Shown here one piece after another: positions 1-50,532 of a DNA stretch of 50,532 bases. This stretch comes from a virus. Location: the IMG/VR virus record IMGVR_UViG_3300035698_012149, positions 1-50,532 of that record; one strand, written 5' to 3'. The notes beneath the pieces are model-generated. The model had not been told where the DNA came from and ran no database searches. It saw nothing but the letters and a program-made list of their open reading frames with translations. Made by a program: the position numbers and the translations under genes. Within the stretch, counting starts at the first letter, position 1. The number at the start of each line of letters is the position of its first letter.

Positions 1-127
1 GATGGTCAGTATCAATAATCTTATCGATTTGACAACGGCCAAGACAGCCGTCATTGATGGGTTCATCGCAAGGGATTTCCCACAAGACTTTAAGAAGCAT
101 AGAGGGGCGATATTCAAGTATCCACCA
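1..127. repeat. Terminal direct repeat, left copy
   Basis: Bases 1-127 are identical to 50406-50532. The repeat lies inside one continuous reading frame that is restored when the ends are joined, so it is an overlap of a circular assembly (127 is a common assembler k-mer) rather than a duplicated gene. A true terminal redundancy of the same length cannot be excluded. Confidence 0.97.
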
Positions 128-2392
128 AAGACACAACCTGGCCGGGAGCTGGTCTATAATCTTGAAGATGGCGTTTGGGTCGCGTATGAAGTACCGGAAG
201 AGATTGCGGCAATGTTCCAATCGCATGACGTTGGTGGCCTGTATGCAATCAGCCAGTTCGTTAGCAGTCAGTTGTATGGGATATTCCACCCGCTATACGT
301 CACGCTTTCAACAGCGTTCCATGTCGGCAACATCCCAAGGGATACGTTCCGGAGCTGGAGTAACCTTGAGATCCTCGGCAAAGCAAGAGCTAAACGAAAG
401 TACCATGAGTATATGCAGCAACCGGGCATGACTTCTGCCCAAGCGAAGATCCTTGCTAAAAAGGAGCTGGTGTCGTTAGCCCAAGTCATTAAGGAGCTCA
501 TCAAGGGTCTGCCTGAAGGGCATAAGAGGGCAATGGGGGTCGATACACCTCTGGTTAGGCAGATGCTTGAGTCGAGAGCGTTAGGAGTTCCGTTCACATC
601 ACTCAACACAAGCGCTAATGATAAAAACGTATTGAAGAAACTGTCGAAAGCGTATGGACTAGGCGATCGAGTTACCGACCAGACCATCCACGGGATAATG
701 CGACGGGTGGCCGATCAGGTTATGGAACCGCTCTTCGGAGCTGGGGGGCTGGGTGTAAATGAACAAGTCTTCGGGATTGGTAATCGAGCAAAGGATGCGG
801 TTTTTAGTGTAGGCGAATACTTTGGTACAACAGCAGAAACGGCAAGCAAAGTAGCAGGGTGGAACCTACTGAAGAGCCGAAAGTACACTGATGCCGAGGC
901 AGCGTATGCTGTTCGCGAGTATGTTGGCACACCGAACTTTGAAGAGCACGGTTTGGCGAGTCCAATTACCAACTCGATTTTCATGTATGCAAAAGTCAGG
1001 TGGAACGGGCTGATGGCCGACATGGAGCTGCTCCGAGGCAAGAGTCCGATCGAGCCGCATACTGGAGCTGGGTTCTGGTTCTACCACCTCAAGTACACCG
1101 TAATACCTCGGCTCATTACGAAGACGGCCGAACATGGAGGGCTTGGAGCTGCGATAGGGGCTCTGCTTGGTGCGTTTGGGGGCGATGACGATGACGATAG
1201 TTGGCTCTTAGGAAAGGTTAAGGCAGGGGAACAAGGGGTAAGCATGGCTGGGAGCTGGGTGCTCGATGCAAACTATGCTCTGCCGATCGGGTTCACCGAC
1301 GATAACCAGGGCAATACTAAAGCCATCATGCTCACAATGCCTATGGGCGACACCCATCGGTTCATTTCGCAAGTATCCTCGGCCGTTATGGATCTTGTGT
1401 TAGAAGCTGCTGGCACAAAGACCAGGTTGGGATCCAAGACGGCCGCGGCTCAAAAGGTAGGTAGTTCGCTCTGGGATTACTTTGTCCCTTCAGTCGGCCC
1501 CCATATCAATGTCCCAGTCACATGGCTAAAATACTCGGCCGGCTTGAACCCGGAAGATCAATTCTACAACGAACCTATCGTTCCTTCCGGTGCGTGGAAG
1601 GCCGGTGGGTGGATAGCGAATCGGAAGATGATAGCATGGTCAGAATCTCAACTCGGGATGTTTGGCGACGTTACTCACCTCGTTACAGGGCAGTTCCTTG
1701 GCAATGCTTATGAGGATTCCGGTAACATTACTACATTTGAACGAGTAGCCAAGTTCCCGGCCGGCTGGAATCGGTTCCTCAAAGTTAAGGATACAGGAAC
1801 GAGAGAAGACGAACGAGCGGCACAGGAAGCTGAAGAAAGCGAGAACGCTCAATTCTTCAAGGGTCTCCCCAACTCAACTCAGCGGGTGGCGGGTCAATAC
1901 TTCTCGCTAACGAGAGCCAAGCCAACAGAGATCTCGCGTCGGCTACGTCGCCGGCTGACGGCGAATTGGTACGGCCAGAGTTATACTCCAATGAAGGACA
2001 TTATCAAGGCTGTAGAAAAAGAAAATGGAGAGCCAGGGTCCGCGGCAATGAGGAAGGTGCTTGAGCAAAGCAGCGACGAGGTGGAATTGATTAACATAAA
2101 GAAGCCACTCCTCGACAAACACATCAGACCAAGCATATATCGGCTTACAGCACCGAAGGCAGTTGGTTCACCAAAACACAACGATGATGCCCTTGTGGTG
2201 AATTATGGCCGCAAGCATACCTTTGCGGAGCTGGAGCAGTTACTTATAGACGAGTATAGCATACGCAGCGAACGTGCCGGCCGGACGCCGCATACCGACA
2301 AGGAGACTTCGACTGGTCTTACTACGCCGTTTGGGAAGAGGATTAAGAAGTTGAAACGCTGGCACTCGTCGCAATATCGGCCGGCGCATTAG
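1..2392 (+). CDS. Giant internal-virion/polyvalent protein, C-terminal part
   Basis: This is the C-terminal third of the gene that starts at 45361. Base 1 is the third base of a Lys codon and the frame continues to the TAG at 2390-2392. The ATG at position 2 corresponds to residue 1683 of about 2,478 and need not be a start. It resembles the domain found near the C-terminus of large phage polyvalent proteins (LPD38-like, around FHVGNIPRDT); that assignment is from memory of the family. A hydrophobic Gly/Ala stretch is followed directly by five Asp at about residues 2077-2081 (DNA 1144-1198), a possible membrane-active segment with an acidic brake. The rest is mostly helical and charged. The role is inferred: a protein packaged in the head and ejected with the DNA. 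The stop abuts the stop of the convergent gene at 2393 with no spacer. Confidence 0.9.
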   Translation, partial: MVSINNLIDLTTAKTAVIDGFIARDFPQDFKKHRGAIFKYPPKTQPGRELVYNLEDGVWVAYEVPEEIAAMFQSHDVGGLYAISQFVSSQLYGIFHPLYVTLSTAFHVGNIPRDTFRSWSNLEILGKARAKRKYHEYMQQPGMTSAQAKILAKKELVSLAQVIKELIKGLPEGHKRAMGVDTPLVRQMLESRALGVPFTSLNTSANDKNVLKKLSKAYGLGDRVTDQTIHGIMRRVADQVMEPLFGAGGLGVNEQVFGIGNRAKDAVFSVGEYFGTTAETASKVAGWNLLKSRKYTDAEAAYAVREYVGTPNFEEHGLASPITNSIFMYAKVRWNGLMADMELLRGKSPIEPHTGAGFWFYHLKYTVIPRLITKTAEHGGLGAAIGALLGAFGGDDDDDSWLLGKVKAGEQGVSMAGSWVLDANYALPIGFTDDNQGNTKAIMLTMPMGDTHRFISQVSSAVMDLVLEAAGTKTRLGSKTAAAQKVGSSLWDYFVPSVGPHINVPVTWLKYSAGLNPEDQFYNEPIVPSGAWKAGGWIANRKMIAWSESQLGMFGDVTHLVTGQFLGNAYEDSGNITTFERVAKFPAGWNRFLKVKDTGTREDERAAQEAEESENAQFFKGLPNSTQRVAGQYFSLTRAKPTEISRRLRRRLTANWYGQSYTPMKDIIKAVEKENGEPGSAAMRKVLEQSSDEVELINIKKPLLDKHIRPSIYRLTAPKAVGSPKHNDDALVVNYGRKHTFAELEQLLIDEYSIRSERAGRTPHTDKETSTGLTTPFGKRIKKLKRWHSSQYRPAH

Positions 2393-2704
2393 TTAGGGGT
2401 GGGTAGCTGCCTTGTAGCTCATTTGGGTCTCACGGATTGAGAGAAGCTGATCTTCTATTCGCCTGAAATTGTCGTGCATATCAACGCTCATTTTCTCTAC
2501 CTTTTGCTTGAACCAGTCCGGCGGTATCTCAACCTCCTCAACCACAGCAAGCCTGGTTTGCATCACTGCGATGAGTGAACAATTTGCGGTAATAGAAACT
2601 GTCACCCATACCGCCCAGAGAATTACCAATGGATATGTTGCTAGCAAAAAGCGTAACAGGGCAGACCACGGCCCATTCAGTGAGCCTATTTCTTTTTTTT
2701 CCAT
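2393..2704 (-). CDS. Small membrane protein with coiled-coil tail
   Basis: A 103-residue protein. A long hydrophobic segment at about residues 16-48 (FLLATYPLVILWAVWVTV and on) could be one or two membrane passes, followed by a charged helical tail (about 55-95) that looks like a coiled coil. Its place at the end of the leftward operon, next to a nuclease, a second membrane protein and a papain-like hydrolase, would suit a holin or another lysis accessory protein, but nothing in the sequence proves this. The ATG at 2704 follows AGAGGA. Its TAA is directly adjacent to the TAG of the giant virion gene on the other strand. Confidence 0.75.
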   Translation of the reverse strand: MEKKEIGSLNGPWSALLRFLLATYPLVILWAVWVTVSITANCSLIAVMQTRLAVVEEVEIPPDWFKQKVEKMSVDMHDNFRRIEDQLLSIRETQMSYKAATHP

Positions 2705-2706
2705 GA

Positions 2707-3096
2707 TTATAATCCTCTAGAGTCCATTTGTTCTGCGTGACCTTCGGCCACTAGAATTTCTGATAGGTCACTGCCCAGGTTAGAAGCGATCCAGATCCGG
2801 CCCATCGCTCGATCGAATGAGAAGAGCTGACGAAGGATCTCCGTCAAGCTGATATGTTCATCATCGTTCTTATCTTTCGCGAGTGGGATGTGTAGCCACA
2901 GATCCTCGTCTTCCAATAGATTCTCAACGTAATGTGTTGCTCTCATGCCGGCTAGGGTTTTACTCTCGGGTGCATTGCATCCGATCAGTCGGACACGGAT
3001 GGTTTCCCCCGTGCGGAGTTCGACGGCGATTGTGTCAGCGTCGGACACTTTGACTAACGTCACAGGTACGGTGAGCCCGGGTTCTGGTCTTAACAT
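2707..3096 (-). CDS. Staphylococcal nuclease-like (thermonuclease family) protein
   Basis: A 129-residue homologue of the SNase/thermonuclease family, Ca2+-dependent phosphodiesterases that cut DNA or RNA. The OB-fold signatures are present in order: VSDADT (D19, D21), RVRLIGCNAPE with R36 and E44 at the same spacing as R35/E43 of the staphylococcal enzyme, and GRIW with R100 matching R87. A C-terminal LVAEGHA completes the fold. No signal peptide is visible, so it would act in the cytoplasm unless released at lysis. The region between residues 70 and 95 is longer and more acidic than usual. It is separated from the upstream gene by a strong hairpin (3120-3156). The role is unknown; host DNA degradation or superinfection defence are inferences. 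Confidence 0.9.
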   Translation of the reverse strand: MLRPEPGLTVPVTLVKVSDADTIAVELRTGETIRVRLIGCNAPESKTLAGMRATHYVENLLEDEDLWLHIPLAKDKNDDEHISLTEILRQLFSFDRAMGRIWIASNLGSDLSEILVAEGHAEQMDSRGL

Positions 3097-3119
3097 GGCC
3101 CTGCCCCTTTCTAAAATGA

Positions 3120-3156
3120 GTTGCCACCGTCAAACGACGAGCTCAACGGTGGCAAC
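3120..3156 (-). terminator. Hairpin, probable intrinsic terminator
   Basis: A perfect 11-bp stem, GTTGCCACCGT with ACGGTGGCAAC, with a 15-nt loop. In the leftward direction it is followed by TCATTTTAG, a short T-rich stretch. It lies between the stop of the membrane protein gene (3174) and the start of the nuclease gene (3096), so it would end or attenuate the upstream transcript. Confidence 0.6.
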
Positions 3157-3173
3157 TATCGAGGAGACTTAGA

Positions 3174-3491
3174 CTATTTTTCCTCATGTTTCAACTTCTC
3201 GACAGGAATGACTTGTCCCTCTGAATCGTAAAACGTCACATCATATTCACGATCATCGAGTGGCAATGCTGGTGATGGGGTATTCATCTTGCCGGCCGCT
3301 AGCCAAATGCTTGCGACTGCGGCCGCTCCGATTACCGCCAGCTCCTTCCATCCCATCCCTCTCCGCACCACACTAACTCCCGACATTTCCTCCGGTATGT
3401 CTAGGGCCATGTGAGCGGCTTTCCGATGCAATTCTTGGCGCCATTCCTGGCCCTTCAGGTAATTGCCATATAGTGTGTTTTTATCCGTCAA
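3174..3491 (-). CDS. Small membrane-anchored protein, TTG start
   Basis: A 105-residue protein if translation begins at the TTG at 3491-3489, which has GGAGG six bases upstream (3502-3498) and overlaps the end of the preceding gene by 11 bases. A longer frame back to 3554 would overlap that gene by 74 bases and has no comparable site. Residues 1-45 are hydrophilic and basic. One membrane segment follows at about residues 49-67 (LAVIGAAAVASIWLAAGK), then an acidic tail. It looks like a single-pass type II membrane protein. A lysis or envelope role is inferred only from the neighbours. Confidence 0.75.
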   Translation of the reverse strand: MTDKNTLYGNYLKGQEWRQELHRKAAHMALDIPEEMSGVSVVRRGMGWKELAVIGAAAVASIWLAAGKMNTPSPALPLDDREYDVTFYDSEGQVIPVEKLKHEEK

Positions 3492-3732
3492 TGGATACCT
3501 CCGTTTCTGGCGCCGGCCGGAAGAATTCAGCTTCCGTAATACCGTGCGGCCCAATCTTGATCGACTTGAGTCGGTCGTATCGAGTGGATTGCTGCTGCAT
3601 CAACTCGATCATTTCGTCAGCGAAAACCTCATCGGCTCTCGCGATGTCGAGAGCTAGCAGTGTCGCCAGATTGTCATAATCTGGCGACACTCCAGCTTCG
3701 ACGTCCCGAATTACGTTTTCTATTCGGGACAT
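3481..3732 (-). CDS. Hypothetical protein
   Basis: An 83-residue acidic, mostly helical protein with no recognised domain and no Cys. It starts with ATG at 3732, 5 bases after the preceding stop, and its end overlaps the TTG start of the next gene. Its coding sequence contains a perfect 14-bp inverted repeat (3659-3691), unusual inside a gene. Confidence 0.75.
   Translation of the reverse strand: MSRIENVIRDVEAGVSPDYDNLATLLALDIARADEVFADEMIELMQQQSTRYDRLKSIKIGPHGITEAEFFRPAPETEVSIDG
3659..3691. repeat. Perfect 14-bp inverted repeat inside a gene
   Basis: AGTGTCGCCAGATT and its exact reverse complement are separated by a 5-base loop (GTCAT). As RNA this would be a very stable hairpin inside the codons for the small protein 3481-3732. 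It could be a protein-binding or recombination site or an RNA-processing site. No T-run follows, so it is not a typical terminator. Confidence 0.8.
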
Positions 3733-3736
3733 AGGC

Positions 3737-3931
3737 TTAACCCTCCGTCGCGTTCGGTTTGCCGGTTGTCGCGTAGCGGTTTGCTACCGACTGCTCGACG
3801 TCGAGTTCATCGAACTTCCTGTCACCGATGATCGCCTGACGGGACATTTGTGCGACAAAGGCTTTACCCAATGCGTCCGTCGTGAGCGCTTGGGACGTTC
3901 CCAGCGCGCCGTCCATGTCAACTGCTGCCAT
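3737..3931 (-). CDS. Hypothetical small protein
   Basis: A 64-residue protein, start ATG 3931 with GGAGG seven bases upstream. No Cys, no membrane segment and no recognised family. Its good ribosome site and tight spacing to both neighbours support it as a real gene of the terminal leftward cluster. Confidence 0.75.
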   Translation of the reverse strand: MAAVDMDGALGTSQALTTDALGKAFVAQMSRQAIIGDRKFDELDVEQSVANRYATTGKPNATEG

Positions 3932-3951
3932 GATCTTTCCTCCGTTAGCTT

Positions 3952-5109
3952 CTATTGCTTTCGCCGGATGTCGTAGTAAATCTTGCTGGGGCCAGGAGAC
4001 TCTGGCTTTGGCATTTGCGACAATACCTGTAAAACAATTTCATTGACGTCGGGCGACAATCCCGCGTCTCCGCTGTCGCCCTTATCTCCTTTGGCTCCTT
4101 GTACTCCAATGAATCCCCTTGGCCCCGGCACCCCCGGTAATCCTGATTTGCCGGGGGTGCCGTTCAGCCCTGGTTCGCCGTCCACCCCCGCGGGGATAGG
4201 TTTAAGTCGCTTCAATTCTGCTATATCGGCCTGTAGCTGCGAGATTTGCTGCTGTAGCCCCTGCGTCCCGTTGGTGTCTATTATCGCAATCGCCTGGGCG
4301 GCGCCCCTGGGGGGCGGCTTGTCGTTGCTTTCCTGTCTCATTAGGCCGATGGACCTCAATGCTGCGGCTATTAGCCGCCTGATCGGCTTGCAGTGAGCTC
4401 CACTGGTGCCAGTAAGGTCGGTCCCCCATGCGATCGCAACTACCTCTCCCTGTTGGTTTAGGATTGGGCCTCCGCTATCGCCATCTCGCGATGGATGCTC
4501 AACCCGCACGAAAGATTTGTCCTGTTCTCCCTCGTCAGGGGACTCAAGTCTAGTCAATAAACCAGACGTCCGTCGCCATGATCTGTTAATCTCGCCCCGA
4601 TTGGTCCCCCACCCATTTATCCACAGCCTCGTACCGATTCTAGGCACGATTCTGGCGATTGCTAATGGTCGAACGTCCGGTCGCTTTATCCACAGTGCGG
4701 CTAGGTCTCGACGTTTGTCGGTATGAACAACACATGCCCAATATCGTCGCTTGTTAGGGAACGTCACCAAAATCTTTTCCTGAGCTCGTTCTACAATGTG
4801 CCAGTTCGTCAAGACAATGCCAGTGGTATCGTCCACCGCAACTAACACGCCCGTCCCTAGGTCCGTCTCGTTTGCTACTGGAACGGACACCATTACGACG
4901 GCTGGGTTAGCTACGACCTGACGAGCTGGATGAGCTGGACGAGCTGGACGAGGTTGGTGGACCTGTTGTTGTGGTATCGGGCATTGGCCGGACCAACAAC
5001 TATTACAAACTGGTCGTTGGCCGAATACGATGGTTGCCATCGCCAACATCAGACCAAAAAAAACTACCCAAAAAAAAACTGACGTCCACATTGAGTCTTT
5101 CCGACACAT
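3952..5109 (-). CDS. Membrane-anchored trypsin-like serine protease with collagen-like tail
   Basis: A 385-residue protein with four parts. Residues 8-29 form a signal anchor. A short Cys motif (C35, C38, C43) and a Pro/Arg linker to about 65 follow. Residues 70-240 form a chymotrypsin-fold (S1/DegP-like) protease with the full triad visible: H104 in TNWHIV, D135 in RRDLAALW and S212 in GDSGGP. After a coiled coil (about 283-302) comes an uninterrupted Gly-X-Y stretch of 14 triplets (308-349), collagen-like, and a short C-terminal cap. GGAGG precedes the ATG by six bases. The layout suggests an extracytoplasmic protease that trimerises through the collagen rod. Whether it acts in lysis, as a lysogenic surface protein or on the virion is not shown. 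No PDZ domain is seen. Confidence 0.9.
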   Translation of the reverse strand: MCRKDSMWTSVFFWVVFFGLMLAMATIVFGQRPVCNSCWSGQCPIPQQQVHQPRPARPAHPARQVVANPAVVMVSVPVANETDLGTGVLVAVDDTTGIVLTNWHIVERAQEKILVTFPNKRRYWACVVHTDKRRDLAALWIKRPDVRPLAIARIVPRIGTRLWINGWGTNRGEINRSWRRTSGLLTRLESPDEGEQDKSFVRVEHPSRDGDSGGPILNQQGEVVAIAWGTDLTGTSGAHCKPIRRLIAAALRSIGLMRQESNDKPPPRGAAQAIAIIDTNGTQGLQQQISQLQADIAELKRLKPIPAGVDGEPGLNGTPGKSGLPGVPGPRGFIGVQGAKGDKGDSGDAGLSPDVNEIVLQVLSQMPKPESPGPSKIYYDIRRKQ

Positions 5110-5110
5110 T

Positions 5111-5689
5111 TTAGACCTCCGAAGGAATAAGAGTGACCTTGTATTTGTAAAAAGGGCTCCGAGCCAGATCGGCCGGCTCGGTCAATCGGTTAGCAAGCAT
5201 CGGGACCGGATCCACTCCACCACCGACCTTATCGGCCATCGCGACCGCTTGTGAACAGAATGGCGGTCGAGTGTTCATTGCGTTATCGTCAGTATTGGCT
5301 GTCATTAGTAACCGGACAAAAGGCAGATGCAACATGGCCGCGGCAAGGACGTTTGCGTAGCCGTAATCGCAGCCGGCCATCCCCCGCATGAATCGAGCTG
5401 CACCTTTCGCGTCGTAATGTTCCCATTGGTGATTCGGGTTCGTTTCGTAAACGTCGATTTGGCCGGGATACTTGTCAACCTGGCTCTTCAATGTAACAGC
5501 TCGGCCTCCATGCCACTCGCGAACTTCAACGCAAAACGGATCCTCGTTCCACATAATGAGTTTTGCCGCGTGAGTATGGATCCCACGGCCGATTACGGAG
5601 ATAAGAGACCGTCGCCGGAACAGGAGCAAGTCGTTGTTCCGGATCAGATCTTTGGCCGCTGTTAGTGAGCAAACGGTCATTGCGGTCAT
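5111..5689 (-). CDS. Permuted papain-fold (YiiX/YebB-like NlpC/P60) hydrolase
   Basis: A 192-residue protein with the order of motifs seen in circularly permuted NlpC/P60 enzymes: NDLLLFRR at the N-terminus, a catalytic-type His in IHTHAAKLI (H40), an acidic VEVREW strand, CDYGYANVL, and a late Cys in PPFCSQAVAMA (C145) where family members have the nucleophile. These enzymes cleave amide or acyl bonds, in some cases in the cell wall. No signal peptide is seen. As no classical endolysin was recognised, this is a candidate cell-wall hydrolase; that role is inference. Its start overlaps the preceding stop by 4 bases (5686-5689). Confidence 0.75.
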   Translation of the reverse strand: MTAMTVCSLTAAKDLIRNNDLLLFRRRSLISVIGRGIHTHAAKLIMWNEDPFCVEVREWHGGRAVTLKSQVDKYPGQIDVYETNPNHQWEHYDAKGAARFMRGMAGCDYGYANVLAAAMLHLPFVRLLMTANTDDNAMNTRPPFCSQAVAMADKVGGGVDPVPMLANRLTEPADLARSPFYKYKVTLIPSEV

Positions 5690-6036
5690 GGAATACGTCC
5701 CTTGCCTAGCCGGGAATTTCGAATTTCTTTGCGTCTAGCGTCATGTTCTAAAGATAGATTTGTCATTAACTCATTGTGAACATTGGGATTTTTCTCGCTT
5801 CGCAATCGTCTCTGAGTGACTGTTTTTCGCCTTATGCACGTTTTACATGGAAGTGGTACTATTGTCCGACATTCGTCACACCAGCCTAATAGCCGCTTCG
5901 GTTTCTTTGGTGGCCCAGCTTTAATACGTCGGACCGTCGATCGCGAGACCTTCAAGAGATTAGCGATGTCCGTAGCAGTGAGGTTAGTCCGCTGCAACAG
6001 TTCCTTCGCTCTCTTGATGGTTGCCAGGCTTAACAT
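5686..6036 (-). CDS. Helix-turn-helix protein with zinc-binding Cys motif
   Basis: 116 residues from ATG 6036. A longer frame from a TTG at 6159 would overlap the upstream gene by 71 bases and is less likely. Residues 8-40 form a helix-turn-helix of the resolvase/transposase type (TATDIANLLKVSRSTVRRI), followed by a basic stretch and a four-Cys knuckle (C53, C56, C64, C67). The C-terminus is Arg/Lys-rich. It is probably a DNA-binding regulator. It is tightly coupled to the papain-like hydrolase downstream. Its ribosome site is weak. Confidence 0.75.
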   Translation of the reverse strand: MLSLATIKRAKELLQRTNLTATDIANLLKVSRSTVRRIKAGPPKKPKRLLGWCDECRTIVPLPCKTCIRRKTVTQRRLRSEKNPNVHNELMTNLSLEHDARRKEIRNSRLGKGRIP

Positions 6037-6088
6037 TCCAGTTATTAGTCCTATTTGCGGGGTTGTCGAGAGTAGTTTTTGGCCGGCT

Positions 6089-6526
6089 TCAGTTCCATTG
6101 GTACGGATGGGCCTCAGTTTGGAGATCTTTTTGCAGCTCAACCTCCAAAACCTGAGCAAAACTATAAACTTCTTCCGGAGGAGCTCCGGAACTTATTCGT
6201 TCAACACATTTTCGGAGCCCGTCTCGGATTACATTACACATATTCGTAAGGTTCGATAATTCAACTGTCTCCGAATGTTTCAACGCAGAGGCAAACAAAT
6301 TGTTCAACATCGCCAGGGTGTGTACTGTTATTTCACGAGAATGATGCTCGGGGATCTGCACAGCCAGATCAAGAAAACCTTCAAAAGTCAACTGCACCGC
6401 CTCGATAGTTATCAAACTGGTCTGGACATAATGGAGTCGCAGACTTTCCTCAATGCCGTACAGCATATCACTTGTCATTTTTTCAACCTGTTTGAATTTT
6501 TCAATTCTTTCTGATATTTCTGACAT
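6089..6526 (-). CDS. Hypothetical helical protein
   Basis: A 145-residue protein, helical throughout with heptad-like patterns and no recognised domain. The ATG at 6526 has GAGGAG six bases upstream and overlaps the preceding stop by one base. Two Cys are far apart and unlikely to bind metal. Confidence 0.75.
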   Translation of the reverse strand: MSEISERIEKFKQVEKMTSDMLYGIEESLRLHYVQTSLITIEAVQLTFEGFLDLAVQIPEHHSREITVHTLAMLNNLFASALKHSETVELSNLTNMCNVIRDGLRKCVERISSGAPPEEVYSFAQVLEVELQKDLQTEAHPYQWN

Positions 6527-6870
6527 TATTTTCTCCTCGAAAAGAATTTGATTCGTCTCACCTGTGCGGCTAGCCGCCTCGCTCGACTAAGTAACCTCAG
6601 CCCCTCGCCACATCGCATACAATGTTCGCCACCCCTTATGTCCCACCACTTCTCACTCCAACCACATGCGAGACACGGCTCACCTGGCTCAACGCAGTCG
6701 GCCGGCCACCCGTCCGGCTCAAGGATAACTTCCGGCACCCATTGATAGCCGTCTACTGTTACGACCTCTCTGGCCGGCTGGGGGTTATCGTCTGGTTTCG
6801 GTTCTGGTTTCTTTATGATGTTTTCTGCCGTGTTAGCGTTATGCAGAAATTGGTTTAAGTTTGATTTCAT
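6526..6870 (-). CDS. Zinc-ribbon protein
   Basis: A 114-residue protein with a hydrophilic Pro-rich N-terminus and a CxxC...CxxC zinc ribbon (CLACG and CMRCG about 14 residues apart), then an Arg-rich C-terminal helix. GGAGG lies seven bases before the ATG. Its start overlaps the end of the primase-helicase gene (ATGA), so it may be a partner of that protein or of replication DNA. The function is not known. Confidence 0.75.
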   Translation of the reverse strand: MKSNLNQFLHNANTAENIIKKPEPKPDDNPQPAREVVTVDGYQWVPEVILEPDGWPADCVEPGEPCLACGWSEKWWDIRGGEHCMRCGEGLRLLSRARRLAAQVRRIKFFSRRK

Positions 6871-9641
6871 AACAAGACCTCCCCTTCTTCATCGATTATG
6901 TTTTCTATCATCCATTTCCAAGGGACAATAACGCCATACGAACGACGGCCACCAACTGTACATCGAAATTTTGAAGCACCCTCAAGCCTCGCTAATATCG
7001 TATCAACATTTTGTTTCTTCCATTGCTCTTCTAGTAATTTAGAACCAACTGCTCGGGTATCGAAAAATACAAAGTCCTGATGCCCGCTATCGAGTGGTCC
7101 CGAACGGCCCCGGGTAAATGTAATGCCATACCGGCCGAGCATTTCTCTAGTCTCGTCGCTGTAAAGAATCAACGCTTGGGCAACGGTCGTAGCATACCCT
7201 CGGTCGCCACGGACCTCTGCCATCATAATCTCTTGTATTAAATCTACTTCGTCTGATGCTGTTTCTACACTGGCATTACGATCGGCCGCGATATGAACAT
7301 CCACGATGAATTTTTTCAGAACCCCTCGCGATTCTACATCAGTATATCCGCAAGCGGTTGTGAAAATGGCAGTCGGAACCGCATAAGACTCAATGACTCG
7401 CGAATCCACACCCTCGATAGCATACGTTTTCATTTCGACAGCGACAGGAATCGCATTTGTGATCGCTTGGACAGTAGCAACAAATAAGTCTCGTCCGATA
7501 CTCCGCAGTTCAGTAAGCGGTGGAAGCTGGAGCTGCCCTTCGTTTTTCTTCTCAGGTACCAGTGTTTCGAGGGTGATGTATCTATTCCTATCAGGCGCTT
7601 TTTTCAATCCAACTTCAATAGCTGCTAACCAGAAAATATGTTTCAACGCACACTCAAAACCCTTCTGCCCCGGTGTGCCTCGTAGCACGTTATCGCCACG
7701 ACTCGACGCCCGAGCAAGTTCAAGGATCTCTTCACGATACTTGGACTGTTCAAATTCATCGGCCAGAATAATCGAAGCAGAGTCCTTAACCTTCTGTCTG
7801 ATTCCCGCGGCCGATGACTTACTCGATCGCACTGCTAGACTGCCGACAATCCCATCGACCGCCTCAAACAATGTACTCTTGCCGGACTTACTAGCGCCTA
7901 CCAACGCTACATGCGGTCGCCAGGGCCACATCGTCTGTACAAACGACGCCATAATCAACCCGACCAACAGTATAGGACACGATTCATTATTAGCCCATCG
8001 CCATCGAGCGAACAAAGCGATTGCCCGTTGGATTGCATCACGGCTCTTGGCCGGGGTCCAGTTTGCAAGCTCTCGTTCTAAATCGTCAAAACTGTACCAG
8101 GACTCGGTAGTCGAGTGGAAATTCAGTAACCGGCCGTAGGCACATGGCGTGAGGATTTTTGTGAGCATCTTAGCTACCGGATCCCAATACGCAGCCTCCC
8201 CCGCTCCAACAATCAATACACCTGATAAGTCGCTCCCGTCGTCGTTGTACGGTTGCCAACAACCGTGACCAATCAACTGATCGTCCAGCCTACATTTACC
8301 GGCCAAACTGCAAATTGCGTTACGAACCAGGGATAGCGGGAACTTTCCTTGAACGTCTTCATTGGCATCATTTACGCTATCAAGAACAATCGGTCCGGCG
8401 ATCTGGAGCAGCTTAGGGTACGTCACGCGGTCGAAGTCTCGAACCTCTACGGTCTTCTGCCGTTCGGGGTGGCCTGCGAATAGGACTACATTGCCATTTT
8501 CTCTTTCACCGAGCACCTGTAATTGCAGAGCTGCCACAATTCGTTCGTTAGGATCGATTTTCTCTACTGGCTGTTCAGTGTCAGTTACGGGGGCTACTGA
8601 CACAGTTTTGGCGAGTTCCTTGAGGTCGTTATAGGAATGTCCCTCAGCTAGCCAATCACGCAGATCTTGTCCTTTTGCTGGCAACACTGGATAGGGCAAT
8701 CGTATCTGGCAACATTTTGTGGCAAATGGAGTAATCGCTTGAATCCATTTTGCGGCCCCAACTTCGCCAGCTTGGTCGGCGTCATGGAGAATCCGAACAT
8801 CATGCCCACCGAATAGTAATGCAGTTTCCGAGCTGATATTTTCCGTGGCGCCACCTGAATTACAGATCACCAGATCCGTTTCCCGTTCCTCGGGTGACAT
8901 TACACTCCACAAGGCCAGCATGTCACTCGGGCCTTCCACCTTCCAAATCACATAGCTCTCGGAGCTGGTGGCGAGAGCTGACAGAGCCGTCTGTCCCATC
9001 AGGCCGCTTCGCGAACCCGCGACCGTCTTAATCTTGACGGTGCTCTGGACCTTACCCTGCTTATTCCAAATAGGCAGCGGCCGGCCACCCGTCTGCCAGA
9101 TAACGTATCCGATCGGGTCGGCCGCGGTGAGCATGGGACCATAGATCGGCATCGCGAGTACCAGATGTGCCTTGGATTTCGCGGGATGTCTCGCCAACTT
9201 ACAGCCAGCAGCCCGGACGGCCTCGGGCGTGATGGGTGGCTTGAGCCGGCACCACAACTTAACATGAATATCTAGCCAGGGCTCGATAACGATTTCGTTG
9301 CTAGGGTTCCGCTTCGGACGTCCTCTCGTTTCGAGACTCACCCCCGCTTCATTAGCGTAATGTTTCCGAGCCGCTTTCCAATCGTCATGCGGTCCGTGCT
9401 CGGCTGCAAAGTCCCACAACGACATTGAGGCGCCTTGCCCACCCTTATCGATGTAGTAGCCAGTGCTCACATTGATGGCGGCCGAAGGATTCTTGTCCTC
9501 TCTACCGATCGCACGGCAAGATAGAAAGCCTTTACCGTTCGGCTCGACTTTTGTGACGTCCAATCCTAACGATCGATATACGGCTACCACATCGATTGCT
9601 GTAAGGATGGCCGCGGTGGCTTCCTCGTATCTCTTACTCAT
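6867..9641 (-). CDS. Primase-helicase fusion (TOPRIM plus P-loop ATPase)
   Basis: 924 residues from ATG 9641, which overlaps the preceding nuclease stop by 8 bases. The N-terminal 100 residues resemble the DnaG-type template-binding region but lack its zinc-binding Cys set. A TOPRIM domain follows, with E236/D240 in EGPSDML and D287/D289 in LHDADQAG, the metal-binding residues of primases. The C-terminal half holds a P-loop ATPase with Walker A GASKSGKST (about 580-588) and Walker B SIILADEFEQ (about 620-629), of the DUF927/superfamily-3-like helicase type. It should prime and unwind the phage replication fork. No DNA polymerase is encoded nearby, so it presumably hands over to the host enzyme. 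Confidence 0.88.
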   Translation of the reverse strand: MSKRYEEATAAILTAIDVVAVYRSLGLDVTKVEPNGKGFLSCRAIGREDKNPSAAINVSTGYYIDKGGQGASMSLWDFAAEHGPHDDWKAARKHYANEAGVSLETRGRPKRNPSNEIVIEPWLDIHVKLWCRLKPPITPEAVRAAGCKLARHPAKSKAHLVLAMPIYGPMLTAADPIGYVIWQTGGRPLPIWNKQGKVQSTVKIKTVAGSRSGLMGQTALSALATSSESYVIWKVEGPSDMLALWSVMSPEERETDLVICNSGGATENISSETALLFGGHDVRILHDADQAGEVGAAKWIQAITPFATKCCQIRLPYPVLPAKGQDLRDWLAEGHSYNDLKELAKTVSVAPVTDTEQPVEKIDPNERIVAALQLQVLGERENGNVVLFAGHPERQKTVEVRDFDRVTYPKLLQIAGPIVLDSVNDANEDVQGKFPLSLVRNAICSLAGKCRLDDQLIGHGCWQPYNDDGSDLSGVLIVGAGEAAYWDPVAKMLTKILTPCAYGRLLNFHSTTESWYSFDDLERELANWTPAKSRDAIQRAIALFARWRWANNESCPILLVGLIMASFVQTMWPWRPHVALVGASKSGKSTLFEAVDGIVGSLAVRSSKSSAAGIRQKVKDSASIILADEFEQSKYREEILELARASSRGDNVLRGTPGQKGFECALKHIFWLAAIEVGLKKAPDRNRYITLETLVPEKKNEGQLQLPPLTELRSIGRDLFVATVQAITNAIPVAVEMKTYAIEGVDSRVIESYAVPTAIFTTACGYTDVESRGVLKKFIVDVHIAADRNASVETASDEVDLIQEIMMAEVRGDRGYATTVAQALILYSDETREMLGRYGITFTRGRSGPLDSGHQDFVFFDTRAVGSKLLEEQWKKQNVDTILARLEGASKFRCTVGGRRSYGVIVPWKWMIENIIDEEGEVLL

Positions 9642-10170
9642 TTTGTCTTTCCCAGAATTTATACAGGATTCTAAAAGCGACCACCTCAGCCGCTCGTCGG
9701 CCTGGCATGAGCCACCAATGGATCGTCGGAAAGTCAATCGACCATGCCACAATCGATCGCCTCACGCTTTTGCGAATTGCCTCACGCTTTGCCTCGCTAT
9801 GGTCAGACCAATGCTGGGGATTGTATTGCAAGATGTCTGACCAATCAGCCTCTACGACCACATGAGCAGACTGCATCCGGGCTAGAATTGCAAGCTCTCG
9901 CTTGAATCGATCGCGGCCGGACAGCAACGTGCCGTATAGGTCGGCAAGGGATTTCCTCTCAATAGAGATCTTCCAGCCAGTTTCCTCGTCCTCCATGCCG
10001 GCAATCGAATAGTCCCCCATAGACTGGCCCAGAGCTCTCCAGACCGTAGAGATAACGATTGGGTGATTGCCCTGCTTGCTATCGGTAGTCAACCCCTTGA
10101 AGGACCACGGGGTTTGCTCCATCGAGTCACGATAGATCGTGAATGGACATACTCTGAATTGATCTAACAC
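9634..10170 (-). CDS. ERCC4-type structure-specific nuclease
   Basis: 178 residues from GTG 10170, seven bases after GGAGG; a second in-frame GTG at 10173 is only four bases from it. It has the XPF/ERCC4 nuclease motif: GDYSIAG, then SIERKSLADL (the ERKxxxD signature), then GRDRFKREL. Such enzymes cut branched DNA such as flaps and Holliday junctions. It lies between the RecD-like helicase and the primase-helicase, fitting a role in recombination or in resolving replication intermediates. It lacks a helix-hairpin-helix tail. Confidence 0.87.
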   Translation of the reverse strand: MLDQFRVCPFTIYRDSMEQTPWSFKGLTTDSKQGNHPIVISTVWRALGQSMGDYSIAGMEDEETGWKISIERKSLADLYGTLLSGRDRFKRELAILARMQSAHVVVEADWSDILQYNPQHWSDHSEAKREAIRKSVRRSIVAWSIDFPTIHWWLMPGRRAAEVVAFRILYKFWERQNE

Positions 10171-10189
10171 CACACAGCCTCCGTGCCGT

Positions 10190-12403
10190 TTAATTCATTA
10201 AGAGCTCTTGTAAAAAAGTCTTACGGTTTTGTAGCGACATCCTTTTGCACATTCTCAACGCTGTTCCCTGCCGGCCGACTAGAAAACACGCTCGTTTGGC
10301 CCGAGAGATGGCCGTATAGAGCCACGATCGGTCTGTGATTATCCGAGCGCCATGATGTTCGTCGAGCACCACAACAACAATGGGGCTCTCGGAACCTTGC
10401 ATTTTATGGCACGTAACGGCATAAGCCAAATCGAGATCGGGCCATTCACCATGTTCCCCTGGATATATCCGCACTAATCGATCGGTGGCTGGAAATTGGA
10501 CTACTAATCGTTTGGGCGTGAGCCCGGTTATGCGGCCTTGTTCTCCGTTACAAACAAGGTGAGACTCTGGTTCGTAATCACCTTTCTTGGCATTAAGCAA
10601 AAAGCCATTCCGCAGCCGAATAACTTTGTCATTTACCCTAAATTTTGTGCCGTCTATTGGTGGGTTAGGATTGAACTCAGCTTGTAGGAGCTCGTTCAGA
10701 TTGTTCCGAGACACAGAAGATCGATTATTGACCGCGACTATAACTTGACAATCCCAAACCGGATCAGCTAATTTCTGATCACGGATTTGCTGGAGTAACA
10801 ACAAAACCCGATCGGCCGCATATTTTTTGATTGTACGAGCCAGTACGAGGTTCCGGGGTGAACGAATGTCGAGATGCAGCTTGGCGTCCGGAGCCCATTC
10901 TTGTTCGTCACGGATCTTTGCGCAAACCTCTACAATCGAGCCGGAATTACGTCGGATCTCTCGCAGCTCTCCGCAAGCTACCCCCGCGGCGATCATATCG
11001 CGAAGAGGGGCTCCATGCTCGATCGGTGGCAGTTGGTTTATATCCCCAACCAACAACAACCGGCACCCCGGTTGTCGAGCAGCCAACAGTGCTGCAAGCA
11101 ATCCACAGCCCAACATCGATGCTTCGTCGCAGACGATGATCTTAGCCGGCAGTGGGCTCGCCTCATTGTGCTGGAAAACCCAATGATTGTTTACTACACT
11201 TTCAACGCCTAATGTTGAATGAATTGTTCGGGCAACAATCCGAACGCCGAGTTCGGCCATCGATTCAGTCAACCGTGTAGCAGCCTTGCCAGTTGGAGCG
11301 CAAACGATAATGTCGTCTTCGTCGTAATCATCGAGTAAATACTCGATGGCTGTTGCAGTGGTGTATGTTTTGCCGGTCCCTGGCGACCCACCGAGGATAC
11401 CAATACCACCTACGGCGATCGCCTTCATGTACTCTTCTGCCTGATGTTGCGATGGTAGTCCGTCGTTTGAAACCGTCCACGGCAATGGAGGCTGATTATA
11501 CACTTCCCCCATCGATTCGCGAACTTTCTCCGCAACATACGCTTCGTCCCTCGCCTTTTTGCCTTCCGCAAACCACAACCGACCGTCTTCATCGCGTCGG
11601 CTAACTAGCACTTCAGCCCGAACGCCTAATTTGCAAGCCCGAACTGGATCGATCTTTGTCCCGCTGATTTTCTCCCGAATTGCCTTCTCGATCATATCTA
11701 CCGGATGCCAGGTGTGACCGTCCATGTTGGTATTGAGCGCGTGCCAGGCACAAAGACACTGCCGTTTGAGTTTGTTGGGGTTGAATCCGAGATCGATGTA
11801 CATAGCATCAGCAGCAAGGAACCCGATACCCTTAATCTGCATCAGTAGGTATGGGTTCTGCCTGATCCGTTTTGCCGCGTGGAGACTCCACAGAGCAATT
11901 GCCTTATTTGGCGTATCCTTCGGGAACTTCCGATGTTCGAACAGCCCCATTAGGTCGATTGTGGTATCTTCTAGTGCTGCCATTGCGGCTAGTTTTTCGC
12001 TTGCTTGGATCGCCCGATACTCAGGGAATCGAGCTCCGATCGCAGCAGATGCCGCGGCTGGATTCTCTCGTAGCACCTTAACCGCTTCTTCGCGGAACGC
12101 CGTCCATAACTTGCAAGCGGTTGCTGTCCCGACATACGGAGCAAGTTGCAGATACCGGATGACGGCATTACGCGCGTGCGGCTCTGTCAGTATATACGTC
12201 TGAAACGCAAACCCCCGGCCGTACTTTATATGTTCGGTATGATGCCCAAAAAAACGGTACTCCAAACCAGGTCGGAGATCTTCCGCGGGCGTGTCGCCCT
12301 TAACAGTGGTTGGAGTACCATCTACTAGGATTTCGATTATCGCGAAACCGTCTTTTCTGAATTTCTCAAATGTGACGGTTCCAGTGATTTCGCATAGAGC
12401 CAT
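10190..12403 (-). CDS. RecD2-like superfamily 1 DNA helicase
   Basis: 737 residues. The N-terminal OB-like and helix-hairpin-helix region (about 1-300, including IKGIGFLAADAM) is as in RecD2/TraA helicases. Motor motifs follow: Walker A GGSPGTGKT, Walker B VCDEAS, motif III VGDINQLPPI, and near the C-terminus HKMQGSE and YTAISRAKR. It is a 5'-3' DNA helicase for replication or recombination. The ATG at 12403 has no clear ribosome site, unlike its neighbours, and 69 bases separate it from the preceding gene. Confidence 0.92.
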   Translation of the reverse strand: MALCEITGTVTFEKFRKDGFAIIEILVDGTPTTVKGDTPAEDLRPGLEYRFFGHHTEHIKYGRGFAFQTYILTEPHARNAVIRYLQLAPYVGTATACKLWTAFREEAVKVLRENPAAASAAIGARFPEYRAIQASEKLAAMAALEDTTIDLMGLFEHRKFPKDTPNKAIALWSLHAAKRIRQNPYLLMQIKGIGFLAADAMYIDLGFNPNKLKRQCLCAWHALNTNMDGHTWHPVDMIEKAIREKISGTKIDPVRACKLGVRAEVLVSRRDEDGRLWFAEGKKARDEAYVAEKVRESMGEVYNQPPLPWTVSNDGLPSQHQAEEYMKAIAVGGIGILGGSPGTGKTYTTATAIEYLLDDYDEDDIIVCAPTGKAATRLTESMAELGVRIVARTIHSTLGVESVVNNHWVFQHNEASPLPAKIIVCDEASMLGCGLLAALLAARQPGCRLLLVGDINQLPPIEHGAPLRDMIAAGVACGELREIRRNSGSIVEVCAKIRDEQEWAPDAKLHLDIRSPRNLVLARTIKKYAADRVLLLLQQIRDQKLADPVWDCQVIVAVNNRSSVSRNNLNELLQAEFNPNPPIDGTKFRVNDKVIRLRNGFLLNAKKGDYEPESHLVCNGEQGRITGLTPKRLVVQFPATDRLVRIYPGEHGEWPDLDLAYAVTCHKMQGSESPIVVVVLDEHHGARIITDRSWLYTAISRAKRACFLVGRQGTALRMCKRMSLQNRKTFLQELLMN

Positions 12404-12472
12404 AATTAAACAACTGGCCGTGTTACACGCGGTCCCCGCTCCGCACCAGTTGTATGGGGGAAAGGGAGCTTG

Positions 12473-13048
12473 CTAGAAACCGTCCCATTTGCCATCGGCT
12501 GGCGCTGGGGTCGTGTCGGCCGATTGTGGCACGTTAGTCGCGGGTTGACCTTCAGCTAGGAACGCAGCCGCCTTCGGATCTTTGGGGACTGCCGCTACAT
12601 CCGGATCGTCGATGGGCCAGAATTTCAAGCCTTCGACTTCAGCTCCTTTGTAGACTTTACCTTCGTCTCCATCTCGCTCGTACTCGACAACTTTGCAGAC
12701 CAGTTGCCGGCCGACAGCGTTTGCCCAATCGATTTCGATACTCGACCCAAGCTGATCCTTCGTAACCAATTTGGTCGCTAGAGCGAACGCGGTCAGTCGC
12801 TTCACAGCGAACTTGCCACCATCTTTGTGGTCGGGGTTCGGATCCCAGAACGTCTCCCTCCAGGTCTTTCCGTCTTGTCCGGCGGTCGTACCCGTCAGAA
12901 TAGAGATCTCAAACCGTAGTGCGTCAACCTTATCTCGGCTCTCATCGCACGACATTACCGCACAGTGGTATTGCCCAGCGGCGGGGTAGTCGTAACCCTT
13001 CAGTTCGTCGGCAGATCCAATCCCCGACATATCTAACCTATCACTCAT
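12473..13048 (-). CDS. Putative single-stranded DNA-binding protein (DUF669-like)
   Basis: A 191-residue protein. The core (about 18-145) is beta-rich with VMSCDES and FEISILTG strands as in small phage proteins that accompany recombination ATPases. The C-terminus is a flexible Ala/Pro tail ending in KWDGF, an acidic-aromatic tip of the kind SSB proteins use to recruit partners. Position between the recombinase ATPase and helicase fits. The SSB role is inference; no direct OB-fold proof. Good AAGGAG site before ATG 13048. Confidence 0.65.
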   Translation of the reverse strand: MSDRLDMSGIGSADELKGYDYPAAGQYHCAVMSCDESRDKVDALRFEISILTGTTAGQDGKTWRETFWDPNPDHKDGGKFAVKRLTAFALATKLVTKDQLGSSIEIDWANAVGRQLVCKVVEYERDGDEGKVYKGAEVEGLKFWPIDDPDVAAVPKDPKAAAFLAEGQPATNVPQSADTTPAPADGKWDGF

Positions 13049-13083
13049 TTCTCGTCTCCTTTGTTAGAACACAAAACACAAAA

Positions 13084-14301
13084 CTAAAATGGAATATCTG
13101 CTTGAGTTTGTAGCTTGTCGATTAACTCCTCTCCCGCCTGGGGCGATAGATCGGACAATTTTGCCACACCGCGTCGCGCGAGAATCTCGCGTGCGTCTTT
13201 ATGCGAAATTCCAAGCGCTTCAAATAGATCGACAATCTCACCCCTCAATTTAGAGCTGATGCCGCTCGTATGCGGTCCAGCCAAAACCTGATCCTTCTGA
13301 CTAACCTTATGGTCGGAAGACGCAGTTATCGTCTTTTTCATATTCTGACCCTGAGCCGCGGCCGCTTTCTGCATCAGCTCGACTTTCGTCAGTTCGGCCG
13401 CGGCCCCCATCGCATTATCACTCGCGATGGACGATTCAATCAGAAGCCGTTCGTCGGCCGACATTTCAATCGGCGCGTCTAACCGCTCGGCCAACTTCAG
13501 ATTTGCGTAATCGGTGGGTTTCTGGATATAGGCCCGAATAGCGGCTGGGGTGGCAATCGGGAGTCGCGGGGGCAAGATCGGCTCCAGCTCTCCCGTCTTC
13601 GGGTTCATCCAGACCAGCCGGTTCTTTCCTTGGAAGATCTTCCCGCTAGGCTGGGCGGGGGCAGTTTTGGCTTTCGCCCGAGGCGTCCGATCGAGCCACA
13701 GGTACAAACTTGCCAGCTCCCATAGCGTTTCCTTACCTTTGGCGGTCCGCTCGGTGGTCGGCCGGTCGCCCTTCCAAACGATCTTGGTATGAGAACTAAA
13801 CGCGAAAGTCTCAAACCGAGCTGACGCTTCGGATAGATGCTGCTTCCATAACGACTTTACATCACCCCACATCAATCCTTCCATTCTCGCGTACTGGGCC
13901 TTCGTTCGGTTGAAATGGCCGGGATTATGCCGGACCCAATCGACTAGGCCGCTCTCGATCTCCGATACCGTGTCCAGCCCTCCGACCCGATACTTCCCGG
14001 GCTTTATAGCTCTCATTTGCGCCAACCATTCCAGATAGAGCATTTCAGGCCGATACCCCGGTTTGAGCATGATTTTAGTCAGTGGCCGGTGTTCGAACGC
14101 AAAAGTGTCTTCATAGGACGTCAATCCGTCCTCAGTCCCCCAAACGATCGTCCGGGGCTCACCCACCGCAAAACAGTCCGGATCGATAGTCAGGATAAAA
14201 AGTGATTTCCCGCTACCGAACTCGCCAGTGACTCCAAGCACTGGCAGTTTCTTGCCACCCCACAACGGAGTGGTGGTGGTCGGTTCTTCTTTAGTCGCCA
14301 T
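13084..14301 (-). CDS. RecA-like P-loop ATPase (Sak4-type recombination protein)
   Basis: 405 residues. Walker A GEFGSGKS at about 26-33, and a hydrophobic beta-strand ending in Asp (VGGLDTVSEI) as Walker B in RecA-fold phage annealing ATPases (AAA_24/Sak4). A helical C-terminal region (about 345-400) resembles small DNA-binding modules. The last residues are ADIPF, the classic SSB tail tip, here on the ATPase rather than on the neighbour. It probably promotes strand annealing with the adjacent ssDNA-binding protein. Its start overlaps the CsrA-like gene by 11 bases. Confidence 0.8.
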   Translation of the reverse strand: MATKEEPTTTTPLWGGKKLPVLGVTGEFGSGKSLFILTIDPDCFAVGEPRTIVWGTEDGLTSYEDTFAFEHRPLTKIMLKPGYRPEMLYLEWLAQMRAIKPGKYRVGGLDTVSEIESGLVDWVRHNPGHFNRTKAQYARMEGLMWGDVKSLWKQHLSEASARFETFAFSSHTKIVWKGDRPTTERTAKGKETLWELASLYLWLDRTPRAKAKTAPAQPSGKIFQGKNRLVWMNPKTGELEPILPPRLPIATPAAIRAYIQKPTDYANLKLAERLDAPIEMSADERLLIESSIASDNAMGAAAELTKVELMQKAAAAQGQNMKKTITASSDHKVSQKDQVLAGPHTSGISSKLRGEIVDLFEALGISHKDAREILARRGVAKLSDLSPQAGEELIDKLQTQADIPF

Positions 14302-14497
14302 TGGTATTCTCCTCGGGATTAGGATTAGAATCGCGGGGTGGACACAATTCCCCCCGCAGAATGTTAGTGGACAGGGGAGCGGTAAAGCCCAGTCGAACTT
14401 GGAATTTGCCGCGTTTTTGCTTGACGCTCAGAATAGAAATTTCCGTGGATGGCGAGACCAAAACGGTTTCACCCTCAAATCGCGCCAGAACGAGCAT
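14291..14497 (-). CDS. csrA: CsrA-family translational regulator
   Basis: 68 residues. The first 55 follow the CsrA pattern closely: MLVLARFEGETVLV at the start, ISILSVK, VRLGFTAP and the ILRGEL helix, including the Arg in the LRGE segment that contacts GGA in RNA. CsrA dimers bind GGA in mRNA leaders to block or stabilise translation. The C-terminal 15 residues are an acidic Asn/Pro tail. It heads the recombination-replication operon. Its own ribosome site is GGAGG seven bases before the ATG, so autorepression is plausible. A phage copy could reset host carbon or motility regulation, or time phage genes; that is inference. Confidence 0.88.
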   Translation of the reverse strand: MLVLARFEGETVLVSPSTEISILSVKQKRGKFQVRLGFTAPLSTNILRGELCPPRDSNPNPEENTNGD

Positions 14498-14681
14498 GTG
14501 AGAGCCTCCAGTGATATTGGTCGAGCTATGCCGTCCGTGGCACAGCCCGACGCCAGAGCGGCATCCTCACCACCCTGGGAGCAACTTCCTTGTTACCTCC
14601 GACAAATCAAGAACCCGGATCGTAAGTGTGACTATATCAGGCGTCAATCCCAATCAGAGAATTTTCTCGATGTTTCTTCCA

Positions 14682-14730
14682 CCCTCGCCCCGCCCCCGCC
14701 CCACATTCCCCCGCCCCACATTCCAGCCCC
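14682..14730 (-). promoter_or_regulatory. G-rich leader with tandem 15-bp repeat
   Basis: On the leftward strand there are six or more runs of three to five G within 50 bases, enough to form a G-quadruplex. It includes two copies of GGAATGTGGGGC at 15-bp spacing, each with a GGA. It lies about 185 bases upstream of the CsrA-like start and would be in its leader RNA if transcription begins near 14800. Confidence 0.5.
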
Positions 14731-14787
14731 GCGGTCGATCGGGAAAAGTAGGTCTTACGGCCGATACTGAATTACTTTTCGGCTTTT

Positions 14788-14831
14788 GGTTGACTTGTTT
14801 AATCAACCTGTATGTTAGTCTAATGTCAACC
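14788..14831. promoter_or_regulatory. Operator-like half-site cluster
   Basis: GGTTGA at 14788-14793 and TCAACC at 14803-14808 form an inverted repeat, and a third half-site TCAACC lies at 14826-14831. A leftward TTGACA (14829-14824) overlaps the third; a matching -10 is poor (TTGATT at 17 bases). It may be a repressor-binding site controlling the csrA-replication operon. Confidence 0.4.
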
Positions 14832-15093
14832 TAGCAGTTAAGTCCTTTTGTAGCAAGAACTAAAGGTCGTTTTTAATTAACCCGCCCGTTCTGAAATATA
14901 TACAGCTATATATGGATAAATAAAATAAATAAATATCACTCGTTTATTTCTTTTATTTATTTATTTCTCTCTATATATATACTACTCTCTGGGTTAAAAG
15001 GTTATTAGGTTAAGGGGTCTCTAAGTATAAATAAATAAAAGAGTTAAATAAATTTCAATCAACCCACTCCAAAAATACTAACCCGCCAAACAA

Positions 15094-15131
15094 TTAGCCA
15101 CGATGGGTATCACTTACCCCATCGTGGCTAA
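15094..15131. repeat. Long inverted repeat downstream of integrase
   Basis: TTAGCCACGATGGGT and ACCCCATCGTGGCTAA form a stem of about 15 bp with one bulge and a short loop, 50 bases beyond the integrase stop. In the leftward direction it is not followed by a T-run. It could be a terminator, part of attP, or an origin hairpin. Confidence 0.7.
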
Positions 15132-15181
15132 CTATCTTCCGAACTCGTTTGAAATAGCTTCGTTTTTATTTAGCTCACTAT

Positions 15182-16063
15182 TTAATTCCCGACCCGCGGC
15201 AGCATCTTAGAGAATCGAGCTGTGCCGGTAATGGTTTGATCCAGATACCCCATTGTGACAGCTTCACTAGAATGGCCGAGCATGGCCGTCGCATTACCTC
15301 CCACCCGATCGAGGTGGCTAGCGGTGGTCCTTCGGATCTTGTGGAACAGGTCTTTCCGGCCGGCTGGCAGCTCCGCGGCCTTCAGGGTCTTCCGGAGTCG
15401 AGCTACCAGGGCCGGCCAGTCCTTCCGATACCGATCATACGGCCAGGGGAATAGCCAGCGGGATTCGTGGAAGTTGAACATCTCGCAAACTACCTTGACG
15501 CAATCGTCAGGCAGATCGAACACCTGATCGGCGTTCTGCTTCTGGAGCTCGGCCGGTACGTGAAGGACGCTACCCCGCAGGTGCTTCCTCTCTAGGGCCA
15601 TTATGGCCGAGATCCGCAACCCAGTGTAATAGGCGGTCAGCAGTAACCCTTTCCACCAGAGCCGGCTGGGCGTTTTCCCTGTATAGCCGCGGATCCGGTC
15701 AACGGTCGCAAAAATCCGGTCCATCTCTTCGATTGTCCAGGCCTCGGGGAGCCGTCTAGGTTCGGGCAGCTTCCGTAACGTAGGCATAGGCGCCACGGTC
15801 ATCTTCTGCTCGACGGCGAACCGCCAGATTGCGAAAATGTGTCTCCGGACTTTGTTGGCCGTCGATGTCGAGCGGCCTTCAGCGATCAACTGGCCTAGAC
15901 AATCAGCCAGCAGCTTATCAGTCAGCTCGTCTAGATCGACCTCGCGGCCGACCGTCCGCTCAAAGTGTCGGAGGGCGTTCCGGTATTGGCGGTCCGTTCC
16001 TGCCGATCGGCCGAGCAACCTGAGCGAGTGGTACACCTCTCGGTAGAATGTGCAGATTTTCAC
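15182..16063 (-). CDS. int: Tyrosine recombinase (phage integrase)
   Basis: 293 residues from GTG 16063, which has GGAGG seven bases upstream and overlaps the preceding stop (GTGA). A longer frame from TTG 16114 is less likely. An N-terminal SAM-like core-binding domain (about 1-105) precedes the catalytic domain with R150 in YYTGLR, K175, H241 and R244 in HKIRR, H264 in LGHSS and the nucleophile Y273 in GYLD. All key residues are present. It should catalyse integration and excision and makes this a temperate phage. Translational coupling to the upstream regulator suggests that the two are expressed together. Confidence 0.93.
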   Translation of the reverse strand: MKICTFYREVYHSLRLLGRSAGTDRQYRNALRHFERTVGREVDLDELTDKLLADCLGQLIAEGRSTSTANKVRRHIFAIWRFAVEQKMTVAPMPTLRKLPEPRRLPEAWTIEEMDRIFATVDRIRGYTGKTPSRLWWKGLLLTAYYTGLRISAIMALERKHLRGSVLHVPAELQKQNADQVFDLPDDCVKVVCEMFNFHESRWLFPWPYDRYRKDWPALVARLRKTLKAAELPAGRKDLFHKIRRTTASHLDRVGGNATAMLGHSSEAVTMGYLDQTITGTARFSKMLPRVGN

Positions 16064-16584
16064 TTTGAGTCCTCCGTAAATGTCTCTGGGTATCGGGATC
16101 GAATTGCGTCCCAATTGATAATATCACATAGCCAAGACAAATCAGCTGAGCTAGCCGGGTCCATGCGTAACCCTCGGGCGATGCACACAATCCGCTTTGC
16201 CGCGGCCACCATCGCCAGCTCGGGGTCTTTCGTCCGGCCGGCCTCCCAGATGTGCCAGTGCTGGATCGATACACCCGCCTCCCCTGCACAATCGACTTGC
16301 GTCCGGTTGCCGCGTCCTACTTGGATCCGATCGGATAGCGTGTCGGCCAGCATATTATTCTTAATCAAGATCCCCTTCACCTCCCGACGTCGCTTGAGTG
16401 CCGCGTGGATCACGCCCACAGGTGGCTCCCACTTCGACATTGCTGCCAATACGTGAGCCCGGGAAACCCCCGGCTTGCATCGAGCTATCTTAATTTCCCG
16501 CTCGGTCGGTCCGTTGCCGATCGTCGTGAATACTTCAATCCGGCCGTTGCGAGTTGTCCGGACGGCTATCTTCTTAGGTGGCAT
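16060..16584 (-). CDS. XRE-like DNA-binding protein, possible lysogeny regulator
   Basis: 174 residues from ATG 16584 with GGAG seven bases upstream. The C-terminal half (about 93-140) resembles a Cro/CI-type helix-turn-helix: TQVDCAGEAGVSIQHWHIWE, followed by G and a helix rich in Ala, similar to the xxxWExGxxxP pattern. The N-terminal half is basic with no recognised fold. It is coupled directly to the integrase and follows an intrinsic terminator, so the pair forms its own unit. A repressor or excisionase role is inference from position. Confidence 0.6.
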   Translation of the reverse strand: MPPKKIAVRTTRNGRIEVFTTIGNGPTEREIKIARCKPGVSRAHVLAAMSKWEPPVGVIHAALKRRREVKGILIKNNMLADTLSDRIQVGRGNRTQVDCAGEAGVSIQHWHIWEAGRTKDPELAMVAAAKRIVCIARGLRMDPASSADLSWLCDIINWDAIRSRYPETFTEDSK

Positions 16585-16637
16585 GTTGTTTCTCCGTTTT
16601 GGTCGTAAAATTGATAAAAAGCCCCAAACTGCCAAAA

Positions 16638-16682
16638 GGGCAGTCCTCACATCGCTCCTAATGAGCGCCGCGAGGACCGCCC
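16638..16682 (-). terminator. Intrinsic terminator before the regulator-integrase unit
   Basis: GGGCGGTCCTC and GAGGACTGCCC (leftward strand) pair with one mismatch, around an inner GCTC/GAGC stem. TTTTGG and a further T-run follow in the leftward direction. It closes the 20893-16691 gene cluster. Confidence 0.75.
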
Positions 16683-16690
16683 GACCTTAA

Positions 16691-17008
16691 TCACCCCTCT
16701 CTGCCGGCTCTTGCCTCCATTATCCACTTGAGGATCTTGGCCCCGGTGGGGCTCCCTGGCGGGTACACTTGCCAATGGCCGGTGGGGACTAGCGACCCGT
16801 TGATCGAAGTAACTAGCCAGCCTTCGGCCTGGAGCTGGTCCCTGAACTGTTCCCATGTGTTGAATTTATCACCCAGGATTTTGCCCGACACAATCGTTGC
16901 GTCTAGCCCGTCCAGCGCGTCGAAGAGTTTAGCGAGTACCTTCGCCACCTCCTTCGGTTGGCTCCTGGGGCTGGTACAGTTCGGAACGCAATATGGTTTG
17001 CTGGTCAT
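16691..17008 (-). CDS. Hypothetical protein
   Basis: 106 residues from ATG 17008, overlapping the upstream stop by four bases (ATGA). It begins with a short Cys pair (C7, C11), then a helical region and a C-terminal part with GHWQVYPPGSP that looks like a small beta sheet binding site. No recognised family. It is the last gene before a terminator. Confidence 0.7.
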   Translation of the reverse strand: MTSKPYCVPNCTSPRSQPKEVAKVLAKLFDALDGLDATIVSGKILGDKFNTWEQFRDQLQAEGWLVTSINGSLVPTGHWQVYPPGSPTGAKILKWIMEARAGREG

Positions 17009-17283
17009 ACGAATGTCCCTCCCATCACATCGACATAGGTCTGCCGGTTCTCCAGATGGCGACTGATGACGCACAACGCCCAGCCGCGACGTAGCTCCGG
17101 ACTAGCGGCTTGAATGGTCGCGCGGTCTGGTCTCGCTTCTCTTGCGATGGTCAAGATCGATTCGCCTACATGGCAACGATCAACGAACAGGTGGACCATG
17201 CCGCGGTTGTCGCCACTGAGCTCTTCGATCGGCCGATCGGGGTTGATCCGAATCAAATTCTTATCTCTTCGTTTCCGGCTCAT
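17005..17283 (-). CDS. Hypothetical small basic protein
   Basis: 92 residues from ATG 17283, which overlaps the upstream stop (ATGA). Arg-rich N-terminus, then a helical region with HVGESILTIAREARPDRATI that has some helix-turn-helix character (resolvase-like), so DNA binding is possible but unproven. Confidence 0.65.
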   Translation of the reverse strand: MSRKRRDKNLIRINPDRPIEELSGDNRGMVHLFVDRCHVGESILTIAREARPDRATIQAASPELRRGWALCVISRHLENRQTYVDVMGGTFV

Positions 17284-17603
17284 ATTGCCCTGCCTTCCCC
17301 ATGCGATTCGCATGTCTTCATGCTACGAACTTCCTCCGCTATCCATTCGATGGGATAGTCGTTCTCACGTTCGTAGATCATGTAACTTTGTTCGTAACCT
17401 GGCAACCAGCCGGCCGCGGACATCATGCCAAGCGCCGCGGCCTTGTACCCATCACCCATGCGGGACTCCATTGGCGAAGTTAGCACCTCGCCATCACTGC
17501 ATCGCGTCACCCGTACACTACAGTACGCTGTTCCTCCGTTCCGGTCTGCATCGGTCCACAATTTTGCGTGACCAATAAACTTAATTCGTTTCGTCTTACT
17601 CAT
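17280..17603 (-). CDS. Hypothetical protein
   Basis: 107 residues, ATG 17603 with GAGGAG eight bases upstream. Beta-rich first half (KFIGHAKLWTDADRNGGTAY), then a Gly/Ala helix and an acidic C-terminus. No known family was recognised. It is preceded by the repeated intergenic element at 17622-17687. Confidence 0.7.
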   Translation of the reverse strand: MSKTKRIKFIGHAKLWTDADRNGGTAYCSVRVTRCSDGEVLTSPMESRMGDGYKAAALGMMSAAGWLPGYEQSYMIYERENDYPIEWIAEEVRSMKTCESHGEGRAI

Positions 17604-17621
17604 GGTTCCAACTCCTCGATT

Positions 17622-17687
17622 TAGGGTTTCGTAATTCGTTAATCGAATTACCCTAGACCGTTGTGCTCATAACACAACGGCCCGAGG
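17622..17687. repeat. Duplicated intergenic element, copy 1
   Basis: Two nested structures: TAGGGT...ACCCTA enclosing GTAATTCG/CGAATTAC (17623-17655), then an 8-bp perfect stem CCGTTGTG/CACAACGG with loop CTCATAA (17658-17680), followed by CCCGAGG. The same arrangement recurs at 17988-18062. Confidence 0.75.
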
Positions 17688-17695
17688 TAGCCCGA

Positions 17696-17971
17696 TCAGC
17701 TTTGATCTGGGGAAAATGAGAAATAGAACCGCGGTGAGTGTTGAAACATCATCGTTCCGCGGATCCCTGTTTTCCGGTCCCTGACGATTGCACATGGTGC
17801 CGCAAATCCTTCTACGCGAAATTGCACACCGAGTTCGTCCGAGGTCCAGACCTGGCCGTGCTCGGCCTCCAGCGACTCTCTACTGCCTGGGTCCGCGTTG
17901 ATCTCTTCGCACAAATCACGACGAACGTCCTCCGCTTTCATGTCAATCTTGATCGTCTCTGCATTGCTCAT
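17696..17971 (-). CDS. Hypothetical protein
   Basis: 91 residues from ATG 17971 with AAGGAG seven bases upstream; a longer frame from 18025 runs into the upstream repeat element and is unlikely. An acidic helical N-terminus and a beta-rich C-terminus (VQFRVEGFAAPCAIVRDR). It resembles small DNA-mimic-like or cytosolic phage proteins only in general character. No family was assigned. Confidence 0.7.
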   Translation of the reverse strand: MSNAETIKIDMKAEDVRRDLCEEINADPGSRESLEAEHGQVWTSDELGVQFRVEGFAAPCAIVRDRKTGIRGTMMFQHSPRFYFSFSPDQS

Positions 17972-17987
17972 AGTCTCGCTCCTTAGG

Positions 17988-18062
17988 CTAGGGTTCTGTG
18001 GTTCTGTGGTCCTGAATCGGGCCACCCTAGGCTGCTGTGCTCATAACACAACAGCCCGAGGC
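17988..18062. repeat. Duplicated intergenic element, copy 2
   Basis: CTAGGGT...ACCCTAG ends (17988-18030) followed by a 10-bp stem GGCTGCTGTG/CACAACAGCC with one mismatch and the same CTCATAA loop (18030-18056), then CCCGAGG. It sits between the stop at 18074 and the start at 17971, as copy 1 sits between 17696 and 17603. Confidence 0.75.
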
Positions 18063-18073
18063 GCTCCGGTCGC

Positions 18074-18505
18074 CTAGTGCTCACGCGGAAGTAGCAAAAC
18101 ATCTCCCTCCACGTACAGCGTGATTTTGTCTAGCGGGAAATCGGTGTATTCGATCTCTTGCCGGATTATCTCCGGCTCTCCGTCTCCACTGTCTCGACGG
18201 CAGACGGCCGCGGCCGAGGTTTGACCCTCAACCGATCGATCGACCTTCAGCGTCCAGAGCTGGAACTCTTGCAGCCGCGGATCCTTGCGGATCACTGGCT
18301 CGGTCTGGTAACTAGCTACCAGATCGATCAACCAGTGAGCTCCGCACAATTCGGCCATTGTACTGATGCCGGTCGTGTACTTCATTCGGCCGGTCCAGTG
18401 TTGATACATATCGCCCCCGCCCGTGCAGTGTGCCAAAGCGGTTTCGATTACGGCCGCATTTTCGGCCGCGCCTAAGTCCGGAATTGTTTTGTTCTCAGCG
18501 TTCAT
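18074..18505 (-). CDS. DUF6876-like phage protein
   Basis: 143 residues. The central part (YQHWTGRMKYTTGISTMAEL, then HWLIDLVASYQ, FQLWTLKV and late YTDFPLDKITLY) matches my recollection of the DUF6876 family of small phage and plasmid proteins of unknown function, in which a target-sensing HW and IASYQ motif is conserved. The function is not known. Its start overlaps the upstream gene by 11 bases. Confidence 0.75.
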   Translation of the reverse strand: MNAENKTIPDLGAAENAAVIETALAHCTGGGDMYQHWTGRMKYTTGISTMAELCGAHWLIDLVASYQTEPVIRKDPRLQEFQLWTLKVDRSVEGQTSAAAVCRRDSGDGEPEIIRQEIEYTDFPLDKITLYVEGDVLLLPREH

Positions 18506-19082
18506 TGTTCAAGTCCCCTTCGGTTAGTGATTTGACCAACCCAAAGCCTTCACGTTCGTCTTCGGATAGGCCGGAAATTCGGACCCTTGCAGAGTCCTCT
18601 AAAATTAGCGGGTTCCACCTTCTCAGCTCGGGAATAACACATCGGGCCATATATTCCAGCTCAGTAAACTCCGGCTCGTTTTGCGTTACCCTGTGCGTGT
18701 TGTAACGACTCAGCGCCCAACGTCTGACGTCCTCATCGTAGAATTCCAGGATGGCCCAGCAGCAATCTTCCTCGAACTCATACGCGAACGCCTTCCCATA
18801 ATGCGGTTCGCAAACCGCCATTGCCGGATCTAAGTGGTTCCACAATCGATCGATCTGGTTGACTAGAATGTAGCCACCGTGTCCAGGCGTCGAGACCCAC
18901 CAGCAGGCGCCGAACCGACACGGCACCTTGTGAGAGCTTTGCCACGGTCCCCATCCGATCATGCCACTCTTGGCTACGGTCAACGGGTTCCTTAGCTTAC
19001 CCTGATCGTCAAACTGGAACGTCGTGCTACAGGTTTTGCCGTATCGGTCGTGGCCGCTCAATCGAACTTTATTTGCAATCAC
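18495..19082 (-). CDS. DUF7007-like hypothetical protein
   Basis: 196 residues from GTG 19082, which overlaps the upstream stop (GTGA) and follows a GGGGG run; the longer frame to 19157 would overlap the neighbour by 79 bases. WWVSTPGHGGYILV and FEEDCCWAILEFYDED resemble plasmid and phage proteins of the DUF7007 group. The C-terminal half is helical and acidic. No function known. Confidence 0.7.
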   Translation of the reverse strand: MIANKVRLSGHDRYGKTCSTTFQFDDQGKLRNPLTVAKSGMIGWGPWQSSHKVPCRFGACWWVSTPGHGGYILVNQIDRLWNHLDPAMAVCEPHYGKAFAYEFEEDCCWAILEFYDEDVRRWALSRYNTHRVTQNEPEFTELEYMARCVIPELRRWNPLILEDSARVRISGLSEDEREGFGLVKSLTEGDLNNER

Positions 19083-19306
19083 GCCGGCACCCCCTTTCCT
19101 ACCTTTGCCACCTGTCGGAAGTGGAAGCTGGCGACATTCTGGTTGCCCCAAACACAAACGCCCAAGCCGTCACGCAAGCAGCCGCGTACTTGGGCCACCG
19201 ACAGCCGGCTGTCCGCGGCTATCTGTTTGATCTCGGCCTGGGTTCCGTCAACCAGTTCGACGTCCCCAGTCAACCGATTCGTCTTCTCTAACTGCATCAT
19301 GGTCAT
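19079..19306 (-). CDS. Hypothetical small protein
   Basis: 75 residues, ATG 19306 with AGGAGA eight bases upstream. Residues 20-50 (QAEIKQIAADSRLSVAQVRG) look like a helix-turn-helix, so it may bind DNA. A short beta-rich C-terminus follows. It is coupled to the downstream gene through GTGA. Confidence 0.65.
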   Translation of the reverse strand: MTMMQLEKTNRLTGDVELVDGTQAEIKQIAADSRLSVAQVRGCLRDGLGVCVWGNQNVASFHFRQVAKVGKGVPA

Positions 19307-19353
19307 GGTCTCGATCTCCTCGATCTGAAGTGTGATAAAATGCCCCTGTAACT

Positions 19354-19485
19354 CTAATCCTCAGCGGCCGACTTGGGTTCCGTCGATCGTCTCGACGTCC
19401 CCTTTCGTGTCTTCTTCGTTCGCTTCTTCGGTCTCCGCGTTCGGCCTGATCGCTTCCGCGGATCGTGTAGCTTTTCTGGTCTCAT
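19354..19485 (-). CDS. Very basic 43-residue protein
   Basis: ATG 19485 overlaps the upstream stop by four bases (ATGA) and AAGGGA lies five bases before it. The TAG is at 19354-19356. About half of the residues in the central part are Lys or Arg (RKRSGRTRRPKKRTKKTRKG), so it should bind nucleic acid or nucleoprotein. It is too short for routine gene calling. Its presence is supported by the overlap and ribosome site. Confidence 0.6.
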   Translation of the reverse strand: MRPEKLHDPRKRSGRTRRPKKRTKKTRKGTSRRSTEPKSAAED

Positions 19486-19667
19486 AAAGATCCCTTCTCT
19501 CGTCTAACTCGCTCGGCCGGAGTTTCCGCGGCCGGCTCTACTTCGCTCGGCTCGGCCGGCTCTACGTTAGTCGGCTCGGGCTTGTCGAGGTCGTCAAATA
19601 GATTCCCCTGGCCGGGACAAGCGTCCAGGCCAGAGAACAGCGTTTTTTGATGTGATAGTGGTTTCAT
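19482..19667 (-). CDS. Hypothetical acidic Pro/Glu-rich protein
   Basis: 61 residues from ATG 19667, which overlaps the upstream stop (TGATG). An alternative ATG at 19718 would overlap the neighbour by 52 bases. The middle is low-complexity Glu/Pro/Thr (PEPTNVEPAEPSEVEP), and the C-terminus is basic. Probably disordered. Confidence 0.6.
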   Translation of the reverse strand: MKPLSHQKTLFSGLDACPGQGNLFDDLDKPEPTNVEPAEPSEVEPAAETPAERVRREKGSL

Positions 19668-19903
19668 CAGATTAGCCCCGCTAAAATCAGGAAGCTTTTG
19701 ATAGTTAGAGTTCCACATGCCTCACACCGGCCGGCGTCTTGGTCCGGCTCGGTGTATTCGGTGTAGTCACAATCGGGATTGATACAGATGCCAGGGACGG
19801 AGCTTTCTGTTCCAAAGTCCTCAATCAACGCCTCTAGAGAATCGCACCCCTCTGATTGGATTAACTCGGCCAAGTTCAGTTCGTCGGATTCGACTCGATT
19901 CAT
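19667..19903 (-). CDS. Zinc-ribbon protein
   Basis: 78 residues with an acidic N-terminal helix and a C-terminal metal site (CINPDC and CEACG). ATG 19903 overlaps the upstream stop by four bases. It resembles small phage zinc-knuckle proteins; function unknown. Confidence 0.7.
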   Translation of the reverse strand: MNRVESDELNLAELIQSEGCDSLEALIEDFGTESSVPGICINPDCDYTEYTEPDQDAGRCEACGTLTIKSFLILAGLI

Positions 19904-20475
19904 TTGGCACCCCCTTCAGCCTTCTGGGCAGCGCCCCAGTTATTATGGAACCCGTCAAAGTCGGTCGGATCGTCACCTACAGTGTCGGCTCTGTCGGCTA
20001 TCTCGGCCTGAACGCGACGTAATTCCGCGCGGGCGTTGTCCTCGTTGGCTTTGACGTCGGCCGCGTGTCGTTCGTCCCGCTCGGCCAGGTCGGCCGCGGA
20101 CCTGGCCGCGTCTTCGGCCACGTTGGCGATTAGCCGGATCCGTCTCGCCTCATCTTGGGCGTACTTGGTATCCTGGCAGGGTGGTTGGTTGAAGGCAATA
20201 AAGCTCATTCTGTCGGCTCTATTTGTCCAAGCCACGGCAGACGTCCGGGCCGCGATGGCCTTGGCCCTTGATCGGACCGCGGCCGTCTGAGCCGGCCACT
20301 CAGAATTCAAGTCCTCAAGGGCCTGCGTCACAGCCTCCCTGGCCGCGGCCGCGGCCGCTGTGGCACACCCGCCGACCCCCATCGTGGTTACTTTACACAT
20401 GGCCGAATAAACGGCCTGGCCCGTGCGTCCTGCAACGGCCGCAATGGTTGCGGCGTCCTGTACTCGGTCTCTCAT
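19900..20475 (-). CDS. Ala-rich helical protein
   Basis: 191 residues, strongly Ala/Arg/Glu-rich and helical, with long coiled-coil-like stretches (about 95-165). ATG 20475 has GAGGAG eight bases upstream. The DNA is packed with GGCCG blocks, including repeated GCGGCCGC. A similar composition is seen in the neighbour 20600-20893, so the two may be related. A structural or DNA-associated role is possible; none is shown. Confidence 0.7.
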   Translation of the reverse strand: MRDRVQDAATIAAVAGRTGQAVYSAMCKVTTMGVGGCATAAAAAAREAVTQALEDLNSEWPAQTAAVRSRAKAIAARTSAVAWTNRADRMSFIAFNQPPCQDTKYAQDEARRIRLIANVAEDAARSAADLAERDERHAADVKANEDNARAELRRVQAEIADRADTVGDDPTDFDGFHNNWGAAQKAEGGAK

Positions 20476-20602
20476 GATTCTGACTCCTCTGCGGCCGCTG
20501 TGGCCGCTCTAAGTGATTGCAAGGTCTGAAGTCGCCTTGTCCCAGCAAGCCCTCCAGGCGTCCGCGTGGGCCACCTGTCGGGCTCGATAGGTCCGGGCGT
20601 CA
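20472..20602 (-). CDS. Doubtful short frame between two Ala-rich genes
   Basis: A TTG at 20602 overlaps the preceding stop (TTGA), and the frame ends on ATGA with the next gene, giving 43 residues. Overlaps at both ends fit the operon style, but there is no ribosome site at a useful distance. A different frame (stop 20509) has a composition closer to the upstream protein. Only one of the two can be real; see findings. Confidence 0.3.
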
Positions 20603-20893
20603 ATCGGCCGCGGTTTGCGACGCCTCCTCTCTGGTCACCTCTCGACCTCTGGCCGCACAATCGTCGGCCACCTTCAAGAGCTCCGTGGCTCTGTTTCTGG
20701 CCTCCAGCTCGTTTGCTTGGGCAGTCAACCAGTGATCCCAAGCGGCATTGGCCCGATCGGCTGCTCGAACTGCATTGGCTTCCGCGGTCCGAGCGGCCGC
20801 GTAGGTGAGGTCCTTGTTGAATTTGCGGACTTTCCGCGTAACTTCCGCGTGTCGGGCGGCTATCTCTCCGTCAATCCATTCTCCCCATCTCAT
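20600..20893 (-). CDS. Ala-rich helical protein
   Basis: 97 residues from ATG 20893 with GGAG eight bases upstream. Helical, Ala/Arg/Glu-rich (AARTAEANAVRAADRANAAW), similar in style to the next gene. It is the first gene after the 580-bp regulatory gap. It ends at a TGA followed by C, with a protein-like +1 frame beyond it. Confidence 0.7.
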   Translation of the reverse strand: MRWGEWIDGEIAARHAEVTRKVRKFNKDLTYAAARTAEANAVRAADRANAAWDHWLTAQANELEARNRATELLKVADDCAARGREVTREEASQTAAD

Positions 20894-20948
20894 GGGTCCA
20901 TCTCCAATTTATAAGCGGTTTAGTGTTGAAAAGCCCCGAATATTGGCT

Positions 20949-20976
20949 ATTCTAGTCTTTCTATCGGGCGTGTATA
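20949..20976 (-). promoter_or_regulatory. Candidate promoter for the 20893-16691 cluster
   Basis: Leftward TATACA (20976-20971), 16 bases, TAGAAT (20954-20949). The -10 matches five of six consensus bases and a start near 20942 would give a leader of about 50 nt. Confidence 0.45.
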
Positions 20977-21013
20977 GTCCTTCCCATGTGGAATAGTAGG
21001 GCAATTGGTTGTA

Positions 21014-21034
21014 AGTCGTTTGATACCAACGACT
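21014..21034. promoter_or_regulatory. Operator-like inverted repeat
   Basis: AGTCGTT and AACGACT with a 7-base centre, upstream of the candidate promoter at 20949-20976. Suggests a site for a dimeric regulator. Confidence 0.45.
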
Positions 21035-21152
21035 AGAAAGTTTTGGATTTATTTTGTGGCCGGGTTTCGGTGTCCAGTGCCGGCCGCGGGTGTAGTCGGA
21101 TGGGCTCGGGCGACGTCAACCTGCCCGTCATCAGCAAATAATACTAATGAAC

Positions 21153-21198
21153 TGATTCGTATTACTGAGTGTTACGAATCGGGTGATTCGTATTACTG
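21153..21198. repeat. Iteron-like direct repeats
   Basis: TGATTCGTATTACTG occurs at 21153-21167 and 21184-21198 (31-bp period), with an inverted TACGAATC at 21173-21180 between them. Three related half-sites in 46 bases suggest a replication or repressor binding site. Confidence 0.6.
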
Positions 21199-21434
21199 CT
21201 CGGTCGTGGTGCTCGGCCGTGGAGCTGGCCGGCCGTGGAGCTCGGTCCCGCGGTGGATGCGTGATCTACCCTGGCCGTGGTGCGTGGTGGTGTGGTCATC
21301 AGCTCGGTGGACGTCAGTCGGCCGGCTCGGTGGGGTCGATCGGTGTGGTGGGGGTTGATTTGAGAGGAGAGAGGAAGCGCGACGCGCACGCGAGGGGATT
21401 CGACCCGCGCCCCCGGCCGGCCGAGCCCTCTGTA

Positions 21435-21463
21435 TATATATTAACTGTACACACAATTTGCAA
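21435..21463 (-). promoter_or_regulatory. Candidate leftward promoter
   Basis: TTGCAA (21463-21458), 17 bases, TATATA (21440-21435): four of six consensus bases in each box at ideal spacing. Confidence 0.3.
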
Positions 21464-21476
21464 TTTTCATTGCCCC

Positions 21477-21728
21477 CTACCCCCCATTGGGGTCGGGCAT
21501 ACGTTCCATGCGAGTCGGTGTTTCGTAGAGCTCGGCAAACCGTTCTTTAGCGTTTGTGTACGACTGGTTTCCGATTACCTCATGTCGGCCACACCAAGAG
21601 CATACCCGGATGGTACGGACCAGAACGTATCTCTTCTCGTTGCCCATGAGCCATCGTGACGCAACCCATTTGTGCCGGCCGTGGCGACAGCAGAAACTTC
21701 TGATTTTAGCTTTAATTGCTGGTATCAC
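21477..21728 (-). CDS. Cys/His-containing small protein (zinc-ribbon, DUF1660-like)
   Basis: 83 residues, ATG 21728 with GGAG eight bases upstream and overlapping the preceding stop. CCRHGRHKW near the N-terminus and RVCSWCGRHE in the middle form a Cys/His zinc site as in small prophage proteins of the DUF1660 type. Basic N-terminus. Function unknown. Confidence 0.7.
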   Translation of the reverse strand: MIPAIKAKIRSFCCRHGRHKWVASRWLMGNEKRYVLVRTIRVCSWCGRHEVIGNQSYTNAKERFAELYETPTRMERMPDPNGG

Positions 21729-21958
21729 TTTGGCTCCTCGTTTTGTTCCATCTTCATTTCTTTTTGTGAATGTTTGAGCAAAATTTCCTTTTGTGAGTGT
21801 TGAACAAATTTATTGAGTGCGTCAAGCGTTCTTAAATCCAGGTACACTCGGTCGGTTGGGTTTAGATGATCGTTTGCGTGGAGCCAAACGCCTGGCCCGC
21901 TATAGCAAGCGTACACGCCGTCGCCTAAGTAGATGAATCCTTGTGTGGGATCGCCCAT
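21725..21958 (-). CDS. LGDGVYA-family phage protein, paralogue A
   Basis: 77 residues from ATG 21958 (GGAG eight bases upstream; a GTG one codon earlier is worse placed). YLGDGVYACYSGPGVWLHA, VYLDLRTLDALNKFV and a Lys/Glu tail. The first part matches the protein at 23551-23922, so the two are duplicates. This motif is common in small phage proteins of unknown function. Confidence 0.8.
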   Translation of the reverse strand: MGDPTQGFIYLGDGVYACYSGPGVWLHANDHLNPTDRVYLDLRTLDALNKFVQHSQKEILLKHSQKEMKMEQNEEPK

Positions 21959-21989
21959 CACTGTGTCTCCTTTTTTTTGGATTTGGATT

Positions 21990-22715
21990 TTAGTTTAGTT
22001 CATTAAATCGATTTAGGAACATGCTGTATGATTCTGATGGTGTCCACGGAGATAGAAACCCTGCCTGTTCGCTGCTACGAATTTCTAAATCCACTGTAAG
22101 GACCGTTTGTGGGATACCTGGCTCCAACCCGAACGTCTCGGCAACGTAGTCTAAAATGTGGCTCTCTACTGCATCGATGGGATAGAACACGCTGTCGTGT
22201 ATCCATCCCATACCATTACGTAGCGGGGCGGGAATGTCACCGATCCAAACTTCTGCTGCGTCATGCAAGAGCCCCCACATTGCAAATCGCAGGGGCACTA
22301 TGTGTGATACGAGCTCTGAGTGTTGGGCAACTGAATAGAAATCTTTGACCTGTCCACCGTATCGGCAGATATTAGACAGTCCGGTCGCGATTGTTTCGAT
22401 TGAGATCTTTGATCGTTTTGGATCGAATGGGTAGAGGTTAGAGCCATCGACTGCACTTAGTGCTATGTTTTTCATGTTCTTTTCCTTTTTCGGTTGCCAG
22501 TAGTAACACACATTGTGCATGAAGACAGCAGCCCCCTGGTGTGTGTTCTTGTGTGTGCCTTTTAGCATTGCTTCACATCGCAACGGTCCCAATGGTTCGC
22601 CCAAAGGCATCACTGCGTGGAGACACGTACCACAACACTTTGTGGATGCGCTGCGATGAAAACTCCAGTGATGGATTGCACATTGCCCGTCTTTTTCTTC
22701 TGATTGTTTGTCCAT
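21990..22715 (-). CDS. HD-domain phosphohydrolase with N-terminal Cys-rich extension
   Basis: 241 residues. Residues 81-241 are an HD hydrolase of the YfbR/5'-nucleotidase type with H132 in VAQHSE, H151-D152 in LLHDAAE and D160 in IGDIPAPL, expected to hydrolyse dNMPs or related nucleotides. Residues 1-80 are a separate Cys/His-rich region (C12, C27, C28, C31, C47, C70), with a start KDGQCAIHHW shared with the protein at 23056-23487. An internal ATG at residue 81 with AAGGAA upstream could make the enzyme alone. Pool control during replication is the likely role. Confidence 0.85.
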   Translation of the reverse strand: MDKQSEEKDGQCAIHHWSFHRSASTKCCGTCLHAVMPLGEPLGPLRCEAMLKGTHKNTHQGAAVFMHNVCYYWQPKKEKNMKNIALSAVDGSNLYPFDPKRSKISIETIATGLSNICRYGGQVKDFYSVAQHSELVSHIVPLRFAMWGLLHDAAEVWIGDIPAPLRNGMGWIHDSVFYPIDAVESHILDYVAETFGLEPGIPQTVLTVDLEIRSSEQAGFLSPWTPSESYSMFLNRFNELN

Positions 22716-22718
22716 TTT

Positions 22719-23063
22719 TTACCTCAACTCTTTTACCGCTCGTTCGATCATAGCGTGTACATTTATCGTCCTTATATCGATTCCTGCACCCAGACTGACA
22801 CAAGCCTCCGCGAACATCCAACCAAGTGCCTCACCTCTGGCCTGGGCGATATACCGCTCCATCGCACGACATGCTTCGAGAGCCTGAGCGTCGAAGTCGC
22901 TGTGACGGCCATCGTTCTCTTCCTCACCCTCGTCGTTTGGGTCTGGGTTTGGTTTTGGGTCTGGGTCTGGGTCTGGGTTTGGTTTTGGTTTTTCTAGCAT
23001 CAGCTTGACGGCTGCTAGAATTGCATTGGCGTTTGCTAAGACTGCGGTTCTGTCTTTATTCAC
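22719..23063 (-). CDS. Protein with Pro-Asp/Pro-Asn repeat linker
   Basis: 114 residues from GTG 23063 with GGAGG seven bases upstream; it overlaps the preceding gene by 8 bases. Residues 24-40 are a PNPDPDPDP-type linker encoded by a hexamer microsatellite (22935-22988) between an Ala-rich N-terminal helix and a C-terminal helical domain (EACRAMERYIAQARGEALGW). Function unknown; similar helical domains occur in small phage proteins. Confidence 0.75.
   Translation of the reverse strand: MNKDRTAVLANANAILAAVKLMLEKPKPNPDPDPDPKPNPDPNDEGEEENDGRHSDFDAQALEACRAMERYIAQARGEALGWMFAEACVSLGAGIDIRTINVHAMIERAVKELR
22935..22988. repeat. Hexanucleotide microsatellite
   Basis: Nine tandem copies of a degenerate KTYTGG hexamer (GTTTGG, GTCTGG or TTTTGG), giving Pro-Asp/Asn/Lys dipeptides on the minus strand. 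Length changes by whole units would keep the frame. Confidence 0.9.
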
Positions 23064-23487
23064 GGTTTTTCCTCCTTTGATTTGATCCAGTATTCCTGCT
23101 TCCTCTTTCTGCTGCGAGTGATGCTGGTTCATCAAACTCGCCATCCCGTGGATTTCGCCAGTCCCAAACTTCACCGACCTGTTCCAGTCCACATTTTCGA
23201 CACCACCTGCGTATGCGAATGTTGGGACCGGGACGGCTGTAGACGACGCTTACATAACGCCAGTGGTGGATTACACATTGGCCGTCTTTTTCGATGAAGT
23301 CGTCTGGGGTTGGGGTTGTCAACGGGACATAGAGTTCCTTATAGTCCCTGAGCATCTTCTCCTTTTCTGATTCACGCAGGGGATCGGGCAAGCAAACCTG
23401 GACAATCAGCTTTTCAACCTCCTTACGCAGTTCATTGAGCCTCTTTAGTGCCTCCAGGATCATTTTGACTTGTTGTTCGCGTTCCAT
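23056..23487 (-). CDS. Coiled-coil protein with shared IHHW motif and Cys pair
   Basis: 143 residues from ATG 23487, with GGAG six bases upstream; the longer frame from 23544 lacks a ribosome site. A coiled coil at about 1-45, then EKDGQCVIHHWRYVSV, the same motif that begins the HD hydrolase gene, then WCRKCG. The tail is Arg/Asn-rich and overlaps the next gene. Zinc binding is likely. Confidence 0.75.
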   Translation of the reverse strand: MEREQQVKMILEALKRLNELRKEVEKLIVQVCLPDPLRESEKEKMLRDYKELYVPLTTPTPDDFIEKDGQCVIHHWRYVSVVYSRPGPNIRIRRWCRKCGLEQVGEVWDWRNPRDGEFDEPASLAAERGSRNTGSNQRRKNRE

Positions 23488-23550
23488 TAGGTTCTCCATT
23501 CGGTTTATTTGGATTCTACTTTTGAATCCGGAATTCGATCTCACAGGGAA

Positions 23551-23922
23551 TCAGGCAACCACTTCAATTGGCTTGCCACACCCGTGGCAATAATCCATTC
23601 GGTTCGCGACAGGCCCGCCATCAGTGAATGTCCACTCTCTTTTGCATTCAGTGATCCATCGGTCGCCGTCGTATTTCCACTTGCACGTTCCCGCTTCGTG
23701 CAAGTGGATCGTTCTAGCCGCGGCGACGTGTTTGTTCAGTGTGTCTAGCACCTCCGGCTCCAGGTAGATGATCTGATCGGCACCTAGCAGCCCGGACGCC
23801 CGGAGCCAGATCCCATCATTGTGATCGTACTTGGCATATACGCCATCACCGAGAGAGAGCTCTTGGTTTTGTGCTAGCTTTTTGAGCTTGGGCTTGGTGG
23901 GCTTCTTGGGCTTGTTTCTCAT
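23551..23922 (-). CDS. LGDGVYA-family phage protein, paralogue B, with zinc knuckle
   Basis: 123 residues. A Lys/Pro-rich N-terminus, then LGDGVYAKYDHNDGIWLRA and IIYLEPEVLDTLNKHV, homologous to 21725-21958. It has an extra C-terminal zinc knuckle (CKWKYD, CKREW, YCHGCG). Function unknown. Confidence 0.8.
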   Translation of the reverse strand: MRNKPKKPTKPKLKKLAQNQELSLGDGVYAKYDHNDGIWLRASGLLGADQIIYLEPEVLDTLNKHVAAARTIHLHEAGTCKWKYDGDRWITECKREWTFTDGGPVANRMDYCHGCGKPIEVVA

Positions 23923-23940
23923 TTTGGTCTGTTTTCCTTA

Positions 23941-24150
23941 TTACCATTCGCCTCGGTGGAACATCCCACCATGATACTGTAGGTCCGCTGCCTCGATGGG
24001 GAATGTTCGTTTGGGTGCTCGTCCTATGTGGCACTTCCTCCCCGAAGCACAATCCTCACAAACATACAATACTGCACCTGTTATTGGGTTTATCCGTGGG
24101 ATAGCGTTCGACATCATCACACCGCACATGAGACAAGGTTTACGAAGCAT
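23941..24150 (-). CDS. Cys-rich NPxTG-family protein, member 1
   Basis: 69 residues with CLMCG and CEDC zinc ligands and the stretch INPITGAVLYVCEDC, which is shared in outline with 25527-25772 and 25775-26233. A CxxC pair and this NP(I/V)TG turn suggest a small metal-binding fold. Function unknown. Confidence 0.75.
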   Translation of the reverse strand: MLRKPCLMCGVMMSNAIPRINPITGAVLYVCEDCASGRKCHIGRAPKRTFPIEAADLQYHGGMFHRGEW

Positions 24151-24166
24151 ACCGTCCTCGGTTCGT

Positions 24167-25072
24167 CTAGTCTTCGATTACGATAGAACAGTTATCGAAC
24201 GGCTTGACAAAGATCTTATTCAGGCTGTTGATGCAATACACATTGTTTCTAAAGACGGCGTTCTTACATCCGATTGCCTTCATCACGCGGATCAGTTCGT
24301 CGCTCGACGCTTGATGCTGATCGCGTGATTTAACCAGCGTGAATTCTGCGTCCCGAATTGCCTGTTGGTCGCGGCAGTATTCCATCAAGGCGATTTTGAG
24401 CTTCTCTTTTTGGTCCATCTTAATCTTGCTTTCTGTTGGGATCCCTGTTGGGGAATCGGTATAGTATATCCTGGCAAAGTTTTTGTACGTTCTGTCGTAC
24501 ATTGTGTTCATGATCCCTTGCGGGGTGTTGATGATTATCATCTTGGCCGACTTGGATTTGGTCCCTTCTTCTGCGAGGTCGATACCGGCATTACCATAGA
24601 GTAGGCTTTTGTTCCACTCCTCCCCTTCCTCCCTTTCCTTTTCCTTCCTCTCCTCTTTCGGCTCGAAATAAACTTCCTGTCCGGGGACGCCGGCCGGCGG
24701 GAAGTCTCTGGTCCTGACTCGCGTTAGAACAGCCGCGGCCACCTTCCGGATGTAGTTAGCATAGTTAGGTGGATCTAATGGTGATTGCGTTGGCAAGCCT
24801 GGTTCCGTGGCAGCAAACCGATTCACCCCTTCGTCCTCAATCGCCTCAATGAACCCCCGCATTAGCCGCTTGATCTTCAGTCCTGTCGGATCGTGTGGGA
24901 GCATGAGTGCTACCGGGGCGAAAGCTGACGGGACGGCCTCCTTGGCTTCGGCCAGTTCCTTGGTCGCGGTCGCGAGTTGTCGTGCTTTCAGGTGGAGTAG
25001 GTGCTCCCGCTTGCTGCTTTGTTCTTCTAAGGTTTTGATCCGCTGGTACAGGTGTGCGATTGTCGGGCTCAT
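24167..25072 (-). CDS. Hypothetical coiled-coil protein
   Basis: 302 residues from ATG 25072, eight bases after GGAG (the ATG at 25078 is too close). N-terminal coiled coil (about 5-45), then PDxxN-type helical regions and a very acidic-basic Glu/Lys patch (EPKEERKEKEREEGEEW) before a C-terminal mixed domain. No family was recognised. Confidence 0.75.
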   Translation of the reverse strand: MSPTIAHLYQRIKTLEEQSSKREHLLHLKARQLATATKELAEAKEAVPSAFAPVALMLPHDPTGLKIKRLMRGFIEAIEDEGVNRFAATEPGLPTQSPLDPPNYANYIRKVAAAVLTRVRTRDFPPAGVPGQEVYFEPKEERKEKEREEGEEWNKSLLYGNAGIDLAEEGTKSKSAKMIIINTPQGIMNTMYDRTYKNFARIYYTDSPTGIPTESKIKMDQKEKLKIALMEYCRDQQAIRDAEFTLVKSRDQHQASSDELIRVMKAIGCKNAVFRNNVYCINSLNKIFVKPFDNCSIVIED

Positions 25073-25098
25073 TTGCATCTCTCCTTTGTTTTGGTTTT

Positions 25099-25530
25099 CT
25101 ACTTTTCTTGATACCACAAATTGACGTAGATTGTCCGGTATTGCAACAACATATTGCGTGAAATGTCAGGGAACAGTGAACACGCCAATTTCATCAGCGG
25201 TGGACACAACATTCTCCATTGATGTTCTTCGTCAAGTGCCGGCTCCCAATCTCGCCACCTAGGCTTACCGCGTCTGAACTGAATGAACATCTGCGTTCTG
25301 CTTTTATTCGGTGCTTGGTGCGTGCTCAGTGTGACCCAGAATCGGTACTTGTGTGCTTGGTTGGCTGGTGGAACGTGCAAACGCTTCTGCACACTTAGCC
25401 CGTAGCAGAGAAAGGGGTCATTGTTTGGGTCTATCAACCAGTCCCACCCAGCCCCTTCGATGTAACGCAACACCCCTGACGTTACAGTTCTCCTTGCGGG
25501 TCTACTGGTTATTCTTTTTTTCTTACTCAT
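25099..25530 (-). CDS. Hypothetical protein
   Basis: 143 residues, basic N-terminus, Trp-rich (YIEGAGWDWLIDP, FRRGKPRWRDWEP). ATG 25530 overlaps the upstream stop by four bases. No Cys motif typical of its neighbours. No family recognised. Confidence 0.7.
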   Translation of the reverse strand: MSKKKRITSRPARRTVTSGVLRYIEGAGWDWLIDPNNDPFLCYGLSVQKRLHVPPANQAHKYRFWVTLSTHQAPNKSRTQMFIQFRRGKPRWRDWEPALDEEHQWRMLCPPLMKLACSLFPDISRNMLLQYRTIYVNLWYQEK

Positions 25531-25772
25531 TGCTTCCTTCTTTTTCTAGTGCGCTTGTCCTCCCGCTCCTCGTAGAGCTTACAGGTGCCGTGACAGTTGA
25601 CGTCGCGACAAAGCGGGAACTGCTCGATACTGCCTTGCAAGTAGCTGATGATGCCGGTGATCGGGTTCAGAATCTTGCCCCGCCTGACAGACGGGTGCCG
25701 GCACCTGTGGTTCCTCCACACCTTAACCCCGTCCTTATCGTAGGTACACTTCACGCAAATGTTCATTGCCAT
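25527..25772 (-). CDS. Cys-rich NPxTG-family protein, member 2
   Basis: 81 residues. CVKCTY, CRHPS, ILNPITGIISYLQG, then CRDVNCHGTC, a likely multi-Cys metal site, and a Lys/Arg-rich tail. Its layout matches 25775-26233 (CMKCTF, CGNPSHE, PLPNPVTGVIKY, C...C), so it is a duplicate. Confidence 0.8.
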   Translation of the reverse strand: MAMNICVKCTYDKDGVKVWRNHRCRHPSVRRGKILNPITGIISYLQGSIEQFPLCRDVNCHGTCKLYEEREDKRTRKRRKQ

Positions 25773-25774
25773 TA

Positions 25775-26233
25775 TTAGTAGTAGTCCTTTTCGGGTGACT
25801 GAGATGGCTTTGGCGGTTCTGGTGGACTGTCGAGCGGTACGGGGGCTAGTGCGGACGGGTTGTACAGTTTTGGTGCTGGTGCTTCCACCATCCTGTTGGG
25901 CTGCACGATAGCCGCGGCAAGTGGGTTCAGCTTAAACTTCTTACATCGGCCGCGAGAGTTAAAGACCTTGCAGAGCGGATACCGCTGGTCCTCTACGGAT
26001 GGGTAGTCGAGTGGGTTCGTACCGCGTAGACATTCGTTTTGCTTCGGGTAGTATTTTATTACCCCCGTGACAGGGTTCGGGAGCGGGATCCGTTCGTGGC
26101 TTGGGTTGCCGCAACGATACTCACCCCGATCGAGGTCAACGAAAGTGCATTTCATACAGACTGCGAACCGCGACAGACACGGATCCTCATCGTTTGTCGG
26201 TTCTGGTTCCTGTTGGGTTTCATTATCAGACAT
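25775..26233 (-). CDS. Cys-rich NPxTG-family protein, member 3
   Basis: 152 residues from ATG 26233 with GGAGG six bases upstream. N-terminal acidic stretch, the Cys/NPxTG core (CMKCTF, YRCGNPSHE, LPNPVTGVIKYY, CLRGT, CKVFNSRGRCKKF), and a Pro-rich disordered tail (PEPPKPSQSPEKDYY). First protein gene of the leftward cluster, just after the tRNA. Confidence 0.8.
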   Translation of the reverse strand: MSDNETQQEPEPTNDEDPCLSRFAVCMKCTFVDLDRGEYRCGNPSHERIPLPNPVTGVIKYYPKQNECLRGTNPLDYPSVEDQRYPLCKVFNSRGRCKKFKLNPLAAAIVQPNRMVEAPAPKLYNPSALAPVPLDSPPEPPKPSQSPEKDYY

Positions 26234-26267
26234 CTTGGTCCTCCGTACCAAAAGAGTAAGAAAAAGA

Positions 26268-26340
26268 TTGCAGGGGCGGGACTTGAACCCGCAACCTCAA
26301 GGCTATGGACCTTACGAGCTACCAATTGCTCCACCCTGCG
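26268..26340 (-). tRNA. Initiator-type tRNA-Met (CAU)
   Basis: 73 nt, folds fully: acceptor CGCAGGG/CCCTGCA, D arm GAGC-AATTGGTA-GCTC, anticodon arm TAAGG-TCCATAG-CCTTG, T arm GCGGG-TTCAAGT-CCCGC, discriminator A73. The anticodon at 34-36 is CAU. C1 opposite A72 is an unpaired top pair, and the D stem has A11:U24; both are bacterial initiator hallmarks. It differs from the standard initiator in having C33 rather than U33, and A29:U41 rather than G29:C41, so the three-G:C stem is incomplete. No CCA is encoded. TCTTTTT follows directly, a likely 3' end or terminator signal. Confidence 0.88.
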
Positions 26341-26437
26341 ATATGCCCTTTTCTTAACATGGATTTTGCCTCTGAGCTACCCCGAGACGCCCAAACGGCC
26401 AAAAAAATAATGTTGACCAAATGGGGGGAGTTGGTAA
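26341..26437. other. Short divergent gap, tRNA-like fragment
   Basis: The gap between the leftward tRNA and the rightward late genes. On the minus strand, CTCGGGGTAGCTCAGAGGCA (26397-26370 region) resembles a tRNA 5' half with acceptor and D loop but no pairing D stem or 3' half, so it is probably a relic. No convincing promoter pair was found for either direction. Confidence 0.4.
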
Positions 26438-27007
26438 TTGTGGGGTGTTATGAGTAGATCAAAAATGCAAATTTATCATCAGTTAAGGAAATCAGGCCAA
26501 TGGGACGAGTACAGGGCGGTACGGGATAAGATGGTCGAGTCGTTACGAAATGGGGGAATGGGACGCGCTAAAGCGGCAGAAGCGGCCTCCGACAAATGCT
26601 CTGCACGGTTTCTCGAATCCAACGGTAGCACCTCCGGTACTGTTGTCGATTTAGAAACCTCGTCCCATTCTCCTGACTATGCTGGCTCTGTTGGTATGCC
26701 GACCCCGCCGCGGTTCAGAAAGAAAGAGACAGCCTCTCCGCGGGAGGAAGTTGAGTGGGTAGCCGACTCGCTTGGCCGGTGGTCAACTAAGGAGCCGCTG
26801 AAGATATGCCCGTCTCGAAACGCCTGGGGCCGGTTCTGCTTCGCGTTGAAGAACCCGGACCTGTTTTACAGGCAACGAGACACGATCATTAGTAAATTGA
26901 AAGATGACAATGAAGACAAGGACGTCGTTCTGGAAGCGAGGACGGCTGTCAAGGAGATCGAGGAGATGATTCGGTTGATTTGTGATTCAGCGAGGGCGAT
27001 GGCGTGA
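26438..27007 (+). CDS. Putative terminase small subunit
   Basis: 189 residues from TTG 26438, which has GGGGAG seven bases upstream; ATG 26450 is the alternative (185 residues). Small, helical, hydrophilic, directly before the large terminase and overlapping it (GTGA). The middle is Ser/Thr-rich and the C-terminal 60 residues are a helix-rich segment. It has no obvious sequence match, so the call rests on position and size. Confidence 0.55.
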   Translation: MWGVMSRSKMQIYHQLRKSGQWDEYRAVRDKMVESLRNGGMGRAKAAEAASDKCSARFLESNGSTSGTVVDLETSSHSPDYAGSVGMPTPPRFRKKETASPREEVEWVADSLGRWSTKEPLKICPSRNAWGRFCFALKNPDLFYRQRDTIISKLKDDNEDKDVVLEARTAVKEIEEMIRLICDSARAMA

Positions 27008-28854
27008 AAAAGAATAACACGTTTTTATCGGACACGCGAGTTGAAATTGAGGAACCGTTCTACCACCTGGTCCCCAAGACCGTCCGAGAGAACCTGTTGT
27101 ACCGCCAAGCGATTGCCAAACACCTAATGAAACATCCGTCTGCGATCGGTGGGCTCCGTGAGGCGTGTCGGTTGGATATGCTGTTCTACGTCAATACGTT
27201 CGTCTGGACGTTCGACCCCCGCCGACCGTGGCTGAAGAAGATCCCGTTCGTTACCTATGACTACCAAGACGAAGCGATCCGCTCGATACTCGACGTTACC
27301 CGGAACGGTGGCGACCTGTTGATCAAGAAGTCGAGAGATATGGGTGCTAGTTGGCTATGTCTGATGGTCTACGAATGGCTGTGGCATTTTTACTCTTACA
27401 ACAGTTTCCTAATCGTTGCCCGAACGGCCGAGGGTGTGGACAAACCTGGCGATAGCAAGAGCCTGTTTTGGAAAGTTGACTTCCTACACAAGCACCAACC
27501 GAAATGGCTGATGCCGGCAGGCTTCATTAAGAAGAAGCATCGACTCAGCAACCACTTTGAGAACCCGGAGAACGGCTCGGTAATCGATGGTGAAGCAACG
27601 ACAACTAATGTGGCCCGAGGCGATAGACGAACGAGTATTCTGCTAGACGAGTTTGCTGGGGTGCCGAACGGGTTCCACGTTCTGTCCTCCACCCGTGACG
27701 CAACCAACTCTCGGATTTTCAACAGTACACCACAAGGCACTGCTAACGCCTACTACGCGATGACACTGCGACCGATTACGCAACTGCGATTCCATTGGAC
27801 TCAGCACCCACTAAAGAACAAGGGGCTGTACAAGAGTACGGAAGGTGAGCTCCAGCTCGTAGATAAGGAGTACGAACATGAAGTAGATTACGAATTTGTT
27901 TTGGACGATCGGATCCGTTCGCCTTGGTACGACCTACAATGCGAACGGGCCGCGTCCTTGCAAGAGATTGCTCAGGAGCTCGACATCGACTTCCTTGGCT
28001 CGGGCCATCAGTTCTTCAAAGCTAAAATTATCGAGGAAGTAGTTCAGAAGTACGCTCGATCTCCACTACTGACCGGCGACTTGGAATACGAACGAGAGAC
28101 CGGACTCCCCTTGGAGTGGCGACAGAATGTTAATGGCCGGCTCTCGCTATGGATTAACTTGGACGGCGCCGGCAAACCGATCATAGGCAATAACCAGTAC
28201 GTGATTGGCTGTGATGCGGCCGCGGGTACGGGTGCGAGTAACAGTGTGGCAAGCATCTGGCATAAAGTGACGAAGGAGAAAGTGGGGTCGTATGTGAATC
28301 CAATGATCTCGCCAGAATCGTTTGCCGGCCAGGCTGTGGCTTTGTGTCGCTGGCTCGGGAACGCTTTCCTGATCTGGGAGACGCAAGGGACCGGCCGACA
28401 GTTCGGTGATCGGGTAATTGCTCTGGATTACCTGAATTGCTACTTCCGACGTCCGGAGGACCAGGTTTCAAAAAAAGCCTCCGACATTCCCGGTTGGTAT
28501 CCCAGTAAGGACAATAAGCTGTCGTTGTTGGGCAACTACCGACAGGCACTAGAGACCGACAACTGCCTCAATCGCGACGAGCTTTCGTTACGAGAGTCAA
28601 TGGAGTATATGTTCACAGGCGATGGATCGGTAGAGCATGTGTCTACTGTAGTCAATCGTGAAGACCCTAGCGGGGCTAAATCGCAACACGGCGACAGGGT
28701 AATTGCCGACGCTCTAAGTTGGCATGTAATTAAGGGTGAACGGTCGCAAGTAATTGAGACTGTGGTGCCGGTATCTTGTGCTTCGTTAGCTGGCCGGCGC
28801 CAGAAGCGAGAGCGAAGCATACGTCAATCCGGATCAATTTTCCAATTCAAATAG
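27004..28854 (+). CDS. terL: Terminase large subunit
   Basis: 616 residues from GTG 27004. ATPase: Walker A-like KKSRDMGAS (109-116) and Walker B ILLDE (213-216). Nuclease: D404 in IGCDAAAG and the later Asp pair in HGDRVIADAL (D564, D569), the RNase H-like metal site. It packages genome DNA into the prohead. The KSR-MG pattern is typical of large terminases without a classical GKT loop. It is preceded by the small subunit candidate and followed by the portal. Confidence 0.93.
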   Translation: MKKNNTFLSDTRVEIEEPFYHLVPKTVRENLLYRQAIAKHLMKHPSAIGGLREACRLDMLFYVNTFVWTFDPRRPWLKKIPFVTYDYQDEAIRSILDVTRNGGDLLIKKSRDMGASWLCLMVYEWLWHFYSYNSFLIVARTAEGVDKPGDSKSLFWKVDFLHKHQPKWLMPAGFIKKKHRLSNHFENPENGSVIDGEATTTNVARGDRRTSILLDEFAGVPNGFHVLSSTRDATNSRIFNSTPQGTANAYYAMTLRPITQLRFHWTQHPLKNKGLYKSTEGELQLVDKEYEHEVDYEFVLDDRIRSPWYDLQCERAASLQEIAQELDIDFLGSGHQFFKAKIIEEVVQKYARSPLLTGDLEYERETGLPLEWRQNVNGRLSLWINLDGAGKPIIGNNQYVIGCDAAAGTGASNSVASIWHKVTKEKVGSYVNPMISPESFAGQAVALCRWLGNAFLIWETQGTGRQFGDRVIALDYLNCYFRRPEDQVSKKASDIPGWYPSKDNKLSLLGNYRQALETDNCLNRDELSLRESMEYMFTGDGSVEHVSTVVNREDPSGAKSQHGDRVIADALSWHVIKGERSQVIETVVPVSCASLAGRRQKRERSIRQSGSIFQFK

Positions 28855-28862
28855 AAGGTGAT

Positions 28863-30674
28863 ATGATGGACCCAAATACAGTTGACGGTCGGATTAAATT
28901 GCTAGCAGCAGTTGACAGCTCCGACAAGAAAATGCAGAGTTTTCGTGACGAACGGAAAGAGTTTGTCAAACGATACGCCGGCAGTCATTATTCAGAGAAC
29001 GGGGCCGACCAATCGACTTCCGTGAACGAGGTCGCTCAAGCGATCGAAACATGGGTGCAGCAACTAGCGGGTGGCGATCCTCGCGCACTTGTAGTCGCAC
29101 ACAACCCCGCTCAGTCGGCAATCGCCTACGATCAATCGCTGGCGTTAGACAAGGAAGCCAAACGGATGAAGATGCGACGAAAGGTTCAGCGTCTCGTCCA
29201 GCAGGCGATATTCGGGATGGGGATTGCGCGGGTCGGTACTAACCTTGCTCGGCATATCGACAACAAGGCGACATTCCCCGATCTTGGTATCAACGGTATG
29301 AGTGCTGTTGGACAGATTGCTATCGATGTTATTTCTATGGATCAGTGGGTACATGACTTCAGTGCCGATTCAATCGATGGCAATGTGCAGTTCTGTGGAC
29401 ATCGATACCGTGTCGATCGTCGCGATCTGGGCGAGTACCTCGGGAAAGATATTAAGGAGTCGGACATTCCAGCCGGTGGTCCGCATACAATCGGTGCTAC
29501 AAACAATGCAGATTCGACCGCTATGATCTCACGCGGGTCGGATGCGATGCGGGAGGATGACCTGGTTCCGAAGGTATGGCTCTGGGACATCTGGCTACCC
29601 CGCGAGAAAGTGATTGTGACGATACCAGTTGACGGTAACGGTACGATAGCGAAGGTGCAGAAATGGACTGGGCCGGTAACTGGGCCGTACATTTTCTTGT
29701 GGTACGCGGAAATTGTCGATCAGGTTATGCCTAAGTCTATCCTTGGCGATTTGGTTGACTTGCACGACCTGTCTAACTCGATTTTCAACAAACTGGTCAA
29801 CCAGGCTACTCGCCAGAAAGTGTACACTGCGTACCAGACGGGTTTCAAGGACGATGCAGAGATAGCACAATCGGCCGGCGATGGTGATATGGTCGGTATG
29901 CGAGACCCCAATATGGTCCAAGAGAAAGCCTCGGGCGGGATCAACAACGAGTCGATGGCGATGTGGATCCAGACGTCGCAGATCTTTTCACGGAAGGGTG
30001 GGAACCTTGATACTCTCGGTGGATTGCAAGCGCAGTCCGGAACGGTGGGCCAGGACCAATTGCTAGCGGCCAACGCAAGCAAGAAGATTGAGCACATGCA
30101 GCGAGAGACTACCGACTTCGTGGTTGAGATCTTTGAAGCTATGCGATATTGGTTGTGGCACGATCAGGTCACGCGGATCCCAATCCAGAAGGTTTATCCG
30201 GGTACGGACCTACAGGCCGAGAGCTATTGGTCGGTCGAGCGAACGGAAAACCAGCAAGCCGGCCTATACGACGGCTATGAAATGAAGATCGTTCCGTACA
30301 GTCTCCAGTATCGGTCTCCGGAACAACGTGGTCAGCTCCTAATCAAAATCTGGAACGAGGTAGTTATGCCTTCAATGGCGTCTGGAATGATGCAAGAGGC
30401 GCCTGATCTGAACGAATTCTTACGGGTATTGAGCGAATACCTTGATCTGCCGGAACTGAAGAACATCTTGAAAATCATCGATCTGAACACGATGGCACAG
30501 GGCCAGGGCGCGTCACACAGGGCGTCTCAAGCCCCTGTAACGACCCGGAAAACTATCCGTGAAGGGCGTCCCGGCATGACGCAGGACGGCCAAAATGATG
30601 CGTTGACACGCATGTTGATGGGTTCTAAGTTGCAAGCGTCAGAGGCTAATGGGATAACCAGCGGAGGAGGGTGA
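28863..30674 (+). CDS. Portal protein
   Basis: 604 residues from ATG 28863 (or 28866, seven bases from AAGG). The longer frame back to 28776 overlaps the terminase. Size, position after the large terminase, and content (an N-terminal helical clip/wing region, YDQSLALDKEAKRMKMRRK, FNKLVNQATRQKVYT and a C-terminal barrel with Gln/Ala tail) fit a podovirus-type head-tail connector. It forms the dodecameric ring through which DNA is packaged and ejected. Confidence 0.85.
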   Translation: MMDPNTVDGRIKLLAAVDSSDKKMQSFRDERKEFVKRYAGSHYSENGADQSTSVNEVAQAIETWVQQLAGGDPRALVVAHNPAQSAIAYDQSLALDKEAKRMKMRRKVQRLVQQAIFGMGIARVGTNLARHIDNKATFPDLGINGMSAVGQIAIDVISMDQWVHDFSADSIDGNVQFCGHRYRVDRRDLGEYLGKDIKESDIPAGGPHTIGATNNADSTAMISRGSDAMREDDLVPKVWLWDIWLPREKVIVTIPVDGNGTIAKVQKWTGPVTGPYIFLWYAEIVDQVMPKSILGDLVDLHDLSNSIFNKLVNQATRQKVYTAYQTGFKDDAEIAQSAGDGDMVGMRDPNMVQEKASGGINNESMAMWIQTSQIFSRKGGNLDTLGGLQAQSGTVGQDQLLAANASKKIEHMQRETTDFVVEIFEAMRYWLWHDQVTRIPIQKVYPGTDLQAESYWSVERTENQQAGLYDGYEMKIVPYSLQYRSPEQRGQLLIKIWNEVVMPSMASGMMQEAPDLNEFLRVLSEYLDLPELKNILKIIDLNTMAQGQGASHRASQAPVTTRKTIREGRPGMTQDGQNDALTRMLMGSKLQASEANGITSGGG

Positions 30675-30955
30675 TACCCGCGGAGCAGAGGTTGCGAAAG
30701 CGACAATTGGGGCCAAGAAAAAGCGCCACATTGCCATGTCCGGCACTGGTAGGTGCTAAAGAAATGCGATCGGATTCGCTAGGAATCCATCCCTCTCAGC
30801 AAGTAGCCGCTCGGGCTCATGCACGGAAGCATGGTTGTCGAGTGGACTTCGATCCAGCTACCAATCAAGCTATTTTTGGCGATCATCGTATGCGTAACAA
30901 ATACGCCCGTGCTGTCGGTGCGGTAGATAACGATGGTTGTTGGAGTGATCCTTAA
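30671..30955 (+). CDS. Small head protein of the HPSQ family
   Basis: 94 residues. GTG 30671 overlaps the portal stop. The central LGIHPSQQVAARAHARKHG followed by VDFDP and a HRMRNKYARAVG-type motif is a pattern I recall in many phage genomes beside the portal gene. The product is probably a minor head or portal-associated protein. The start is uncertain because the ribosome site is very close to the GTG. Confidence 0.65.
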   Translation: MIPAEQRLRKRQLGPRKSATLPCPALVGAKEMRSDSLGIHPSQQVAARAHARKHGCRVDFDPATNQAIFGDHRMRNKYARAVGAVDNDGCWSDP

Positions 30956-30975
30956 ACCTTAACGGAGGAATTGAG

Positions 30976-31947
30976 ATGTCAGTAGATACGCAAAATGCAG
31001 TGGCCCCAGTTGAGAGCGAAGATGCGATGGACGCAGTTCTCGATAAGGAACTTAATGCACTGGACAAACCCAGTGAACCAACTGAGCCAACTGAACCAAC
31101 TGAGCCCACTAAGCCAACCGAACCAGTAGATACCTTGACCGTGGACGATCCTTCCCGCGCCAAGAAGGGGGATGAGACTGACAAGGGAGTAGGTGCGCCG
31201 AAAGACCCGCCTGCTGTCGATGCTCAGTTACTTTCCCGTGCAGGGATAGCCGGATTCACTGAAGAGCAAATTAAAGGTCTTCAGTCGGCCGGTATGCTTG
31301 AGAGCACCCTGAACACGATCGATCGTAGCATGATGGCGTTGTATCAGCACCAGCAGCAAAACGATCCTAAGCCCCCAGACGCGGCCGCGAAACCACCGGC
31401 CGAGCCTGGCGATCTTCCAAAGGGACCGGATCCCTTACCGGAGGATAAGTATGAATCGGAACTTGTGGATAGAGACAAGTACCATGACGAACGGATCTCG
31501 GAATTGACCAAACGGCTTGACGAACTAACGTCGCAGTCCCAAGGTCGTGAAGCGGAGCAGTTCGATCAGTGGTTTGATGGTGAGCTGGATAAACTGGATC
31601 GGTCTGATTTGTTCGGGAAAGGAAAGATAACGGATCTTTCTGCGAATAGCACCGAGCAACAAAACCGATTGGAATTGTGTGATATTTTCGCACAGTTCCG
31701 AGAGGTGTCGGCCATGTCCGGAAAGAATGAATCCGAAGCGGACATTCTCAATCGGGCTTATCAGTATCAACATCCACGGAATGTTCAAAAAGAAACCCAG
31801 CAACAACAACATGATCGATTGCGAACCGCCGAAGGTCGGTATATGAGTCGGATGCCTGACGGCAGTGCCGACTCGCCACCTGTTGGTCCGGTAACGGAAG
31901 ATCAAGCGGAAGCGGATCTTCAGCGAGAAATTGCAAAGCTCGGTTGA
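30976..31947 (+). CDS. Scaffolding-like protein
   Basis: 323 residues, very acidic and hydrophilic. A Glu-Pro-Thr repeat (31075-31125) near the N-terminus, a long middle with Gln-rich and coiled-coil parts (YHDERISELTKRLDEL), and a C-terminal helical region. Position between the portal and capsid, and composition, fit a capsid assembly scaffold. GGAGG lies seven bases before the ATG. Confidence 0.75.
   Translation: MSVDTQNAVAPVESEDAMDAVLDKELNALDKPSEPTEPTEPTEPTKPTEPVDTLTVDDPSRAKKGDETDKGVGAPKDPPAVDAQLLSRAGIAGFTEEQIKGLQSAGMLESTLNTIDRSMMALYQHQQQNDPKPPDAAAKPPAEPGDLPKGPDPLPEDKYESELVDRDKYHDERISELTKRLDELTSQSQGREAEQFDQWFDGELDKLDRSDLFGKGKITDLSANSTEQQNRLELCDIFAQFREVSAMSGKNESEADILNRAYQYQHPRNVQKETQQQQHDRLRTAEGRYMSRMPDGSADSPPVGPVTEDQAEADLQREIAKLG
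31075..31125. repeat. 9-bp tandem repeat
   Basis: Units of GAACCAACT and close variants, just under six copies, encoding Glu-Pro-Thr in the scaffold. Can expand or contract without changing the frame. Confidence 0.85.
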
Positions 31948-31978
31948 TGTTGCGTAAATAATACGAAAGAAGAACACA

Positions 31979-33022
31979 ATGGCAAATCCTGCATTGCAGA
32001 TCGAAGATATTGCCGATGTTGTAACCGCTGTCCAGAAAGCGTATAAGCCATTGACTTTTACGCTCCTGACAACCGATTTGCATCGGTACGTGGCGATGCC
32101 ACACATTTTGAAGCAGAAGAAAAAGGAAAAAATAGGTCAGCAACTTCAGTTCAGTGCGATGGTTGCAAAAAATGGCCGAGCTCACTCAACAGCGCTTCAT
32201 GCTGTTGATACTCCGTCCCAATCAGACTTGCTGAAGACGGGACAGGTTCCGTGGCGACACGTTACGTCCGATTACTCGGCCGAGGAACGGGAACCACAGT
32301 TCAAGGGGATCGACAAGCGAGATCTCGCGGACATTATGAAGGCTCGTCGAGCTGACTGTTTGATCGGTATGACAGAACTGTTTGAAGATCAGTTCTGGGC
32401 CGAGCCGACAGGAAGCGAAGCGACCGAAGATGCTCCGATGTTTGGGATCAAGTATTGGTTGCAACGAGCGAACGATACCGTTGGTGGTGGGTTCGATGGT
32501 GGCAACCCCACAGGTTACGCTGCTGGTTGTGCTGGTCTTAGCTCAACTACGTACCCCAATTGGTCCAATTGGTCGGCAGGCTATGACGAAATAACGCAGG
32601 ATGATTTCATCGATTCCCTGCGAAAAGCGTCAGAATATACTGGGTTCATTAACCCGGTTGTGATACCTGAAGGCAAGGCTGCTGGTGGGTACGGCTACTA
32701 CACCAACTGGGCCGTGAAGAAGGGTGTGACCCAGTACACCAAGAACCAAAACGACAATCTTGGATTCGACCTAAGTGGTAAGGATTCGACCTTCCACGGT
32801 GTCTCGATCCAGACTGTTCCGCATTTGGATGCGGATACCGCCAATCCGTTCTATGGAATTGACTGGTCGGTAATGGAAGTCGTTTTCCTACGTGGTGAAT
32901 GGTTCCATGAAACCAATACTCGTTCTGGCAGTCAGCACCGTTCGCTGACCACGTTCATTGACTGTACGATGAACCTCCAGTGCAAGAACCGACGTCGTAA
33001 CTTTGTTATGTACGTCCCGTAA
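31979..33022 (+). CDS. Major capsid protein
   Basis: 347 residues. Starts MANPALQIEDIADVV, with a helical N-arm and then a long beta-rich core with no recognised sequence motif. Called from position (scaffold before, structural genes after) and size, and from an internal helix-rich spine near DDFIDSLRKASEYT. It has a weak ribosome site and is followed by a hairpin with a T-run (33030-33048). The exact fold cannot be shown by reading. Confidence 0.8.
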   Translation: MANPALQIEDIADVVTAVQKAYKPLTFTLLTTDLHRYVAMPHILKQKKKEKIGQQLQFSAMVAKNGRAHSTALHAVDTPSQSDLLKTGQVPWRHVTSDYSAEEREPQFKGIDKRDLADIMKARRADCLIGMTELFEDQFWAEPTGSEATEDAPMFGIKYWLQRANDTVGGGFDGGNPTGYAAGCAGLSSTTYPNWSNWSAGYDEITQDDFIDSLRKASEYTGFINPVVIPEGKAAGGYGYYTNWAVKKGVTQYTKNQNDNLGFDLSGKDSTFHGVSIQTVPHLDADTANPFYGIDWSVMEVVFLRGEWFHETNTRSGSQHRSLTTFIDCTMNLQCKNRRRNFVMYVP

Positions 33023-33029
33023 CGAACAG

Positions 33030-33048
33030 CTAGCACAGTGCTAGTTTT
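33030..33048 (+). terminator. Short hairpin with T-run after the capsid gene
   Basis: CTAGCAC and GTGCTAG separated by one base, then TTTT. A partial terminator or attenuator that would let the capsid gene be made in excess. Confidence 0.55.
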
Positions 33049-33081
33049 ACCCGTCATATAGACACGGAAGGAACATATATT

Positions 33082-33900
33082 ATGCCACTTGCAACACAAA
33101 TGAAGAAGAACTTGTCCGGTGCCAATACCGATCGCAGTTTTTCACCCGCTATATGGGCCGATTGCCCCACGTTAGCAATCAAATCCGGCATGGTGCCGGG
33201 AATCATCTTTGAAGATGATTTTGAAAATCTTCCGACCTTCGTTGCTGGTGCCGCTTCGGTCACTGGCAAGTATGCCCACTACGGCGACACTGGTGTCATC
33301 GTTGGTGGAGCATTGGCTCAGTACGGAATCTGTCAGGTTTCCGGTAACGATGACGATAATGATGAAGGAACTCTTCATGCCTATGGCGCGCCGTTCATTA
33401 TCGATACGACCAAGGGTAAACTTTGGTTTGAGACTCGAATGAAGATCGAGTCGGTCGCTAACGATGGCGTTTCGTTTTTCAACGGCTTGGCCGCTGGAGC
33501 GACGTCCGGCTCAATTGCTGATGCTGAGGCATTAGTGGACGATACTGGTGCCGTGAAAACCGACGAGACGTTCCTCGGGTTCCGAACTCTATCCGCTGAT
33601 GGCGATCAGATCGAGCTTGTTTGCCAGAAGGAGTCCTTGACTCTGACTGACATGGACGTTTCCGCGATGGTCGCGGACACGTACATCAAACTCGGGTTCA
33701 CCTATGATCCGTCCAAAACGGATGCGTTTGACATCTATGTCAACAATATCGAGTTGGCTGAACATATTACGTCAACGCAAGTTGCTTTGACGGCGTTCCC
33801 AGACGAGATAGCAATGTCCTGGCTGCTTGCCACAAAAGTTGGCACAGCGACCGAGAACATTGTCAGTGTTGACTGGATTAAGATCGTCCAGTTGGGGTAA
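33082..33900 (+). CDS. Structural protein with concanavalin-like beta-sandwich
   Basis: 272 residues. IIFEDDFENL, KLWFETRMKIES and the later DPSKTDAFDIYVNN strands are as in LamG/concanavalin-A lectin folds. It lies directly after the capsid gene, so it is probably a capsid decoration protein or a minor head component able to bind glycans. The family assignment is from memory. Confidence 0.7.
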   Translation: MPLATQMKKNLSGANTDRSFSPAIWADCPTLAIKSGMVPGIIFEDDFENLPTFVAGAASVTGKYAHYGDTGVIVGGALAQYGICQVSGNDDDNDEGTLHAYGAPFIIDTTKGKLWFETRMKIESVANDGVSFFNGLAAGATSGSIADAEALVDDTGAVKTDETFLGFRTLSADGDQIELVCQKESLTLTDMDVSAMVADTYIKLGFTYDPSKTDAFDIYVNNIELAEHITSTQVALTAFPDEIAMSWLLATKVGTATENIVSVDWIKIVQLG

Positions 33901-33921
33901 TAGTCTGGAAGTAAATACTTT

Positions 33922-33951
33922 GACCCACCCGGGCAGTCTTGTCCGGGTGGG
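33922..33951 (+). terminator. Hairpin after the lectin-like gene
   Basis: CCCACCCGG and CCGGGTGGG form a 9-bp stem with a 10-nt loop, but the sequence after it is not T-rich. Could be a terminator or an mRNA-stability hairpin. Confidence 0.5.
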
Positions 33952-33965
33952 CTTAGGAATTTGTT

Positions 33966-34925
33966 ATGACAAGTTTAGCGCTAGACTACGAAGAGCTGAT
34001 TGCCTTAATTGGTGGACGGGCCGGATACGGCCGGACGTCGGCCAGTTGGTCAACGGAAGAAGCTGCTCAGGTCGAAGACGTTCTGCAAAGCGGCTATCGG
34101 CAGATGCTTTTTCCTCCACCACTTCCCGGTAGGCACACTACACACCAATGGAGCTTCCTGACGCCCCTTGATGGGACGTCAGTTGGACCAACGACAGGCA
34201 CTTCTGTCGGTGATTCAAACGGTTCCAATTCTATTACCGCAACGCAATCGATTTTTTCAACGTGGTTTCGAGGTGCAACTCTTACCTTCGATACCAGCGG
34301 CAATAGCTACACGCTTACAGCATCGTCCGGTACAGGCACCCTTACCAGTGCGACGATTGCCGGCGAGACGGCAGATGATACGTTTACTCTTACATCAGCG
34401 TGGGGCTATGAGCTCGACTCTGATTTTGCTGGGTTGTTGGGTGGCGTTACCTATCGTGACGAACAGACGTACATTGAAGTTCTGCTGACGAGCGAAGCGG
34501 TTATTCGGAAGAATCGACAGTTTAACGATACGACCGGGAAACCACAAATGGTCGCTACTATTCCGGTGACAGCCGGCACGGCAACCCAATCGTGGGCGAT
34601 CGTGATGTATCCGACACCTGACGACAACTACAGACTTGAATATCGCATGATGATCTCGCCATCGAAACTTGCCGCGGGTAAGAATCCGTTTGGCGGTCCT
34701 GAACACATCGAGCTTTTGCTTCAATCATGCTGGGATAAGTTACAAGCGTTACGAGGTGGGCCGGGAACGGAACACCAACTCTTCCTTGAAAGGTTGCAAG
34801 CGTCAGTGGCCCTTGACGAGCGACATTCGCAAGCAAATATCGGTTACAACAGCGATCGATATAGCGGCCGCGTGGTCCAACCGCGACATGACAGGGATGA
34901 TTATACTGTTTACTATAATCCTTAA
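33966..34925 (+). CDS. Head-tail adaptor with inserted beta-domain
   Basis: 319 residues. The ends (DYEELIALIGGRAGYG, and the C-terminal helix-rich IELLLQSCWDKLQALRGG) look like a podovirus adaptor that docks beneath the portal. Between about residues 75 and 125 an extra beta-rich module (GDSNGSNSITATQSIFSTW, then GATLTFDTSGNSYTL) has been inserted; the same module occurs twice in the nozzle gene. AGGA lies seven bases before the ATG. Confidence 0.7.
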   Translation: MTSLALDYEELIALIGGRAGYGRTSASWSTEEAAQVEDVLQSGYRQMLFPPPLPGRHTTHQWSFLTPLDGTSVGPTTGTSVGDSNGSNSITATQSIFSTWFRGATLTFDTSGNSYTLTASSGTGTLTSATIAGETADDTFTLTSAWGYELDSDFAGLLGGVTYRDEQTYIEVLLTSEAVIRKNRQFNDTTGKPQMVATIPVTAGTATQSWAIVMYPTPDDNYRLEYRMMISPSKLAAGKNPFGGPEHIELLLQSCWDKLQALRGGPGTEHQLFLERLQASVALDERHSQANIGYNSDRYSGRVVQPRHDRDDYTVYYNP

Positions 34926-34937
34926 TGGAGAATCAAA

Positions 34938-35894
34938 ATGACTGCTCATAGAGTCTTAGCCGACATATTTGAGGCTAATAAATGTATCGCTGACCCAGGT
35001 GATGCTGGTACGATCGTTGTGGATCGATGGGGAGCGTTTGTCCGGATCGTTACGACGGGTGTTCAAACGCGAATTGTAGCTCAACCGACGTCCGCGGGAC
35101 AACTGCTCGGGGTTGGGCTGAAAACAGACGGCGGTACTTGTACTGTCACCGTTACTGGTGGCTACGACCAAGCAGGGACAACGGAGTTTGCTCTGGCTGA
35201 TGTTGGGGACTTTGTTGTCCTTTACAGTGTCAGCTCTGGATCGAGCTACTACTGGCGAGTTCTCAACTCCGAGGGTGTTGCCCTGGAGCTGATCGACTTG
35301 GACTTGGATACCTTGACGGTGGACACGTTGGCGACGTTAGCTTCGGCTGCTATCGCCACGGGCAATATGCCCATCCAAACCAGTACGACTTTGGCGGCAG
35401 AGCATGGTGCTGGAGCTATTGGAACCGCAATGGCCCCGATCACTACCCGTCGCACGGTGAACGGTACGATCATCACCGAGATCAAAGTTGACCTGACGGG
35501 TCTAGGTTGCGTGGGTACTGCCGCAAAAGATGCAATCGGCCTTGTGGCTGGTGGTGCCGCGATTATCGGTAGATACGTTGTTGCGACCTGCGGGGTCGTT
35601 TATCGTGTCGAAATGCTCTGCCTTGAGACTCCAGGCGAAGGGACGGCGACGATTACTGCCGACATCGACCTTGGTGCCGAGGATGATGGGGATGTTGAAT
35701 ACGACGGCCCCGTGGACGATGTTGTGATAAATACTGGCGGTATCGCTGCTGGTAATTTGTTCGTCAACAACGTCCCAGCCTTGACGGCAAACGATTACCT
35801 CTATCTCGTAGAGGGTGACACTACTGCGGCAACTGGCGTTTATAACGCTGGACAGGTTATCGTTCGTCTTTACGGACACGCTCTACTGGCGTAA
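34938..35894 (+). CDS. Structural protein, decoration- or fibre-like
   Basis: 318 residues, beta-rich, Gly/Thr/Val-rich, with periodic short strands (VTVTGGYDQAG, TATITADIDLG). No motif was recognised, but it lies in the virion module with a good GGAG seven bases before its ATG. Confidence 0.65.
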   Translation: MTAHRVLADIFEANKCIADPGDAGTIVVDRWGAFVRIVTTGVQTRIVAQPTSAGQLLGVGLKTDGGTCTVTVTGGYDQAGTTEFALADVGDFVVLYSVSSGSSYYWRVLNSEGVALELIDLDLDTLTVDTLATLASAAIATGNMPIQTSTTLAAEHGAGAIGTAMAPITTRRTVNGTIITEIKVDLTGLGCVGTAAKDAIGLVAGGAAIIGRYVVATCGVVYRVEMLCLETPGEGTATITADIDLGAEDDGDVEYDGPVDDVVINTGGIAAGNLFVNNVPALTANDYLYLVEGDTTAATGVYNAGQVIVRLYGHALLA

Positions 35895-35925
35895 CCGTGG
35901 TCGCGTGAAAACTTACTAATGAAGG

Positions 35926-35962
35926 CGAACTAAGGTCGGGCGACGAATCCGGCCTTAGTTCG
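35926..35962 (+). terminator. Hairpin after gene 34938-35894
   Basis: CGAACTAAGG and CCTTAGTTCG form a 10-bp stem extended by further GC pairs. No long T-run follows. It lies just before the ribosome site of the next gene. Confidence 0.5.
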
Positions 35963-35972
35963 GGAGTAAGAA

Positions 35973-36386
35973 ATGCTAGAAGCGATAGTTGATCTAAGAC
36001 GAGATAATAAAACAGGCAAAATCGGCGGTAAAGCTACTGCCGAAAAGCAAGTCGGTGATATTATCTGCGTCAAGAAATCTCCTGCTATCTGGAGCAAGAA
36101 AGAGAAGGAACGGTTCCTCATTGTGCTCCTGAAAGATGATGCGATTGAAGCCGAGATGGGCAAGCGGAGTTTACAGGTACATCCCTATGCAGTTGTTGAA
36201 GAAGTAGAAACCCCTTTTGGCCCGGAGAACGATGTTATCAATCGATCTCGTTACAAGGTAGACCATGCGGCATTTAAGGATACGGACGCTTTGAACCCTG
36301 CCAAGGAAACGAGTGCCGTTAAGCCTCTAGGTAAAGATAGCCTTGAGTTAGCTGACATGACATTAGACGAGAAAGCAAGGTTGTAA
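35973..36386 (+). CDS. Hypothetical virion-region protein
   Basis: 137 residues, charged and helical-beta mixed, no Cys; an IICVKKSPAIWSKKEKERFLIV region and an acidic C-terminal tail. Unknown function. Confidence 0.7.
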   Translation: MLEAIVDLRRDNKTGKIGGKATAEKQVGDIICVKKSPAIWSKKEKERFLIVLLKDDAIEAEMGKRSLQVHPYAVVEEVETPFGPENDVINRSRYKVDHAAFKDTDALNPAKETSAVKPLGKDSLELADMTLDEKARL

Positions 36387-36388
36387 TA

Positions 36389-36700
36389 ATGGAAAATGAG
36401 CTACAAAAGGCAACTGACGTAAGGGATCAGTGGAACGCTGTGGGAGTTTCTATTCTTGAGAATGATGAACTCCCCACAATTCCAAGCTGTGAATGGTGCA
36501 AAGGAAAAGAGGCTGACTGTGGTAGCAAAAGAATGTGGGCCAAATGCCAGATATGTGTATTCAAAGATGCTTGTTTTGGGTTTCGTAGAGCAAAAGCAGA
36601 CCTTGGTGCCGGGAAGATAGACTTTGAAGAGTTCAAGATATGCTGCGCCGTTTGTTTAGAACAGATGCGAAAAGCGTATAGGGAAAACTACGATGGCTGA
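36389..36700 (+). CDS. Cys-rich zinc-binding protein
   Basis: 103 residues with ten or so Cys in CxxC pairs (CEWCKG, ADCGS, KCQICVFKDAC, CCAVCLEQ), a metal-binding fold. It overlaps the beta-helix gene by eight bases. Function unknown; it could aid assembly. Confidence 0.75.
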   Translation: MENELQKATDVRDQWNAVGVSILENDELPTIPSCEWCKGKEADCGSKRMWAKCQICVFKDACFGFRRAKADLGAGKIDFEEFKICCAVCLEQMRKAYRENYDG

Positions 36701-37742
36701 AACACATACAGTAGATCCAGATGGTGGCAAGGATTATACCGTTTTGCAGACGGCAGAGAACGCCCAAGATGGTGATTTGGCGGGTCGTGGTGTGGTGGCT
36801 TTTGAGTGCTACAATAGTACGACTGAGCTTGGGCCTTGTACTATTACAGGCTGGTCAAATGCTGACTCATCGAATTATGTGCGAGTTTTTACACCGTTAG
36901 CCGAGAGGCATGATGGTACATTTGGGAGCGGTGGTGCCTGGATACACTCGACTGGAAACGTGACTGGAGTTACCGTCGGTGTGGACTATGTTAGAGTCGA
37001 AGGTTTCCGGATTAGCTATGATAATACGGGTGGTGTATACGGCATCAGCATACCACATTATCATGATGCTGTTGTGCTTGATAGCAATTTAATAGTGACT
37101 GCCGCTGCGCATTCCACTTTGTCTAAGGGGATACTTCATATAGCAATAGAGGAGCCGGGTAGGACTTGTACCATAAAAAATAATATCATCTACGGTGCTG
37201 GAAAGATGCACATGGGGATAAGTTCGGGGGGCTTTGAAGAAAAGGGTAACACGACTTCGCTTACTAGTACCATACAAAACAACACGATAGATAATTGCAT
37301 TGGTGCTGGAATTACTGTTTATGAATCTGAAGAGAAAGCGGAAGTAACGCACAATGTTACTCTTGAGAATAACATCTGCACCAATAATGGAACTGATTTT
37401 TCAGCTAGCGTGGCTCGCGGAACAGTAACAGGCAACAACAACTGTTCCGAAGATGCGACGGCGAACAACTGGGACGGAAGCGGCAGTATAATCAACCAAA
37501 CTCCAGGCGATCTATTTGCGACAGAGGGTTCAGATCATAATCTAAAAGCTGGCTCCAATGCCCTGGCAGCAGGAAAGACTATTGCAGGATTCGATAACGA
37601 TGCTTTGCATTTAGAATCAGATAACTGGCGACCCCAAAATTCAGTCTGGGATATGGGTGCGTTGGAACTGGAAACATTGTCGGGTGGTGGTGGCCTGGGC
37701 GAAGGCTCCGGCCTAGATTTATCTTTGGCACTTAATTTGTGA
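36693..37742 (+). CDS. Right-handed beta-helix tailspike-like protein
   Basis: 349 residues. Starts THTVDPDGGKDYTVLQTA, the lead-in of parallel beta-helix proteins, then repeated short turns (NNIIYGAG, NNTIDNCIG, NNICTNNG) and a small C-terminal domain ending in Gly/Leu-rich residues. A receptor-binding or polysaccharide-cleaving spike is likely; the catalytic residues cannot be assigned. Confidence 0.75.
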   Translation: MAETHTVDPDGGKDYTVLQTAENAQDGDLAGRGVVAFECYNSTTELGPCTITGWSNADSSNYVRVFTPLAERHDGTFGSGGAWIHSTGNVTGVTVGVDYVRVEGFRISYDNTGGVYGISIPHYHDAVVLDSNLIVTAAAHSTLSKGILHIAIEEPGRTCTIKNNIIYGAGKMHMGISSGGFEEKGNTTSLTSTIQNNTIDNCIGAGITVYESEEKAEVTHNVTLENNICTNNGTDFSASVARGTVTGNNNCSEDATANNWDGSGSIINQTPGDLFATEGSDHNLKAGSNALAAGKTIAGFDNDALHLESDNWRPQNSVWDMGALELETLSGGGGLGEGSGLDLSLALNL

Positions 37743-37749
37743 GGAAATA

Positions 37750-38082
37750 ATGCGTAGTACACCAAACAGAGACGTAAAGCGGAATTGGGATAAGCATCAT
37801 CCAGCCGCTAACACGGCCGCAATCGTCACCCTGGCTGCGACAGCGGGAACGTATCATTCGGTCGAACAAGTATTGTTCTCGTATGACGATGACCCTACTG
37901 GTGGCTCTCTGACACTTTCGACTACCGGACAGGACGATATTGTACTCAGTGTCCCGTTTAAGGGAGCCCGTGGAGTCGTGATCGAGCATGGGTTCAGTGG
38001 TGACATTGGTGCGGCAATGACAATCACGCTAGCGGCTGCTGGCGCGGCGTGTACTGGGAAACTGAACGTCCAATCAAAATAA
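37750..38082 (+). CDS. Small structural protein
   Basis: 110 residues, beta-rich (VTLAATAGTYHSVEQVLFSY, SLTLSTTG, ITLAAAGAAC). It lies between the spike and the nozzle. Could be a tail accessory or decoration protein. Confidence 0.65.
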   Translation: MRSTPNRDVKRNWDKHHPAANTAAIVTLAATAGTYHSVEQVLFSYDDDPTGGSLTLSTTGQDDIVLSVPFKGARGVVIEHGFSGDIGAAMTITLAAAGAACTGKLNVQSK

Positions 38083-38093
38083 AATGAGCTATC

Positions 38094-40085
38094 ATGCCAA
38101 AACAAACTGTAGACCTGATTTTTCCGGCGCAGGGGTTGGACAGGCGGGGTGCTTATCAACGTCAGCCACCGTTCACTACCCGTGCTGCTGTGAATGTGCG
38201 ATGGACTGGCGCTCTTGAAGATCGAGATCGAGGTGGGAGCCGGCCGGGGTTAGAGCGTACCTTTGCTGCGAAAACAACTACGGGTACGGTCCTCCTTGAT
38301 TCCATTATTGCGACCGATGGTACTGGGTTGCGAACGATTGCGGCCATTGGCACTAACAAAACACTCTGCACCGATCGAGCTACGCCTGGCACCTTGGCGG
38401 CTGATGGAGTTGACTTTATTAAGACGGGGAACAACCAGGTCTTCTCAGCTCCTCATGCCGGCAAACTGTATGTCGCGGATCCCGGCCGTAGCGATAATGT
38501 GGACGTTATCGTCTACGATCTGAGTGACGGTTCTAATGCACTCATTATGCCGGCCGATACGACCGGGACCATGAACGGCGACTGCAACGGCTCGACTACG
38601 CTTGTTGCAACAACGGCAATTTTTGCAACCGGGATGGAGGGGTACACAGTAACCTTTACTGCTACCGGGGAAATTTACAAGATACTCAGCGTGACTAATA
38701 CGACCACAGTGGAACTGACTGAAATAATCGGGTGGACGATTGACTATGACGATATTTTCGGTGCTATGTCGGGTGACGGCAACGGCAGCTCTAACCTACA
38801 GTCAACGTCCAGTATCTTTGTTGACAACATGGAAGGTTTTAAGGTTAGGTTCCTCTCCACGGAAGAAGAGTACACGATTAGCTCGGTTGATAATTCCTCT
38901 GAGGTCACTCTCTCTGGGAATATCACTGGCGAGGATGAAGATGGGTCGTTTGTTGTCCTGGGTGAGACGGTCACGGGTGGCGAAACGTCCGGCGACACGC
39001 TTACTATAGAAAGCGGTCTTCCAGACGATTGCCCACTTATCTGCGTCTACCGAGACCGTCTGGTGCTGGCTGGCCCGGATGGGCTCTGGTACATGAGCCG
39101 CATGGGCGACTTTACCGATTGGAACTACGGCGCCTATTCGTCAGATACGCAGCGACCCGTGTCTGCCAACAACGCAGAAGCCGGCGCCACTTCGATGCCA
39201 ATTACGGCCCTGGTGCCACTTACGAGCAACCTCTTGGTGTTTGGTGGGAACGATGAAATATGGATCCTTACGGGCGATCCGGCTTACGGTGGGACGCTAT
39301 GCCAAGCGAGTAAAACTGTAGGGATTGTGTCCAATACTGCTTGGACGATTACGCCAGACCAATGGCTTGTTTTCGCCGGTCGTCGCGGTATCTACATGAT
39401 GGCCCCGTCTCCATGCAGCTCGGCAGTTGTGTTGATTGGTGAAGATCGATTACCGCAAGAGCTGAAGGATATTAACACTACAGCAAACGCTGTGTGTTTG
39501 GAATGGGACGATGAGTACAAGGGGGTCCATGTTTATGTGACTCCGTACAGTGGTGACACGGCCGGCTCTCATTGGTGGATCGATTGGAAATATAAAGCGT
39601 TTTGGGAAATAGCTCTTGGTGATAACGATTTTCAACCGCGGGTGACGTACAACTACGCACCGAACGTGACGGTTGGGAATTCAGTGGTCCTCGGATGCCG
39701 GGACGGGTACATTCGCAATTACGACGATGCAGTCGAACACGACGATACGGAGACTGCCATCTCAAACTACGTGGAATATGGCCCGTTTCGGCTCGGGGAC
39801 GCAACGCATGAAGGCATGATGACTAGCCTAGTCGGTGTCTTGGGTGTGGGGAGCGGTGCGGTTGCCTGGAGAGCGTATGTGGGTGCGACAGCCGAGGCTG
39901 TGTCTGACCTGGCTGTCGGAGCACATTTCAGCTCCGGTAGTTTTGCTGCCGGCCGTAGCAATCGAGCTGGGATTAGGATGTACGGCGGGTGGGCAAAGAT
40001 CCGGCTGATCGGTAGCGGTACGGCCGCGTGGGCGATCGAAGGTCTTACGGTGACTCGCGAAGCCGGTGGGGAGTTCAAGCTCTAA
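38094..40085 (+). CDS. Tail nozzle-like protein with duplicated beta-domain
   Basis: 663 residues. The C-terminal two thirds (YRDRLVLAGPDGLWYMS, VPLTSNLLVFGGNDEIWIL, QWLVFAGRRGIYMM) follow the beta-propeller pattern of podovirus nozzles that extend the tail below the adaptor. Between about residues 155 and 285 are two tandem copies of a beta-module of roughly 57 residues (GDCNGSTTLV and GDGNGSSNLQ versions) that is also present in the adaptor. Confidence 0.8.
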   Translation: MPKQTVDLIFPAQGLDRRGAYQRQPPFTTRAAVNVRWTGALEDRDRGGSRPGLERTFAAKTTTGTVLLDSIIATDGTGLRTIAAIGTNKTLCTDRATPGTLAADGVDFIKTGNNQVFSAPHAGKLYVADPGRSDNVDVIVYDLSDGSNALIMPADTTGTMNGDCNGSTTLVATTAIFATGMEGYTVTFTATGEIYKILSVTNTTTVELTEIIGWTIDYDDIFGAMSGDGNGSSNLQSTSSIFVDNMEGFKVRFLSTEEEYTISSVDNSSEVTLSGNITGEDEDGSFVVLGETVTGGETSGDTLTIESGLPDDCPLICVYRDRLVLAGPDGLWYMSRMGDFTDWNYGAYSSDTQRPVSANNAEAGATSMPITALVPLTSNLLVFGGNDEIWILTGDPAYGGTLCQASKTVGIVSNTAWTITPDQWLVFAGRRGIYMMAPSPCSSAVVLIGEDRLPQELKDINTTANAVCLEWDDEYKGVHVYVTPYSGDTAGSHWWIDWKYKAFWEIALGDNDFQPRVTYNYAPNVTVGNSVVLGCRDGYIRNYDDAVEHDDTETAISNYVEYGPFRLGDATHEGMMTSLVGVLGVGSGAVAWRAYVGATAEAVSDLAVGAHFSSGSFAAGRSNRAGIRMYGGWAKIRLIGSGTAAWAIEGLTVTREAGGEFKL

Positions 40086-40708
40086 TGGGTACTAAAGAGG
40101 AATATGATGAAGACATTCGGTTGGTTCCGCCTGGGCCACCATGCAGTCCCGAGGAGTCAATCCAGCGAGTTACTGAGGTTCTGAACCACACTGCTCAAAA
40201 GCGATTCATTTGGGTCGTTGCCCAGGAGAACAGTGTTCCGACTGTACCGGACAATCCAAACCGGATCTATAGCCGCTATGTCAACGTCAAGCAGTGTAAT
40301 ATAGACGGCCAGAAGATGAAGGGCGATGTCTTTCGAGTCTGGATACTGAACGACTGGAATGTCAAAGTGAATCAGATTATCCCAGTCACACCGATGGCTG
40401 ATGGGACGTACATAAGTACGGGTTCTTCGTCACAGCCAGCAACGCCCGCTTACGTCGAAGTCGTTACGGAAATGCGATACAACACAGTTAATCATAAGTT
40501 TGAGTGTCGGTCGGTGAGGATAGTTGGGGCAATGCTTGGTCTGTCGGGGTGGAAGTCGTGGCACAGTGCCGAAGAGATTACGCCAGTAAACGGCGTCCAG
40601 TATGCCAGCTCTGCGTATCAACAACGGTTCCGCAATAATGTCTACGTCTTAGAGAATGGCGATAACAGCGCGTATGGATCTTGGATGACAACTACTGATT
40701 GTCCCTGA
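40085..40708 (+). CDS. Hypothetical tail protein
   Basis: 207 residues from ATG 40085, overlapping the nozzle stop (TAATG). A helical N-terminus, and a beta-rich central part (YVEVVTEMRYNTVNHKFECR). No family was recognised. Probably tail or fibre-associated by position. Confidence 0.7.
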   Translation: MGTKEEYDEDIRLVPPGPPCSPEESIQRVTEVLNHTAQKRFIWVVAQENSVPTVPDNPNRIYSRYVNVKQCNIDGQKMKGDVFRVWILNDWNVKVNQIIPVTPMADGTYISTGSSSQPATPAYVEVVTEMRYNTVNHKFECRSVRIVGAMLGLSGWKSWHSAEEITPVNGVQYASSAYQQRFRNNVYVLENGDNSAYGSWMTTTDCP

Positions 40709-40723
40709 TAGCTCGGAGCAAAC

Positions 40724-41110
40724 ATGACAGACGCATGGCATTGGGAAGGAGAGGCGCTGACTGTTGATGGAAAGGCGGCTATCGCTCAAGCGTGTTGCTG
40801 TTGTGACGTTACGACGGTTATAGATGACGGTGGGTTTAAGCTAAAGATACTCGATGACAGTGAGGTCGGGTACGACCCACCGGAGGAGTACATTCACCTT
40901 GAAGAAGATGCTGACGGTGGGTTTAAGCTAAAGATACTTGACGATAGCGAGGTTGGATACGACCCACCAGAAGACCACATTCACGTTGTAGAGACAGCAG
41001 ACGGTGGATTCAAATTAACAATACTTGATGACTACACGGTGCCAAGTGGTTATATAGACCATGAAGAAGAGACTACAGGCGGGTTCAAATTAAAGATCGA
41101 GAAGGTGTAA
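40724..41110 (+). CDS. Tandem-repeat protein with CCCC motif
   Basis: 128 residues: an N-terminal segment with four consecutive Cys (ACCCCDV), then three and a half copies of a 29-residue repeat beginning DGGFKLKILDDSEVGYDPPE, with an IH near the end. The DNA repeats are 87 bp. It could be an elongated virion spike or a multimeric fold; no family was recognised. Confidence 0.75.
   Translation: MTDAWHWEGEALTVDGKAAIAQACCCCDVTTVIDDGGFKLKILDDSEVGYDPPEEYIHLEEDADGGFKLKILDDSEVGYDPPEDHIHVVETADGGFKLTILDDYTVPSGYIDHEEETTGGFKLKIEKV
40826..41107. repeat. 87-bp tandem repeats
   Basis: Units start at 40826, 40913 and 41000 (87-bp spacing) with a partial fourth from 41078 after a 78-bp unit. The first two are nearly identical at DNA level; the third has diverged. 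Confidence 0.85.
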
Positions 41111-41111
41111 C

Positions 41112-41519
41112 ATGGCAGCAACATTAGCGTCTGAGGGAATGGTGTACGCTCTTGGTCGGGTTGATGGCTCTGCCAGTTTAGGGCTGTTCCAGACCAACCT
41201 AACCCCAGTTGCGACCAGCGAGTATTCTGATTTCGATGATGCTCCAGACCAGGCTACTTTCACGGGTTACGCGAAGGATGGTATCACTTTTGGAAACGTA
41301 TGGTGGGATACTCCTAAAGCAAAGGCACCTGCAGAAGCGGCAAATTTCACTGCTACTGGTGCTGTAACTAGCAACACGATCTATGGATACTACTCCATGA
41401 TGAGCAATGTTGTTGACCCTGCCGTTTTTGCGGGACGGCTTTCGGCATCCGTGTTGATAGATCAGACCTGCGATAAGATCGTCGTGATCCTGACGCTGAC
41501 GCTTGAAGATGGAGGGTAA
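41112..41519 (+). CDS. Small virion-region protein, paralogue 1 of 3
   Basis: 135 residues of one beta-rich domain (YSDFDDA, FTGYAKDGITF, TIYGYYSM, CDKIVVILTLTLEDG). It is followed by two genes of the same length and layout, so the three form a family. A receptor-binding or minor tail role is possible. Confidence 0.65.
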   Translation: MAATLASEGMVYALGRVDGSASLGLFQTNLTPVATSEYSDFDDAPDQATFTGYAKDGITFGNVWWDTPKAKAPAEAANFTATGAVTSNTIYGYYSMMSNVVDPAVFAGRLSASVLIDQTCDKIVVILTLTLEDGG

Positions 41520-41521
41520 TG

Positions 41522-41923
41522 ATGACATTCAAAATATGTAACGATCATTTGATGGAATCACTGTATGATATGAACACAGGTATACCCAGGATCGGCTATA
41601 ATCTTTACTTGCTTAACGCAACACATGCGTTTACTGAAAACACTGTTTACGCTGATATTTCGGCTAAGGCGTTTCGGGGTTTCAATCTAACCTGGCCTGG
41701 GATTCCGCAGGAAGATGTTGACAAGGCATGGTGGATATGTGACACCGTTACGTTCATACAAAATGCTGCCCGAGACCCAGCTGTGAATGTGTACGGATGG
41801 GTACTCATAAACTACTATAACCAAGTTATAGGCGGGAGGATATTTGCTGCCCCGAAACCATTCTCAGCAGTAGGCACCACAATCAGTATTTCGCTTAAAC
41901 TCGAATTGGAAAGTGTATATTAA
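41522..41923 (+). CDS. Small virion-region protein, paralogue 2 of 3
   Basis: 133 residues from ATG 41522 (GGAGG six bases upstream; the ATG at 41519 is too close to it). MTFKICNDHLMES aligns with the start of paralogue 3, and VYADISAKAF, VYGWVLINYY and ISISLKLELE match the others. Confidence 0.65.
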   Translation: MTFKICNDHLMESLYDMNTGIPRIGYNLYLLNATHAFTENTVYADISAKAFRGFNLTWPGIPQEDVDKAWWICDTVTFIQNAARDPAVNVYGWVLINYYNQVIGGRIFAAPKPFSAVGTTISISLKLELESVY

Positions 41924-41931
41924 GGCGACTT

Positions 41932-42336
41932 ATGACATTTATGATGTGTAATGCGCATTTGACGCCAAGCCTCGATCAGATAATCGGTTCAGCGAATTTT
42001 CCACATCGCGTGCATATCATCAAAGGGAGTAATTCGTTCGGTACGGGAACAGAATACACAGATTTTTCAGATGACATAGTACAAACAAAAAGCTGTGTTT
42101 TTACAGATGAGACCTGGGAATCGGCATTATCGGGCAACATCGCAGTAATCACCAGCAACGAACTTACTTTCACGCAAACGGCTACCCAAGATGACACGCT
42201 TACTATAACGGCATGGGCGATTACGACATACCAGTCCGTTTTACTGGGCGGGGAAAGCGGACTGACATACGATTTTACGGACGAGGATGATACAATTACA
42301 TTTAGCGTGAAGTTTAGCCTATGGGATGCGACGTAA
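41932..42336 (+). CDS. Small virion-region protein, paralogue 3 of 3
   Basis: 134 residues, MTFMMCNAHLTPS and later EYTDFSDD, ITAWAITTYQS, ITFSVKFSLWDA. Same plan as the two preceding genes. AAGG lies six bases upstream of the ATG. Confidence 0.65.
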   Translation: MTFMMCNAHLTPSLDQIIGSANFPHRVHIIKGSNSFGTGTEYTDFSDDIVQTKSCVFTDETWESALSGNIAVITSNELTFTQTATQDDTLTITAWAITTYQSVLLGGESGLTYDFTDEDDTITFSVKFSLWDAT

Positions 42337-42632
42337 ACATTACGAAGGATGACCGAGCTATCATCCAAGGAGGGCTTAGTCGCCTCGGCATAAACATATT
42401 TCCGCTCACTGTGTTGTGGGTAAACGCAATGTGGAAATGGAAGGAAACGGGCTATGAGATCAGACCAGACAATGAAGTTGCGGCCATTTTAGATATATGC
42501 CAGGAACCGTGTGCGTTCTATGATGATGGTGGTTATTGTAAGAGATGTGGGTGTAGCGTGAATAAAAGCAAGTTTGCTGTAATCAATAAAATACGAATGA
42601 TTTCTGAACACTGTCCAGAAGGGAAGTGGTGA
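42321..42632 (+). CDS. Cys-rich protein (DUF6171-like)
   Basis: 103 residues. ICQEPC, YCKRCGCSV and a CPEGKW end match small phage proteins with two zinc knuckles (my recollection of DUF6171). It overlaps the upstream gene by 16 bases. The ribosome site is poor. Confidence 0.7.
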   Translation: MGCDVNITKDDRAIIQGGLSRLGINIFPLTVLWVNAMWKWKETGYEIRPDNEVAAILDICQEPCAFYDDGGYCKRCGCSVNKSKFAVINKIRMISEHCPEGKW

Positions 42633-42636
42633 TGTT

Positions 42637-43638
42637 ATGGCATTTACAGTTCAATCGTTAATCGCTGAAATGAAAAAGCGACAGGAAGAGGCTCGACTCG
42701 CAAATGAGACTCGATACCAGGACATCCTAAAGGGTTATGAGAATCGTACCGCGGCAATGAGCGGCCGAGGCGACATTGATCGGAAGCGGATCAATCGGCA
42801 GTACGATTCGGCCGCGGGTGCCGGCCAACAGATGCTTGCGGCCCGAGGTCTCTACAACTCAACGATCGCTCCGTCGATCCAGCAGGGTTACGATCGAGAC
42901 CGTAACGAGGCACTTGGAGCACTTGACGAACGGCTCCAGGGTGAGCAATCAAACTTAGAGGGCGACCGATTGGGGTTCATGGAACGTCGGGCAGATGCCT
43001 ACCCGGACAACGCGAATTATATGGATCTGCTCGATAAGCTCGGACAGGGTTTGTATGGTGGATTGGGAGAGGGCAGTGGTGGCGGGAACAGAAGGAAGTA
43101 TAGCAATCTACAGGCCTCCGGCTCGGCCTACAATGCTATGCCTGGTGGTGGGGGCGGGAGTAGTAATCCTGTGCAGGGCGGGATGGGGGGCCGAATCAAG
43201 TCGTATGGCGATCAGTTCGCTAACACGGCTCGACAGCCAGGTGGCCTTCCTCCGACAACAGCCGCTCAGGCATACGGCCGGCGACCTGGTGGATGGGGTT
43301 CGGGGGGAGGCAATACGACTACTAACGTCCAGCTCCCGGCCGGTGGGTACGTGGCTGGGGCTCAGTGGCTGAACGGGTATCAAGTACCGCGACAGCCGGT
43401 TGCTGGATACGGTGGTGGACAACGACAGATGCCGCAGCAGCCACAAATGCAACAATGGCAACAGCAGATGCAACAAGCGACCCAACAATGGCAGCAATCG
43501 CAACAGTCACAACGTCGCGGGTATCAAGGTAGTCCTTTGTACGGTCTTCAGCGAGGAAATTATTGGAAGGATCGCCGCTTGCGTCGGAACCCTGCTGGTC
43601 AGACTCCGAATATAAATGTCTACGCACAGCGACAATAA
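42637..43638 (+). CDS. Gly/Gln-rich internal-virion candidate
   Basis: 333 residues. A coiled-coil N-terminus (about 1-120) precedes a long low-complexity Gly/Pro region (GGGGGSSNPVQGG) and a Gln-rich run (QQPQMQQWQQQMQQATQQ). Position, size and disorder resemble small internal virion proteins. Function is inference. Confidence 0.6.
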   Translation: MAFTVQSLIAEMKKRQEEARLANETRYQDILKGYENRTAAMSGRGDIDRKRINRQYDSAAGAGQQMLAARGLYNSTIAPSIQQGYDRDRNEALGALDERLQGEQSNLEGDRLGFMERRADAYPDNANYMDLLDKLGQGLYGGLGEGSGGGNRRKYSNLQASGSAYNAMPGGGGGSSNPVQGGMGGRIKSYGDQFANTARQPGGLPPTTAAQAYGRRPGGWGSGGGNTTTNVQLPAGGYVAGAQWLNGYQVPRQPVAGYGGGQRQMPQQPQMQQWQQQMQQATQQWQQSQQSQRRGYQGSPLYGLQRGNYWKDRRLRRNPAGQTPNINVYAQRQ

Positions 43639-43663
43639 TACTTTCTGAAGTGAGGATTATATC

Positions 43664-45340
43664 ATGCCAATCACAGTCCAACATGCGATGGATCCCGGCA
43701 TAACGGGGCCAGCGTCATACCTTGCCGGTCGTGGGCAGCGTTACGAACGGAACTCCGTCCGACAGCTACAGATCGATGCGCAGAAGCGCCAGATCCGTGC
43801 GCAGCAAATAGCTCAATACAGGCAGATCCAAGCGCAGCAGCAATCGCAGATGTACGCGACACAAGCTCGGCTCCAGGGCGAAGCTATGCAGCAAGCCGGC
43901 TACCAGCAGCGAAACAACGCGATGCTACAGCGACAGGATATGCGGGGTGCACAGCAGCTTGAACAGCAGCAACATCGACAGCAAGCCGCGTCCGAAATGC
44001 AACAGATGAAGGGGATGCAGACGCAAGTCGCAGCCGGATTGAAGGATGGGTCGCTAGCATATACGCCCAACCAGCAAGAGCGAATGTCGCATTGGCAGAA
44101 AGTTATATCCGAGATCGAAACGAGTCCGCGGTTCCAGAACGATCCAAGGGCCGCGGAGTCGATCCGCGGCCAGGCAATGAGGAAGCTCCAGCAGATCCGA
44201 TCGAACCCGCAGTACGTAACGGAGGACAAGCGACAGCCATCGATCCAAGAGGATTATGAAACCAATACTTTCACGCGGCCAGATGGAGTAGTTGTGGCTC
44301 GGGACCATAATGGAAATATAACATACGACAAATCCGGTCCTGAACTCGAAATCAAGCAACAGGAACAAGAAGCTAAAGCCCAAGCTGCTATCGACAAAGC
44401 GGAAGATGATCGGCTGAACCGTGAGGATAAGCAAGAAAAAGCATCTCTTGCTAGGAAGACTGCATTTGACAAATCGGAAGATCGTCAATGGGATGCTGGC
44501 AAGGCTCTGTATGAGGCTAAGGTTGCCCAGTTCAATGTACTTGATGAAAAGGCCAAGAAGTGGGACAAAGCAAAAGCAGACCGCGAAAAAGAACTTCAGT
44601 CAGAATCGAAAGACATACAGAATGAAAATCGCGATCCGAAGAAAGAAGCAGAGGAGAGACCGTTCCTGCAAAAATATGTGGATGACAATTTGACAGCAAA
44701 AGCATTAGAGCCCTACATAGGGCTCAGGCCGGACGTAGGGACGTATCCGGTGTGGGGCGATTACGTTACGCCGGTCCGAGAGTATCAGCCAGAAGAGGAG
44801 CTACAGGAATACCCGCAAGAGGATCCACAAGGCGATCCGTCGCAGGGCTTCTCGCAAGGTGCTCCGCAAGGTGTTCCATCACAGGGCGACCCATCGCAGA
44901 TCGCCCCACAGGGCGACGGGAGGCCTTCTGACAGAAACCTAAGACCGCGACAGTGGTCGGACTTCCCTGCTGACAGTCAAGAACCCGAGGCGACTCCTCC
45001 GGTGTTTACTAACCCAAAAGCTCTAGCCGCGGCAAATCTGAAGCCTGGCACGGAGTTTGTCGTTCCGATGGGTGATGGGACAATGGAAGTAAGAAGAGTA
45101 CGATCGCCAAAATCAACTCCATCTCCACACAAGCCTTCGGCTCTTGAGAAGGCACTGGCAGATAAAGACTACGGCAAGAAGCCTCCCGCCGAGATCCCAA
45201 CTCCTGAAACCAATGCTGAGTACAACGTGTTGCCTGTTGGTGCCGAATACAACTACGAAGATCCTGACAATCCGGGGTTCTGGATTGTGATAGTGAAGGA
45301 AGAAGGATTCAAATGGGGCCAACGAGCGGGTTACAGATAA
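43664..45340 (+). CDS. Coiled-coil internal-virion candidate
   Basis: 558 residues. Long Gln/Ala/Arg-rich coiled coils (about 25-115), a Lys/Glu coiled coil (about 220-330), and a Pro/Gln/Gly-repeat (DPQGDPSQGF, QGAPQGVPSQ) at about 385-430, then a short C-terminal beta-domain. It lies directly before the giant protein, so probably an ejected internal protein. Confidence 0.65.
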   Translation: MPITVQHAMDPGITGPASYLAGRGQRYERNSVRQLQIDAQKRQIRAQQIAQYRQIQAQQQSQMYATQARLQGEAMQQAGYQQRNNAMLQRQDMRGAQQLEQQQHRQQAASEMQQMKGMQTQVAAGLKDGSLAYTPNQQERMSHWQKVISEIETSPRFQNDPRAAESIRGQAMRKLQQIRSNPQYVTEDKRQPSIQEDYETNTFTRPDGVVVARDHNGNITYDKSGPELEIKQQEQEAKAQAAIDKAEDDRLNREDKQEKASLARKTAFDKSEDRQWDAGKALYEAKVAQFNVLDEKAKKWDKAKADREKELQSESKDIQNENRDPKKEAEERPFLQKYVDDNLTAKALEPYIGLRPDVGTYPVWGDYVTPVREYQPEEELQEYPQEDPQGDPSQGFSQGAPQGVPSQGDPSQIAPQGDGRPSDRNLRPRQWSDFPADSQEPEATPPVFTNPKALAAANLKPGTEFVVPMGDGTMEVRRVRSPKSTPSPHKPSALEKALADKDYGKKPPAEIPTPETNAEYNVLPVGAEYNYEDPDNPGFWIVIVKEEGFKWGQRAGYR

Positions 45341-45360
45341 ACTAAGATACGAGGGTTATT

Positions 45361-48300
45361 ATGTCCACTTGGGGCCAGAATAGTGACGCGATAGGGGTTA
45401 TTGACGAAGAACCTGTGTTCCAATCGTGGTATCAGGGGTGGGCGAGTAAGATGGGGCTGGACCCTAATCCAGACGATCCGCGGCACTTCTACGACTACCG
45501 TGCTGCTTTCCGAGCGGGTGACGAACCGAGTATGACCTCGGACGGCCTCCATTGGCCGAGCACCCATAAGACTGACGATCATCCTAATCTCATCGTTGGT
45601 GGGATGAATACAAAGACCGGAAAGCCTGTAGATCTCAATTGGGACAAAGACAGTGAGCTAATTAAGACCATAGACCTCCCCCGCCGAGAGCTCACCCCCG
45701 CGGAGACCAAGCAAAACGAGGAGTACGACTGGGCCGTGAACGCGTACTACAAAGCGATCAAGCATGAGAATCAAGATATATTCGGCATGATCGAGAGACA
45801 GTTCCAGAGTGCCGATGGATCCATCCCTGAAGCCACCCAGGAGCCTACTGAGCGGCAGCAGAAGTATGCGGACGAGATCATAGGTGCGTGGCAGAACGGC
45901 CAAGGAGAGCGATCTGGGGTCTATCAGGCCGCAAAGGACGTACCGTGGGACCAGAGGGGTGAGGTGTTCCGGGCGTTCCAGACAAAATTAGCGCATGATC
46001 CCTCGTATGAGCTCGACAAAGCACCAGAACAGATAACGCAAGCGGACAACGAGCTGGCAACTGAGATATGGAAGGCGTCTGGTAGTCGCGGCTTGATGCT
46101 GAAGGCCATTGACAAGATCCCGGCCAAACGTCGCGATGTAGTGCTCCGAGCTCTGGCCGAGCAAATGTCGCAGCTCGACGAAGGTGCGAGACATCAGTTT
46201 ATGGGGGATCTGGGAACTGAATTGCTCCGCGGTGTAGGACGAATGGGATCTGCGATAAATGAGGCGATTGATGAATCACTTCACATGGCGCTAGGCGACC
46301 CGCGAGATAAGACACTTAGGGCCAGGGATCGGTTCCGTGTTCAGGCCGAAGAGATCATACACAGTGGCACACCGACAAGCAAGGAATCCGATTCCGCTTT
46401 GTATCGGGGTGCGATTGGTGGTGCGGGGATCGCTCCTGACTTAGTGGCTGGTGCTATGGTCGCTAAGGGTGGTGCAGCGGCCGGTGCTGCGATTGGTGGC
46501 CCACCAGGCGCCGTAGCTGGCGCTATCATCAGCAGCATGGCTGCTTGGTACGCTCGGGAGCTCCCAGATTCTATCCGCTTGGCCGAAGATGCTGGGTTTG
46601 ACCCACAGGAATCGAGGGAACTCGGTGTGTCGATTGCGGCCGCGGTTGCTGCAATTGAGATTCTACACATTGATCCGCTTCATGTTGGCGGGAAAGCGCT
46701 GCAAAGAGACTTTTATAATAAGCTAAGAAACGGGGTGTTAAGGGGATTAGTTCGTAACGCTCGGAAGGCAGCACCTCGGCCGGCGACAAAGTTGACGGGG
46801 ATGGCGAGGACCATACTCCGCGAGGCTCAGGCTGCATCGCCCCGATTGAGTGCCGGCATAAAACCTCAGCTAAAATCTACTGGAGCTCGGGCAGCGGCTC
46901 GGGCGGCTGAAGTTGGTGGGGCCGTTGCTTGGGAATCGGGAGAAGAAGGAGCACAAGGGATTGTTCGTCATGTTGGGATAGCCGCGGCGACATATTTAGA
47001 CAAGGAAGTCGAAGATCAGGATCTGAACAAGGCTCTTCATAAGGGGATTATGGAGGGTGTGAATTCGATCGTGCCGTTGGCGTTTACGCTCGGTGCCGGT
47101 GGTGCTGTTAGGCAATCGACAGACTTGGGTCATGCGGTGCTCGGTAGTCAGCCAATGATCGGTGGCAACCCGGATTCATCGATCCTTCGTTTCGCACCCG
47201 AGATGTACGAGGTTGGGCTATCTGGTGAGGCTCCCACTCGGAAGCAATGGTCGCGGTGGGGGTTCTCGAAATTCTCGACAAAGCAAGGTAGGCGCGAATG
47301 GCTTAACAACAACATGCCGAAAATCATGCAAGGGGCTCAGGATCCGAACTTTCGGCCGTTCCATGAAACTCCTCCTCCAACGGATCCTAATGCTCCACCG
47401 ACCAAGCCTGTCGCCCCTCCGGCCGCTCCTCTTCCCGAAGGTACGCCGATTCCCGAAGGTACGAAACAAATCGAGGGTGCGCCGGCGCCGATCGGGCCTC
47501 CCTCTCAACCTGTTACGGAACTTCCAGCAACCGGCCAACCTGTTATTCCTATTGATGAGGGTACTCCGGCTCCCGGTACTCCAGATCCAACTGCCCCCAC
47601 TCCAACCGCTCCGGGCTCAACTGCTTTGACTCCAGTCGTTCTCATTCCACCCCCTCCGCTTCTCGCTGGTCCGGATGGAGAACCGGGAGAGGGTGACGTC
47701 GATACTACCGAACTAAAGAAGAAGTCAGTTCCGGATCTGCGAACGGAATCGGAAGGATTGGGTGTTTCCACTAAGGTTACAAGAGCTACGGGGAAAAAGA
47801 CTCCAGTCAGGAAAAGAACCCTACGCAACGGGAAGGTGAGCGTAAAGGGGGGCAAATCTATTGTTAGGACAAGGAACAAAACGAAGAAGGAGCTGATTGC
47901 TGATCTGGCAGAGATGTACCAGAACTTACGAAAGACAGCAAAAGAATTTGATGTTTCGTATGAAGATATGGTTGAGGCTGCTGCGGAAATCACAGCACAA
48001 ACAAACGCAACTGGGGAAATGAAGAATGAGGAAATCGAAGAGGCGTTTGGGTACGCGGGCCTTGACGAAAAATTACTACACTGGATCGAGGACAACGGTG
48101 GCGATCCTGCTCATGGAGCATTTACAGACGAAGAGTTTAGAGGTTCAGGGCTGTCGAAAGCCGAGCGAAGCAAAATTAACGGAGCTCTAGCGTTCTTTGA
48201 TGAGTCGGCGCGTAGCTGGTATTATGATGTTGTTAGCCCTGGCAGGGATATGATGGACGATGGTGCGGACCATCCTCCTTTTGGTGAAATGTTATGGGAT

Positions 48301-50532
48301 AAAATGCACGAGTCTTGGTCTGAGCCAGTTCAGGCAGACAGTACGGACATGGTTGAATCAGCTCTTGCTCTGATAGAGCGAAACAAGGCCGCGGCAGGGA
48401 GCCCTGGCTTTGGTACTGATGCAGACGTCGGTCCTGACGTAGAGAACTATGGGATAGACGAAGATCCTGACTTTGACTTCGACCGAGAGCAACCGGAATC
48501 GGGAAAGTCCAGAGGGACAAGGAAGGGCCGCAAGTCGCCCCGCAAAAAGAAAAAGAGGACTAGGGGAACGAGGGCAGAACGCAGTACGGACGATGATGTG
48601 TATGCCGACTTAGGTGGCGAAGGTGCTCCCCCAACAGGTGGATCGGCGCCACTTACTGGTGCAATGAAACCGGCAGAAGGGGCTGACTCAAGAGATTTAC
48701 AGAGGCTCCATCCGTTGGCGTTAGTGGAGTTGATAAGTCTACTGAAAGCGCTCACTGGCAAACTGCCTTTCCTTAAAGCGTTAGCACGCGACCTGAATGG
48801 GTCTTTTTCGTCTAGGACTGGGAACCTTGAGCTAAATCTTAACAATATGAAAGATTTCAAGTTTGTAGCTAGGGTTCTGGCCCATGAAATGGGACACATG
48901 ATCGATTGGCTCCCGCAGCTATTCATTCGCAGGGCAAATCTTCTAGGCAAGATAGCGTCTATACAGAGCTACAAGGACAATATCCTGGGTGAGAAACCTG
49001 GCGTGCCAGGAATGTTGACAGATGCAGATCGGGCGAGATTTAGGCAAGAGGCTGTTGACGCTCTTACCGCAGAAGAGGGAACTGTTCCTTCCTCTGACGA
49101 GATTACGGCTCAAGACATTCTGAACATTTGGAATACAGTTGATACATCGAAGTTGAAGCCCGCCTTATTAGCGTACATAAAAACATTAAACACTGCCCAG
49201 ATAACGGCCATTGTCAAAAAGGCAATGGCGGGATTAGTGGATGATGCTGTAAAGAAACTTAGCCCGGATCCGGGTGTAGGTTTCACTGATGCACAGATAC
49301 AAAAAAGGTTTGAGGAATTGTGCATAGATGAGCTCATAAAGCGGCGAGTCTATGTGCTGGAGACGATTGAGAAGGAGCTAAAGGCGCTGTCCAAGTGGTG
49401 GAAGCCGTTTGATGAAGCCAGGGATCCGGGGTTTACTGCGTATCGTTTTTCAGCGGTAGAGCTTTACGCTGACGCGCTGAGCGTTTTATTCCGTTCACCG
49501 GAAGATTTGTATAAACGAGCACCAGAGTTCTATCGTGGATTTATGAATTGGCTTGGAAATAAGCCCGACGTCCTTGCATCGTTGAAGTACATACAAGATC
49601 TGCTGAACGGTGGCCCCGAGGTGTTGTCTGACTTCAGAAAGAAGCGGCTCCTCTTTGGGTTCCAAGAAGGTGAAGAAGCCCGAGACGAAGCTACGCAGAA
49701 GCGGCTAGATGCTAGGGTTAGCGGTTGGGACCGGACCCGTCGTTTCGTCTCGCAGTACCTATGGAGGGCAGCAGCTCCGATAATGCAACATTCGTGGACT
49801 GGAGCTGACAAAGGACGGCGAAAGCCTCTGAAGAAAATGTCAGAAGGTGCAAAGAGACGGGCTCAGGTAGCACAGTTCACTTACGGGGCGATGGCTTACA
49901 AAAAAAATGCAAATCACCTTATGCTAACTGACATAGGGGCGATTGCTACACCGCTATTCAACTTGGGCGTCACCGAGAACGACATTGGAGAATATCTATT
50001 CCATTACCGAATTACTGGCGAGAAAAGAGGGACAGAGGAACCGCCAGAAGGCGAAGAGAATCCGCCAGTGATAATGAACCCACAGGGGTACGATCCTGAC
50101 GAGAGTCTTGCTGAACTGGGGCGATTCAAGATAAGACTTGATTCGCGGTTGGGTCACGGGACATTCCAATCGTTAGAAGATGGCATGAGAAAGTTCCATG
50201 AAATTATCTTCAAGGTAGCACAACGAGGGCATGATGCGGGGCTCTTTACTGATAACGTATTCGAGACGATGGAGGACAATAAGGAATACTACGCGGCCTG
50301 GCACATTGTAAAGTATATCAATTCAGATTTCGTGCCGGCATCGATCAAACAACGGATCGGCACATTTGAGGATACTGCTAATCCGTGGCAAACTACACTA
50401 ATGAAGATGGTCAGTATCAATAATCTTATCGATTTGACAACGGCCAAGACAGCCGTCATTGATGGGTTCATCGCAAGGGATTTCCCACAAGACTTTAAGA
50501 AGCATAGAGGGGCGATATTCAAGTATCCACCA
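45361..50532 (+). CDS. Giant internal-virion/polyvalent protein with zinc metallopeptidase, N-terminal part
   Basis: The frame is open from ATG 45361 (GAGGG upstream) through the end and across the join to 2392: about 2,478 residues. In order: a helical N-terminus; a Gly/Ala hydrophobic region (about 346-440) likely to contact membrane; a Pro-rich linker (about 672-767); basic and helical regions; then a zinc metallopeptidase with HEMGH (H1175, E1176, H1179) and a later ELYADA (E1367) that would fit the gluzincin third ligand ExxAD; then the C-terminal LPD38-like region. Such proteins are packaged in the head and ejected. The peptidase may open the host envelope or process virion proteins. 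The role is inference; the frame and motif are seen directly. Confidence 0.9.
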   Translation, partial: MSTWGQNSDAIGVIDEEPVFQSWYQGWASKMGLDPNPDDPRHFYDYRAAFRAGDEPSMTSDGLHWPSTHKTDDHPNLIVGGMNTKTGKPVDLNWDKDSELIKTIDLPRRELTPAETKQNEEYDWAVNAYYKAIKHENQDIFGMIERQFQSADGSIPEATQEPTERQQKYADEIIGAWQNGQGERSGVYQAAKDVPWDQRGEVFRAFQTKLAHDPSYELDKAPEQITQADNELATEIWKASGSRGLMLKAIDKIPAKRRDVVLRALAEQMSQLDEGARHQFMGDLGTELLRGVGRMGSAINEAIDESLHMALGDPRDKTLRARDRFRVQAEEIIHSGTPTSKESDSALYRGAIGGAGIAPDLVAGAMVAKGGAAAGAAIGGPPGAVAGAIISSMAAWYARELPDSIRLAEDAGFDPQESRELGVSIAAAVAAIEILHIDPLHVGGKALQRDFYNKLRNGVLRGLVRNARKAAPRPATKLTGMARTILREAQAASPRLSAGIKPQLKSTGARAAARAAEVGGAVAWESGEEGAQGIVRHVGIAAATYLDKEVEDQDLNKALHKGIMEGVNSIVPLAFTLGAGGAVRQSTDLGHAVLGSQPMIGGNPDSSILRFAPEMYEVGLSGEAPTRKQWSRWGFSKFSTKQGRREWLNNNMPKIMQGAQDPNFRPFHETPPPTDPNAPPTKPVAPPAAPLPEGTPIPEGTKQIEGAPAPIGPPSQPVTELPATGQPVIPIDEGTPAPGTPDPTAPTPTAPGSTALTPVVLIPPPPLLAGPDGEPGEGDVDTTELKKKSVPDLRTESEGLGVSTKVTRATGKKTPVRKRTLRNGKVSVKGGKSIVRTRNKTKKELIADLAEMYQNLRKTAKEFDVSYEDMVEAAAEITAQTNATGEMKNEEIEEAFGYAGLDEKLLHWIEDNGGDPAHGAFTDEEFRGSGLSKAERSKINGALAFFDESARSWYYDVVSPGRDMMDDGADHPPFGEMLWDKMHESWSEPVQADSTDMVESALALIERNKAAAGSPGFGTDADVGPDVENYGIDEDPDFDFDREQPESGKSRGTRKGRKSPRKKKKRTRGTRAERSTDDDVYADLGGEGAPPTGGSAPLTGAMKPAEGADSRDLQRLHPLALVELISLLKALTGKLPFLKALARDLNGSFSSRTGNLELNLNNMKDFKFVARVLAHEMGHMIDWLPQLFIRRANLLGKIASIQSYKDNILGEKPGVPGMLTDADRARFRQEAVDALTAEEGTVPSSDEITAQDILNIWNTVDTSKLKPALLAYIKTLNTAQITAIVKKAMAGLVDDAVKKLSPDPGVGFTDAQIQKRFEELCIDELIKRRVYVLETIEKELKALSKWWKPFDEARDPGFTAYRFSAVELYADALSVLFRSPEDLYKRAPEFYRGFMNWLGNKPDVLASLKYIQDLLNGGPEVLSDFRKKRLLFGFQEGEEARDEATQKRLDARVSGWDRTRRFVSQYLWRAAAPIMQHSWTGADKGRRKPLKKMSEGAKRRAQVAQFTYGAMAYKKNANHLMLTDIGAIATPLFNLGVTENDIGEYLFHYRITGEKRGTEEPPEGEENPPVIMNPQGYDPDESLAELGRFKIRLDSRLGHGTFQSLEDGMRKFHEIIFKVAQRGHDAGLFTDNVFETMEDNKEYYAAWHIVKYINSDFVPASIKQRIGTFEDTANPWQTTLMKMVSINNLIDLTTAKTAVIDGFIARDFPQDFKKHRGAIFKYPP
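50406..50532. repeat. Terminal direct repeat, right copy
   Basis: Exact copy of bases 1-127; see the left copy. Removing one copy leaves a circle of 50,405 bp. Confidence 0.97.

Follow-up and report, generated by a model that had tools for sequence, protein, structure and literature searches.

An initiator-type tRNA with C33 in a tailed-phage contig and the enrichment of C33 among viral initiator tRNAs

The only tRNA called by ARAGORN in the window, a 50,532-nucleotide stretch of DNA that forms an IMG/VR virus contig, is a tRNA-Met(cat) (26266-26341, minus strand) with C at position 33, which raises the question of whether it is a working initiator and, if so, why its anticodon loop departs from U33. 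The Rfam tRNA model covered 26268-26340 end to end (54.2 bits; E 5e-9 for the whole window). Numbering by hand on the minus strand showed a C1xA72 mismatch at the acceptor end with 2:71 to 7:66 all paired, a D stem of G10:C25, A11:U24, G12:C23 and C13:G22, an anticodon stem of U27.G43, A28:U42, A29:U41, G30:C40 and G31:C39, the seven-base anticodon loop UCCAUAG (U32-C33-C34-A35-U36-A37-G38), a perfect T stem (GCGGG/CCCGC) and A73 at the discriminator position; CCA is not encoded. This direct reading confirmed the CAU anticodon, C1xA72, A11:U24 and C33 reported in a first-pass annotation of the locus, as well as the incomplete G:C stem at 29-31/39-41, in which A29:U41 stands with G30:C40 and G31:C39. 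U32 facing G38 is a further oddity, absent from that annotation's list. The Levitt position is A15:U48, compared with G15:C48 in nearly all comparable viral initiators; both sides have changed and the tertiary contact is kept, which argues for a working molecule. The folding energy was 3.3 sd below that of dinucleotide shuffles. Because the free minimum-energy fold was not the cloverleaf, more weight belongs to the covariance score.

The features of a bacterial-type tRNA-fMet were found in part. The window tRNA has CAU in a complete cloverleaf, an unpaired or weak 1:72 and purine11:pyrimidine24, and departs from that class in having G:C at two of the three pairs 29-31/39-41 (A29:U41) and C33 in place of U33. 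Judged from its letters, it is a variant and not a standard member of the bacterial-type initiator tRNA-fMet class. Compared with E. coli tRNA-fMet (metZWV/metY), it shares CAU, C1xA72, A11:U24, G30:C40, G31:C39, G26:A44 and the D-arm core GGUAGCUCG, and differs in C33 (U33 in E. coli), U32-G38 (C32-A38), A29:U41 (G29:C41), A15:U48 (G15:C48) and the absence of an encoded CCA. The assignment to initiator type made in the first-pass annotation was upheld by the acceptor mismatch, A11:U24 and two of three G:C pairs, and no pattern of an elongator Met or an Ile(CAU) tRNA, either of which it had named as fatal to the idea, fitted the window tRNA. Initiator identity and structural integrity are supported by these features, which indicate that the window tRNA is intact and of initiator type. 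tRNA-Ile2(CAU) and elongator tRNA-Met were considered and rejected, since they need a paired 1:72 and pyrimidine11:purine24, whereas the window has C1xA72 and A11:U24.

Table 1. Position, strand and basis of assignment of features in the window
Feature	Position	Strand	Basis
Initiator-type tRNA(CAU) with C33	26268..26340	-	ARAGORN Met(cat), Rfam RF00005 54.2 bits, direct reading
Anticodon loop U32-C33-CAU-A37-G38	26302..26308	-	Direct reading
Possible second tRNA, truncated to its 5' half, immediately upstream of the initiator tRNA	26345..26392	-	Direct reading
Protein gene opening the leftward run, immediately downstream of the tRNA	25775..26251	-	No family match
Terminase large subunit, early gene of the rightward run	27004..28854	+	phrog_2, phrog_5989; five relatives
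Tyrosine integrase	15182-16114		
RecD2-like helicase	10190-12403		
Primase-like protein	6867-9752		

The whole of IMG/VR was scanned with the pattern GGTAGCTCGNNNGGNCCATANCC. C33 initiators were found on 114 viral contigs, nearly all of them real by inspection, and U33 initiators with the same pattern on at least 120, both counts being confined to initiators with the D-arm core and G30, G31, C39 and C40 that the motif fixes. These numbers contradict the first-pass statement that phage initiator tRNAs are rare, and with at least 120 matches U33 is probably the majority letter among viral initiators. A purine at position 33 gave four matches with the same pattern, two of which were real tRNAs; two viral G33 initiator-like tRNAs (L513 and L514, loops CGCATAA and CGCATAT) are the only real purine33 cases found. 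Both letters were counted fully in three narrower anticodon-stem contexts, with near-identical tRNAs merged. The C33/U33 numbers were 9/32, 6/7 and 8/24, so that 23 of 86 distinct viral initiators (27%) had C33, a share that would be lowered by prophage edges with host tRNAs, which IMG/VR contigs may include. A fourth context (TCA) gave 19 C33 against at least 120 U33, indicating that the share varies by context and is lower in this one. A single tRNA gene was present at 61 of 98 distinct C33 loci (up to 15 kb each) and at 76 of 119 U33 loci, and the number of tRNAs per locus did not separate C33 from U33 phages. An initiator is thus often the only tRNA gene that a phage carries, as would suit a need for initiation and not codon compensation.

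The pairs of the variable stems were 98.5% standard in 85 distinct viral C33 tRNAs, against 73% with shuffled partners. Position 1:72 was unpaired in 84% of them and G26:A44 was present in all 85; the D-arm columns are invariant by construction, since only tRNAs with the D-stem letters GAGC were parsed and the D-arm core is set by the motif. On these pairing statistics, viral C33 tRNAs are constrained initiators and not decaying genes. The letters of the unpaired 1:72 vary (U.U, C.A, A.C), and 29:41 was G:C in 31 of the 85 and another pair in 54. In the viral U33 set, 29:41 was likewise not G:C in 65 of 97 initiators, implying that its relaxation is a phage trait independent of C33 and that A29:U41 does not bar the window copy from the initiator class. 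Among the tRNA positions compared, only 72 differed between the C33 and U33 sets. Viral initiators (L007-L240) were also seen to vary at 1:72 (U.U, A.C, C.U, C.A) whatever the base at 33, and about half of them have A29:U41, again independent of base 33.

Bacterial initiators were sampled with the same motif in genomes drawn evenly from three phyla, and E. coli was searched separately. Planctomycetota (119 genomes, 65 matches) gave one C33, in the centre genome, which had been chosen for C33; Actinomycetota (149 genomes, 144 matches) gave two, in the chosen centre and in genome G440; and Bacillota (199 genomes, about 150 listed matches) gave C33 in the chosen centre and in one copy in genome G161. 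Without the chosen centres, C33 accounted for 2 of about 354 bacterial initiators (0.6%), a difference of about 45-fold between phages and hosts. A Fisher test (23/63 versus 2/352) gave p of about 8e-16, to be taken as a guide and not as exact because the sequences are related and the host count was made by eye from listings. Across 21,056 initiator places in 5,395 E. coli genomes, no genome had a perfect match to the C33 query. Enrichment of C33 in phages is supported by these samples. U33 is treated as nearly invariant; in the contexts counted, roughly one phage initiator in four breaks this rule, and almost none in the sampled hosts do, a contrast that offers a clean basis for comparative work on why tRNAs are carried by phages.

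Genome G440 had been drawn without regard to C33. Its C33 gene lies among genes for terminase, portal, protease and major head protein and its other initiator has U33, so the prophage and host copies have different anticodon stem-loops. In the Nocardioides assembly G010, a metagenome bin that may mix organisms, the contig with C33 carries phage-family genes and the U33 gene is on another contig. C33 initiators were found in assemblies of Weissella, Leuconostoc, Erysipelotrichales, Saccharibacteria, Elusimicrobia and some Phycisphaerae, a lower bound obtained from a scan of genome contigs. C33 was the only detected initiator in Weissella confusa, a Phycisphaerales chromosome, Solobacterium, a Saccharibacterium and a clostridial genome, and in two further Lactobacillales both initiator copies, on one contig, have C33. 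Bacteria in which only C33 initiators were detected support the view that C33 is compatible with bacterial initiation, as it appears from these genomes. Among the C33 lineages L246, L252, L290, L254, L257, G501 and G509, a U33 initiator was not detected in several. Native bacterial C33 initiators such as those of Weissella and Leuconostoc share C33 with the window tRNA and are apparently the only initiator in some genomes, but they are chromosomal whereas that of the window is carried by a phage; the Weissella tRNA likewise lacks an encoded CCA, but has the loop CCCAUAA and G29:C41. A literature search for bacterial C33 initiators found none. Metazoan tRNA-Met(i) shares C33 (PMC9023262) and differs in other initiator identity features, its C33 being presumably of independent origin.

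The reading that we prefer, although we hold it at somewhat less than even confidence, is that the window tRNA works as an initiator and that selection specific to phages acts on its loop, most likely for resistance to enzymes such as VapC that act on the anticodon loop. The phage tRNA would be charged by the host methionyl-tRNA synthetase and formylase and would enter the ribosomal P site, and protein synthesis would keep starting during infection. The change from U33 to C33 may be tolerated because initiators skip the A-site decoding step, which relies most on the U-turn. C33 would change the loop presented to host enzymes that attack it to inactivate initiator tRNA (VapC-like toxins or similar), and it would be kept in phages if their copy outlasts the cutting of the host's. 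We infer charging and use in the window phage, as well as resistance to a nuclease, from the comparisons above. The first-pass proposal that the tRNA keeps initiation going when host tRNA is destroyed gains favour as a prediction, because C33 is strongly enriched in phages relative to hosts and the initiator is the only tRNA gene nearby at most C33 loci. Phage tRNAs with anticodon-loop changes have been predicted to resist VapC (PMC10264068), T5 tRNA-Lys has been shown to resist PARIS AriB (PMC12409363), and the VapC toxins known from several bacteria cleave tRNAs where the anticodon stem meets the loop, tRNA-fMet being among their targets (PMC8522696). However, these VapC cuts are described at the stem-loop border and not at 33, which counts against evasion of a nuclease. 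So does the report by van den Berg et al. that, where tRNA-fMet is a target of VapC-LT2, phages as a rule avoid carrying a gene for it (PMC10264068), together with the tRNA-free terminase relatives described below. In mycobacteriophage C1 tRNAs and in T5 tRNA-Lys (against PARIS AriB) the phage anticodon stem-loop also differs from the usual host copy; those cases have a named nuclease, whereas the present case is an initiator changed at 33 and known from sequence alone. A prior report of a C33 phage initiator class was not found in the open-access literature searched, subscription papers being mostly outside the search. It is less likely than not, but plausible, that C33 marks a recurrent, convergent class of phage initiators selected to survive a widespread host defence on the initiator anticodon loop, with native-C33 bacteria having fixed the same escape.

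A serious contender is that the tRNA is a functional phage initiator in which U33 to C33 is near-neutral, P-site loading needing only a pyrimidine at 33 and accessory copies drifting more. This would agree with native C33 in some bacterial lineages and its occurrence in eukaryotic initiators (PMC9023262), with the variation of phage initiators at 1:72 and 29:41 whatever the base at 33, and with U to C being a transition, the commonest kind of substitution. Weaker constraint on phage tRNAs, with C as the only tolerated alternative, is possible and counts against selection. However, drift should also loosen pairing and the other tertiary positions, and these are nearly fixed in the face of the roughly 45-fold phage-host difference. 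A difference of that size in a molecule otherwise so nearly fixed speaks for selection over drift, although not decisively.

It is improbable that C33 was simply inherited from a host lineage already having it, with no phage-specific meaning. Several C33 bacterial lineages also have no encoded CCA, like the window tRNA. However, the window tRNA is not close to the listed bacterial C33 initiators (U32, G38, A15:U48, U27.G43), and the C33 phage genes of G010 and G440 sit in genomes that also have U33.

We consider it very improbable that the C33 tRNA shifts start-site choice, for example toward phage messages or GUG/UUG starts. C33 removes the usual U-turn hydrogen bond and could thereby change P-site pairing, but start usage in the window looks ordinary and some bacteria appear to live on C33 alone. 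The first-pass annotation had noted many GTG and TTG starts, which was not borne out, ATG being the commonest: a crude Shine-Dalgarno-weighted call, which favours ATG, gave 55 ATG, 10 TTG and 4 GTG for 69 genes, and taking the first possible start gave 43 ATG, 16 TTG and 10 GTG. With the anticodon letters unchanged, its suggestion of altered start-codon choice found no support.

Least probable of all is a decaying tRNA or uncharged decoy, a reading to which the possible tRNA fragment adjoining the tRNA and the relatives without the gene could point, but against which stand the full-length covariance match, the pairing of all stems, the change of both sides of the Levitt pair to A15:U48 and the constraint on the viral C33 class as a whole.

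The window is an IMG/VR virus contig with genes for terminase, integrase, a RecD2-like helicase and a primase-like protein, and the terminase large subunit marks the record as that of a tailed phage. Genes run leftward from 26251 and rightward from 26438; the tRNA lies in the gap between them on the minus strand and is thus the first in the leftward gene run. The likely true start of the protein gene that follows it is an ATG at about 26232, after GGAGG, which makes a good ribosome-binding site. The fragment GTCTCGGGGTAGCTCAGAGGCAAAATC at 26345-26392 (minus strand) looks like a truncated tRNA of which the acceptor strand and D arm are left; it was detected neither by ARAGORN nor by Rfam at a low threshold. 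A promoter and terminator scan around the tRNA gave nothing clearly beyond chance, and the window proteins scanned with Pfam (part of the ORFs) included no translation-related or nuclease genes. Five records whose terminase is related (32-50% identity), several of them fragments, showed no tRNA, suggesting that the gene is dispensable and accessory. Megablast of the middle of the window against phage records gave no match, and the terminase had only 21-25% identity to phage records among the matches listed, so that no close relative and no host could be assigned. A reading frame at 3952-5109 (minus strand) codes for a trypsin-like peptidase domain and, after it, a collagen-like repeat; the product may be a tail protein that carries a protease. 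One C33 initiator is shared by two different contigs, L060 and L079 (42 kb and 103 kb), which come from the same two metagenomes as terminase relatives of the window phage (L002 and L003).

Among the 14 INPHARED records first examined, C33 was present in one, that of Janthinobacterium phage Donnerlittchen, whose initiator gene is flanked by those for terminase and ribonucleotide reductase. In betaproteobacterial hosts the initiator is expected to have U33. A phage assigned to the same subfamily as Donnerlittchen, Stenotrophomonas phage QDWS359, has a U33 initiator in the corresponding place, with terminase and ribonucleotide reductase genes on either side, and Variovorax phage VBv52, whose record has no annotation, carries a close U33 relative of the QDWS359 tRNA. 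With Donnerlittchen, a cultured phage carrying C33 makes the question testable.
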